Notes under the pieces: model-generated
Databases searched by the model: none
Told to the model about the DNA's origin: nothing
Seen by the model: the letters and a program-made list of their open reading frames with translations, nothing else
From: Methanoculleus methanifontis
GTDB taxonomy: Archaea; Halobacteriota; Methanomicrobia; Methanomicrobiales; Methanoculleaceae
Reading direction: 5' to 3'
Assembly: GCF_030464365.1 (NCBI RefSeq)
Contig: NZ_VCYI01000019.1
Span: 1-45,543 of the forward strand
Length of the DNA: 45,543 bases
Program-made: the position numbers and the translations under genes
Shown here: in pieces, positions 1 through 45,543 of the stretch
How positions within the stretch are numbered: position 1 is the first letter of the stretch
Layout: the number at the start of each line of letters is the position of its first letter

Positions 1-2
1 GG

Positions 3-122
3 TTCTTCAGCTGGATTGAAGCATTTAAGAAGATTACTCCCAGATATGAACGCTATGAGACCTCATTCATGGGACTGATTCACCTGGCATGCAGCGTCAT
101 GATTGCGAGAGTATTGGGATGA
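3..122 (+). pseudogene. 3' end of an IS5-like transposase, cut by the window edge
   Basis: Only the last 39 codons are inside the window. They read FFSWIEAFKKITPRYERYET and then SFMGLIHLACSVMIARVLG before a TGA at 120-122. The FxWI..FKKI..RYER...SF.GLIHLA pattern is typical of the C-terminus of IS5-family DDE transposases. The stop codon lies inside the candidate terminal inverted repeat at 115-127. The rest of the gene must lie to the left of the window, so it may be intact there. The start of a same-type transposase, on the same strand, is found at the other end of the window. Confidence 0.75.
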
Positions 123-127
123 CCTCA
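115..127. repeat. Right terminal inverted repeat of the left IS copy
   Basis: TGGGATGACCTCA here is the exact reverse complement of TGAGGTCATCCCA at 45417-45429, which sits 35 bases before the transposase start at the right end. A perfect 13-base match in the right orientation at both ends supports these as the IS termini. The IS therefore ends at about base 127. Confidence 0.7.
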
Positions 128-134
128 TACCCTG

Positions 135-968
135 ATGACAGAGCATAAGGATTATACGAAGATCACGCAGGAATATTACGACGGTATAGCGCACGAAATG
201 TATGTAGAATGCTGGGGAGGGGAGAACCACCACCTCGGTATTTTTGACGAGACAGATGATTTTTATCAGGCAGGGCGCAAATCCAACGAACACCTGTTGA
301 GCTTTCTTGATACCATCCCGGGATGCAAGATCCTGGATCTTGGAAGCGGCCTCTGCGGGCTGCCCCGGTTCATTGCCCGGCGTACCGGCTGCCATGTAAC
401 AGCCCTGGACCTCTCCCGGAGGGAGAACGCATACGCAGTAGCAAAAAACCGTGAAGAAGGGCTGGATCACCTCATCACAGTGGTGGAGGGAAGTTACAAC
501 GACATGTCCTTTGAGGACGGGGCGTTTGATGTCCTGGTCAGCCAGGATGCGATGCTGCACAGTCCTGACAAGAAAGCGCTCTTGAAGGGGTGTGCCCGTG
601 TCCTGAAAAAAGGCGGGCAGTTTGTCTTTTCCGATGTGCTACAGATGCCTTCGATTACGCCAGCGGAGGCAGAAGTAATCAATGAGAGGGTGAATGCGCC
701 CTATCTGGCAACATTTGATTTCTATGAAGAGCAGTTGCGTCGTGCAGGTTTAACTGTCGAGAATATCGTCGATTTAGGGAATGTCAATCTGGGGAAGTCG
801 TACCAGGCAGCACATGATAACCTGATGAACAAAAAGGAATACCTGATGGAAGAGAGAAATGTGCCGGAGGAATGGATTGATAATTACTTGAACAGTCTTC
901 GTTTCTGGGTAGAGAAGGCCTTTGAAAACAAACTGGGCTGGGGCCTCTTTGCGGCCAGGCGGCTTTAG
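135..968 (+). CDS. SAM-dependent methyltransferase, sarcosine/dimethylglycine type
   Basis: A class I methyltransferase of 277 aa. The SAM-binding motif I is ILDLGSGL at residues 66-73, followed by an acidic residue after strand 2 (TALDLS). The N-terminus (EYYDGIAHEMYVECWGGENH) and overall length fit the glycine/sarcosine/dimethylglycine N-methyltransferases that make the osmolyte glycine betaine; the exact substrate is inferred. The start ATG lies only 7 bases beyond the end of the left IS, with no clear Shine-Dalgarno, so its native promoter has been displaced or replaced by IS sequence. The protein still looks full length. Its DNA is visibly less GC-rich than most neighbours, which may point to transfer. 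Confidence 0.8.
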   Translation: MTEHKDYTKITQEYYDGIAHEMYVECWGGENHHLGIFDETDDFYQAGRKSNEHLLSFLDTIPGCKILDLGSGLCGLPRFIARRTGCHVTALDLSRRENAYAVAKNREEGLDHLITVVEGSYNDMSFEDGAFDVLVSQDAMLHSPDKKALLKGCARVLKKGGQFVFSDVLQMPSITPAEAEVINERVNAPYLATFDFYEEQLRRAGLTVENIVDLGNVNLGKSYQAAHDNLMNKKEYLMEERNVPEEWIDNYLNSLRFWVEKAFENKLGWGLFAARRL

Positions 969-1194
969 GATCAATCACGATCGTGCACCACTCTTTCACA
1001 TATCACCGGTCGCCGGGGCATGCGTTCAAATGTCCCCGGCCTGTACACACCACATATTTTTTGATACGGCACACGTGAATAATCAGAGATACGCCAATTG
1101 CGGAAATAAAGCAGGAGAGGCGATATTGACGTTGAGGATAAGGCCATAACGGCCGGTGAAACAAGCGGACACGGCGAAACGTGAAGTATACCCG

Positions 1195-1215
1195 AAAAAA
1201 CGCCTTTTTCAAAAA
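1195..1215 (-). terminator. Oligo-T terminator after tRNA-Thr
   Basis: On the minus strand there are runs of five and six T (1211-1215 and 1195-1200) separated by a short GC-rich stretch, about 25-45 bases past the tRNA 3' end. Oligo-T runs are the usual archaeal termination signal. The rest of 969-1239 shows no gene. Confidence 0.5.
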
Positions 1216-1239
1216 GAGCTCATGTCGTGACGTTTGAGA

Positions 1240-1311
<72 letters not shown>

Positions 1312-1342
1312 GTGACGCACCAATTATGTTGGAGGTTTACCC

Positions 1343-1350
1343 TATAAAAG
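1343..1350 (-). promoter_or_regulatory. TATA box for tRNA-Thr
   Basis: CTTTTATA on the minus strand is centred about 27 bases ahead of a start near 1319, giving an 8-base leader before the tRNA. The spacing fits an archaeal TBP site. Confidence 0.6.
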
Positions 1351-1391
1351 GTTACGGCTGGAACCGGGGAAAGAACCTGGCATGACCGCTC

Positions 1392-2123
1392 TTATTCGCC
1401 CCGGCCGGCGGCGTCGATCGCCTCCAGCGCGGATATGCTGGCGGTCACCCCTTCGAAGGTCTCCACCTCGACGATCGGGGTGGCGCCGCTCCTCCGGACA
1501 GCCTCCATCACGGCCGAAAAGTCGATCGTCCCGTCCCCGACCGGCGAATGCGTGTCTTCGATGCCTTTGTTGTCATGCAGGTGGAAGTGCGCCGCCGGGT
1601 GGGTGAGGAAGCAGTCCAGGCACCCGTTCAGGTTCGCGTGGCCGACGTCGAGCGCGAGACCGATCCCGTCGATGAGCGGCAGGTCGTCGCAGGTGCGCAG
1701 GAAGAAGTACTCCCAGTTCCCCATGTTCTCCACAAAGAACGTGACCGAGAGGTCTTCTGCCGCCCTGGTCAGTTCGGAGAGCGACCGACGGAACCGTTCC
1801 ACCGCCTGCTCCCGCTCCTCGACCCACGCATAGTAGCCCGGGTGGATGACCACGCCCGCCCCGACCTCGGCGGCGACGGCGAAGGTCTGCGTCAGGACCT
1901 CGACGCTTGCCCGCCGGATCGGCTCGAGGAGGCTTGCGATGTTGACACCCCGGGACGGCGCGTGGATGAAATAACGGTACGAATAACTTTCGAGCGGCTC
2001 CGCACTCTCCAGGTAGTGCAGGCCGTCGTCCATCACCTCCACGCAATCGGTGATGGGAGCGAGTCGCTCAAGCGCAAAGGAGAGCGGCTCATGGTGAAGA
2101 CAGTAGGTGGAGACGCCGAACAT
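1392..2123 (-). CDS. Sugar phosphate isomerase/epimerase-like TIM-barrel protein
   Basis: A 243-aa protein of the AP-endonuclease-2/xylose-isomerase-like TIM-barrel superfamily. Metal-site motifs visible are the IHPGYY strand, the FVENMG strand, LALDVGHANLNG, AHFHLHDNKG and PIVEVETFEG; the His, Glu and Asp in them are the usual metal ligands. Substrate unknown. The frame is open 51 codons further upstream, but I chose the ATG at 2123 because a minus-strand TATA box at 2146-2153 places transcription start at that codon (leaderless) and because MFGVSTYC is the first barrel strand. It is divergent from the TPR-like gene. Confidence 0.78.
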   Translation of the reverse strand: MFGVSTYCLHHEPLSFALERLAPITDCVEVMDDGLHYLESAEPLESYSYRYFIHAPSRGVNIASLLEPIRRASVEVLTQTFAVAAEVGAGVVIHPGYYAWVEEREQAVERFRRSLSELTRAAEDLSVTFFVENMGNWEYFFLRTCDDLPLIDGIGLALDVGHANLNGCLDCFLTHPAAHFHLHDNKGIEDTHSPVGDGTIDFSAVMEAVRRSGATPIVEVETFEGVTASISALEAIDAAGRGE

Positions 2124-2145
2124 ACAGAATGTTCCGACCGGGACG

Positions 2146-2153
2146 ATTAAATA
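2146..2153 (-). promoter_or_regulatory. TATA box for the TIM-barrel gene
   Basis: TATTTAAT on the minus strand is centred about 26 bases before the ATG at 2123, implying a leaderless transcript. This decides the start. Confidence 0.55.
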
Positions 2154-2280
2154 GGTTCGGAATAGGCACCTCCCGGCGTATTGCCGCCTCATCCCCTGAT
2201 CGGACCGGATCGCCCCGGCCGTGCCGCCCGTGCCCGGCACGAGGCAGCCTTCCAGTGAAAAAAAGCACCTACCCACATGG

Positions 2281-2287
2281 TTTATAC
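2281..2287 (+). promoter_or_regulatory. TATA box for the TPR-like gene
   Basis: TTTATAC is centred about 27 bases ahead of the ATG at 2312, implying a leaderless or nearly leaderless mRNA. Confidence 0.55.
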
Positions 2288-2311
2288 AACCAACACCACA
2301 TATGAATAATC

Positions 2312-3490
2312 ATGGCTGATGGCTTCATCCCGGAGGTTGTTGTCTCGAATCGGCTTGAAAAAGAAAAGGCCGAGATCTTCTCCTACATAGAGTCCAATGC
2401 CGAAGCCATCGACGAGAACTTCCCCATCTTCTTCGGGAACGTCGTCATGCTCCTCGACCGTGCGGGTGTCCCCATCACCGACGCGGTCTACGACGAGTTC
2501 ATCGACGCAATCGTATTCCGGGTCTTCGAGGTCAGCAAGCGGGCCGGGGACGTGAAGTTCCTTAACCGTGCCTGCGAGATCGCCTGCGGGATGAAACGCA
2601 AAAAAGAGCGCAAAGCAGGTGTCTACCTTGCCGCCGCCGTCAAACTGATGAAGATAGGGATGCCGCTTGCGGCGACCATCTTCCTCCAGCCCTACCGCAA
2701 GCACGACGCTGCCGTAGGGTGCTGGTACGCCTACTGCTCCTACATGCTCTACAAAGAAGGCTCCACCGAACCCGGCTACTCTGCCGCCGAACGGTGGAAC
2801 TACCTGAAAGCCGCGCGCCAGTACATGGAGGAACTCGGGCAGCTGCAGCCGGGGCTGCAACGACTGGTCCGGGGCGAACTCGAACAGGACACGTGGCTTG
2901 CCGAGCCGTTCTGGGTGATGATCTTCCTTGCGACCGAGTGGATTCCCGAGAACCGCTGGTTCCTGGAGATCGGGATCACACGGGGCAAGCAGGAGAAGAA
3001 CGAAGTAGCCCTGGTCAAGATGCTCCAGATCGGCCTCATCCGGTTCCCCGATGAGATGTTCTTCTACCGGGAAGCCTACCAGCTCAAGTTCGAGCAGGGC
3101 GACCTTGCCAATGCCATGGGTCTCATCCATGACCTGATCCAGAGGTTCCCCAACGACCTCGAACCGGTATACTACGGCCTCCGAACCGCCCTCTATCTCC
3201 CTCAGGAGGGAGAGTTCAACAGGTTCCGTAAAACTGCCGAACACCTGAAGATGCCGGGTCACGTCCTCTGCCTCATCGACTATGCCTACGCCTTCCTCCG
3301 GGGGAAGCGGGGGCAGGCGGCCCTCTGCCTCGATGAGTTCCGCAGGAAATACCCTTCGTTGAACTACTACTCCGACATGCTCCGGTTCGTCACCGCCGAC
3401 ATCCCCGCGACCGAGAGGGGCGTCAACGCGGCGGTCTTCATCTCGGTCGACCATTTCTGCAAGAAGATGCTCAAGATCGGCGACACCTGA
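2312..3490 (+). CDS. TPR-like helical repeat protein, function unknown
   Basis: A 392-aa soluble protein with no signal peptide or membrane segment. It consists of repeated amphipathic helix pairs, for example residues around VALVKMLQIGLIRFPDEMFFYREAYQLKFE and the following ALGLIHDLIQRFPNDLE-like units, which resemble tetratricopeptide repeats. A basic stretch MKRKKERK lies near residue 95. TPR proteins usually act as assembly or docking scaffolds; no partner is evident here. The start ATG follows a TATA box at leaderless spacing. The radical SAM gene follows 59 bases downstream on the same strand. Confidence 0.72.
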   Translation: MADGFIPEVVVSNRLEKEKAEIFSYIESNAEAIDENFPIFFGNVVMLLDRAGVPITDAVYDEFIDAIVFRVFEVSKRAGDVKFLNRACEIACGMKRKKERKAGVYLAAAVKLMKIGMPLAATIFLQPYRKHDAAVGCWYAYCSYMLYKEGSTEPGYSAAERWNYLKAARQYMEELGQLQPGLQRLVRGELEQDTWLAEPFWVMIFLATEWIPENRWFLEIGITRGKQEKNEVALVKMLQIGLIRFPDEMFFYREAYQLKFEQGDLANAMGLIHDLIQRFPNDLEPVYYGLRTALYLPQEGEFNRFRKTAEHLKMPGHVLCLIDYAYAFLRGKRGQAALCLDEFRRKYPSLNYYSDMLRFVTADIPATERGVNAAVFISVDHFCKKMLKIGDT

Positions 3491-3549
3491 GGGTGCCGCG
3501 ATAAGCAGCCTGATAGCCCATCGCGTCGGATAGTACCCCGGACAACCCT

Positions 3550-4482
3550 ATGGCATACCGTTACCTCTTCGGCCCGGTTCCCTCCCGGCGGCTGGGCATC
3601 TCGCTCGGGATCGACCTGGTGCCGCACAAGACCTGCACCTTCGACTGCGTCTACTGCGAGTGCGGGCGGACGACCGACCTCACCCGCGAGCGGCGCGAGT
3701 ATGTCCCGACCGACCGGGTCATCGCGGAACTCGACGACTTCCTCGCGAAGGGCCCGGAACTGGACTACATCACGTTCGCTGGGTCAGGGGAACCGACGCT
3801 TCACTCGGGCATCGGCGAGATCATCTCCTTCATCAAAGACCGGTATCCCCGCTACCGGGTCGCGGTGCTGACCAACAGCGCGCTCCTCACCGACCCGGCA
3901 GTCCGGGCAGCCCTCATGCCCGCGGACCTCGTGGTGCCGTCGCTCGACGCTGTCTCCGAAGAAGCCTTCGTGCGGATCAACCGTCCCTATTCAGGCATCA
4001 CCGCAGAGCAGGTGCTCGCGGGGCTGCTCGACTTCGTCTCCGAGTATCCCGGCGAGGTCCGGCTTGAGATCTTCATCGTCCCGGGCATAAACGACACCGA
4101 GGAAGAGATCCGGCTCCTGAAAGACGCCGTCGCGGCAGTCAACCCCGACTGCGTCCAGTTAAATACCCTCGATAGGCCCGGCACTGATATCCGGGTAAGG
4201 CCGGCGTCCATCGGGGCGCTCGAACGGATTGCGGTGGTGTTCGGCGGAAAGACGGAGGTGATCGGGGCGGCCTGCACGGACAGAACGCTGCCGCCGGAGA
4301 GCGAGGATGTCGCAGAAACGATCCTCGCGACCATCCGCCGGAGGCCCTGCACGCCCGCTGACCTCGCGACACTCCTCGGCATCCGCCCGGCCGAGGTTGC
4401 GAAACACCTCAGGGTCCTCGAGTCCGGCGGGCAGATCGAGCCGGTGCAGGAGGAGAGGGGCGTATTCTACCGGCCTGTCTGA
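3550..4482 (+). CDS. Radical SAM protein with C-terminal winged helix
   Basis: A 310-aa protein. The N-terminal CxxxCxxC motif (Cys29, Cys33, Cys36, CTFDCVYC) binds the 4Fe-4S cluster that cleaves SAM, and an extra Cys38 follows. The GSGEPTLH motif matches the SAM-binding GGE segment. The last 70 residues (CTPADLATLLGIRPAEVAKH) form a winged-helix unit like ArsR/MarR regulators. The combination resembles COG0731-type archaeal radical SAM proteins; the substrate is unknown. It precedes hypD by 63 bases but hypD appears to have its own promoter. Confidence 0.82.
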   Translation: MAYRYLFGPVPSRRLGISLGIDLVPHKTCTFDCVYCECGRTTDLTRERREYVPTDRVIAELDDFLAKGPELDYITFAGSGEPTLHSGIGEIISFIKDRYPRYRVAVLTNSALLTDPAVRAALMPADLVVPSLDAVSEEAFVRINRPYSGITAEQVLAGLLDFVSEYPGEVRLEIFIVPGINDTEEEIRLLKDAVAAVNPDCVQLNTLDRPGTDIRVRPASIGALERIAVVFGGKTEVIGAACTDRTLPPESEDVAETILATIRRRPCTPADLATLLGIRPAEVAKHLRVLESGGQIEPVQEERGVFYRPV

Positions 4483-4501
4483 GATCGCCCGATACAGCTA
4501 C

Positions 4502-4517
4502 CGGCATAAATATGCCG
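4502..4517. promoter_or_regulatory. Palindrome over the hypD TATA box
   Basis: CGGCATA-AA-TATGCCG is a perfect inverted repeat with 7-base arms. Its centre (CATAAATATG) is the best TATA-box candidate for hypD, about 30-40 bases ahead of the start. A repressor dimer could occlude TBP here; this is inference. Confidence 0.45.
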
Positions 4518-4545
4518 TACCGGCAAAAGATACATATGAGGATTC

Positions 4546-5577
4546 ATGGCGGTTGGTAAGGATATACTCAAAACACTGCACACCCTCGTCGACCGGGATA
4601 TCACGCTGATGCATATCTGCGGCACCCACGAGGCGGCGATCGCGCGTGCCGGGCTCCGGAGCGTCCTTCCCCCGGGCCTCAAGATCGTGATGGGACCGGG
4701 CTGCCCGGTCTGCATCACGCCCCAGGGCGAGATTGACGCCGCGCTCGACCTGGTGGAGCGGGACTGCACCATCGCCACCTACGGCGACCTGCTGCGGGTT
4801 CCCGGGACGAAGGGATCGCTCGAGTCAAGCGGTGGGGACGTCCGGGTGGTGCAGGGCGTCCACAAGGCAGTGGAGATCGCCCGGAGGGAACCGGACCGGG
4901 AGGTCGTCTTCATATCGGTCGGGTTCGAGACCACCGCACCGACGGTCGCCACCACGATCCTCTCCCGCCCGCCGGAGAACTTCTCGATCCTCTCATGCCA
5001 CCGGCTCGTCCCGCCCGCGATGGCATGGCTCCTCGCCCAGGGGGAGGCGTCGCTCGACGGGTTCCTCCTCCCGGGCCACGTCTGCGCGGTAATGGGCTAC
5101 GAGGAGTACGAGCGGTTCCCCGCCCCGCAGGTCGTCGCGGGGTTCGAGCCCGAGGATATCCTTCTCGCCCTCTTGATGGCGGTGCAGCAGGTCCGCGAAG
5201 GCGCGCACCGGGTCGAGAACGCCTACCCGCGCGTGGTCACCCGGGAAGGGAATGTCAAGGCGAAGAACCTGATGTACGAGGTCTTCGAGCCGTTCGACGT
5301 CGAATGGCGCGGATTCCCGGTGATCCCGGCCTCCGGCCTCCGCCTGAAGCCGGAGTTCGAGGGCTACGACGCCCAGAAAAAGTTCGATATCGAGATCCGG
5401 CACGTGGACAAGCATTCCGCCTGCATCTGCGACAAGGTGCTGCGCGGCATCGCCCGGCCTTCCGACTGCAAGCTCTTCGGGAAGGTCTGCACCCCGCGCA
5501 CCCCCGTTGGCCCCTGCATGGTCAGCCACGAAGGGGCGTGCAAGATCTGGCATCTCTACGAATCGCGGAGGGCATGA
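4546..5577 (+). CDS. hypD: Hydrogenase maturation protein HypD
   Basis: HypD, with HypC, assembles the Fe(CN)2CO unit of [NiFe] hydrogenases in the cytoplasm. The 343-aa length is normal. Signature motifs are present: HICGTHE at 23-29, GPGCPVC at 50-56, GFETTAP at 126-132, and the C-terminal cysteine-rich part (ACICDKVLRG, DCKLFGKVC, GPCMVSHEGAC) that binds the 4Fe-4S cluster. No other hyp genes are in the window. A GAGG at 4538-4541 is a close ribosome-binding site for the ATG. A palindromic TATA region lies upstream. Confidence 0.96.
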   Translation: MAVGKDILKTLHTLVDRDITLMHICGTHEAAIARAGLRSVLPPGLKIVMGPGCPVCITPQGEIDAALDLVERDCTIATYGDLLRVPGTKGSLESSGGDVRVVQGVHKAVEIARREPDREVVFISVGFETTAPTVATTILSRPPENFSILSCHRLVPPAMAWLLAQGEASLDGFLLPGHVCAVMGYEEYERFPAPQVVAGFEPEDILLALLMAVQQVREGAHRVENAYPRVVTREGNVKAKNLMYEVFEPFDVEWRGFPVIPASGLRLKPEFEGYDAQKKFDIEIRHVDKHSACICDKVLRGIARPSDCKLFGKVCTPRTPVGPCMVSHEGACKIWHLYESRRA

Positions 5578-5597
5578 AACCCTCCTCTCCGCTGGCC

Positions 5598-5605
5598 TTT
5601 TATAC
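5598..5605 (+). promoter_or_regulatory. TATA box for tRNA-Arg
   Basis: TTTATACC is centred about 29 bases before the mature tRNA start at 5630, at the right distance for a very short leader. Confidence 0.65.
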
Positions 5606-5629
5606 CATACACGACAACATAATATGGCA

Positions 5630-5700
5630 GTCTCGGTAGGGTAGTGGATATCCTGAAAGCCTCCGGAGCTTTCGACCCGGGTTCGAATCCCGGCCGGGGC
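5630..5700 (+). tRNA. tRNA-Arg (anticodon CCG)
   Basis: The 71-base sequence folds as a cloverleaf. Acceptor GTCTCGG pairs with CCGGGGC, using two T-G wobbles. The D arm is GGGTAGTGGATATCC. Anticodon stem AAAGC/GCTTT encloses CTCCGGA, so the anticodon is CCG (codon CGG). The T arm CCGGG-TTCGAAT-CCCGG is intact. No CCA is encoded. Confidence 0.95.
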
Positions 5701-5704
5701 GTAC

Positions 5705-5715
5705 TTGTTTTTGTT
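5705..5715 (+). terminator. Oligo-T terminator after tRNA-Arg
   Basis: TTGTTTTTGTT starts 5 bases after the tRNA 3' end, the usual archaeal termination signal. The remaining bases up to 5920 show no gene I can support. Confidence 0.55.
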
Positions 5716-5920
5716 CAAGTTATGAAACCCTTGTTTCCAAAACGGCTTGTTTTCCGGGTATAAACAGATGTCTGATTCCTGAAAACAGTAGCGGGGAGAA
5801 GATCATCACCGATACTTGAGCGGGCACTCGCCGTACTCCACCCGCCGTCCCGGATCACTATGTATTTGTGAAGCCGCTGCCAATACCATCAATCCACGAA
5901 ACCATATTGCAGGACAGCAC

Positions 5921-7147
5921 ATGCTCACGAACGAAGAAGAACGGGTGAGGATTTATTCGATGGGAGATGTCCCAACACGATCGCATGAGGTGACGCCTTC
6001 CACCCCGCTGGACGAACTCAATCTCAACTGGACCGAGAAAGATCTTCCCGAACGGGAGCGCACAAAACACGTCCACCGCCTTCACCCGTACCTCGGCAAA
6101 TATATTCCGCAACTCGTCGAGGTCTTCCTGAGAAAATACTTCTCTGCCGGCCAGACGATCATCGATCCGTTCTGCGGCTCCGGAACTACGCTGGTTCAGG
6201 CCAACGAGCTCGGCATCAACGCAATCGGCTATGACATCTCTGCCTTCAACGTCCTTCTCTCACGGGCAAAGACCGCCGAGTACGACGTTCCAGCGGTGCA
6301 GAGAGAAATCCTGGACATCCTGGATAAGGTGAAAGCGGCGACGCAGATCGATTCAGGGCAGCGGAGGCTCTGGATGGAATGCACGAAAAAGCCGTACCTC
6401 TCCGCTGACGATAACGAATACTTAGAGCGTTGGTTCGCGCCACAGGCGCTTGAGGAACTGCTTACCTACCGCTACTACATCGAGGCTGGTGAGTATGAAT
6501 ACGCGGATCTCCTGCAGATCATCCTCTGCCGATCCGCACGATCCGCACGGTTAACGACGCATTTTGATCTGGACTTTCCCAGAGAACCCGTGACTGAACC
6601 GTATTACTGCTATAAGCATAGGAAGACCTGCCAGCCGATCCGGGAAGCGTTCAAGTTCCTCAAACGCTACAGCAACGATACGATCAAACGGATCACCGCA
6701 TTTGCAGCCGCGCGAACCGGAGCACGTGTAGAAGTCTATCACGAAGACTGCCGCACAGTTGATTTTCCTGAGGCTCACGGCGTCGTTACCAGCCCTCCTT
6801 ATGTCGGGTTGATCGACTATCACGAGCAGCACGCCTACGCGTACCATCTCCTCGGACTTGAAGACAAACGGGCAAAGGAGATAGGGCCTGCTGCGAATGG
6901 AAAGAGCAAAAACGCGAAAGAAGCCTACCAGAAGGACATTGCAGAGGTCTTCCAGCGAATTCTCCGAACGATGCATCCTGACGGCCGTCTGATCGTCGTC
7001 GCAAACGACCAGGAAAACCTCTACGGCGAGATTGCAGACTCTCTGGATGTCGAGGTTGAGAATATCATCCAGCGCCACGTGAACCGGAGAACAGGCAGGC
7101 GTTCAACCAGGTTCTATGAAGCGATCTTTATATGGCGGAAACTGTGA
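5921..7147 (+). CDS. DNA methyltransferase (N4-cytosine/N6-adenine type)
   Basis: A 408-aa DNA methylase. The SAM motif DPFCGSGTT is at residues 82-90 and the catalytic motif TSPPY at about 290-294, separated by some 200 residues that probably hold the target-recognition domain. SPPY is usual for N4-cytosine or N6-adenine enzymes. The frame is open upstream from a TTG at 5816. I chose the ATG at 5921; the ATG at 5960 (MGDVPTRS) is a good alternative because GGTGAGG lies 9 bases ahead of it. No intact restriction enzyme is adjacent; a 71-aa stub follows. Confidence 0.85.
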   Translation: MLTNEEERVRIYSMGDVPTRSHEVTPSTPLDELNLNWTEKDLPERERTKHVHRLHPYLGKYIPQLVEVFLRKYFSAGQTIIDPFCGSGTTLVQANELGINAIGYDISAFNVLLSRAKTAEYDVPAVQREILDILDKVKAATQIDSGQRRLWMECTKKPYLSADDNEYLERWFAPQALEELLTYRYYIEAGEYEYADLLQIILCRSARSARLTTHFDLDFPREPVTEPYYCYKHRKTCQPIREAFKFLKRYSNDTIKRITAFAAARTGARVEVYHEDCRTVDFPEAHGVVTSPPYVGLIDYHEQHAYAYHLLGLEDKRAKEIGPAANGKSKNAKEAYQKDIAEVFQRILRTMHPDGRLIVVANDQENLYGEIADSLDVEVENIIQRHVNRRTGRRSTRFYEAIFIWRKL

Positions 7148-7223
7148 TGCGCTGGTGTGGAGAGTATGCCTGACCGTCAACGAATGAAAACACCATCCAG
7201 CAGGTAGTTCAGGAGACAGTGTC

Positions 7224-7439
7224 ATGGAAAGAGTCCTCTTCTCAGATCCATTTGTAAAGGAAACACACCACTCAAAAAAGCCTCTCTACGCAGCACTCGT
7301 CCCTGATGAAATATTCAAGGGATCGCATTTTGAGCGACGATTCGTCACGTCCTTCGGCAAAGTCCGGGAGAAACTGGCGGTCGTTGCAGCAACAGAGGGG
7401 CTTGGATACGGCACGATGGGTCACCGCATTGACGGATAA
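7224..7439 (+). pseudogene. Short stub, possible N-terminus of a lost restriction enzyme
   Basis: A 71-codon frame (MERVLFSDPFVKETHHSKKP onward, ending GTMGHRIDG) begins 77 bases after the DNA methyltransferase on the same strand and ends only 7 bases before the convergent PAS gene. The sequence is protein-like (balanced, with a SDPF..ETHHSKKPLY start). Its position directly behind an orphan methylase suggests the head of a restriction endonuclease whose remainder was deleted; the family is not recognised, so this is inference. It could instead be a small intact protein. Confidence 0.4.
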
Positions 7440-7446
7440 GCGTGCA

Positions 7447-8583
7447 TCAGATATCTTCCTGTTTCCGGTTCGAGAAATGGAAAAAGACCTCCTCAGAGGG
7501 CTCTACACCCTCCCCGTGTCTTCGCAAAAACTGCCTGACGTTCGCTGACTCGACCCATCCCCGGTCGAGCTCGGCGACAAGGTCGTCGATCCGGCGCGCT
7601 TGTTCGAGGATCCTCTTTGCAAACGGATCGTCGATCATCTCCGCATACCCGACGATCACCTGCAGGGGATTCCTGATATGGTCCCCGAGAATGGCAAACT
7701 GCTCGATGTTCTTCCCGAGCTGTGCATAGGTCTCCCGTTTCATCTGCTCGTTGAGGATGCGGTCGGTGATATCCATCACGATCAGCATGATGCAGAGCGG
7801 CTGCCCGGCATCGTTCTGGACGACGCTGCCCGAGATCTGGATGTGGAACGGAGAGCCGTTGCTCCGCAGCCCGACCGTCTCCTGCACGATCGCAGGGTTG
7901 GCGAGGAGGTGGACGGTAACCTTCTCCCCGACGGTAGGGTCCGCGAAGAACGCCTCCAGGTTTCTCCCCGCGATCGCGTCAGCCCGCTCGTAGCCGAACA
8001 TCGCGGCACAACTCCGGTTGGCATACATGACCGCCCCGGTGAGATCGGCGATGAGGATGCCGTTCGTCGACGATTCAAGAGCGCTCTCCTTTATCCTGAG
8101 TTCCCGCTCGGTACGGATCCGGTCGGTGATGTCCCGCGCAACCGCGACGACGTACTGTTCGGCGCCGAAGGTGACCGACCGGACGGTGATCTCCATCGGG
8201 ATCTCCGTTCCACTCCGCGATACGAGCGGCGCGGTAAAGGTCTGCCCGGGTTTGGAGAGCTGATCGCCGCTCTTCTGGACGAATTCAACAAGCCATGCCT
8301 TCTGTTGCGGGGAGATCAGGTCAATAAACGGTTTTGCCAGCAGTTCTTCCCTTGAGTAGCCCAGATACTGCCTCGCCGATGCGTTGATGTCCGCAAGTTT
8401 CCCGGTATCTGCACGGATCAGGAATATCGCGTCGTACGTCTGGTCGAGCAGCGCCCGGAACCGTTCGAGCTCGGCAAGCCGACTCTGCAGCTCGGGATAG
8501 TAACTCTTGTGCAGGGACGTCTCTCCGAGGCCGATGATCTTCTCGCGGAGCGCATCCCGGTCTTCGGGGGATTCAGAATGCAT
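7447..8583 (-). CDS. Two-PAS-domain signalling protein with phospho-acceptor helix
   Basis: A soluble 378-aa protein. An N-terminal coiled region is followed by PAS1 (about 40-155) and PAS2 (about 165-285), each ending in the typical DITDR linker. The helix ILGDHIRNPLQVIVGYAEM carries an H-box-like His, as in histidine kinases, but no HATPase domain follows. It may be a receiver/sensor partner for another kinase or a degenerate kinase. Its ATG at 8583 overlaps the end of the alcohol dehydrogenase gene by 11 bases (ATGCATTCTGA), so the two are translationally coupled. Confidence 0.8.
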   Translation of the reverse strand: MHSESPEDRDALREKIIGLGETSLHKSYYPELQSRLAELERFRALLDQTYDAIFLIRADTGKLADINASARQYLGYSREELLAKPFIDLISPQQKAWLVEFVQKSGDQLSKPGQTFTAPLVSRSGTEIPMEITVRSVTFGAEQYVVAVARDITDRIRTERELRIKESALESSTNGILIADLTGAVMYANRSCAAMFGYERADAIAGRNLEAFFADPTVGEKVTVHLLANPAIVQETVGLRSNGSPFHIQISGSVVQNDAGQPLCIMLIVMDITDRILNEQMKRETYAQLGKNIEQFAILGDHIRNPLQVIVGYAEMIDDPFAKRILEQARRIDDLVAELDRGWVESANVRQFLRRHGEGVEPSEEVFFHFSNRKQEDI

Positions 8584-9712
8584 ACATATAAATCCGTTCG
8601 ATATCTTCGCAGGTGAAGTTACGCGGGTTGGTTACCATGCAGGGATCGTTGTACGCCGCTTCGGCAAGGGCGGGAATCGCATCCTCCCGGACGCCGACTG
8701 CAGCGAGGGTCTCGGTGACCCCGAGCGCCCTCCGAAACGCCGCCACCTTCTCCGCCGGGGTCGCCCCTCCTCTTCCGATGATCGCACCAATCCGGTTGTA
8801 CCGCTCGGGTTCAGCCTCGTAGTTGGCCGCCATCACGTGCTCAAGGAGCAGCGCGTTGCACCGCCCGTGCACAAGGTCGTAGGCGCCCCCGAGGCTGTGC
8901 GCCATCGCGTGCGCGGCCCCGACGCTTGCGTTCGAGAACGCAAGTCCGGCATGAAGGCTGGCAAGGAGGGTCGAGAAGCGCAGGTTCAGGTTGTCGGGCT
9001 CCTCCAGAACCGCAGGCAGTGTGCTCGTGATGAGCCGTATCGCCTCGAGGGCATGCACGTCGGTCATCGGGGAACTGGCGTTCGAGACGTAGGTCTCGAC
9101 CGCGTGGCTGAGGGTATCTATGCCGGAATCCACGGTCAGGTCCCGGGACATCGTCGTCAGCGGTTCGGGATCGAGCAGGGAGATGTCGGGGACCACCGCT
9201 TTCGAGACGATGCCAATCTTCCGCTTTCTCTCTTCGTCCGTGATGATGGCGAACTGGGAGACGTCGGCAGAACTCCCGGCGGTCGTTGGGATGCAGATAA
9301 GCGGCGGCGCCGGCACCGGCACCCGGTCGACGCCCTCGAACGTGCGGATGTCCCGCATGTTTGAGCTTGCTATCCCGATCCCCTTGGCGCAGTCCATCGG
9401 GCTGCCGCCGCCGACGGCGACGATGCCGTTGCACTCCTCAGCGAGGTATGTCTCCATACCTGCCATCACCTGCCGGGAGCGGGGATTTACGGAGATGGAG
9501 TCGAAGACGGTGAACGACACCCCTGCTTCGACCAGGCTCTCCCCGACGGCCCCGGCCCAGCCTGCGGCCCGGACTCCCGGATCGGTGACGAGGAGCACCT
9601 GTTTCATCCCGAAGTTGCGGGCATACCGTCCTGCAAGCTGCAGTGCCCCGTGTCCGCAGATAAATTCAGGAACTACGAACTTTCTTAAGTCGAGCTGGCT
9701 TCTCTGGATCAT
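8573..9712 (-). CDS. Iron-containing alcohol dehydrogenase
   Basis: A 379-aa group III (iron-activated) alcohol dehydrogenase, interconverting alcohols and aldehydes/ketones with NAD(P). The nucleotide-binding GGGSPMD is at 101-107. Metal ligands by family spacing are Asp199, His203 (DTLSHAVE), His268 and His282 (AAHAMAHSLGG, LVHGRCN). The substrate cannot be told from sequence. The stop overlaps the PAS gene start. A minus-strand TATA-like AGATATATATGG near 9795-9806 would give a leader of about 60 bases. Two near-identical 11-base repeats, one covering the start codon, lie at 9708 and 9732. Confidence 0.9.
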   Translation of the reverse strand: MIQRSQLDLRKFVVPEFICGHGALQLAGRYARNFGMKQVLLVTDPGVRAAGWAGAVGESLVEAGVSFTVFDSISVNPRSRQVMAGMETYLAEECNGIVAVGGGSPMDCAKGIGIASSNMRDIRTFEGVDRVPVPAPPLICIPTTAGSSADVSQFAIITDEERKRKIGIVSKAVVPDISLLDPEPLTTMSRDLTVDSGIDTLSHAVETYVSNASSPMTDVHALEAIRLITSTLPAVLEEPDNLNLRFSTLLASLHAGLAFSNASVGAAHAMAHSLGGAYDLVHGRCNALLLEHVMAANYEAEPERYNRIGAIIGRGGATPAEKVAAFRRALGVTETLAAVGVREDAIPALAEAAYNDPCMVTNPRNFTCEDIERIYMYAF

Positions 9713-9948
9713 GACTCAATACAATCTCCCGATCATGATTCAGCCAGAGTATTCCGGCAATCAAAGAGACTTTTACTTATTGTTACAGAGTCGAATCCAT
9801 ATATATCTGGCGAATAGTCGCAATCGCGTTATATACGTTCTGTAATTGCTACCGCTAATCTTAGACCTTTAGTTGCATTCCGCACCAATTATGGGCATAT
9901 TGCGCGAAAATCTCTGCGTCGTCCCGACCGAAAAATGAATAAATGGTG

Positions 9949-11472
9949 TCACTCGACAGCCGCAAGACTGACCCCAAAACACTCCATGCAGAGGAGATCC
10001 AGGTCGTCCTCTGCCGTATCGCAGACAATTGCCGGGTACTGCCGGACGATCCTGAAAACGGCGGCATCGCCGGGGATGGTCGGGTCCATCGGGGTGTCGA
10101 CATTCTTCTGGATGACAAGGCGTGCCGGGTCGAGGTTCGCGGCGTAGTAGTCCTTGAACGCCGACCGGTCCTCCTCGGGGATGGCGACCCAGTCGGCAAT
10201 ATCGGCCGCCGTCACGTCGTTTGGAACCCAACCGTAGCCGGGCAGGTAGTATTCCGCCCAGAAGTGGGCGCCGGGCGTCTCGGAAAGAAGCATCTGGTAG
10301 CCGCCGATGGCGCGGGCGGGGATGCCGAGCGACCGGCAGAGCGCAGCAAAGAGCATGCTCTGGGTGCCGCAGTCGCCGTGGCCGGTCTCGAACATGTAGG
10401 TCGACTCGGCGACCTTCGGCTCGCGGGTGTCGAGCGAGTAGTGCGGGACGTGGCTGTAGGGATAGGTCTCGATGATGTGGTGGTAGATCATCTGCGCCTG
10501 CAGGTGCGGGTTCGTCTCGTTCGCGACTATCTCCCGCGCTTTCTCCCGGATCGCGTCCGTAACCTCGATGTTCCTCTCCGATGCCGTGTAGAGCAGGTAC
10601 CCGGGATCGCTCGTGTCGTACTCCCCGACCATTGCCGGGTCGATGTCGTCGAAAACCTGCTCGTAGGAGGTGAATGCGATATCCGCCGAAAGGACGAGGT
10701 TCCCGTTGACCGCCCCGGCCGGGATCTCGTAGTAGACGTAGCCGATAGAGCCGGTGGTGACCGGGCCGGCGACGATGAAGTCGGGGCACGAGAGGTTCGT
10801 GACGGTGACGTTCCTCTGCGCGTCTGTATCGACCGGGAGCGGGAACCAGATCTTTAAGACACCCGCCGAGGGGAGCGCTTCGAACGGGATATCGAGCCGT
10901 TCGACCCCTGCATAGCGCACCGGGTTCACGTACGGGCCGTGCTCCGAACGGTTCTCAGACAGGGCGTATCGGGCGATGTAGTCGAAGTCGAGATGCCTCT
11001 CGTTTTGCTTTTGCATCTCGCCCGGGTGCGCGTAGAGGTAGTTGCCGGCAACGTCGTAGAAGTAGAGCGTCTCGTTCTCCGAGACAAGTTTCTGGGCGCG
11101 GTTCTCCAGCCAATCGGTTATCGCGGCATCGGTGATCCCGGGAACCTTCTCCCGCAGCGCTGCCTCTGCGGCCGCAGCGTCGAGCGGATACTCTATATAC
11201 GTCCTGTTCGCCCGGAAGATCGCATCCCGTGCGGCCTTTGCCTCGTCCGGGTCGCCGGCGTCTGTGTAGAGGGCACAGGCCTCCGCGAAGCGTTCTTCGG
11301 CAACGCGATAGTTGGCGGCTCCATATTCGGCGAGCCCCCGGGCGTAGGCCTCGTCGGCCGGCGAAGGAGCGGCGGAACCGGCCTTTTCCTCCGTTGCGGC
11401 AGTGCATCCTGCCGCAAAGATGAGAAGAAGGGCGAATACAGCCGCAGAAATGGTGATCGCAGTGGATCTCAT
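9949..11472 (-). CDS. Exported transglutaminase-like lipoprotein
   Basis: A 507-aa protein with a signal peptide ending in a lipobox (LIFAAGC, Cys23), so probably lipid-anchored outside the membrane. Residues 35-90 form a short helical (TPR-like) segment. The C-terminal half is a transglutaminase/protease-like domain with the full triad: Cys367 (GHGDCGTQS), His402 (GAHFWAEYY) and Asp418 (VPNDVT). Archaeal members of this fold probably act as peptidases or transpeptidases at the surface; the substrate is unknown. An A/T-rich stretch at 11495-11510 is the likely promoter. Confidence 0.85.
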   Translation of the reverse strand: MRSTAITISAAVFALLLIFAAGCTAATEEKAGSAAPSPADEAYARGLAEYGAANYRVAEERFAEACALYTDAGDPDEAKAARDAIFRANRTYIEYPLDAAAAEAALREKVPGITDAAITDWLENRAQKLVSENETLYFYDVAGNYLYAHPGEMQKQNERHLDFDYIARYALSENRSEHGPYVNPVRYAGVERLDIPFEALPSAGVLKIWFPLPVDTDAQRNVTVTNLSCPDFIVAGPVTTGSIGYVYYEIPAGAVNGNLVLSADIAFTSYEQVFDDIDPAMVGEYDTSDPGYLLYTASERNIEVTDAIREKAREIVANETNPHLQAQMIYHHIIETYPYSHVPHYSLDTREPKVAESTYMFETGHGDCGTQSMLFAALCRSLGIPARAIGGYQMLLSETPGAHFWAEYYLPGYGWVPNDVTAADIADWVAIPEEDRSAFKDYYAANLDPARLVIQKNVDTPMDPTIPGDAAVFRIVRQYPAIVCDTAEDDLDLLCMECFGVSLAAVE

Positions 11473-11613
11473 AGTAAAGAGAACATGCGGATTGTAGAAA
11501 AATTTTTTCTTTTTCGAACCTTTTTCCCGGGATTTTCGCCGATTTTAGGGATCTAAACGGCCCCCCTCGAAAAAACCGGAAGTCAGGCCGGAAGGATGGC
11601 CGTTGCAGCCATT

Positions 11614-13439
11614 CTACATCGGTGGCTGCGCCTCCGGGATGGCCGGAGTCTCCGGCTCCTCCTGCGCCGCCTTTTTTAGCGTGAACCGGAACGCCGCCCC
11701 CTCCTCCGTGGCGCCCGGCACACGGTCTTCCACCCGGATGCTCCCCCCGTAGCGGGTAACAAGCATCCGCACGATGTACAGCCCGAGACCCTTGCCGCTC
11801 TTCGAACTCACCCCCTTTCGGAACCGCGAGAAGAGGGTGGGCTTTACGTCGTCGGGTATGCCGGGCCCCGTGTCCTCGACCGAGACCAGCACCTCGCCGT
11901 CCATGTCCTCGACCCGGATCGCGACCGTGACATCGGGTCCCCCGAACTTGATGCTGTTGCCGACGAGGTTCGTGAAGACCTCGGGGAGGAGGTCGTCGGC
12001 GAGGACCGTGACCGGCTTCCCGTCATACCGGATATCGGTCTCGCGGTGCTGCCGGATCTCGGCCCGGATCACCGCGTCGAGATCGACGGGCCTCAAGGGC
12101 GGGGTCAGCGAGCGGAGACGCCGGATCGTCGAGACGTTCTGGATGATCTCGATGCTCTGGCTGACGGCCGACCGGACCTTCTGTATCATCTCCCGGTTCG
12201 TGCCTTCCAGGTCTTCGGCGAGGATTTCGCTGTATCCGAGCGCTATAGCGTTGGCATTGTTGATGTCGTGAACCATGATGTCGAGATACAGGTTCGCCAC
12301 CTCGTTCGCCGCGAGGAGGGCCTCTTCAGTCTCTTTGCGGTCGGTGATGTCCGTGAACGTGACCACCGCCATAAAGGGGCTGCCGCCCGCGCCGCGAACG
12401 AGGGTGCCGCCGTAGTTGAATACACGCTGCCGGTCGGTTCCGATGCGCCGGGTGCGCACCTCTACATCCCGGATCTGCTCTCCGCGCAGAACGCGGGAGA
12501 GCGGCCACTTTTCCACCGGGAGGACGGTGCCGTCCACCGTTGTGAACTCGAAGAGATTACCAAACTCGCTCACGCTCCCGGGAGCGTCCTTTAGACCGAA
12601 CAGCCCGAAGAATTCTCTTGCGGCACGGTTCCACTGAAGCGGGTTGCCGTCGAGGTCAAAGACGCCCAGCCCTTCGTTCAGGTTCTCGACGATCGTGCGA
12701 AGCTGGGCCTCGCGGTTCTGGAGCGCCTCCTGTGCCCGGATCCGCTCGGTGATATCCTTCCCCGACCCGAGAACCCCGGTGATACGGCCGCCGGCGTCCC
12801 GCAGGACGGCCTCTTTCCAGATGAGGGTGCGCTCGTCGCCGTCTTTCGTCACGATGACGATCTCGTCCGTTGGCGATGCGGTAGCGGCGCCGGAGATCAT
12901 ACGGGCGAATGCCTGCCGGGCATCCTCCCGGTTGCGCTCCGGGATGGCCACGTCGAACCAGTTCTTCCCGAGCAGTTCGTCCTCCCGGTATCCCAGGAGC
13001 TCGCAGCCGCGGCGGTTGACGAGGCCGATGGTCTGGTCCGCGTTGATCACGACCAGCAGGACGGCGGCCACGTCCAGGTAGCCCTGCGCCCGGTCACGCT
13101 CCCGCTCGGTGTCCTTCTGCTGCCTCTTCAGCTGCTCGGAGAGCCAGGCGATGACGATCGCGACCACGACGAACATCACCGCACGCCCGTAGTCATTGAC
13201 GGTTCCGACGTCGATCCTGAGGAGGAAGTGGCTGATCAGGACCAGACCGCCGAGGAAGAAGGCCACGCTGATGCCCCTTCTCCCCCACCAGAGGGCGGCG
13301 AGGTGATGGGTATGTAGAAGAAATGGGAGAAGACCGCTCCTACCGAGAGGATTGCATGAAAGTAGTAGGTCAGGACGATCGATATCCCGAGCAGGATGCC
13401 GACGATGAATATGCGGATGGTCTCGGGCAGTGGTGCCAT
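11614..13439 (-). pseudogene. Membrane PAS sensor histidine kinase, one frameshift
   Basis: Read across one missing base this is a kinase of about 608 aa: an N-terminal membrane block (IRIFIVGILLGISIVLTYYF, then HFFYIPI...LAALWWGRRG...GGLVLISHFLL), two PAS domains, an H-box helix (LYLDIMVHDINNANA) and a complete HATPase (NSIKFGG, VEDTGPGIPDD, GKGLGLYIV). Start ATG 13439 has GGGAGG 10 bases upstream. Near 13302 the frame jumps: FYIPIT is followed in the wrong frame, and restoring one C (ATCACCTCG to ATCACCCTCG) rejoins LAALWW. Either a real frameshift or an indel error. Downstream of it 550 codons remain open. Confidence 0.8.
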
Positions 13440-13755
13440 AGAAGGACGCCTCCCGTGCAGATCCAATTTTTTATCTAACTTGCAATAAAAGCCACCGAAT
13501 ATATTCTGGGCTGTGGTTTCCTGGGATGCTTTTCAGTTTTCGGATATCTGCTCGTTGCCTTTGGGCTCCTGGGACCTGCCGTCAGGCTCAATCATGAGGA
13601 TGCCGGGAGATCGTGCAGGGGCGCGTTCCTGCTGGGAGCCGCGAAAACTGTGTGTTTAGAACGAAGATTCCGGATATCTCCTGAAAATCACGTTCGATCT
13701 CGTATTTCTTCCGTTATAATAGAGAAAGATATATCCCTCAGAAGAGAATTTACTA
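13440..13755. other. 316-base intergenic region
   Basis: No gene is supported. The 3' end holds the promoter of the surface protein gene. A plus-strand stretch near 13530-13580 translates to a hydrophobic run (FSVFGYLLVAFGLLGPAVRL) without a usable start, perhaps a remnant of a membrane protein, but this is weak. Confidence 0.3.
13728..13735 (+). promoter_or_regulatory. TATA box for the surface repeat protein
   Basis: GATATATC is centred about 25 bases ahead of the ATG at 13756, consistent with a leaderless mRNA. It favours this ATG over the in-frame ATG 18 bases later. Confidence 0.5.
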
Positions 13756-14451
13756 ATGAAAGCGGAGGCTTTTATGCAAAACGCTGTACGCAACCTTCTG
13801 GTCTTTTCTCTCATCGCCTGCTTCCTTCTTGTCCTTCCTTCGAGTGCTCAGCCGCCCGTAGGCGGGGACAACGGATGGTATGCGGTCAACTGTAATGTGA
13901 ATGGAGCCGACGTCTACTTCGACGACGAATTCAAGGGCACGATCGAGGACAGCGTGCTCTACGTCCCGGTCTACACCACTGGTGCACCCTACCAGACGTT
14001 CCGTGTGGAAAAGGACGGGTACGCAACCCACTACGGGGACGTAACCTCGGTTCCGGGCAAGGGAGAGGTCTTCGACCTCTACGCGACCCTGAACCCCGCC
14101 GCGCCTCCCGCCCCGATCGGAGGCGACGTCGGCTGGTACACTGTCCACGCCAACGTTGACGGGGCAACCGTCCAGTTCGACAACGAGGTCAAGGGCACCA
14201 CCAGCCAGGGTGTCCTCACCGTGCAGGTCTACGTGACCGGGACACCCTACCAGACCTACACCGTGACCAAAGAGGGCTACCTGCCCTACACGGCGGCCAT
14301 CAACCAATATCCCGCCGCAGGGGAGACCGTCGACCTCCACGCGGACCTGAGCACCGCGCCCCCCACGCAGCAGGCGCCCCTCTCGCCGGCCCTTGCCGGC
14401 GCCGCCCTGCTGATCGCCGGGCTGGTGCTGGTTGCGGGGAGAAAGAACTAA
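13756..14451 (+). CDS. Surface-anchored protein with two tandem repeats
   Basis: A 231-aa exported protein. Residues 1-31 are a signal peptide ending PSSAQ. Two homologous repeats of about 75-80 residues follow (GGDNGWYAVNCNVNGADVYF and GGDVGWYTVHANVDGATVQF), each with a G.PYQT.xVxKxGY segment like PEGA-type beta domains. A Pro/Thr/Ala linker leads to a C-terminal membrane helix (ALAGAALLIAGLVLVAG) and a basic tail RKN, so it is probably cell-surface anchored. No clear archaeosortase motif is seen. Role unknown, perhaps envelope or adhesion. Confidence 0.82.
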   Translation: MKAEAFMQNAVRNLLVFSLIACFLLVLPSSAQPPVGGDNGWYAVNCNVNGADVYFDDEFKGTIEDSVLYVPVYTTGAPYQTFRVEKDGYATHYGDVTSVPGKGEVFDLYATLNPAAPPAPIGGDVGWYTVHANVDGATVQFDNEVKGTTSQGVLTVQVYVTGTPYQTYTVTKEGYLPYTAAINQYPAAGETVDLHADLSTAPPTQQAPLSPALAGAALLIAGLVLVAGRKN

Positions 14452-14457
14452 CCCTCA

Positions 14458-14503
14458 CTCTTTTTTCGTAACTTCTGCCCGGCGGACACTTGTAAAAAAG
14501 GTG
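14458..14503. terminator. Bidirectional oligo-T terminator region
   Basis: Between two convergent genes, the plus strand has a T6 run at about 14460-14466 and the minus strand has a T6 run (A6 at about 14494-14499 on plus). Each run suits termination of the gene on its own strand. Confidence 0.5.
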
Positions 14504-14512
14504 GAGCCGCCG

Positions 14513-16096
14513 TCAGGCCGCCCCGGCCGACTCCTCCGTATCCGCAGTCACCTCGTGGCGGTCGAGCGCCCACCCGACCAGCAGCGCGGCCGCCGAGAGG
14601 GGGAGGGCGATGACGAGCGGGTCCACGTCCTGCCACGGGGCGGAGAGGACCGCCGGCACGCCGAAGAGGAGGTTGGAGAGCCCGAGCGCCGCCGACTCCT
14701 TGACGTGCACGAAGGCCGTCCACGCGAACCAGGCCGCCGTTCCGGTGGCGAGACTCATCTTCGCCGCCCGGAGCGACGGCCTGCTGCTGTACATGGCGTG
14801 GGCGTAGGTCGGCAGGAACGCCGATGCACAGAGGCCCATGAACATCGCCGTTGCCCGGGCGATGATGCTGCCGGGCATGATGAAGGCGAGAACGATGCTC
14901 ACGACGATCATGGTGACGGTCGCCAGCCGGATCGGCCGCATCGTCGCCTTCTCCGTTCCGGTGCGCCGCATGACGTCGAACCCGAGCGACGTTCCCATCG
15001 TATGAAAGAGGGAACTGAGCGTGGACATCGCCGCGGCAAGGAGGGCCAGCATGAAGACGACGACGAAGAGGTCCGGCATCGACGCGTTGATGAAGTTCGG
15101 GATGATCGTGTCGACGTTGCCGTTGGTGGCCGCCGCGAGCGCGGTCACGCCTTCCGTCTGGTAGAAGTAGACGTTCGTGAGCGCCCCGGCCGTGAAGGCG
15201 ACCCCGGTCATCATCAGGATGAACGGCCCGCCGACGAGAACCGCACGGTTCAGCGCCCGGCTGTCTTTGACGGTCATGAACCGGACGACCAGCTGGGGCT
15301 GCGCCAGCACCCCGATGCCGACCCCGAGAACGAGTGTCGTCACCAGCGTGAGCCAGATGGACGACCCGAACGCCGGCATGGACGCCCACCCGGTCATCCC
15401 CCCGGCGGCGAGCGCCTCCGGGACGAGGTCCGACATCCCGGCAAGGACGGTATGCGCCTCGACGACGCCCCCGAGCCGGATGTAGGTGAGCACGAGGAGG
15501 ACGGTCATCCCGACGAGCATGATCCCGCCCTGCAGTGCGTCGGTGTACATGACGGCGATGAGTCCGCCGATAATCACGTAGAGGGCGACGATCGCGGCGA
15601 AAGCGAGGAGCGCAGTGGTGTAGGGGATCTGCAGCGTGCTCGTGATGAACTGGGCGCCGCCGATCAGGATCGCCGCCGTGTACAGCGGCATGCCGAGGAC
15701 GATGACGAGTCCTGCGGCATACTGCATGAACGGCGACCCGTAGCACTTCCCCATCAGGTCGGGGAAGGTCACGGCGCGGAGTTTGTGCCCGATCTGGCGG
15801 GTCCGTTTTCCGAAGAAGACGAACGCGATGAAGATTCCGAGCCCGATATTGAGGACGGTCAGCCAGATCATCCCCATGCCGAGCTGCGCCGCAACCCCGC
15901 CGAACCCGACGATGGCGGAGGTGCTGATGAAGGTCGCGCCGTAGGAGAGGGCGAGAACCACGGGATGGATCTTCCTCCCGGCGACCATGTAGTCGTCGCT
16001 CTCTTTTGTCCGGCGGTAGCCGAGGTAGCCGAGACCGATGATGATGACAAGATATACCAGTGTCATTGCGACGAATAGCCGCGTATCAACTGCCAT
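14513..16096 (-). CDS. Sodium/solute symporter (SSS family)
   Basis: A 527-aa polytopic membrane transporter with about 12-13 helices. The LYGYRR-like start (GYLGYRRTKESDDYMVAGRK) and GATFISTSAIVGFGGVAAQLG are hallmarks of the SSS/PanF-PutP family, which import organic solutes with Na+. The solute is not evident. Helix 5-6 GGLIAVMYTDALQGGIMLVG is also family-typical. The start overlaps the stop of the 42-aa gene upstream by 11 bases, so the two are co-translated. Confidence 0.9.
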   Translation of the reverse strand: MAVDTRLFVAMTLVYLVIIIGLGYLGYRRTKESDDYMVAGRKIHPVVLALSYGATFISTSAIVGFGGVAAQLGMGMIWLTVLNIGLGIFIAFVFFGKRTRQIGHKLRAVTFPDLMGKCYGSPFMQYAAGLVIVLGMPLYTAAILIGGAQFITSTLQIPYTTALLAFAAIVALYVIIGGLIAVMYTDALQGGIMLVGMTVLLVLTYIRLGGVVEAHTVLAGMSDLVPEALAAGGMTGWASMPAFGSSIWLTLVTTLVLGVGIGVLAQPQLVVRFMTVKDSRALNRAVLVGGPFILMMTGVAFTAGALTNVYFYQTEGVTALAAATNGNVDTIIPNFINASMPDLFVVVFMLALLAAAMSTLSSLFHTMGTSLGFDVMRRTGTEKATMRPIRLATVTMIVVSIVLAFIMPGSIIARATAMFMGLCASAFLPTYAHAMYSSRPSLRAAKMSLATGTAAWFAWTAFVHVKESAALGLSNLLFGVPAVLSAPWQDVDPLVIALPLSAAALLVGWALDRHEVTADTEESAGAA

Positions 16097-16214
16097 CCCG
16101 TTGCTCCTCCACGCCGTTGTTCCAGTTCAAGAGGCCGTACACTAAGCATGCGAGCGTGAACGCGAGCGCAAGCAGATACCCAACCCAGATCGCGGGATCA
16201 GTAATGCCGAACAT
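16086..16214 (-). CDS. Symporter small accessory membrane protein, 42 aa
   Basis: A 42-codon gene: MFGITDPAIWVGYLLALAFT followed by LACLVYGLLNWNNGV and EEQRDGS. It has one membrane helix and a short charged tail, beginning with the F-G-I-x-D-P-x-I-W pattern seen in small proteins encoded ahead of SSS symporters in methanogens. AGGTGG lies 7 bases before the ATG. Its TGA lies inside the start of the symporter gene (11-base overlap). It probably binds or stabilises the transporter; this is inferred from the arrangement. Confidence 0.82.
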   Translation of the reverse strand: MFGITDPAIWVGYLLALAFTLACLVYGLLNWNNGVEEQRDGS

Positions 16215-16613
16215 AACAAACCACCTGGCGGTAACGGAAAAACCGTTACGTTACACGGGAACTCAGCAGAAGGGCCGGTTCCCTATCTAAAGAAGAATGC
16301 GTTCTGCGCAAACGTGCACCGCACGTTCGGACAGGTCTGCACTGGCGTGCAACAGGACTCTACATGGTTGCCAATCATCGAGTACCTAAACACCTTCTCG
16401 ATCTATTGTATTTAAACCATCCGATTTTCTGGCACCTCAGGCGGAGGGAGATCGCACTACTGCCGGATTCCTCCCATTTACGTGCCCAGATACGCTACCG
16501 GCTGCAACAGCAGCGGCAGGTCCCGCTCGCGGCCATCCAGAACGGTGATATGCACGGACGGCGTACCGGATGTTGTTTCGGGGCGGGACGAAAGCCGTAA
16601 GGCGAGGTGAACC
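16215..16613. other. 399-base intergenic region between divergent genes
   Basis: On the minus side it carries the symporter leader with a stem-loop at 16231-16249 and a possible TATA (CTTTAGATAG near 16287-16296). On the plus side a TATA-like GTATTTAAACC lies near 16406-16416, about 200 bases before the next gene, implying a long leader. No gene is convincing; a short minus-strand frame near 16478 overlaps the next gene and looks like a shadow. Confidence 0.4.
16231..16249 (-). promoter_or_regulatory. Perfect hairpin in the symporter leader
   Basis: GTAACGG-AAAAA-CCGTTAC (7-base arms, 5-base loop) lies 17-35 bases upstream of the small accessory gene start, just before its AGGTGG ribosome-binding site. 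It may be an operator or an RNA hairpin that affects translation. Confidence 0.45.
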
Positions 16614-17573
16614 ATGGACGGCACTGCAGAGATCGTTTCGGCGGCACTGGGCCTCTCGTTCGAACTCCTGGTTCGGACGGTCCCGATCGTCGTCGCCGGC
16701 GTTTTGATCGCCGAAGTCCTGATTGCTCTGCGGGTCACCGACAAAATCGCGAGCGTCGCCTACCCGGTCACGACGTTCTCCCACCTCCCCCGGGAATGCG
16801 GGGCGAGTTTCCTCCTGGCGTTCGTCTCGCCGCAGGCGGCGGACGCGATGCTCGTCGACTACCACCACAGGGGGATGATCGGGAGACGCCAACTCGTCGT
16901 CGCGGCGCTCATCAACTCCTTCCCGTCCGTCGTGATGCACTGGCGCTACCTCATCCCGGTCTACGTGCCGCTGCTCGGGGCCTTCGGTCTGATCTACTTC
17001 ACGATTCTGATGGGTATCGGGTTTCTCAAGACCGGGATCGTCATGGCGGCCGGGAGGGTGCTGCTCCCGGAGGTTCCGGCGTCCGGGCCGCCGGAGAAAC
17101 CTTCCGGAGGGGCGCTGTCCGTCCGCGAAGCCCTGCGGGCCTCTCTCGGACCGACCGCGAAGACCCTCCGCCGCATCCTCGGGATCATGATCCCGACGAT
17201 CGTCATTGTGGCGTTTCTGATCGAGGCGGGCGTCTTCGACGCCGTCGCGGCGCACCTGGAGGGCGCGGGCCGGCTCTTCCCCATACCCCCCGAGGGGCTC
17301 GCCATCGTCGCCGCGAAGTTCGGGTCGTACGTCGCCGCGGCAAGCCTTGCGTCCGGGCTGCTTGCGGCGGGGGATATGACCGGCAGGGATATCGTCATCA
17401 CGCTGCTCGTGGCGAACCTGCTCACCAGCGTCGTCACCTACCTGCGATGGCTCGGGTCGTTCTACGCCGCGATCTTCGGGCCGAGGCTGGGTGCCGAGAT
17501 CATGATCCTCTCCGTCGTCCTCCAGGACGGCCTCCTGCTGGCGGCGATCTTCCTGCTGGCCTGGTTCTGGTGA
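16614..17573 (+). CDS. Nucleoside-recognition (gate) domain membrane protein
   Basis: A 319-aa membrane protein with about 8 helices. The segments PRECGASFLLAFVSPQAADAM and SFPSVVMHWRYLIPVY resemble archaeal gate-domain (nucleoside recognition) proteins, whose transported substrate is not known. A second gate-like half (FGSYVAAASLASGLLAAGDM, RDIVITLLVANLLTSVVTYL) suggests two repeats. GAGGTGA lies 5 bases before the ATG, a strong ribosome-binding site. Downstream, 186 bases separate it from the SRPBCC genes. Confidence 0.75.
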   Translation: MDGTAEIVSAALGLSFELLVRTVPIVVAGVLIAEVLIALRVTDKIASVAYPVTTFSHLPRECGASFLLAFVSPQAADAMLVDYHHRGMIGRRQLVVAALINSFPSVVMHWRYLIPVYVPLLGAFGLIYFTILMGIGFLKTGIVMAAGRVLLPEVPASGPPEKPSGGALSVREALRASLGPTAKTLRRILGIMIPTIVIVAFLIEAGVFDAVAAHLEGAGRLFPIPPEGLAIVAAKFGSYVAAASLASGLLAAGDMTGRDIVITLLVANLLTSVVTYLRWLGSFYAAIFGPRLGAEIMILSVVLQDGLLLAAIFLLAWFW

Positions 17574-17759
17574 GAGAAAGGAGGCACGTATCCGGACGGG
17601 AGCCTCTGCCCGCACCCGGGGCATACCGCGGAAGTGCCGCATCTCAGGAGGCATTTCCCGGTTTTGCCGCATTCGTGGTTGTCTTCACCGGCGTGCCCGT
17701 GACGGGAACATTTTTCATGAAGAACCGATGAAGCCCGGGAACCATCGGAGGGAGATACA

Positions 17760-18251
17760 ATGGCAGAAACAAGTCTCACCGCTGAACCGGGAAAACAGGA
17801 TGTCGTCATCTCGCGGGAGTTCGATGCCCCGCGGGACCTCGTGTTCAGGGCATGCACGGACCCGGAGCTGGTATCGCAGTGGTGGGGGCCGGAGAGCGTC
17901 ACGACCACGATCGAGAAGATGGACGCGAGGCCCGGCGGGACGTGGCGTGTCACCCAGCGCGATGCCGGGGGCAGCGAGTACGCGTTCCACGGCGTATACC
18001 ACGAGGTTACGCCGGAGCGGATCGTCGACACCTTCGAGTACGAGGCCATGCCGGGCCACGTCCTGCTCGAGACGCAGACGCTCGAAGACCTCGGCGGCGG
18101 CAGGACGAGGCTGACCGACCACCTGGTCTTCCAGTCGGTCGCGGACCGCGACGGGATGCTCCAGGCGGGATCGCAGGAAGAGATGCTCGAACCCATGGAA
18201 CGGCTTGCCGGACTCCTGCAGTCGCTGAAACAGGAGGCCCCGGCACGATAA
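17760..18251 (+). CDS. SRPBCC/AHSA1-family protein (first copy)
   Basis: A 163-aa START-like ligand-binding protein. It has the family signature: SREFDAPRDLVFRACTDPEL then QWWGP, and a later HGVYHEVTPERIVDTFEYE segment. Bacterial relatives are often found beside regulators and hydrolases, and bind hydrophobic ligands; the ligand here is unknown. GGAGGGAG precedes the ATG. A second copy follows 170 bases downstream with similar motifs, so a duplication is likely. The gene looks bacterial in origin. Confidence 0.85.
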   Translation: MAETSLTAEPGKQDVVISREFDAPRDLVFRACTDPELVSQWWGPESVTTTIEKMDARPGGTWRVTQRDAGGSEYAFHGVYHEVTPERIVDTFEYEAMPGHVLLETQTLEDLGGGRTRLTDHLVFQSVADRDGMLQAGSQEEMLEPMERLAGLLQSLKQEAPAR

Positions 18252-18421
18252 GTGCAGGGCAGCCGGCCTCAGTCAGACGGATTTTCACGCGGGGGTTCTG
18301 CCGCAGGACTCCGCTGCCGGGCGGCCGCCCGGGGAGGATACCCACGGCAACCTCATCGGGAGTATTCGCCGCTGGGTTAATGATCACCCGGCCGTCATAG
18401 GGCTCGCAGGGTGAGCAATCT

Positions 18422-18922
18422 ATGGAAGAAGCAGAGCAGATCCGGTCGGAACTCCTCGTCGGACGCGTCTTTGACGCCCCACGTGAACTCGTCTGGAAGG
18501 CGTGGACAGAGCCCGATTATGTCAGGCGCTGGTGGGGGCCGAAAGGCTTCACCGCGCCCGTCATGGAGATCGATCTCCGCGTGGGAGGCAGGTACCTGTA
18601 CGGCATGCGGTCGCCCGAGGGCCAGGATTTCTGGAGCACCGGTGAGTACCGTGAGATCGTCCCCGCGGAGCGGATCGTCGCCACCGACTCGTTTGCGGAC
18701 GCAGACGGCAACGTGGTTCCGGCATCGGCCTACGGGATGACCGGAGACTGGCCGACGGAACTGCTCTCGACGGTGACGTTTGAGGACGCCGACGGCGGGA
18801 CGAAGGTGACCATACGGGAGCCCGGCGTCCCGGTGGACGAGGGCCGCGATATGGCCGTAGTCGGCTGGAACGAGTCCCTCGACAAACTCACGGAAGTCCT
18901 GAAGGAGCTCTCGAGGGGATAA
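18422..18922 (+). CDS. SRPBCC/AHSA1-family protein (second copy)
   Basis: A 166-aa protein with the same fold signatures as its upstream neighbour: [42 protein letters not shown] and [13 protein letters not shown]. The WWGPKGF pattern is closest to the AHSA1-like proteins common in bacteria. It is followed after 42 bases by an alpha/beta hydrolase on the same strand, so these genes may be co-transcribed. No clear ribosome-binding site; the ATG is the first in frame. Confidence 0.85.
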
Positions 18923-18964
18923 ACCGGCGCCTGGAGATCGGCGTGACCGGCAGGGGTTATTCGT

Positions 18965-19972
18965 ATGGCCGACGTCCGGGTCGTTCTCGTCCTGCTCGGT
19001 ATCGCCGTCGCGGGGGCGGCGGTCGCGGTGCGCTACCGGCGTGATACGCGTGCCGCCCGGGCGCGTATCGAGAGGTCGGGAAGCCGGGTGGCCCGGACGG
19101 ACTACGGGAGGATCGCATACGCCCGGGCGGGAGACGGCTACCCGGTGCTGGCCATCCATGGCAACGCGGGCGGGTTCGACCAGGGCTTACTGCTCGCCGA
19201 TTGGTCCATCGACCCGGGGTTCCAGGTCATCGCGCCTTCAAGGTTCGGCTACCCCGGCTCGCCGATGCCGCCGAACGCGAGCGTCGCCATGCAGGCGGAT
19301 GCCTACGCCGCCCTGCTGGATTCCCTTTCCATCGAGCAGGCTGCCGTCGTCGGCTACTCGGCGGGGTCCGCATCGGCGATCCAGTTCGCCCTGCGCCACC
19401 CGGAGCGTCTCTCGGCTCTCGTCCTTGTCGAGCCCGTTGCCCCGGGAAAGGGACCGGGAAAGGGCCTGGTCATGCCCCGGTCCGCCTCCATCATCTTTAC
19501 ACTCTTTACCATCTTTACGATCTCCTTAAAAAGCGACTTCATGTACTGGGCGGCGATCACCTATTTTCAGCCGGTCGTGGAAGGGCCATGGGCCGGTGTG
19601 CCCCCGGGAAAGCGGCTCACCCCGGACGATAAGGCCGACATCAGGGTGCTGCTTTCAAGCAGCCTTCCTGTCAGCGTCCGGGCCGACGGAAGTTCTTTTG
19701 ACACCTACGTCTCAACCCCCGGACTGCTCAGCGCCTCGGAGAGCGACTACCCGTTCGGCAGCATCAGGGCACCCACGCTGGTGATCAGCGCCGTGGACGA
19801 TCCGCTGGCTCTCCACGAGAATGCACGTGCCCTCGTGGAGAAGATCCCGTACGCCCGCCTCCAGGCCGTTCCCGGCGGTGGCCATATGCTTCTCGGGCAC
19901 CACGAAGAGGTCCGGCAGGGGATCACGGAGTTCCTGCGGAGCACCGTGGCTTCGCCGCCGCAACCCCGCTAA
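18965..19972 (+). CDS. Membrane-anchored alpha/beta hydrolase
   Basis: A 335-aa hydrolase. Residues 5-23 form an N-terminal membrane helix (VVLVLLGIAVAGAAVAV), so the enzyme is probably tethered. The oxyanion segment AIHGNAGG is followed by the nucleophile elbow GYSAGS (Ser132), an acidic residue in ISAVDDP, and the catalytic His in PGGGHMLL. The substrate is unknown; esterase, lipase or haloperoxidase-like activities are possible. It is followed after 18 bases by a second hydrolase. Confidence 0.82.
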   Translation: MADVRVVLVLLGIAVAGAAVAVRYRRDTRAARARIERSGSRVARTDYGRIAYARAGDGYPVLAIHGNAGGFDQGLLLADWSIDPGFQVIAPSRFGYPGSPMPPNASVAMQADAYAALLDSLSIEQAAVVGYSAGSASAIQFALRHPERLSALVLVEPVAPGKGPGKGLVMPRSASIIFTLFTIFTISLKSDFMYWAAITYFQPVVEGPWAGVPPGKRLTPDDKADIRVLLSSSLPVSVRADGSSFDTYVSTPGLLSASESDYPFGSIRAPTLVISAVDDPLALHENARALVEKIPYARLQAVPGGGHMLLGHHEEVRQGITEFLRSTVASPPQPR

Positions 19973-19990
19973 AACGAAGGAGAATGGATC

Positions 19991-20809
19991 ATGGCAACAG
20001 AAAGTATGACAACGGCAGCCCCCGGCCGCTACGCGGCCATAAACAGGCTTTCGATGTACTACGAGATTCACGGCACCGGCCGTCCCCTGGTGCTCCTTCA
20101 CGGGGCGCTCACGACGATCGAGGGATCGTTTGGGAGGGTGCTCCCCTCCCTCGCAGCGACCCGGCAGGTCATAGCCGTCGAGCAGCAGGGCCACGGCCGC
20201 ACCGCCGATATCGACCGCCCGCTGACCTACGAGGGGATGGGAAGGGATACCGCTGAACTCCTCCGGCACCTGGGGGTCGAAAACGCCGACGTCTTCGGCT
20301 ACAGCATGGGGGCCGCCATTGCCCTCGAAGTCGCCGTCCGGCACCCGGACCTGGTGCGCAGGCTCGTGCTCGCCTCGCCCGCATACACCCGGGAGGGCCT
20401 CTATCCAGAGATGTTCGAGGGGATCGAGACCCTCACCCCCGAAGCCTTCGCCGGCACCCCGCTCCTGGAAGAATACACCCGGACGGCGCCGAACCCCGAG
20501 GACTGGCCGGTTCTGATCGAGAAGGTGAAGCAGCTGGACCGGGAGTTTCAGGGCTGGACGGCCGATGAGATCCAATCGATCCGGGCGCCCACGCTCATCA
20601 TCATCGGCGATTCCGACATCGTCCGCCCCGAGCACGCGGTGGAGATCTTCCAGCTGCTCGGCGGCGGCGGGGCCGGGGACCTCACCGGTCTTCCCCGCTC
20701 CCGGCTCGCGGTCCTCCCCGGCACGACCCATATCACGCTCATCGACCGCACCGACTGGCTGCTCTCGATGACCCGGGAGTTCCTCGACGCCCCCGCGCTG
20801 GGACGCTAA
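19991..20809 (+). CDS. Alpha/beta hydrolase
   Basis: A 272-aa cytoplasmic hydrolase. Oxyanion LLHGAL at 35-40, nucleophile elbow GYSMGA (Ser105), acid in IIGDSDIV (Asp207 or Asp209) and His247 in PGTTHITL form the expected triad. It resembles haloperoxidase/esterase-type enzymes of bacteria. GAAGGAG lies just before the ATG. The stop overlaps by 4 bases with the end of the convergent TetR gene, so nothing separates the two operons. Confidence 0.85.
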   Translation: MATESMTTAAPGRYAAINRLSMYYEIHGTGRPLVLLHGALTTIEGSFGRVLPSLAATRQVIAVEQQGHGRTADIDRPLTYEGMGRDTAELLRHLGVENADVFGYSMGAAIALEVAVRHPDLVRRLVLASPAYTREGLYPEMFEGIETLTPEAFAGTPLLEEYTRTAPNPEDWPVLIEKVKQLDREFQGWTADEIQSIRAPTLIIIGDSDIVRPEHAVEIFQLLGGGGAGDLTGLPRSRLAVLPGTTHITLIDRTDWLLSMTREFLDAPALGR

Positions 20810-21426
20810 TCTGACGACGGTGAGACGGCTCTATCGAATATCCTCACCAGTTCCGCGCCGTAGGATGCCGCGTCCATCCGGGAAGCCACGCCCGGACTCG
20901 CGTACTCCCCGATCGCGCCCTGGATGGTGTTGGCCATGATCACGACATTAAACTCACCGAACTCACCGCTCACCTGCCCGTCCCGCAGTATCGTCCGGAG
21001 TTCGAGCAGTAACGGCTCTGCGTCAACCTCATCGTTCAGCATGTAGTAGGGGATGTTGTCGGGCGTCCGGGCGTTGAAGATAATCTCCACCAGGGCGACG
21101 AAGCGCTCGGGATAGGTCTCCTGGTACTCGAGACTGGAGAGGATGAAGAGGTGCAGTCTCTCGCGGCAGCTCCTGCCGCCCTTCACCCTCTCCAGCACGA
21201 ACGACGCGTTGTCCTCGATCAGGGTCTGTATCGTCCGGTTTATCAGATCCATCCTGTCGCCGAAGTGATACGAGATCAGGGCAGTGCTGATCCCGGCCCG
21301 TTTCGCTATCTGTGCAAGGCTCGCCCTCACGAACCCGATCTCGTTTAAGGTCGCGATCGTGGCCTCGATGATCTGCGTCCGCCGTGCATCGGAGATGAAC
21401 GACTGCTCCTCGCCTCTGCTGCTCAT
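20806..21426 (-). CDS. TetR/AcrR-family repressor
   Basis: A 206-aa regulator. The N-terminal HTH (RTQIIEATIATLNEIGFVRA, then SLAQIAKRAGISTALISYHF) is the canonical TetR DNA-binding domain. The C-terminal part would bind a small ligand. It is the third gene of a minus-strand operon with two membrane proteins, 10 bases after the second. A candidate operator lies at 22981-23018 upstream of the operon. It probably controls its own operon and perhaps the divergent VOC/hydrolase genes; the inducer is unknown. TetR regulators are uncommon in methanogens. Confidence 0.88.
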   Translation of the reverse strand: MSSRGEEQSFISDARRTQIIEATIATLNEIGFVRASLAQIAKRAGISTALISYHFGDRMDLINRTIQTLIEDNASFVLERVKGGRSCRERLHLFILSSLEYQETYPERFVALVEIIFNARTPDNIPYYMLNDEVDAEPLLLELRTILRDGQVSGEFGEFNVVIMANTIQGAIGEYASPGVASRMDAASYGAELVRIFDRAVSPSSD

Positions 21427-21436
21427 GATCTTCTCC

Positions 21437-21916
21437 TCAGGAACCGTCTTCGGGTGTTTCTTCCGCCTTCCCGAGCAGACTCGCGATACCGATGACCGCG
21501 AGGATCACGACCGTCACGGCGATACTTGCGGGGCTGATGCTCCCGAGCCGGTCGACGAGGGAGCCGTCGAGGACCGCGCTACATACGTGACCGACGGCGA
21601 GGATAACAACAATCACCAGCCGTAACGCCAGGATTATCGGGATCATGGCGATCGCCGTCCAAAGGAGGTCCCACCCGGCCGGTCTCCGCGTAGCAAGCAG
21701 GGGTACCGCAGCAAGGGCAAGGAGGCCGCCGATCACCATCAGGGCCGGCTGTATCCAGTTATACCACGTGAAGCCGGACAGGTAGAGACCGCCGTAGAAG
21801 AACCACGTCGCCCAGAGGACAAGCCCTCCGGCCGCCGCGCTGACGAGCGGCAGGATGGCCGTCACCCAGCCGGGCGCGTCACTGCAGAGTTGTTTTAATC
21901 GATTTTCGTCATTCAT
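21437..21916 (-). CDS. Small polytopic membrane protein
   Basis: A 159-aa protein with about four membrane helices (VTAILPLVSAAAGGLVLWAT, WIQPALMVIGGLLALAAVPL, TAIAMIPIILALRLVIVVIL and IAVTVVILAVIGIASLL). I chose the ATG at 21916 over a GTG at 21925 because AGGTGA lies 5 bases before it. It overlaps the stop of the upstream gene by 8 bases (ATGAATGA). Family not recognised; its operon context with a TetR regulator suggests a transport or resistance role. Confidence 0.72.
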   Translation of the reverse strand: MNDENRLKQLCSDAPGWVTAILPLVSAAAGGLVLWATWFFYGGLYLSGFTWYNWIQPALMVIGGLLALAAVPLLATRRPAGWDLLWTAIAMIPIILALRLVIVVILAVGHVCSAVLDGSLVDRLGSISPASIAVTVVILAVIGIASLLGKAEETPEDGS

Positions 21917-22964
21917 GTAGTTCACCTTCCGCTCGAATCTTCAATGCGGCCGCGACGAGCAGCACGACCACGCCGACGAAGAGGACGGTGTTGCCGATCA
22001 GTTTGTCGTGCAACGCTACATCCCCGAACGGCACCACGAGGAACGCGATCCATGCCCGGGTCAGGAGAGCACCCCCGGCGAGGGCAAGGGTATGGGCGAC
22101 GCTCCAACCTTCGCGGTGCGACCATCGCCGGACGAGGAGCGCCAGGGCGCCGACCAGAACGAGGTTCAGGGCTACGCCGGGCCAGCCACTCATGACTGCC
22201 GAAGAGACGCCCAGCAGTACGAGCGCCACCTCGATGAGAGTCGGCACGCTCAGTGCGGCAAACGCCGCCGTCCCGACCACCCACGGCCCGGGCACCGGCA
22301 GGTCGACCGCCGGCCCCGACCGGCTCCTGATGGAGAACGCAAGGCCGATCAGGGCTGCGACGACGAGAGCTGTCCCGATCATCTGCGGCATCGAGGGCAG
22401 GAACCCGCTCTCCTCGGCCGCGCCCCGGAAGATGATCGCGGAAGCGAGAACGTACAGGATACCGGTGACGGCAAGGCCGGCGCGGCCGAGCCACGGTTCC
22501 GTCCTCCGGCGAGGAACGAACGTCTCGATGATTGCTATGGGTGCGCCGATGCTCCAGATGACGTGGCCCAGGATGAATGCCAGTGCAGTGGTGCCGCTGA
22601 TACCGAGCACCGCGATGTAGGTGGGGTCCGCTACGCCGTGGTACGCCGGGTTGAAGAGGCTGTGGTCGACCAGGCCCGCCTGGAAGATGCCGAACGCAGC
22701 CGAAAGCAGGATGATCGCGGGCCAGCCACGGCCCGTGCGGCGGGCGGCCTCGCGGATGATGAGCGCGGCACCGCCGTAGAGCGGCGCAAACAGCCAGAGA
22801 TCCACGAGCATCTGCACAAGATCTCCGGTTACCGGGAGGTAGCCGATCAGGTACTCCGCGGTCACCGGTGCCAGGAAGAAGAGGCCGAGTGCAGGGGCGA
22901 TCCGTTGCAGGAACTCCGGTGCCTCGCTTTTCCGCGTATCGTGCATGCCTCCGGGGGATCTCAT
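21909..22964 (-). CDS. Polytopic membrane protein, TetR operon lead gene
   Basis: About 351 aa with 8-9 predicted membrane helices. EYLIGYLP and QAGLVDHSLFNPAY (a D-H...N-P motif in a loop) may be functional. Not recognised as a named transporter. I chose the ATG at 22964 (GGAG six bases before); the frame is open to a TTG at 23009 that lies inside the candidate operator and is unlikely to be used. The ATG at 22946 is also possible. First gene of the TetR operon. Confidence 0.72.
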   Translation of the reverse strand: MRSPGGMHDTRKSEAPEFLQRIAPALGLFFLAPVTAEYLIGYLPVTGDLVQMLVDLWLFAPLYGGAALIIREAARRTGRGWPAIILLSAAFGIFQAGLVDHSLFNPAYHGVADPTYIAVLGISGTTALAFILGHVIWSIGAPIAIIETFVPRRRTEPWLGRAGLAVTGILYVLASAIIFRGAAEESGFLPSMPQMIGTALVVAALIGLAFSIRSRSGPAVDLPVPGPWVVGTAAFAALSVPTLIEVALVLLGVSSAVMSGWPGVALNLVLVGALALLVRRWSHREGWSVAHTLALAGGALLTRAWIAFLVVPFGDVALHDKLIGNTVLFVGVVVLLVAAALKIRAEGELHE

Positions 22965-22980
22965 AGGCCGCTCCGATCGG

Positions 22981-23018
22981 GTTGATCGTTCATTCAATTT
23001 TCTGATCAACTATTCAAC
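22981..23018 (-). promoter_or_regulatory. Candidate TetR operator in the membrane operon promoter
   Basis: GTTGATC (22981-22987) and GATCAAC (23004-23010) are a perfect inverted pair. On the minus strand the region reads as two similar half-overlapping units, TTGAATAGTTGATCA and TTGAATGAACGATCA, matching at 11 of 15 positions. A minus-strand TATA-like TTTTTATTC lies just upstream at about 23023-23032, so the repeats cover the expected transcription start, a typical repressor position. Confidence 0.5.
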
Positions 23019-23210
23019 ATCCTAGAATAAAAACTTTTACCTCCCGGAGTGTTGCACCCGTCATCAAAACTCCCGCACAGGCCGCCGTCACTCAGCGCTC
23101 CAGCTCTTGTTTGTGGTAACGGACAGAATGTAGCGAACAATGCGGGTCCACAGACCAGTCCCTGAAACGGTTCGACACCCCGACATCCGTCGAGAACAAA
23201 GAGGACTTGC

Positions 23211-23690
23211 ATGGAACCAACCGAGCACGAGATCTACCCGATGATGCTCTTTCCCACCCTCGAGGTCCGGGATGTCGAGGCGTCCGTGGACTGGTACACC
23301 CGGGTCCCGTGGTTCTCCCCGGTCTACCTGATGCAGGACCCTGAGGGGAGAACACACCTTGCCCATCTCCGGCGGCTGAAGCACCAGGATATCCTGCTCG
23401 TGCCCCGAAATGAGAATTTCGTGGCTCCGGGCTCCGGCATCACCATTACGCTCGCGTTCTCCGACGAGCCGGTAGATAAGATCCCCGCTCTCGACGCCTT
23501 CGCCGAACGGATGGCGCGAGAAGGGGCCGTCATCGAAGGCCCGGTCGACCGGCCCTGGAGCACCCGCGACGTCGTGGTCCGCGACCCCGACGGCTACCGC
23601 CTGGTCTTCACCACGCCGGACTTTGCCCGGATGCGCGACTTCGAGACGACGATGCGGGATGTCCGGGAAGATCTTGATTCCCGGGAGTGA
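23211..23690 (+). CDS. VOC-fold protein (glyoxalase/dioxygenase superfamily)
   Basis: A 159-aa protein with a bab-bab vicinal-oxygen-chelate fold. MLFPTLEVRDVEASVDWYTR is the typical first strand and helix; the C-terminal VVRDPDGYRLVFTTP strand contains the family-typical DPDGY. The reaction cannot be told; relatives include glyoxalases, dioxygenases and antibiotic-binding proteins. It is divergent from the TetR operon, with GAGG seven bases before the ATG, so it may be under the same repressor. Confidence 0.85.
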   Translation: MEPTEHEIYPMMLFPTLEVRDVEASVDWYTRVPWFSPVYLMQDPEGRTHLAHLRRLKHQDILLVPRNENFVAPGSGITITLAFSDEPVDKIPALDAFAERMAREGAVIEGPVDRPWSTRDVVVRDPDGYRLVFTTPDFARMRDFETTMRDVREDLDSRE

Positions 23691-23782
23691 TTGCCGGGGT
23701 TTCCTCCGGGCTGCGGTGCAGCAGGGGGAAGGTTTATCCGGAACCCGTACGTTCAGGCGTCCCGGCTCAGCGGAGGCTCATC

Positions 23783-24889
23783 ATGAAGAGAATTGCAAAA
23801 ATCATGAGCGTCCTCATACTCGGGGCGGCTCTGGTAGCGGTCGGCGGTCCTGCGGCCGCGATCAACCTGGATGACGCCGACAATAACTCGGCAACAGGGA
23901 TTCATCCCATCCAGGGTCAGGCTCAGGTGGATAACATCACCATCGTCTATGAGGTCTTCGGCCCGGCCGACCGGGAGACGGTACTGCTCATCGCGGGAGC
24001 CGGTGCGCAGATGACGATGTGGTCGGACGAACTCTGTGAAGAACTTGTAGAACGCGGCTATCGTGTCGTCCGGTTCGACAACCGTGACACTGGCCTCTCG
24101 ACCCACCTGGATCACCTCGACCGGCCTGACTGGGAGGAAATTATCGCCGCAGCCAACGAGAGCAGGCCTCTGCCGCTCCCCTACACGGTCACCGACATGG
24201 CGAACGACTCGGTCGGCCTTCTTGACGCGCTTGAGATCGAGAAGGCCCATGTCGTCGGTGCATCGATGGGAGGAGCCATCGCCCAGCGGATCGCGATCCA
24301 TCACCCAGAACGCACGTGTTCGCTCACCCTGTTCTTCTCGGAGACGGGAAATCCCGAGATGCCCGGCCCGACGGAGGAGTTCCTGGCACTTCCACCGCCC
24401 CCGCCTGCGGGGAGTGAGATCGAAGAGATTGTGGAGCACGAGGTGCTCGTGGCAAGGACACTCGGCAGTCCCGCCTATCCGACCGACGAGGACGTGCTTC
24501 GTGAGTATAGCCGGCAGAATGTCGAGCGCGATTACGACCCGATCGCACAGGAACGCCACAGCGCTGCGATCACGGCAGAAAGCGACCGGCGCGAGCTCCT
24601 GAACCGGCTCAATGTCTCGACGATCGTCCTTCACGGCGACTCGGACATCCTGGTGCCTGTAGAGAACGGCCATGATCTCGCAGCGAACATCCCAGGCGCA
24701 CGGCTCATCGTCGTCCGGGGTATGGGGCACGATATACCAGAGCAGCTTGAGCCGCTCTTTGCCGATGCGATAGCACTGGCGGCAACGAACTCGACCTGCG
24801 GGAGTTACCCGGTTCAGGATGACGGCACGATCCGGTGGACCCTCCCCGTCTTCCCGGCCGGCCCCCGGCTCTTCGCGGTCAGGACGTAG
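23783..24889 (+). CDS. Exported alpha/beta hydrolase
   Basis: A 368-aa secreted hydrolase. MKRIAKIMSVLILGAALVAV with GGPAAA is a signal peptide. The catalytic core has GAGAQMTMW, then RFDNRDTGLS, the nucleophile elbow GASMGG (Ser161), an acid in LHGDSDILVP and the His in RGMGHDIP. This matches the bacterial haloperoxidase/esterase-like family seen beside polyketide and biotransformation genes. GGAGG lies 7 bases before the ATG. The last 25 codons overlap the convergent sugar dehydrogenase by 76 bases, which suggests loss of an earlier stop. Confidence 0.83.
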   Translation: MKRIAKIMSVLILGAALVAVGGPAAAINLDDADNNSATGIHPIQGQAQVDNITIVYEVFGPADRETVLLIAGAGAQMTMWSDELCEELVERGYRVVRFDNRDTGLSTHLDHLDRPDWEEIIAAANESRPLPLPYTVTDMANDSVGLLDALEIEKAHVVGASMGGAIAQRIAIHHPERTCSLTLFFSETGNPEMPGPTEEFLALPPPPPAGSEIEEIVEHEVLVARTLGSPAYPTDEDVLREYSRQNVERDYDPIAQERHSAAITAESDRRELLNRLNVSTIVLHGDSDILVPVENGHDLAANIPGARLIVVRGMGHDIPEQLEPLFADAIALAATNSTCGSYPVQDDGTIRWTLPVFPAGPRLFAVRT

Positions 24890-26016
24890 AGTTCGTGCTC
24901 CGCGTCCTCACCGAACGCGAGGACGTATGCGCCCACGGTCCGGCTCCCGGCCACCTCGACCTCACCAAACTCCCACATCCTGTTGGGGTCTTTTGGCGGC
25001 GTCGCGGCGAAGATGATCCCGTCGCCGTCGGTCCCGGCCCGGTTCCACTCCGCAAAGACGTAGCGCCCGAAGAGCCGGGGAATCGTCCTCCCCCGGTAGA
25101 CGTAGCCGCCGATGACGACCTGCCCGATGCCGCCGGGCTGCTTGGCGTTCGGGTACTCGATGATCGCATCGACCAGGGGCTCGCCGCGGCGGCCGGTCCG
25201 GGGCACGTCTGCCGGCGACTCGCGGGGGTTTTCGGGATCGAAGGCATGGTTGCCTTCCCGGAGGTTCCAGCCGTGGTTGCCGCCCGCAACAATGATCTTC
25301 ACCGACTCCCAGAGGTACTGCCCGGCATCGGCGGCAAAGAGGCGGTGCTCCCCTCCGGCGTCGAACGTCATCCTCCACGGGTTGCGGAGGCCGTAGGCGT
25401 AGATCTCGTCCCGCCCCTCTCTTCCGACGAAGGGGTTGTCTCCCGGGATGCCATAGGGCTCCGCGCCGTCGACGTCGATCCGCAGAATGCTCCCGAGCAG
25501 CGTGGTGATATCCTGCCCGTTTCCCCCCGGCGGGTGGCCTCTCCCGACGTCGTTCGCGCCGCCGCCGTCGCCGAGCGGGATGTAGAGATACCCGTCCGGG
25601 CCGAAGACGATCGAGCCGCCGTTGTGGTTCGCCTGCGGCTGGTCGACCTCCAGGATCACCCGCTCCGAACCGGGGTCCGCCCGGTCGGGGGTGGAGACGG
25701 AAAACTCCGATACCCGGCTCGTGTGGTCCCGGCCCTCCGGCGCACCGGCCCGGAGCGGGGCGCTGTAGTAGACGAAGAACCTGCCGTTCTCCGCGAACCG
25801 TGGGTGAAACGCGAGGCCGAGCAGTCCGCGCTCGTCGTAGCCGGTGCGGAGATCGACGACCCGGTCGGCGATATCGAGGAACGGCCGGTGATCGTTCCCG
25901 TCGATGACCCGGACTGTGCCCGGAAGGTCCGCAACGAAGAGCCGGCCGGTCCCGTCGCCGGGAGACGCAAGCGCGACGGGCATGGTGAATCCCGCGGCGA
26001 CCGCCTCAAGGCCCAC
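24814..26016 (-). CDS. PQQ-type sugar dehydrogenase (GSDH family)
   Basis: A 400-aa six-bladed propeller of the glucose/sorbosone dehydrogenase family, which oxidise sugars with PQQ. Motifs: DERGLLGLAFHP, the catalytic-type His131 in ANHNGGSIVFGPDG, LGDGGGANDVG, YAYGLRNPWRM and GGNHGWNLREGNH. No signal peptide is found downstream of the in-frame stop, so it appears cytoplasmic unless the N-terminus is lost. The GTG start at 26016 is the first usable codon. An 18-base palindrome sits just upstream. No PQQ synthesis genes are in the window. Confidence 0.85.
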   Translation of the reverse strand: MGLEAVAAGFTMPVALASPGDGTGRLFVADLPGTVRVIDGNDHRPFLDIADRVVDLRTGYDERGLLGLAFHPRFAENGRFFVYYSAPLRAGAPEGRDHTSRVSEFSVSTPDRADPGSERVILEVDQPQANHNGGSIVFGPDGYLYIPLGDGGGANDVGRGHPPGGNGQDITTLLGSILRIDVDGAEPYGIPGDNPFVGREGRDEIYAYGLRNPWRMTFDAGGEHRLFAADAGQYLWESVKIIVAGGNHGWNLREGNHAFDPENPRESPADVPRTGRRGEPLVDAIIEYPNAKQPGGIGQVVIGGYVYRGRTIPRLFGRYVFAEWNRAGTDGDGIIFAATPPKDPNRMWEFGEVEVAGSRTVGAYVLAFGEDAEHELYVLTAKSRGPAGKTGRVHRIVPSS

Positions 26017-26021
26017 GCGTT

Positions 26022-26039
26022 CCGGAGCGATCGCTCCGG
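26022..26039. repeat. Perfect 18-base palindrome in the sugar dehydrogenase leader
   Basis: CCGGAGCGATCGCTCCGG is fully self-complementary. It lies 6 bases ahead of the GTG start and contains the only GGAG near it, so a hairpin could hide the ribosome-binding site. A minus-strand TATA (CTTTTAAG near 26092-26099) places it in the leader RNA. Confidence 0.5.
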
Positions 26040-26127
26040 GAATATTCTGATCGATGATCCCACCTCAAGGGTGATGGATCGAGCGGCAGCACTTAAAAGT
26101 CATCCATAGCATATTCAGGGGAGACTC

Positions 26128-26385
26128 TCAGATCCTGTCGTAAATATTCTCCCGCTTCCCGACCTTGATCACGTACACAATCATGGCCTTCTTCCTTAAA
26201 TCAAGGATGACGCGGTAATTCCCCACCCGCAGCTTGAAGTAAGGGGACCCTCGCAGCGGGTGCAGGTGATCCAGGGGGTTGGCACGGGTTCTCTCGACGG
26301 CTGCAACGATCCTCGCAGCAGTTTTGCGTGGAAGTTGTTTCAGGTTTTTAAGGGCTTTTTCGGTCCATATCACCGTGTAAGGCAT
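26128..26385 (-). CDS. RelE/ParE-family toxin
   Basis: An 85-aa toxin. The fold signature is TVIWTEKALKNLKQLPRKTA, then RGSPYFKLRVGNYRVILDL and VIKVGKRENIYD, typical of ribosome-dependent RelE mRNases; basic Lys and Arg residues of the active site are present. It starts immediately after the antitoxin stop (TGA directly followed by ATG), so the two are tightly coupled. Confidence 0.9.
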   Translation of the reverse strand: MPYTVIWTEKALKNLKQLPRKTAARIVAAVERTRANPLDHLHPLRGSPYFKLRVGNYRVILDLRKKAMIVYVIKVGKRENIYDRI

Positions 26386-26628
26386 TCAATCGATCCCCAG
26401 CTCCAGCTTCAACTCCTCCGTTGTGTAGACCCTCCCGGCCTTAATATCCGCAATTGCCTCTTCGATATCACGAATATCTTCATCCGTCAGTTCCTCGGCA
26501 GCTTCCTCGAGGGCATCCCGGGTGAGACGGTCGATCACGTCGTTGTACGTCTCCCGGGGGTAGTTTTTCAGTTTATCCAGCCTCCCCTTCACTTCCGGGG
26601 TCACCTTGATCGTTGCCTCCACTGCCAT
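26386..26628 (-). CDS. RelB-like antitoxin
   Basis: An 80-aa antitoxin paired with the RelE-type toxin. The N-terminal MAVEATIKVTPEVKGRLDKL resembles a ribbon-helix-helix DNA-binding domain, and the acidic tail (EEAAEELTDEDIRDIEEAIA) is typical of toxin-neutralising regions. I chose the ATG at 26628; the frame is open 10 codons upstream but those codons are inside a tandem repeat that looks like the operator. Confidence 0.85.
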   Translation of the reverse strand: MAVEATIKVTPEVKGRLDKLKNYPRETYNDVIDRLTRDALEEAAEELTDEDIRDIEEAIADIKAGRVYTTEELKLELGID

Positions 26629-26646
26629 ACACCATAATACACCATA
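26627..26646. repeat. Tandem 10-base repeat at the antitoxin start
   Basis: ATACACCATA occurs twice without a gap. It overlaps the antitoxin start codon on its 5' side. Direct repeats here are a plausible autoregulatory operator for the antitoxin. Confidence 0.5.
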
Positions 26647-26692
26647 GGGTAACATCAATCTTTCAGGCAGGAACAGAACCCGGCACCGCCCT

Positions 26693-26776
26693 ATAGCAGG
26701 GGATGCTCGTGACGAACGCCAGGAAGTTCAGCACACTCTGGAACTGCCGCAGGAGCATGACCGCGAAGAGTAACGC
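26693..26776 (-). pseudogene. Remnant of a second copy of the 128-aa membrane protein
   Basis: The minus strand reads ALLFAVMLLRQFQSVLNFLA and then FVTSIPCY, matching the region VLFAAMLLPQLRDV...VLNLFTALFTSILGY of the intact gene at 30643-31029 apart from a small gap. Both flanks lack the rest of the gene. No other gene is seen between 26629 and 26882. Confidence 0.5.
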
Positions 26777-26882
26777 CGCCCCGTGTTATGCGGGACAAGC
26801 GTGGAGATCTGTTCATTACCCGAACCCGTGCAGGCAACCAGATAAGATTGTTACCTGACGGGCCCGGGGCAAAAAGAGAATA

Positions 26883-27719
26883 TCAGAAGTACGTCCCGCC
26901 CTTCTCGAACGCCTCTCGCCGCTCGCGTGCCATCTGCTGCAACCGCTCCTCCACCTCAGGGGCGCCGAGGATATACCCCTTCCAGAGGTCGGTGTAGGGT
27001 TCTTCGGGCACGACGATGATCCCCCTGTGCTCCGCGACCCGGTCAAGGATGAGCGCCGCCGCTTTATCGGCGGGATACGCGTCGTCGGGGATCTTCAGGT
27101 CGCCGTGTGCCTGTCCGTCGATCCCCTTGTTGAAGATCGGGGTTGCGATGTTCGCCGGGCAGATCGTCGAGAAGTAGAACCCTTTATCCACATACTCGTA
27201 CTTCAGGCTCTCGGTAAGACCAGTGACGCCGTACTTCGTCAGGGAGTAGAGCGCCTGGAACGGGGGCGGAACGATGCCCGCGATCGAGCTGGTGTTCACG
27301 ACATGCCCGAACCCCTGTTTGAGCATGATCGGCACGGCGGCATGGACACCGTAGACGACGCTCCAGATGTTGGTGTCGATGATCGCCTTCCAGTCCTCAA
27401 GGGTGGCCACCTCGAACGGGATGGTTCCCCCGACGCCTGCGTTGTTGAAGAGGAAATCCAGCCTGCCCGCCTCTGCCGCCGTATCCTCGATACCCTTCTG
27501 CACCTGCTCCTGCTTCGTCACGTCCACAACAAGCGGGCGTGCCCGATCCCCGTAGGCGGAGAGCTGCCCCGTGGCCGCGGCAACCTTCTCCCGGCTGCGG
27601 CCGGCCATGTAGACGATTGCTCCCCTCTTTAAGAGTTCTTCGCTGATCGCATACCCGATCCCGGAGTTCGCACCGGTGACGAGGCAGACCTTGCCCGTAT
27701 AGTAATCCGAATCCACCAT
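26883..27719 (-). CDS. Short-chain dehydrogenase/reductase (SDR)
   Basis: A 278-aa classical SDR. The NAD(P)-binding TGANSGIG is at residues 15-22, NNAG follows strand 4, and the catalytic Ser (TSSIAG) and YxxxK (YSLTK) are present. An N-terminal extension of 90 residues in the open frame is a translation of the upstream gene and was left out; the ATG at 27719 lies 11 bases after the stop of the acetoacetate decarboxylase-like gene, with AGGGA just before. The two form an operon that could process a ketone or beta-keto acid; this is inferred. Confidence 0.88.
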   Translation of the reverse strand: MVDSDYYTGKVCLVTGANSGIGYAISEELLKRGAIVYMAGRSREKVAAATGQLSAYGDRARPLVVDVTKQEQVQKGIEDTAAEAGRLDFLFNNAGVGGTIPFEVATLEDWKAIIDTNIWSVVYGVHAAVPIMLKQGFGHVVNTSSIAGIVPPPFQALYSLTKYGVTGLTESLKYEYVDKGFYFSTICPANIATPIFNKGIDGQAHGDLKIPDDAYPADKAAALILDRVAEHRGIIVVPEEPYTDLWKGYILGAPEVEERLQQMARERREAFEKGGTYF

Positions 27720-27730
27720 GATCCCTGCCT

Positions 27731-28525
27731 TTATTCGATCACCCTCGCGCCCATCGCACGAAGGACGGCCCTCCCCTCGACCAGAACCGCCTGCGTCACC
27801 CGTTTTATGGGCAGGGCCGCGAGGCTGTTGACAATGTAGTACTGGGCCGGACTCTGCATCGGGGTCAGTTCGGTCCATTTCAGGCTGCCCTTTCCAATTT
27901 CTGCCGTCTCCACCTCCATACCCTGGGGGTAGAGGACGAACTGGGAGAGTTCTGCTCCCGGAGCCCCGACCTTCGGGATGTACCGCCACCCGAGGGTGTT
28001 CATGGAGAGGAACTGCGACTTCAGGGCATCCAGGTCCTGCCCGGTGATTGATCCGGCGGCCTCGAAGTCCATGTTGAGGAAGGTGTTGCCCTCGTAGCTG
28101 ACGGTCGTGGCGTAGTGCGGCCGGACGATGTGCAGGTCTTCGATATCCGCATAGATCTTCGGGATGCCGGTCTGCTCCCGCCCCCCGAGGATGGGTGCGG
28201 TCTTGTTCTCCCAGACCACCAGCGTGTAGGCACCGTCGAGCTCGTCCTTCTTCCCGTGGAACCGGACCGGCGCCGCCACGTTGATCAGGTTGTACTGGCC
28301 GCCGTGCAGCCAGTTGATCTCGGTGAATTTGTTGAATGCAACCTGCACCTCAGGGACCAGGAGTTCGAACCCCTCTGGAATGTAGTTTTCAAGAAGGTCT
28401 CTCTCGGTTTCGTAACTGAGGGAGAGGGCGGTCGCCTTCTGCGTGACCAGGGTTTCCGGGTCGAATTTGCCGCCCCCGAAGTGGACCGGCATCAGATACG
28501 TAAAATCGTCCTGCGGTCGGAACAT
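27731..28525 (-). CDS. Acetoacetate decarboxylase family protein
   Basis: A 264-aa protein of the ADC-like superfamily. GIPKIYADI contains the Lys that forms the Schiff base in true ADC; nearby strands [18 protein letters not shown] and [13 protein letters not shown] fit the fold. Many relatives are not decarboxylases, so the reaction is open. I chose the ATG at 28525 (GGAG seven bases upstream) over a TTG at 28537. A TATA box at 28561-28568 on the minus strand fits a 12-base leader. Confidence 0.8.
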
Positions 28526-28844
28526 AATGTTCTCCAATCAGTTTCATGCCATCCCATTAGGCATATACCTTTTGAATATTACTTCTCCTGCACCGGATTT
28601 AGAAAATCCATCATATTAAACCCTAATATGCCAACCGGGGCAATTTTCGCGCCCCACTACTGCATTGCCGGATCAGCGCCGTAATACGGCAAATATATCG
28701 AGAACGGGTTCCGCTCATGGTTCGGCAGAGCCAACCGGGGACGGAATACAAACGTATAAATAAATTATTAATTTAGATCATGGTATTCACTCAACCGGCG
28801 ATAATTATCCGTCGGTCTCCGGATAGAACCGGGGAGATGCAATT
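28526..28844. other. 319-base divergent promoter region
   Basis: It holds the minus-strand TATA (GGTATATG, 28561-28568) for the ADC/SDR operon and a plus-strand TATA (CGTATAAATAAATT, 28753 onward) for the next gene. Also present are an inverted repeat CATATTA-AACCC-TAATATG at 28612-28630 and an 11-base direct repeat GCCAACCGGGG at 28630-28640 and 28730-28740. No gene is supported. Confidence 0.5.
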
Positions 28845-29477
28845 ATGGGACATTCCAGCCAGCCAGGAGAGGAGAGCAATCCAGTCGCGAGAGCGGAACC
28901 CGATCTCTCCCTCGAGGTCGTCATCCTGCTCGTCTTCGGGGTATTCATGTCCCTCTTCGGCCTGCTGCTCTTCAGGATTCATGCGGGCGAACTGCCGTAT
29001 GCCCCGGACAGCACCTACGGGCTTTTTCTCGTGATCGTCTCGTTTCAGGTAATCACGATGGGAAAGACCCCGTTCGGCGATCTCCGGCGTTCGTGGGCGG
29101 TCATCCTTCTCGGGGTCTGCACGGCGGTCGTCGGGATGGCCGCCTGCTTTGTTCCCGGACTGCTGGCCGGGCCGGTTCGCATCCTCGTCGGCATACTCCT
29201 CTTTGCCGGGGGGATCGCTCTTCTCGCGCAGTTGTTCCTCTCCGACGATAAAGCCCGGCTGTGGCTGAAAGTCTCCGGAATACTCCGGCACCTGACGATC
29301 GCCTGCATCATGGTGTACGTGATGTCGATAATCCTCGGCCTCGTCACGCTCCTTCCCGGCATCACCACCGACCCACAGACCGCGATCCTTCTCATCATCT
29401 ACGGCATCGGCTTCTTCTACCTTGCCTGGTGCATCCAGAAGGTCGGCCGGTTGTATCCGCAGGAGGGATCGGCGTGA
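28845..29477 (+). CDS. Polytopic membrane protein, first of a paralogous pair
   Basis: A 210-aa membrane protein with about six helices, beginning VVILLVFGVFMSLFGLLLFR. It shares most of its pattern with the next gene: an LFG/LLG helix, a YGLFLVIVSFQV helix, an MGKTPFGDLRRS loop, then a LLPGI.T/LVPG end. Family not recognised (archaeal DUF). GGGGAGATG precedes the ATG. The stop overlaps the next start (GTGA). Confidence 0.78.
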   Translation: MGHSSQPGEESNPVARAEPDLSLEVVILLVFGVFMSLFGLLLFRIHAGELPYAPDSTYGLFLVIVSFQVITMGKTPFGDLRRSWAVILLGVCTAVVGMAACFVPGLLAGPVRILVGILLFAGGIALLAQLFLSDDKARLWLKVSGILRHLTIACIMVYVMSIILGLVTLLPGITTDPQTAILLIIYGIGFFYLAWCIQKVGRLYPQEGSA

Positions 29478-30073
29478 CCGATCCCCGGACAACCGGCGGC
29501 ACCGGCCTGTTTGGGGAGGCCTCCCTCCCCCTCTCGATTGCCGTGGTCATCCCGGTCGGCGCCCTCCTGATCCTCCTCGGGCTGCTCCTTTTCCCGGTGA
29601 ACCAGGGGATGATCCCGTTCTCCCCTGACGGCCAGCTCGGCCTGCTGCTCGTCATCATGGCCGTCCAGATGCTGGCCCTGGGGGAGACCCCGATGGGCCA
29701 GTACAGGCGCTCACGGCTGCTGATCGGGATCGGGATCGCATTCGCCGCCATCGGGATCTTCTCCTGCATCGTTCCGGGCATCCTGACCGACGTGATCCGG
29801 CAGCTTCTTGCGATCCTCAACATCGCCGGGGGAGCGATTCTCCTTACGAAGCGGTTCCTCCCGATGCTGCACGCTGCCGCCGAACCGGCCCCTCTCCCGC
29901 CCATCCTCAAACGGCTCCTGGTCACCCTGACGGTCTTGAACGTCGTGGCGATCGCGTTCGGCATCAGCATGCTGCTGCCGGGCCTCGTCCCGGGCATGGT
30001 CATTGCAGGAATCGTCGTGATCAACGGCCTGCTCCTCTTCGTCCTGGCATCCATCCTCTTAAAGATCGGTTAG
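29474..30073 (+). CDS. Polytopic membrane protein, second of the pair
   Basis: A 199-aa membrane protein with about six helices and clear similarity to its upstream neighbour (VGALLILLGLLLFPVNQG, LGLLLVIMAVQMLALGETPM). The GTG start at 29474 overlaps the neighbour's stop as GTGA; GGAGG is 8 bases upstream. Translational coupling of paralogues suggests a heterodimer. Function unknown. Confidence 0.8.
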   Translation: MTDPRTTGGTGLFGEASLPLSIAVVIPVGALLILLGLLLFPVNQGMIPFSPDGQLGLLLVIMAVQMLALGETPMGQYRRSRLLIGIGIAFAAIGIFSCIVPGILTDVIRQLLAILNIAGGAILLTKRFLPMLHAAAEPAPLPPILKRLLVTLTVLNVVAIAFGISMLLPGLVPGMVIAGIVVINGLLLFVLASILLKIG

Positions 30074-30249
30074 TCCGGGATATCTTCAGGACTGTTTCAA
30101 GAGGGGCGGGAGCCCCGGACGCCACCCTCTACGTCCCCGCGGGTGTGAAGATACCCGGCGTCGAAGAGACGGACGAGCCGGGCAGGATATTCACCGCCCG
30201 GCATCGAAGGCGCAGATCCCGTTCCGTAACTTTCGACGTAGCCGTCAGG

Positions 30250-30492
30250 TCAACCCGGGCCTCGCTCCCCCTCCATCCTTTTCGCCTTCATCTCCTTCGC
30301 CCGGCCGATGAGGTACTCGAGTTCGACGAGTTCCCCGACAGTCCCGCAGGCGCCCCTGCTGCACGCCTCGTCGTGCAGCCTCCAGCACTCCTGCTCGATC
30401 CGCTTGAGGTCGTCCATCGAGTAGCGATGGTATCGGGCAAGGATCTCTTTATGCTCACGGACGAACGCTGCGATCTCCTCGAGGAGAGCCAT
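30250..30492 (-). CDS. Small helical protein, function unknown
   Basis: An 80-aa protein, mostly charged helices (MALLEEIAAFVREHKEILAR, YHRYSMDDLKRIEQECW) with three Cys in the middle (ECW, ACSRGAC). The frame is open upstream to 30558, but MALLEEI is the more natural start. No family recognised. It is co-directional with, and 150 bases downstream of, the membrane protein gene at 30643. Confidence 0.5.
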   Translation of the reverse strand: MALLEEIAAFVREHKEILARYHRYSMDDLKRIEQECWRLHDEACSRGACGTVGELVELEYLIGRAKEMKAKRMEGERGPG

Positions 30493-30642
30493 TCTGTCCG
30501 CTCTCACCGTCGTTTCCGGCGAACCTGCCGTGCACCGGCCTGAAGCAGTGCGCTCCATACTATGCCCTCACCGCACGAGGAGTTATCCTTTCCGGAAACG
30601 ACGGGAGCCGCCTTCACCGGCAGGGATGCGGGCCGGAGCCGG

Positions 30643-31029
30643 TCATTCCCGGCTGATCCGCGAGAAGATCTCCTTCACGCCGCCCGAAACGGTGAAGGCC
30701 ACGCCCTGCACCCAGACCGTAAAGAAATCCAGGGCGACGGATGCGAGCGACTCTTGCGGGAACATGCGGTTGCGCACGTTCCGCAGCGAAAAGCACGCGA
30801 GCAGCATCCACACGGTTGCAACGAGCCCCTGGCCGACCATCGAGATCCAGAGCCCGAGTGTGGCGAAGACCAGCGCCATGCTGTAGCCGAGGATGCTCGT
30901 GAAGAGCGCCGTGAATAAGTTCAGCACGGCGCCGCGCGACAGCACGTCGCGGAGCTGCGGCAGGAGCATGGCCGCGAAGAGTACCGTGATGCCGGTAATT
31001 GCAAAATCCTGCCAGCTCGTTTTGATCAC
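30643..31029 (-). CDS. Small membrane protein, function unknown
   Basis: A 128-aa protein with three or four hydrophobic helices (ITGITVLFAAMLLP, LFTALFTSILGYSMALVFAT, LVATVWMLLACFSL, and a last AVDFFTVW-like one). Start is GTG at 31029. A second, decayed copy lies at 26693-26776. It is divergent from a DUF4405-like gene whose promoter palindrome is close by. No family recognised. Confidence 0.6.
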   Translation of the reverse strand: MIKTSWQDFAITGITVLFAAMLLPQLRDVLSRGAVLNLFTALFTSILGYSMALVFATLGLWISMVGQGLVATVWMLLACFSLRNVRNRMFPQESLASVALDFFTVWVQGVAFTVSGGVKEIFSRISRE

Positions 31030-31102
31030 GCCGTCCCGTGCACACGCAGTGCAGCCTGAAGATATCGACCTCCGGACATATCAGTCCACCAGATCCGGGG
31101 GC

Positions 31103-31120
31103 GCAGGATATATATCCTGC
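31103..31120. promoter_or_regulatory. Perfect 18-base palindrome on a TATA box
   Basis: GCAGGATATATATCCTGC is perfectly self-complementary. Its centre ATATATAT is a TATA box, and transcription would start about 26 bases downstream, at the ATG of the DUF4405-like gene (31138). A regulator binding the palindrome would block TBP. Confidence 0.55.
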
Positions 31121-31137
31121 AAATGACAGGGGTGACC

Positions 31138-31440
31138 ATGAAGCAGATCGCCATCAACGCGCTCGTCGACATCGGATGCCTGATCACGTTCATTCCCTCG
31201 GTCATTTCGGGACTCGTGCTCTATCTTGTCCTGCCTTCCGGAGGCGGGCGGGGCAGCGGATGGGAACTGTTCCTCGACATCCCCCGCAGCCAGTGGGTTG
31301 TCATGCACGACAATTCAAGTCTCGTGTTTGCCGCCCTGGTAATCGTCCACCTGCTCCTGCACTGGAAGTTCTTCCGGCATATCGACAGGTATCTCACCCG
31401 GGATACGACGAACAATACGCAATCGGAAGGCGACCAATAG
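31138..31440 (+). CDS. DUF4405-like cytochrome-b-type membrane protein
   Basis: A 100-aa membrane protein with helices from MKQIAINALVDIGCLITFIP and from HDNSSLVFAALVIVHLLLHW. His residues near the ends (VMHDNSS, VHLLLHWKFF) resemble heme-binding DUF4405 proteins; heme binding is inferred. I chose 31138 over the ATG at 31123 because the TATA palindrome places transcription start there. Confidence 0.68.
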   Translation: MKQIAINALVDIGCLITFIPSVISGLVLYLVLPSGGGRGSGWELFLDIPRSQWVVMHDNSSLVFAALVIVHLLLHWKFFRHIDRYLTRDTTNNTQSEGDQ

Positions 31441-31456
31441 CCCCGGAACACGCCGC

Positions 31457-31935
31457 CTACCGGCCTTCTCCCAGGGCCTTGACCATCGTGTAGTAGTCCA
31501 GCCTTTTCCCGTTTCGGACGGGAATGTAATCCTCGCATTCCGTCGCGTACCCGAGCAGGTCATAGAACCGTTTCGACGGCAGCGAGGCGGAGAGATCGAC
31601 TCTCCCGATGCCGCGGCGGATCGCCTCGCTCTCCAGGGCATGCATCAGGAGGGCGCCGTATCCCCTGCGCTGGCGGGAGGGGTGCACGAAGACCCGTTTG
31701 ATCGTCGTGCCGAGCAGGGTTCCGGTGCCGGCGATCCGGCCGCCGGACGCGAGGACGAAGGTGCAGCCCCGGGTTGCATCCAGAAGGATCTGCTCCACGG
31801 TATGGTACTCGAGGAAGTAGTCTATCGCTTCCCGAGGGTAGCTGTGCGCATACGAGACCTCTATCGTCTCGGTGACGAGCCTGCTGACGTCCTCGATCTC
31901 CTCGGGCGGAACCTCCGGAGCGGGATATCCTCCAT
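31457..31935 (-). pseudogene. GNAT acetyltransferase, one frameshift near the start
   Basis: Read across one missing base the protein is about 160 aa: MEDIPLRRFRP joined to EEIEDVSRLVTETIEVSYAH, then YFLEYHTVEQILLDA and the acetyl-CoA loop HPSRQRRGYGALLM. This is a normal GNAT. The ATG at 31935 has GCGAGG just upstream. Without a base restored near 31904 (CCCGAGG to CCCGGAGG) the long frame lacks any start codon until a GTG at 31798, which would remove the N-terminal third. Real mutation or indel error. Confidence 0.75.
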
Positions 31936-31995
31936 GATCCTCGCAAGGGAGATAGCGCTTCCTGCGGGATAATCGTTCCGGGGTAGCCGCTCACG

Positions 31996-32583
31996 TCATT
32001 CCCCGGACCGGGTCATCGACGCGAGCCAGGCATGGTGTCCTTCGACCTGGATGCTGTTCTCGAAGATCGCCGGCCGGATGTAGTTGATCCGCCACCCGTC
32101 CCGGAAGGCATCCCGTATCTCTCCCTCCGCGATCCTTCTCGGCAGAGGGTATTCGCCGGGATTCTGGTCGCCAAAGCAGAGCATGAAGTATCTCCCGCCG
32201 GGCGCGAGAACGGCCGCGAGGTTATCCACGAAGACCGGCCGGTCTTCGTCGGAGAGGGTATGAAAAAACCCGGAGTCGATGACGGTGTCGAACGTCTGCT
32301 CAAGCCCGGAGAGGTCCAGTGCGTCCCGGACGAGAAACTGCGCCTGCAGACCTCTTCCGGCAGCCTTCTCTTCGGCTTTGCGGATCGCAAGAGCGGCGGT
32401 GTCGATCCCGAGCACCTCATGCCCTTCCTCCGCAAAAAAGAGGACATGGTCCCCCGTTCCGCACCCCACGTCCAGGACGGAGCCGGCAACCTCTCCCGCC
32501 CGGGCGAGCTCGACGAACGCCTTCTGGGGCCGGCCGATCTCCCAGGGGGGCGTGCCGTGGTAGACCGAGTCGAAGATGTCCAT
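31996..32583 (-). CDS. Class I SAM methyltransferase, thiopurine-MT/TehB-like
   Basis: A 195-aa protein. It begins FDSVYHGTPPWEIGRPQ, a pattern shared with TehB- and thiopurine-type methyltransferases. Motif I VLDVGCGTGDHVLFFA, the acidic residue in VLGIDTAA and the post-motif FDTVIDSGFFH are present. The methyl acceptor is unknown; relatives detoxify metalloids or thiols. A TATA-like GGTTAAGTC near 32604-32612 on the minus strand would give a leaderless start at the ATG. Confidence 0.86.
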   Translation of the reverse strand: MDIFDSVYHGTPPWEIGRPQKAFVELARAGEVAGSVLDVGCGTGDHVLFFAEEGHEVLGIDTAALAIRKAEEKAAGRGLQAQFLVRDALDLSGLEQTFDTVIDSGFFHTLSDEDRPVFVDNLAAVLAPGGRYFMLCFGDQNPGEYPLPRRIAEGEIRDAFRDGWRINYIRPAIFENSIQVEGHHAWLASMTRSGE

Positions 32584-32649
32584 ACGTGATATTGATCCGG
32601 GAACGACTTAACCGGTTCTGCAGGGTTCAACCGGGGAACAACCGAACCC

Positions 32650-33380
32650 TTATTCCTTCCCCTCAACCCCTGGAAATTTCGGGCACCCGGTGACGCAGAG
32701 GCTGCACCGGATCGTTGCCGTCCGGGCGACGAGCGGCGCAAGCGGGGCCACACTCCTGAGCAGGAACTGCCGCCGGAGCAGCCATTTCACGGCAGGGACG
32801 ACCGGGGGCGGCACCCATGCACGCACGGTCCGGCACCGGAACGCGTCGACGCCGTCCGGGCATGCCCGGATGCAGGCTCCGCACCCGGTGCAGAGCGGCG
32901 CGGCGGTGCTTGCAGCCCTATACCCGGCTTCCTGCACCGGGGAGCCGGCCACGACACCGGCGAGGAGCAGCCGTGGGCCAAAGCGGGGGTTGAGGAGAAC
33001 AGTATTCTTCCCAATCTCCCCGAGCCCCCCGGCCGCTGCAACCTGCTTCAGCCGGACGACCCCTGCACCCTCCCGTCGACAATCCGGACGGGCAGGTAGA
33101 GTGGGACCGGGCGGGCCGGGATCTGCTCCGCATCCAGGCGGCCGGCGAGCCGTACGGCAGTGTTGTCCAGGCTCTCCGCAGTCCGGAGCATCTCCCGGGT
33201 CTTCTCTCTTTGCGGCATCCGGTACACCGGGATCGGGACTTCCCTCCCGAAGACGATCATGGACCGGGCGGCCGGGAAGAACTCCAGCACCGACGCCCTG
33301 TCGGCATCGGGAAGATCCTCGATGGCAACCCAGGAGAAAACGTCAATTCCCTCATCTCCAAAGAACGTCGCAAGATCCAT
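32650..33380 (-). pseudogene. Epoxyqueuosine reductase-like iron-sulfur protein, one frameshift
   Basis: Read across one missing base: MDLATFFGDEGIDVFSWVAI...VPLYLPVRIVDGRVQG joins to VVRLKQVAAAGGLGEIGKNT, then CTGCGACIRACP (a full CxxCxxCxxxCP cluster site) and a second cysteine group CSLCVTGCP. The layout is that of QueG-like double-cluster proteins. The frame breaks in a run of C (33060-33063 on plus); one more G on the minus strand (CAGGGG to CAGGGGG) repairs it. Partial halves remain open on both sides. Cellular role unknown. Confidence 0.72.
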
Positions 33381-33670
33381 CCCGGCACTTCCTGGAGAGC
33401 ATGGGTGCGAATGCCTCATCAGGGTATTGGTGAGACCACCGGGAACCATTTTCCTAGTTCTATTCCGGGAAGGCGAAGATGGCGGCGAGGTTGTTCTTCG
33501 ACTCTTCCCGGAAGCATCCCTTGCACGACGCAGAATAGCGACAGGCTGCAATCTGGAATCCTGGAACGCGAGGAGGATAAGAGTACCGGTCCGGGTCGAA
33601 CCGCATCAGAAGGGGCGATGCATAAATCCCGGCAGTTCCGGAATTCAGCCTGAGATATTTTATCTATCGC

Positions 33671-33745
33671 GAAAAAGGACTGACCAAGCGGTATTGAACC
33701 CACGGCCCCTACCATACCGGGGTAAAGAGACCTTTCCCGGGCTGC
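33671..33745 (-). other. tRNA-like remnant with TATA and oligo-T signals
   Basis: The minus strand contains GGGGCCGTGGGTTCAATACC, which resembles a tRNA variable/T-arm region, followed by CAGTCCTTTTTC, an oligo-T terminator. A TATA-like AAAGATATGTC lies at 33760-33770. The T stem does not pair fully and no acceptor arm is found, so it is at best a degenerate tRNA fragment or part of an unknown RNA. The surrounding 33381-33800 shows no protein gene. Confidence 0.2.
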
Positions 33746-33781
33746 ATCTGCGAACGATAACGACATATCTTTCCCGCCCCG

Positions 33782-33800
33782 GACTCAAGATATCTGAGTC
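33782..33800. promoter_or_regulatory. Inverted repeat at the symporter fragment start
   Basis: GACTCA (33782-33787) and TGAGTC (33795-33800) are perfect arms around AGATATC, directly before the ATG at 33801. A TATA-like CATATCT lies about 27 bases upstream of this. It may be an operator. Confidence 0.35.
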
Positions 33801-34060
33801 ATGAGTGCAGGAGAGCGCTGGAGCTCCCGGCTCACCTTCGTACTCGCCGGGATAGGGGCGGCAATCGACCTCGGAAACCTCTGGCGCTTCCCCTATATCT
33901 GTTATGACAACGGCGGCGGGGCGTTTCTTCTGCCCTACGTCATCGCCCTGCTCTTTGCCGGCATTCCGCTCTGGCTGATGGAGAGCGCTCTCGGATACCG
34001 GGCGCGGGCAGGAGTACCCGGCTCGTTCAGGGCGCTTATCGGCCGAAAGACCTCCGGGAC
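33801..34060 (+). pseudogene. Truncated neurotransmitter:sodium symporter (SNF family), N-terminus only
   Basis: The first 85 codons match the start of the Na+-coupled SNF/NSS family: [37 protein letters not shown] and the [12 protein letters not shown] helix 2. After RALIGRK (about 34055) the matching stops, although the reading frame runs on antisense to the convergent ATPase gene. The remaining roughly 400 residues are missing and are not found elsewhere in the window. Insertion or deletion at the ATPase module is the likely cause. Confidence 0.78.
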
Positions 34061-34084
34061 GCCTGGAGAGAGGCACGACCGACC

Positions 34085-35401
34085 TCAGCCGGCGCCGAGC
34101 AGCCACTTCCAGAGCGGGATATACCGGACGGCTCCCTCTCTCTTCTCCGTATCTTTCGTGAGAAGGATGCACTCCCGCACCCCGGAGCCGTGGAGGTCTG
34201 CAAATTCAAGCAGCGCTTTCTCCTCCCGGGTGGAGAGAGCATCCGTATACGAGACGTTGATGGCCGAGAGCGACCGGTCGGGGTTTTTAACCACGAAATC
34301 AACCTCGCCCTGCTTCTTCCAGTAGTAGACCTCACGAACCTGCTTCTTGAGCTCGATGAAGACGAGGTTCTCCGCAAGTCTTCCCTCGTCCTCCGAGAAC
34401 CGGAACGATACGGCATTCCGGAGACCGTTGTCGATGCAGTAGATCTTTTTATTGTTCCGGCTCTGTGTTTTCAGCGAGTAACTGAAGTACTGGACTTCAA
34501 AGAGGATCTTCGCCCTCTGTGCGTAGTAGAGGTACTCCTTGATCGTCTCGAAGTCGATGCCGAGCACCTCCCGGAGGTTCCGGTAGGAGTAGGGTGAGGT
34601 TACGTTCGTCATGCAGTATACGAGCAGATCAGCGAGCGCCTTCTGGTTCCGCACCTCGTTGACCCGCACGATGTCGCGATAGACGATGCTGTCGTAGTAT
34701 GCCTTCAGTTGGTCCCGCCGGATCGTCTCGTCATCCGAAAGGACGACCTGCGGAAAACCCCCTTCCCTGAGATACTCGCCGAGCAGGTGCAGGAGCCGGT
34801 ACCTCGCCGCCGCGAGCGTGACAGGGTCGTGCGGCAGGTCCTCGCCCGAGAAGACCACGTACTCCGCGAAGTCGAGCGGGTAGATGTGAACCGGAAGATA
34901 CCGCCCGGCGATGAGCATCGAGAGGTTTGAGTCGAGGAGGTATGACGTCGAGCCGGATATGATGAGGCTGAACTGCTTCCGGTCGTAAAGCGACTTTACC
35001 CACCGCTCCCAGCCCTCGACGGTCTGGATCTCGTCAAGGATGAGGTAGGCCTTATCACCACCGTATACGTCCCTGCGGTAGGTCTCAAGCAGCGTCTCAA
35101 GCGGATTCTCGAGCCGGGCAATCTCCGGCTCATCGCAGTTCACGAAGAGTATCGACCGCGGATCGACCCCGCGGTTGCGGATAAGATCGTCGATGACCTG
35201 GAAGAGGAGCGTCGTCTTGCCTGAACGCCGCACCCCCGTAAGGACAACGATCTCTCCGGTTCCAAGATACTTCTGTATCTTCGTGAAGTACTTCTCCCGC
35301 AGTATACCCGCATCGAAGGGTCTGCCGCTCCACCAGGGATTGAGGGCGGTGAGGAGGGCGAGGGGCGAGGGCATATGGTTTGTTGGAATATAATCCAGCA
35401 T
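34085..35401 (-). CDS. AAA ATPase with DUF4143 tail
   Basis: A 438-aa protein of the archaeal/bacterial ATPase + DUF4143 family. Walker [10 protein letters not shown] is at 56-64, Walker B LILDEIQ at 121-126, and the C-terminal part ([36 protein letters not shown]) is a nuclease-like DUF4143 domain with a D..E.D.V.K pattern. Such genes are often mobile and variably present. Start ATG 35401 (the frame is open to 35512, but the TATA favours 35401). Its end abuts the truncated symporter. Confidence 0.85.
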
Positions 35402-35411
35402 AAATGTTTGT

Positions 35412-35437
35412 TTTTGTTGGGTTATAATCAAACAAAA
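35412..35437. promoter_or_regulatory. Inverted repeat flanking the DUF4143 ATPase TATA box
   Basis: TTTTGTT (35412-35418) and AACAAAA (35431-35437) are perfect arms around GGGTTATAATCA, whose minus-strand GATTATAACC is the TATA box for the gene starting at 35401. Possible autoregulation. Confidence 0.4.
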
Positions 35438-35524
35438 TGCGATCCCGGGGGTTCTCTCTCGAAGGCATGCCGGGACACTGTGTCGACCCTGCCCGCCCCC
35501 AAACGCCCTCACGTCAACTGGAAC

Positions 35525-37111
35525 CTAGAGGCCCGGAGCCAGCTCCTCCGATCCCGTGATCGCCCGTACAATCCCGGCAACGACCGCCCGCTCTTCCGGC
35601 TGCAACTTTGAGTAATACAACCGCGTGTCGTTCGCCTCGACGATTGCCACGGCATCCGCGACCGGTTTTAGGAACCGCTCGAACCCGGCGCCCCCGGACG
35701 CGACGATCCCGCGAACGGCGCTTTTGATCACGAGGGCCCGCCCTTCCCCGATGATCCCTTTCAGGAAACCCGCCGTGATCCGCCGCACCGTGCCCGGGTC
35801 AAGGTCTTCCGCGTGCCCGTATGCCTCATCTATCAGGGAGAGGCCGTTCGCCTCGTTTCCGTTCAGGAGTTCCTCCCGTGCGCGATCGAGCGATAATTGA
35901 GCTCTCTGCACCTGATCGCCTTCCAGCGCTCCCGTCCCGGCGGCATACGGACCCTCCCGGGGTTCGCGTTCCCGTTCGTGCCAGGCCTCCAGAAACTCGA
36001 TGAGAGCACTCACGCGGTCCCGGCCGGCCGGTCTTCGCATCGCCCGCCAGAGCCAGAAGAGGCGATCCCGGACCTCATACGACGTCCGCTTCCTCATCGG
36101 GCGGGAGACGACGTAGCCGTCCGCCTCCAGCCTCCGGAGCTGCGCGGTCACTGTCGCCGGGTTCAGCCGGGCACGCTCTGCGATATCCTTCGGCGTAAGG
36201 GGGGTACCCGCGCTGAGGACGGTATCGAAGATGAGCCTCCGCTGCCCGGGAAGTCTCCCGAACACCTCCCGGTAGTAGGGCGTCTGCTCGTCCGTCATCC
36301 TGAAGAAGACCGCCGCCATATCCCTGGTTCCGGCTCTCGAGACGGCCTCATACGCCTGGACGGCCAGCCGCGGGCTGCCGCCGGCGAAGTGCAGCAGCCC
36401 CTCGATGCCGGGCTCGTAATCGGAGAAGTTCTCGATGAACGCGGTGTTGCCGTCCAGCCGTGCGACCCTCTTCATGAGTTCCTTCGCTTCGGCAATTTCG
36501 AGTCCCCGGAGGTGAAAGACCCGGAAGAAGTTGTAGAACGGCTCGTCGTGATCCGCAATCCCGGGGAAGAGCGACGGTGCCGACGCGACCATCGAGAAGA
36601 GATCCGTCCGCTGGAATACCGACCGCAGCGCCCGGATCTCGCTCCTGTCCATCTGGTTGAAGAGTTCGTGTATGTTATCGGCGAACACCGCGATCTGTCT
36701 TCCAGCGGCCGCTTCAGCGAGGGTATCGACCGCGGCGTCCCGGACCAGGGGGTCGTCGTCGAGCGCGGTGATCGTTGAAGTCTCGATCCCCATCTCCTCG
36801 AGCACCCGGAGGAAGAAGTCGGACGCCCTGAATATCGAGTACTCCTCCTCCGCGAGCTTCACGGGGATGATTCGCCCGGGGAGCTCGTCGCGGACCCGGT
36901 GGTAGAGCAGGCTCAGCAGGTGGGATTTGCCGGCGCCGCGGGAGCCGACCAGGAGGAAGAACCGCGGCGTTCCGCTCCGGGACGCCCGGTCCAGTTCTGC
37001 CAGGGTGTCATCCAGGAGGTCTTCCCGGCCGACGAGGAGGTACTGGAGCGTCTCTCTATCCAGCGCACCGGGAGAGTAGCGGCAGACGGCTGCGTTACCC
37101 GGTGCCGGCAT
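35525..37111 (-). CDS. P-loop ATPase with winged helix (STAND/AAA-like)
   Basis: A 528-aa protein. Walker A GSRGAGKSH is at 56-64 and a Walker-B-like VFADNIHELF at about 141-150. The lid helices contain the FRVFHLRGLEIAEAKELMKR segment. A winged helix near residues 300-350 (LTPKDIAERARLNPATVTAQ) suggests DNA binding or switching. The C-terminal 150 residues are helical. It overlaps the upstream ATPase gene by 17 bases, so they are translationally coupled. Function unknown; resembles archaeal STAND-type signalling ATPases. Confidence 0.78.
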   Translation of the reverse strand: MPAPGNAAVCRYSPGALDRETLQYLLVGREDLLDDTLAELDRASRSGTPRFFLLVGSRGAGKSHLLSLLYHRVRDELPGRIIPVKLAEEEYSIFRASDFFLRVLEEMGIETSTITALDDDPLVRDAAVDTLAEAAAGRQIAVFADNIHELFNQMDRSEIRALRSVFQRTDLFSMVASAPSLFPGIADHDEPFYNFFRVFHLRGLEIAEAKELMKRVARLDGNTAFIENFSDYEPGIEGLLHFAGGSPRLAVQAYEAVSRAGTRDMAAVFFRMTDEQTPYYREVFGRLPGQRRLIFDTVLSAGTPLTPKDIAERARLNPATVTAQLRRLEADGYVVSRPMRKRTSYEVRDRLFWLWRAMRRPAGRDRVSALIEFLEAWHEREREPREGPYAAGTGALEGDQVQRAQLSLDRAREELLNGNEANGLSLIDEAYGHAEDLDPGTVRRITAGFLKGIIGEGRALVIKSAVRGIVASGGAGFERFLKPVADAVAIVEANDTRLYYSKLQPEERAVVAGIVRAITGSEELAPGL

Positions 37112-38282
37112 GGTAGATCCTCCACCAGTCCCGGAGCATCTTCGAGTAGAACCGCAGCTCGCCGGGGGTATCCATGGTGACGTAAAAGTCGTGGTTCAAC
37201 TGTGCAAGCAGCGCCAAAAACGCATCTTCGCTCTCCGATGCGGTGCTCCGCCTGAAGATATCGTAAGCGATGGCCGCAGGCAGGGATTCTGCGGCGCTCA
37301 CCCTGCTCAAGATGGCGCGTGCGGCTTTTGCTTCCTGATCGGAGTAGGTGATCCGGAGACGGCGCGAGTAGTGCTCGAAGTAGTGGCGCCCCTCGCTGCC
37401 GAGGATTCGTTTGTTGTAGACCCGATCGACCAGCGCCGGGGAGGGAGCGCCGCCGGAGATCTCGATCTCCTCCTTCAGGCCGGAGAGGACGATCATGAGG
37501 AAGTAGGGGATGCAGGGGTCGCCCACGCAGTCGAGGACGGCCCGCCCGGTCTCCGGGGAATACTCCCACCCTTCATCCTGAACAACGCGTTCGACGACGG
37601 AGAGGGCGACGCTCTCTTCGAACCCGCCGATGCCGACCCTCCGGAAGTCGTTGATGACCGGGGTTCCGCCGACGCCGTAGACGACGTGGTCGATGCTGAC
37701 CGAGCCCCCGACGATGAACCTCACCCCTGCCGAAACCTGGCGCAGCCGCCGGAACCAGTGCAGGAACGTTCTCGCGTCGTCGGCCTCCATGTTCTGTATG
37801 GCAACCGGGAACTCGTCGAGGATGATGCAGACCGGGCCGTCGATCTCTGCAAAGATCGTATCCAGTTTCCTCGCCTTCTCGAGCCAGTCGTCCGAGAACT
37901 CCGCCCGGAGACGGCTGCGGAGTTTTGCCCTGAAGACCGGGGTCTCAATCTCGTCGATGTTCTCCTGCAGCCGGGCGAACGCCTTCTCGAGCGCCGAGAA
38001 GATCCGGGTCTTGTGGCTTGCTCCCCCGCACTCGACGAGCGCCGTAACGAGATCGGTGATGAACTCTCCCGGCGAGTTGACGCTCTCGACCTCGAGGAAG
38101 ACGCACGGCTTATGTCTGCTCGCGAGGTCTCTTTCGATCTTTCGCATGATTGAGGTCTTGCCGAACCGCCGGGGGGCGACGAGCATGACGTGGTCTTTCT
38201 CGATCGTGTCCAGGATGAACGCGGTTTCGCGCTCGCGGTCGATGAAGTCGTCTCCCGTTGCGGGACTCCCTACAGGCAACAT
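37095..38282 (-). CDS. Archaeal-type AAA ATPase, first gene of the two-ATPase operon
   Basis: A 395-aa protein of the archaeal ATPase family. FIDRERETAFILDTIEK leads to Walker A APRRFGKTS at 36-44 and Walker B CIILDEFP at about 152-159. A sensor-like FIVGGSVSID follows; the C-terminal half is helical. The start ATG is 12 bases downstream of the predicted transcription start, and three 10-base repeats cover the promoter. A possible NTPase-based defence or regulatory module, by context only. Confidence 0.8.
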   Translation of the reverse strand: MLPVGSPATGDDFIDRERETAFILDTIEKDHVMLVAPRRFGKTSIMRKIERDLASRHKPCVFLEVESVNSPGEFITDLVTALVECGGASHKTRIFSALEKAFARLQENIDEIETPVFRAKLRSRLRAEFSDDWLEKARKLDTIFAEIDGPVCIILDEFPVAIQNMEADDARTFLHWFRRLRQVSAGVRFIVGGSVSIDHVVYGVGGTPVINDFRRVGIGGFEESVALSVVERVVQDEGWEYSPETGRAVLDCVGDPCIPYFLMIVLSGLKEEIEISGGAPSPALVDRVYNKRILGSEGRHYFEHYSRRLRITYSDQEAKAARAILSRVSAAESLPAAIAYDIFRRSTASESEDAFLALLAQLNHDFYVTMDTPGELRFYSKMLRDWWRIYHAGTG

Positions 38283-38300
38283 GGTGCACCCAATGAGTGT

Positions 38301-38342
38301 GTTGTATAACAGATATGTTATATAACGATTTTGTTATGTTAC
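38301..38342. promoter_or_regulatory. Three regularly spaced 10-base repeats over the ATPase operon promoter
   Basis: GTTGTATAAC starts at 38301, GTTATATAAC at 38317 and GTTATGTTAC at 38333, an exact 16-base period. The middle repeat is a perfect palindrome and coincides with the TATA box, centred about 40 bases before the ATG at 38282. The layout suggests cooperative repressor binding along one helix face. Confidence 0.6.
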
Positions 38343-38454
38343 TGGGATCCGGGAGGGCAGCTCATGGCTATACCCGCGCGATCTCACCGCGTATGAATCA
38401 CTGCAAAAACGGTCCGAACTGACGCACTTTCGAATCTCAGTCAAAAAAAAGAGG

Positions 38455-38739
38455 TCAGAACCACCCGTACCGTTTGTGTGCCTGCCCGATTGACATCACG
38501 GCAAGAACATGAACTTCCAACTCCTGCTCATGGATGCGATAGAATGCCGTGAATGTCCGGCTGATATGGAGCAGGTAAGTATCTTCCCGCCCGTGCACGT
38601 GCAGGCGCTCCCTGTCGCTGCCGGGATACGGGTCGTCCTGGAGGGTTTTCAACTTCTCCATGACTATCCGCCGGCTCTTTTCGCTGAGGCTCCTGATGCT
38701 CTCAAGGGCCTTTTTGTTAATCAGTATCCGAAACGTCAA
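38455..38739 (-). CDS. RelE-family toxin
   Basis: A 94-aa protein with the RelE fold: RILINKKALESIRSLSEKSR, RLHVHGREDTYLLHISRTFT and YRIHEQELEVHVLAVMSIGQ. Basic residues of the RNase site are present. It overlaps the antitoxin gene by 23 bases, which is typical coupling. A toxin-antitoxin role is strongly implied by the pair. Confidence 0.85.
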   Translation of the reverse strand: MTFRILINKKALESIRSLSEKSRRIVMEKLKTLQDDPYPGSDRERLHVHGREDTYLLHISRTFTAFYRIHEQELEVHVLAVMSIGQAHKRYGWF

Positions 38740-38920
38740 ACTCCAGCTCCACGAAATCCCCTTCGGCTTCGATGCGGTCCATATCCTCGATGAACCGGCG
38801 CTTCTTCTCCTGCTCGACCATGTGCGAGAGGAGGTCGTCGAAGGTCTGGCCGGGGCGCTTCAGCTCGGAGATCTCCGCCCATATCCCTTCCGAGACGGGA
38901 ATCCTCTTGGTTGCAGCCAT
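38717..38920 (-). CDS. Antitoxin partner of the RelE toxin
   Basis: A 67-aa protein, MAATKRIPVSEGIWAEISEL then KRPGQTFDDLLSHMVEQEKK. It resembles small archaeal antitoxins (a ribbon-like start, then acidic EAEGDFVELEFDVSDTD). The ATG at 38920 is chosen; the upstream 14 codons in frame are A/T-rich operator sequence. Confidence 0.78.
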   Translation of the reverse strand: MAATKRIPVSEGIWAEISELKRPGQTFDDLLSHMVEQEKKRRFIEDMDRIEAEGDFVELEFDVSDTD

Positions 38921-38925
38921 GATAG

Positions 38926-38954
38926 CATTGTAAGTGATTATCATATTTACAATG
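38926..38954. promoter_or_regulatory. Inverted repeat upstream of the antitoxin
   Basis: CATTGTAA (38926-38933) and TTACAATG (38947-38954) are perfect 8-base arms with a 13-base A/T-rich spacer, located 6 bases before the start. A likely autoregulatory operator. Confidence 0.5.
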
Positions 38955-39018
38955 TTGTACACGGGGGAACCGGTAAAAAGTGAGGGAGTCCAGGGGCGGG
39001 CCGCCTCAGTGAAACAAC

Positions 39019-39411
<393 letters not shown>

Positions 39412-39465
39412 GGTCGCCCGTATTCGGAGGACCATATGTAGGTTTCGGCAACCGGTTTGTCCGAA

Positions 39466-40116
39466 TCATCCCCGGACTGAAGCGTGTTCCCGCAGGTATG
39501 CAGCAGCCAGGTCGTATGCCGAACACACCTTCTCCCGCTCAATCCCCGGCACGCCGCATGCCACGACGTGCACCGTCGTTGTGGCGAGGGTGATCTTTGT
39601 CGCATCCGAGTCGCGGTACGGGTAGACGGCGACGATCGCGTCTTCATCCGCCAGGATAACCTGGTTCGTATGGAGCGTGACGGGTGCGGCCATCCCGATG
39701 CCGAGGAACTCCTCACCCTCTTCTGCAAACCGCATCGTGAGCTCCCCGCCCAGGGTATCGGCGTCGAACGCCGCAATGGGGATTCCGGTGCGAATTGAGG
39801 CCAGATTATAGGCATCCACCGCGGTGTTGATCGCCGGGAGCATCTTGCCGGCCAGGATCCTTCGGACAAGCGCTTCCGAGGCGGGCCGCGTTTTGGTCGG
39901 ATCGACGCCCACCCTCCAGAAGAAGTCCCTGTACGCCCTGAACAGGGGTTCATCCTTGATCCTCTCCAGCGTATACCGTTCTCTTGCCAGACGGACGGTC
40001 TCGTCTTTCAGCGCCTCCAGGGCCGGGCTCTTCTCCTGAACCGACAGCGGCCCGACATCACCTTCTGCAACCGAGAGGCCGGGGAATGTGGCAAGAATCT
40101 CCTTATGCATCTCCAT
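39466..40116 (-). CDS. B3/4 (tRNA-binding-like) domain protein
   Basis: A 216-aa protein of the B3/4 superfamily (related to a domain of phenylalanyl-tRNA synthetase beta chain). The FRAYRDFFWRVGVDPTKTRP segment, then PASEALVRRILAG and NTAVDAYNLASIRTGIPIAA are diagnostic. The tail has an ADEDAIVAVYPYRDSDATKI strand. Role is unknown; it may edit or bind aminoacyl-tRNA. Start at 40116; the ATG six bases later is an alternative. Confidence 0.88.
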   Translation of the reverse strand: MEMHKEILATFPGLSVAEGDVGPLSVQEKSPALEALKDETVRLARERYTLERIKDEPLFRAYRDFFWRVGVDPTKTRPASEALVRRILAGKMLPAINTAVDAYNLASIRTGIPIAAFDADTLGGELTMRFAEEGEEFLGIGMAAPVTLHTNQVILADEDAIVAVYPYRDSDATKITLATTTVHVVACGVPGIEREKVCSAYDLAAAYLREHASVRG

Positions 40117-40597
40117 GGCTCGTACCGTTCCTGCTGAAACAAGGAAACATCTCCATACTGCCCGGGGGAACGAACCGTTCCGGCGATGGAGATGCTCGCG
40201 TCAACGTTTCTTTCTGTCCTCAACAGTATTGACCTTTTTTGAATCGGGGGAGATCGGACCTCCGATGCAGAACAGAAAAAGCCCTCGTTCACCGTGTGAA
40301 TCGGCGAAGGGGGGCCTGGCGACCGGCAGCAGGATCTTGACCTCGAAACCGAGGCCCGAAACCTTTGAACTCTCGAAACCTCTTAAAATTCCAGAGGATC
40401 TTCACCCCCGCCGACGACCCCTGTGCAACCATCCCGCAGATGGACTGTTACCGGTTCGACGTTGAGCCGTGAGGGGAGCATGCCGGGAGAGAAACGTTGT
40501 TGTCGGGATGGGGGATGCCTGCCAGCACAACCCTGCGACCGGCAACCCGGGGGAAAAGCGTTATCCTGATAGGCGGGTAACAGGAGTATGATACGAC
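40117..40597. other. 481-base region without a supported gene
   Basis: It has three copies of the 9-mer CATCTCCAT (40108-40116 overlapping the gene start, 40148-40156, and inverted at 40186-40194). Near 40396-40420 is a GGATCTTCACCCCCGCCGA block that nearly matches 41474 onward, the 3' end of a small gene, so it may be a fossil of the same gene. The right end has an imperfect inverted repeat (GTTATCC...GGGTAAC, about 40559-40580) before the MntA gene. Confidence 0.35.
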
Positions 40598-40900
40598 ATG
40601 CTTACGGCTGATGGCATCCTCGGTGCGCTGGCAGAACACCGCGAACGGATCAGGAGCCTGGGCGTCCGGCGGATCGGGGTCTTTGGATCCTTTGCCCGGG
40701 GCGAAGAGCGTGAAGAGAGCGATATCGATATCCTCATCGAGTTCAAGGAAGGAGGGCGCTCCTTTGACACGTACATGGATCTCAAATTCTTCCTCGAAGA
40801 CCTCTTTGGGAGGAGAGTCGACCTCGTCGACCGTGATGCCATAAAACCGGCTCTCGCACCGCACATCCTCCGGAGTGTTCGCTATGTCCCGGGAATATAA
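40598..40900 (+). CDS. mntA: MntA-type nucleotidyltransferase antitoxin
   Basis: A 100-aa minimal nucleotidyltransferase. The catalytic motif GSFARGE is at 30-36 and SDIDI at 41-45, giving the two metal-binding Asp residues. Such proteins AMPylate and inactivate the HepT toxin encoded next. The gene overlaps hepT by 17 bases. The start follows GGAG at a longish spacing. A possible inverted repeat in the promoter may be the operator. Confidence 0.9.
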   Translation: MLTADGILGALAEHRERIRSLGVRRIGVFGSFARGEEREESDIDILIEFKEGGRSFDTYMDLKFFLEDLFGRRVDLVDRDAIKPALAPHILRSVRYVPGI

Positions 40901-41228
40901 CCTTTATCTCCGTGATATCCTTGAGGCCATCGGGAGAATTGAGCGGTATACCCGGGGAATGGACTACGAGAAGTTCCTGGCAGACGACCTGGTGCAGGAC
41001 GGAGTTATCCGGAACCTCATGGTCATCGGTGAGGCCGTGAAACTCATCCCCGAATCGCTCAAATGCGAACATGCCGATATTTCCTGGAGAAAGATTGCAG
41101 GAATGCGCGACATCCTCATTCACGCATACTTTGGAATCCATAATGAGATCGTGTGGGACGTCGTCAAGAACAAGATCCCGGAACTACAGGTTGCAGTCAG
41201 ACAGATGCTTGACGACGAGGCCGCCTGA
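40884..41228 (+). CDS. hepT: HepT-type HEPN RNase toxin
   Basis: A 114-aa HEPN protein. The active-site motif RxxxxHxY is intact (RDILIHAYF, Arg75, His80, Tyr82), so it should be a functional RNase when not AMPylated. I chose the ATG at 40884, with GGAG eight bases upstream, over a GTG nine bases earlier. Translational overlap with mntA is typical of this type VII toxin-antitoxin module. Confidence 0.92.
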   Translation: MSREYNLYLRDILEAIGRIERYTRGMDYEKFLADDLVQDGVIRNLMVIGEAVKLIPESLKCEHADISWRKIAGMRDILIHAYFGIHNEIVWDVVKNKIPELQVAVRQMLDDEAA

Positions 41229-41271
41229 CCGCCTCCTGCCGTGGTTCGCCCGAAAACGGCTTGCTCCGCTG

Positions 41272-41425
41272 ACGTCGCCCGCCACGACCAGATCGTCACC
41301 CCATCGAGAAGATGCACAACCTGAACAGGCACCTCGCAGCGGCGAAGGCCCCGCACGAGAAGGAGATGATCGACACAACCGACCGGGAATCGACAGGCTG
41401 GTGTATGAGTTGTACGGGCTCACGG
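41272..41425 (+). pseudogene. C-terminal remnant of a type IIG-like restriction-modification enzyme
   Basis: In three successive frames the DNA reads DVARHDQIVT, then PIEKMHNLNRHLAAAKAPHE with KEMID..TDRE, then IDRLVYELYGLTE. This sequence of motifs is the well-known end of Eco57I/type IIG and related DNA methylase-nucleases. Two single missing bases separate the pieces and a few residues are lost inside. The N-terminal thousand residues are absent. It lies directly after hepT. Confidence 0.7.
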
Positions 41426-41485
41426 AACGGCCCCCACCGCCCGGAAGGATAAGCAAGTATCCCCCGGCCTGTTTATGGAGGATCT

Positions 41486-41722
41486 TCACCCCCCGCCGAG
41501 CACCTTCACCAGCACCGCCACCACCCCGCCGACAATCCCTCCTGCCCCGGCGCTGATCGTCGAGATCCGTTTTTCCTCTCCCACCTTCTCCGCTCGCCAT
41601 CCCTCCAGCGCCCGGAGCCGGGCCTCGAAGTCCTCGTCCTGCGCCTCCATTCGCTGCAGCGAGTCGCACCTAACGGTGCTCCCGCTCCGCTCCAGATGGA
41701 GCATCGCGTCCGGCATATCCAC
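41486..41722 (-). CDS. Small coiled-coil protein with C-terminal membrane helix
   Basis: A 78-aa protein (GTG start at 41722, or ATG 41716). The first 50 residues are charged and helical (RMEAQDEDFEARLRALEGWR), the last 20 hydrophobic (ISAGAGGIVGGVVAVLVKVL). This shape recalls phage hemolysin/holin-accessory proteins but no family is certain. Its 3' end is nearly duplicated at 40396. The gene itself is moderately supported. Confidence 0.5.
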   Translation of the reverse strand: MDMPDAMLHLERSGSTVRCDSLQRMEAQDEDFEARLRALEGWRAEKVGEEKRISTISAGAGGIVGGVVAVLVKVLGGG

Positions 41723-41949
41723 TTCACGTCCCGGTTCGTCTCGTAAGACCGGGCTCCCGGGTGATCTTTTCGTCGGTCATCCAGGCAACCCTCCCGCGGG
41801 ACCATAGGGGGTCGGGAACAAAAAGGCTGACCGTAATGGTTATATTCAAGAATCCGGGCTCGATCCGGGCTTCCCGATAAAGTCAGGCTGATACCCTCCC
41901 GGGTCTACCCTATAGTTGTCTGTCATATTCCCGGGAACATGCAGACCAC

Positions 41950-41970
41950 GGAAGACGCTTCGCGTCTTCC
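41950..41970 (+). promoter_or_regulatory. Strong hairpin in the leader of the 168-aa gene
   Basis: GGAAGACGC-TTC-GCGTCTTCC has perfect 9-base arms (or 8 with a CTTCG loop). It lies 45 bases before the ATG at 42016 and upstream of the GAGGAGTGA ribosome-binding site. A TATA-like GGTTATATTC near 41838 would put it in the leader RNA. Confidence 0.45.
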
Positions 41971-42015
41971 TAACAGGCACGACCCAGAGGGTTGTGCCGT
42001 GAGGAGTGAAAAACC

Positions 42016-42522
42016 ATGGCAGACTTCGTTCAGACTACCGTGAACAAAACGGCGGTCCGGGACCTCGCCGTCCCGATCGTCAGCGTAACGTCGTTTAACA
42101 ACCTCATCCAGTCCGTCATCGACGACAACCCGTTCGGGTGCGTCGGGTATACGGGTGCCGACGGCGAGGCCGTTGCTCCGGTCGTCCGCAACCGCGAGCA
42201 CTACACCGCGAAGGTGAACTTCATCAACGGTGAGGGGAAGCGCATCGGAACCGTCTCACTCCAGTCCCCGACGATCACGGCGTTCGAGGCGAACGCCGCC
42301 GCGGTGATGGAGGACGCAACCATCGCAGCCGCGATGGGCGGCGAGGCCGTCCGGAACAGCCCCGGCGAGACCTACTACGCGCAGCTCAAGTGCCACGACC
42401 CCTCGGGTGACGACTTCTACGTCACCTTCACCCGGAAGACCGTCCGGCTCTCGTCCTACCAGGACGACACCATCCGGAACGCGGTCGAGACCTGGGCCGA
42501 CACCGTTGGGACGCTGGAGTGA
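42016..42522 (+). CDS. Protein of unknown function, 168 aa
   Basis: A soluble, beta-rich protein: VRDLAVPIVSVTSFNNLIQS, then a strand-rich region and YVTFTRKTVRLSSYQDDTIR. No signal peptide or membrane segment. No family is recognised. The ribosome-binding site is strong (GAGGAGTGA six bases ahead). A hairpin lies in its leader. It sits among toxin-antitoxin genes and remnants, so it could belong to a mobile or viral element, but this is not shown. Confidence 0.75.
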   Translation: MADFVQTTVNKTAVRDLAVPIVSVTSFNNLIQSVIDDNPFGCVGYTGADGEAVAPVVRNREHYTAKVNFINGEGKRIGTVSLQSPTITAFEANAAAVMEDATIAAAMGGEAVRNSPGETYYAQLKCHDPSGDDFYVTFTRKTVRLSSYQDDTIRNAVETWADTVGTLE

Positions 42523-42652
42523 GGAGGGGGAAACCCCCTGCTCAATTTTCCCGGTACCGGAGCACAAAACACTACGGTAAACAACTCCTCATCAGACAGA
42601 GATATGTAGATTGAAACACTAGAGTATCAATATACCCAGAGGTGAGACCGCT

Positions 42653-42850
42653 ATGACCCGAGTAAAAGAGGAGATCATCAGTGAGTTGAATGACCTCCCA
42701 CCCCGGACGTACGGTGAGGTGCTCGACTTCATCCGGTTCCTCAAATCCCGGCGCCGGAAAGTCGCCCCCGACACCGCCCTCGCTAGTGAGCCCGCGCTCC
42801 GGAAAGACTGGCTCCGGCCCGAGGAGGAAGAGGCGTGGAGCAATTTGTGA
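42653..42850 (+). CDS. DUF2281/antitoxin-like protein
   Basis: A 65-aa protein, MTRVKEEIISELNDLPPRTY then GEVLDFIRFLKSRRRK. The PxxYxEVLDFIRFLKS core is common to antitoxins paired with MazF or PIN toxins. It overlaps the toxin gene by 16 bases. The acidic tail (PEEEEAW) fits toxin binding. Confidence 0.82.
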   Translation: MTRVKEEIISELNDLPPRTYGEVLDFIRFLKSRRRKVAPDTALASEPALRKDWLRPEEEEAWSNL

Positions 42851-43170
42851 AGGGTGACGTTGTCGTTGTACCGTTTCCTTTCTCCGATCTTTCAACCGTG
42901 AAACGGCGCCCGGCTCTAGTCGTTGCAACGCCCGGCGGAGACGATATCATTCTCTGCCAGATCACGAGCCAACAGATCCGCGATCGTCATGCCGTTGGTA
43001 TCACCGATATTGATTTTGCAGAGGGAACACTCCGAAAGCCAAGCAATGTCCGGCCAAACCGGCTCTTTTCTGCCAGTACCAACCTGATCCTCTACCGAGC
43101 GGGTCGTCTCAACAGCCAGGCCGTCACGTCGGTCATCGATCGGATCGTTGAGATTCTGCAGGCAGAGTAA
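42835..43170 (+). CDS. MazF/PemK-family toxin
   Basis: A 111-aa mRNA interferase-like toxin: FVKGDVVVVPFPFSDLSTVK, RRPALVVATPGGDDIILCQI, and SNVRPNRLFSASTNLILYRA match the MazF/PemK beta-barrel. The GTG start at 42835 has GAGGAAGAGGC directly before it and overlaps the antitoxin gene. Together with 42653 it forms a type II toxin-antitoxin module. Confidence 0.88.
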   Translation: MEQFVKGDVVVVPFPFSDLSTVKRRPALVVATPGGDDIILCQITSQQIRDRHAVGITDIDFAEGTLRKPSNVRPNRLFSASTNLILYRAGRLNSQAVTSVIDRIVEILQAE

Positions 43171-43272
43171 CCTCCTTTTCCGGCAGAAAGCCAGAGGGCC
43201 CTTGGTTGCCCCCCTCACTTTCATCCCGCGCCCGGCTCCTCGTTAACAACCCTCTTTTCTTCAGACTGACGT

Positions 43273-44439
43273 ATGACGCACTCCTCCCTCCTCCGCTCCG
43301 ACGAGACGCTCTTCCGCGACCCCGAGGTCTTCGAGTTCACGTATCTCCCCGGAGAGATCCACCACCGCGACGCCCAGGTCCGGGAACTCGCTTTCCTCCT
43401 CCGGCCGGCGCTCCGGGGCGGGAGTGCGGGGAGCGCCGTCCTCCGCGGCCCGCCGGGAACCGGGAAGACCACCACCGTCCGGCGGATCTTTCGCGAGGTT
43501 GCCGAGACCACCCGCCGGGTCGTCCCGGCTTACGTCAACTGCCTGCACGACCGCACGCCGTCCGCCGTCTACCGGTGCATCTTCGAACAGGTCCTTGGCC
43601 ACGCCCCGCCGACGACCGGGCGGCACCTCGACGAGATCAAGCGCGGAGTCGCCGCCCGGCTCCGGGAACACGACGCCGCACTCGTCGTCTGCCTCGACGA
43701 CGCGAACTATCTCACCGCCGCGGGAACGTTCAACACCCTCCTCTACCAGATCCTCCGGCTCTACGAGAAGTGGGATGTCCGGAAGGCCGGGGTCTTCGCC
43801 GTTACAAGCGACCTCGCCCTGAACCTTTACGCCGAAGCGGACGCGAGCGTCCGGTCGGTCTTCCACCCGACCGAGATCAACTTCCCGCCCTACACGAGGA
43901 CCGAGATTCGGGAGATCCTCGCCGACCGCGTCCGGCAGGGGCTCTACCCCCGGGTGTTGCCGAAGCCTCTCCTCGACCGCATCGCCGCCATCGCCGCCGG
44001 CGAGCAGGACGTCCGGGTCGGGATCGACCTTGTCCGAGCAGCATGTCTCCGGGCGGAAAAGGACGGCCGCCGGCGGGTCAGCCCCGGCGATGTCACCGCC
44101 GCGACACGGGCGGTCACGGCGCCCGCGCTCCGGAACCGGGCCGCGGGGCTTTCGACGGGCGAGCGGGCGCTGCTCTGGTGGATCGCCGAGCGATCCCGCG
44201 ACGGGGCCGATATGGCGTCGGGGGCGATCTTTGAGGCGGCACAGGAGTATCTTCCGGTCGGGAAGACAACCTACCACGAACACCTCAACGCCCTCGCGAA
44301 CGCCGGAATCGTCGACCTGGTGCCCGGGACGGGCCGTGGGCGGGAGGTCAGGCTCCGATATGATGCCGGGGACGTGGCTACCGCCTGCAAACCCCGGACT
44401 CAACCTGCAAAATCCCGGACTGATCATGAACTCCCGTAA
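43273..44439 (+). CDS. Orc1/Cdc6-type replication initiator
   Basis: A 388-aa AAA+ initiator. Walker A GPPGTGKTT is at 59-67, Walker B VVCLDDANYL at 138-147, sensor 1 AVTSDL after it, and a C-terminal winged helix (DMASGAIFEAAQEYLPVGKT). Archaeal Orc1/Cdc6 proteins bind origin boxes and load MCM. I see no clear origin-recognition box next to it, though I did not search systematically. Its position among toxin-antitoxin genes and IS suggests an accessory copy, for example from an integrated plasmid; the main genomic copy should be elsewhere. Confidence 0.92.
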   Translation: MTHSSLLRSDETLFRDPEVFEFTYLPGEIHHRDAQVRELAFLLRPALRGGSAGSAVLRGPPGTGKTTTVRRIFREVAETTRRVVPAYVNCLHDRTPSAVYRCIFEQVLGHAPPTTGRHLDEIKRGVAARLREHDAALVVCLDDANYLTAAGTFNTLLYQILRLYEKWDVRKAGVFAVTSDLALNLYAEADASVRSVFHPTEINFPPYTRTEIREILADRVRQGLYPRVLPKPLLDRIAAIAAGEQDVRVGIDLVRAACLRAEKDGRRRVSPGDVTAATRAVTAPALRNRAAGLSTGERALLWWIAERSRDGADMASGAIFEAAQEYLPVGKTTYHEHLNALANAGIVDLVPGTGRGREVRLRYDAGDVATACKPRTQPAKSRTDHELP

Positions 44440-44621
44440 CCCCCGGCCCTGTCCCGGATTGGAGTGCCTCCTCCGATGCTTCGCTTTTAAGCACGTTCAA
44501 TAAAGTAATGCTTATATGTGCTCTGCTGCTTTTTCCGGGATATTTGGCTCACTCTTTTAACGGTCTGACCCTCAGGAATCTGTATGCGCCGGAGAGAACA
44601 CCGGTGCAGGGAGAAACAGAG

Positions 44622-44906
44622 ATGCAACAGCAACCTGGAGCAACCCCGGACAGACGGAATCCGGGAGGAACCGAACCAAAAACCAGCGGCGGCAGCCCGA
44701 ACCTGAAGTGTGACCGCACCGTCGGCCAGGCCGCCACTGGTACATCCTCACCGGAAGAGATAAACGTCTCCCCGGTGCCGCTCTTCCTCGTCCCGCGAGC
44801 GGTCGCGGACGAGATCCGGCGGCACGGTCGGGCCGTCCGGGAGATCAACGTCCGCCGGACCCGGAACCACCAGTACGCGATCAGCGTCGAGCGGGGGCGG
44901 CCATGA
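44622..44906 (+). CDS. Small protein downstream of Orc1, function unknown
   Basis: A 94-aa protein. The first 45 residues are low-complexity (MQQQPGATPDRRNPGG), the C-terminal part more ordered (PVPLFLVPRAVADEIRRHGR, AVREINVRRTRNHQYAISVE). The frame is open upstream to 44508, but those codons overlap a TATA-like GCTTATATG. The start ATG 44622 has GGGAGA 10 bases upstream. Stop overlaps the next start (ATGA). Confidence 0.6.
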   Translation: MQQQPGATPDRRNPGGTEPKTSGGSPNLKCDRTVGQAATGTSSPEEINVSPVPLFLVPRAVADEIRRHGRAVREINVRRTRNHQYAISVERGRP

Positions 44907-45277
44907 CCCCAGAGCCGGGCACGCTCGCCTGTACCGCTGCGGGGGGGCTCATCGTCCACGTCGAGGCGGAGCGTTACCGGATCACACCCGAGGATGTGAG
45001 GGCACTCATCTTCTTCGGCCGCCCGGCTCAGGTGGTGCGGGAGCGGCATGAAGGTGGGACCGGATTGACGATCGAGGGGTATGCGGCGGTGAATCCGGCA
45101 GGCAGAGCGCTGGTGATCCGGACCCGGACGGGGGCCTGGATCGTCCCGCTTGTTTCGTTCCGGCGGGTGGCGTGCGGGGAGGCAGTCTCCGCCCCGCTCT
45201 TCCCCTCGTGTGGGACTGCCCAATGCGCGGTGAAGTTCGCCGGGCGATCAAGGTCCTCGCCGACGGCGGATACATGA
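44903..45277 (+). CDS. Small protein, coupled to the previous gene, function unknown
   Basis: A 124-aa protein with a central globular part, GGLIVHVEAERYRITPEDVR and ALIFFGRPAQVVRERHEGGT, then AGRALVIRTRTGAWIVPLVS. The last 25 residues are less ordered. The overlap ATGA with the previous gene implies an operon. Its two-gene unit follows Orc1 on the same strand, suggesting association with the replication gene; no family recognised. Confidence 0.6.
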   Translation: MTPEPGTLACTAAGGLIVHVEAERYRITPEDVRALIFFGRPAQVVRERHEGGTGLTIEGYAAVNPAGRALVIRTRTGAWIVPLVSFRRVACGEAVSAPLFPSCGTAQCAVKFAGRSRSSPTADT

Positions 45278-45438
45278 TGCGATATGGTAGCGCGACGACT
45301 GCCGCCGCCGGAATTCCGGCAGAACGGCCAGCAGTTCGTCCAGGTTCTGTGGCGCCCGGGACGAGACCTGGTGATAGGTGCTCAAACGAGGGACCTGGTG
45401 GGGACCAAGTTGGGACTGAGGTCATCCCACAATTATAA
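45223..45438 (+). pseudogene. Possible small ORF cut by the right IS
   Basis: A frame starting MRGEVRRAIKVLADGGYMMR overlaps the end of the previous gene and runs across the IS boundary at 45417, where it stops. The helical start is plausible as a real gene whose end was displaced by the IS; the evidence is weak. Confidence 0.25.
45417..45429. repeat. Left terminal inverted repeat of the right IS copy
   Basis: TGAGGTCATCCCA, exact reverse complement of the repeat at 115-127. The transposase ATG at 45465 lies 35 bases inside it, as expected for an IS5-like element. Confidence 0.7.
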
Positions 45439-45464
45439 GAGACCTTGAATAAAACCCGGGATGT

Positions 45465-45543
45465 ATGGCATTCCGGGAAATCGATGACGAACTCTGGGCA
45501 ATCATTGAGCCGCATCTCCCTCCCCAGAAACCTCATGTCGGGC
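45465..45543 (+). CDS. 5' start of an IS5-like transposase, cut by the window edge
   Basis: Only 26 codons are in the window: MAFREIDDELWAIIEPHLPP then QKPHVG. The DxELWxxIEPxLPP pattern is a hallmark of IS5-family transposase N-termini (DUF4096). It is on the same strand as the transposase tail at 3-122 and shares its terminal repeat, so both are copies of the same or a closely related element. Confidence 0.82.
   Translation, partial: MAFREIDDELWAIIEPHLPPQKPHVG

Follow-up and report, generated by a model that had tools for sequence, protein, structure and literature searches.

Attenuation by leader peptides, a textbook case of gene control in bacteria, relies on the coupling of transcription to translation, and archaea also couple these two processes. 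The enterobacterial phe attenuators, namely the pheM leader of pheST and the pheL leader of pheA, have a short translated ORF with Phe codons and a hairpin at its end, placed ahead of pheST or other phenylalanine genes. TnaC arrest works at termination with tryptophan as the ligand; there, the end of the peptide lies at the regulatory site, and the stalled ribosome can mask the site of the termination factor, Rho. Across known leader peptides, the frame and the end of the peptide matter most. A conserved uORF leader upstream of amino-acid genes has also come out of a comparative RNA search, in the ilvB-II motif of Corynebacterium, which is bacterial and concerned with branched-chain amino acids (PMC10272879). 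We found no archaeal leader-peptide attenuator in the accessible parts of the open-access literature, in which a Ribo-seq paper on M. mazei mentions uORFs in general terms (PMC11456600).

We analyzed a 45,543-nt stretch of the archaeon Methanoculleus methanifontis (the window), one contig of the 2.6-Mb genome, and propose, with a probability of about 0.78, that the leader of its ssa/symporter operon acts as a translated, phenylalanine-sensing, ribosome-mediated attenuator. The putative leader shares its layout with the enterobacterial phe attenuators, including a place ahead of pheST in some genomes. It differs from them in being archaeal, in having as its main target a symporter with a small accessory protein, and in usually lacking a U-run terminator after the hairpin, with no alternative fold found when SD accessibility was compared. 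Like a TnaC-type leader, it has a peptide end at the putative regulatory site, where a ribosome that stalls could cover the site of a termination factor. Unlike that leader, it has a Phe-rich tail and a pheST target, and the factor would be FttA instead of Rho. With the Corynebacterium motif it shares a conserved uORF upstream of amino-acid genes and its detection by comparative RNA search.

The genes of the operon and the ribosome-binding site of the first are as follows.

16086 to 16214, minus strand: ssa, small accessory protein gene (NF045580, 42 aa; profile match 62.2 bits, cut-off 35).
14513 to 16096, minus strand: sodium:solute symporter gene, 527 aa (Pfam SSF, 172 bits).
16221 to 16226, minus strand: Shine-Dalgarno (SD) sequence AGGTGG of ssa, from the sequence.

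The ssa ORF encodes a membrane protein of 42 aa (MFGITDPAIWVGYLLALAFTLACLVYGLLNWNNGVEEQRDGS). As the first-pass annotation had described, its stop lies inside the symporter start; the overlap is 11 nt long (ATGGCAGTTGA), with the symporter ORF starting at 16096. That annotation had also called the gene easily missed by gene finders, a claim that holds less now because the NCBI has a curated model for the protein, which is already a named family (NCBIfam NF045580, "symporter small accessory protein"). The match spans profile positions 1-33 of 33, above the curated cut-off, and the adjoining gene encodes an SSF symporter, so that both marks of membership are present. The family covers the protein only, not the leader. 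The expectation that the small protein is kept beside symporters elsewhere was borne out, as ssa is present in 66 of 100 related genomes and in 146 of 392 genomes of the phylum, and it forms with the symporter gene a conserved, mostly overlapping pair across relatives. The search of the relatives gave 67 ssa matches, one of which (G094) was not fetched, though that genome has a match to the leader model R1 described below. We found no solved structure for the 42-aa protein and only distant relatives among those for the symporter, too remote to assign its substrate by homology. In a family of a different order, genomes such as G128, G315, and G405 have two to three ssa genes each; some of these genes are separated by about 2 kb, a hint that related symporters may form tandem arrays. 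On the other side of the leader, the divergent gene at 16614-17573 (plus strand) encodes a protein with the nucleoside-recognition domain Gate of Pfam (35.7 bits) and has its intergenic region in common with the leader promoter.

Upstream of ssa lies a Phe-rich ORF with a hairpin, P1, at its end. Both stand just upstream of the hairpin that the first-pass annotation had listed (here P2) and were absent from its list.

16409 to 16416, minus strand: TATA box TTTAAATA, 38 nt ahead of the ATG of the leader ORF, from the sequence (start of the leader transcript putative).
16383 to 16387, minus strand: SD-like AGGTA of the leader ORF, from the sequence.
16283 to 16378, minus strand: leader ORF, 31 codons plus stop, MIGNHVESCCTPVQTCPNVRCTFAQNAFFFR and stop, from the sequence and comparison.
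16283 to 16297, minus strand: Phe codons, Arg codon, and stop (TTC TTC TTT AGA TAG), from the tail comparison.

The leader peptide of the window would end in Phe-Phe-Phe-Arg-stop, and across the order the leader ORF mostly has 21-39 codons and a Phe-rich tail. Requiring an ATG-started upstream ORF of 15-42 codons with at least two Phe among the last six residues and Phe at position -2, we found a Phe-tailed leader upstream of ssa in 77/81 loci of Methanomicrobiales versus 2/111 in other orders; this count omits two rows, L117 from the other orders and L112 from Methanomicrobiales, the leader of which was read as L253. The four failures within the order are a locus with a changed leader stop codon (L006), one with no leader seen (L064), one masked upstream by N in which the tail AFFFR and its stop are still visible (L032), and one without ATG (L107), which is the same locus as L425 and has TTG there. 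In one genus the ssa leaders have no ATG, and 5/5 loci (L399, L401, L408, L410, and L425) keep a TTG at a distance of 22 codons from the stop. Within the genus of the window, the middle of the leader ORF (window positions 16298-16350; L015, L036, L038, and L040) is built from repeats of a module resembling TGCACGNNNGTGCAGAAC, with expansion and contraction by whole codons.

The reading frame of the leader is kept. Between the SD-ATG pattern and the TTTAG landmark, the spacing is divisible by three in 39/41 measured cases, over 13 lengths of 57-111 nt; the strict SD-ATG pattern is missing in 36 of the 76 loci with the landmark. L066, L067, and L069 were dropped as duplicates, and L006, L032, and L064 were omitted from the comparisons of 63 loci. 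In 54 of these 63, a TATA-like box (7-8 of 8 positions) stands ahead of the leader ATG at a distance of 36-57 nt; in 2 of 63, one occurs between the leader stop and ssa. Because the boxes precede the leader and rarely fall between it and ssa, the leader most likely lies within the transcript.

The hairpin at the end of the leader ORF was examined by covariation and folding, and it anchors a covariance model, R1.

16257 to 16283, minus strand: hairpin P1, GGGAAC/GTTCCC, from covariation and minimum-energy folds.
16250 to 16300, minus strand: match of the leader covariance model R1, 67.1 bits; the window sequence is among the 32 used to build R1.

P1 opens with the final G of the TAG that ends the leader ORF, so that the stop codon forms the base of the hairpin. 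Among 53 sequences, the pairs at columns 30-56 and 31-55 occur as A-U, G-C, and C-G or U-A. In the 32-sequence set, P1 has 14 double-change cells versus 4.2 (sd 1.6) in shuffles, and 0/500 shuffles were as high, a comparison in which related sequences may exceed such shuffles without structure. The covariation score was 0.229, and sliding reduced it to 0.120 or less; alignment A3, which has one-base shifts in the 3' arm, was excluded from the counts. P1 also lies within the minimum-energy fold of 63/63 loci. A search of the curated RNA families of Rfam gave no match between 16080 and 16620 with E values allowed up to 10, which rules out a T-box or another known RNA family there. Judged by these comparisons, the conserved RNA element is P1, tied to the Phe-rich leader ORF, and not P2.

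R1, which has 51 positions and was built from ssa leaders only, was then used to search whole genomes. It matched in 59 of 100 related genomes; of 392 genomes of the phylum, 54 had a match, and every one of these belongs to Methanomicrobiales. The putative leader unit also stands before other PHENYLALANINE genes. One match (L249) precedes pheS and pheT, identified by NF003210 (616 bits, cut-off 350) and TIGR00471 (585 bits, cut-off 283), and three (L248, L251, and L252) precede a gene for a LivK-type binding protein (Pfam Peripla_BP_6, 159-188 bits). Two of these three matches come from genomes with no detected ssa, G294 and the incomplete G086 (62%). The family of the pheS-leader genome has R1 matches in 76 of 108 genomes. 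From its approximately 95 match rows we fetched 40 loci, covering most genomes with at least two matches and some with single matches: 20 lie before ssa/symporter (L397 and L422 by reading), 15 before pheS, and 5 before livK. Phe is at position -2 in 40/40, and 35/40 have an in-frame ATG, while the other five, all ssa leaders, have a TTG that gives 22 codons. An HMM check of 3 of these 15 pheS genes confirmed 3/3, and the totals come to 16 pheS loci (pheS-pheT) and 8 livK loci. The leader is not general for pheS and is absent from it in most of the order, as 0/30 pheS loci from other genomes match R1. Five weak R1 matches (E 0.18-0.86; L326 and L332-L335) were read and judged to be chance; L327, L328, L336, and one unfetched match of this kind were left unread. 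Two loci show decay: L250 is a relic with a changed leader stop codon beside a degenerate ssa, and L422 still has the leader and ssa, with the symporter frame broken.

An exact scan for TTCTTTAGNTAGGGRACC-N(6-18)-GKTYCC in 84,980 species genomes returned 30 stretches, with titles naming Methanoculleus, Methanoregula, other Methanomicrobiales, or unassigned "Euryarchaeota archaeon" genomes. The Phe tail is present in 30/30, and downstream lie ssa by pattern in 27 and a symporter start in 3 (one leader partly masked). A second leader peptide in other orders, with tails such as ETLKYGTC and a stop, was considered and rejected, since by eye these stretches are TATA boxes followed by TGYTAACA repeats. 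Also by eye, several ssa loci of other orders (L162, L174, L179, and L182) have, about 60-90 nt upstream of the gene and in place of a leader ORF, a TATA box and then repeats such as TGCTAACA...TGTTAAC; repeats of this type look like operators for a DNA-binding regulator.

A Phe-codon leader thus stands before genes of three families that are unrelated to each other and include phenylalanyl-tRNA synthetase, which argues for attenuation that senses Phe-tRNA. Comparison of sequences supports this reading through the leader ORF, its Phe tail, the conserved frame, the covariation of P1, and the recurrence of the candidate unit before symporter, LivK-type, and pheST genes. The leader has the parts of a leader attenuator: a short ORF with a start, an SD sequence, and a promoter, and Phe codons near its end. 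Genes controlled in this way make, charge, or import the amino acid, which here applies to pheS-pheT in 16 loci. The first-pass annotation had suggested dosage control of the transporter complex at the RNA level. Control at the RNA level is very likely, and we replace dosage by a switch that responds to phenylalanine, since pheST and the gene for the LivK-type binding protein are preceded by this leader as well.

We infer that the leader is translated, that Phe-tRNA is the signal, and in which direction the operon responds. Transcription from the promoter upstream of the leader ORF would give an mRNA with about 180 nt before ssa, on which a ribosome would translate the short leader peptide with its Phe-rich last codons. 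When charged Phe-tRNA is scarce, the ribosome would stall on the Phe codons, directly before P1; when Phe is plentiful, it would reach the stop codon in the base of P1 and depart. These two ribosome positions would set high or low expression of downstream genes for acquiring Phe or charging its tRNA, presumably high under starvation. With Phe-tRNA charging as the signal, the predicted cargo of the symporter is phenylalanine or one of its precursors, for example phenylacetate.

The chief alternative is nascent-peptide arrest, in which a nascent F-x-F-(R/S)-stop would stall the terminating ribosome when free phenylalanine, or a compound related to it, binds as the ligand, and tRNA charging would play no part. 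Fixed positions, as opposed to a free run of codons, are what such a peptide would need, and among 52 distinct tails Phe is at -2 in 52/52 and at -4 in 47/52, with Arg or Ser at -1 in 48/52. Some leaders also have few Phe, with just 2 in the last 6 residues in 9/81 leaders of the order. This pattern of positions is compatible with TnaC-type arrest and is no proof of it. Position -3, however, takes seven residue types (Phe, Ser, Ile, Leu, His, Thr, or Tyr), Phe is enriched across the whole tail, and a pheST target better suits tRNA charging. We therefore regard arrest on a free ligand as improbable, if still the most serious competitor of Phe-tRNA sensing.

Less probable still is that the locus is an RNA element only, in which the U-rich tract and P1 would serve processing, termination, or protein binding and the Phe codons would be a by-product with no purposeful translation. 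Some of the conservation does lie at the nucleotide level, since the codon at -2 is invariably TTT (64/64 rows), and the TTTAGNTAGGG core is fixed. Phe codons are TTT in 33% of cases in the leaders versus 7% in the symporter gene (within the genus, with the -2 codon left out), and in the leader body the share of synonymous changes is only a little above expectation (0.27-0.33 observed versus about 0.24 expected), a weak signal in the codon-substitution test. Against an RNA element alone stand the ATG, SD sequence, and frame kept over the 13 leader lengths, tails that vary in sequence yet remain Phe, and the phenylalanine genes downstream.

The hairpin that the first-pass annotation took for the control element lies between P1 and the SD sequence of ssa.

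16231 to 16249, minus strand: hairpin P2, GTAACGG-TTTTT-CCGTTAC, from the sequence and a genome scan, with support at the genus level only.

This perfect GTAACGG/CCGTTAC hairpin is present ahead of the ssa ribosome-binding site, as had been stated. It is the sole match in the window, with 0 expected from 100 shuffles, and its sequence is found once in the 2.6-Mb genome. The RNA at 16210-16290 folds better than shuffles (z -2.33; 3/200 as good). Within the genus P2 is kept, with one-sided breaks in several genomes. Its cognate arms outpair swapped arms across all 53 sequences (0/2000 permutations as good), but outside the genus the arm pairing is not significant, with 229/2000 permutations at least as good, nor is it after dereplication (185/2000 permutations). 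Conservation of the hairpin is thus supported within the genus only, and the lack of significant pairing outside the genus rules P2 out as the conserved RNA element. That P2 by the ribosome-binding site and translational coupling set the dosage of ssa and the symporter is the least probable explanation of all, since the hairpin, though perfect and unique in its genome and accompanied by a widespread gene overlap, has one-sided breaks in some genomes of the genus and does not pair significantly outside it, and the leader ORF and P1 would be left unexplained.

The output step is the least certain part of the phenylalanine attenuator model. We did not assign the leader to the classical terminator/antiterminator attenuators because a U-run terminator after P1 is rare: TTTTT follows within 15 nt in 4/63 loci and is absent there at the window locus, which rules out an intrinsic terminator as a general feature. 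Release or masking of the ssa SD sequence by unfolding of P1 was also ruled out, as its accessibility is unchanged. The mean was 0.39 with the RNA free from the leader stop versus 0.38 with the RNA free from 12 nt beyond it, and we saw no toggle between the two ribosome positions (6 up and 4 down of 63 loci). Comparing SD accessibility alone between these positions, we found no alternative fold.

A different output is possible, and we put it forward tentatively, at less than even odds: the Phe codons (UUY) may double as a U-rich site for the archaeal termination factor FttA/aCPSF1. A ribosome stalled on these codons would shield them from the factor, and transcription would continue; once the ribosome departed, they would be exposed. 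Counted from the RNA end, FttA has a preference for U-rich sequence at positions -30 to -36 and for U at -23 (PMC11616081), and it has been proposed that ribosome and termination factor exclude each other (PMC11616081 and PMC8116511). We favor a ribosome-versus-FttA switch among outputs because the Phe codons are U-rich, TTT is enriched among them, FttA has this preference, and such exclusion has been proposed. The U-rich codons of phenylalanine would also make it the natural amino acid for a switch of this kind.

With a Phe leader present throughout the order, a hairpin that covaries, and pheST among the targets, ribosome-controlled gene expression in archaea, possibly including control of termination, becomes directly testable. 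The leader also predicts a substrate class, phenylalanine or a precursor, for the symporter partnered by the small accessory protein. R1 itself provides a search model with which further such leaders may be found.
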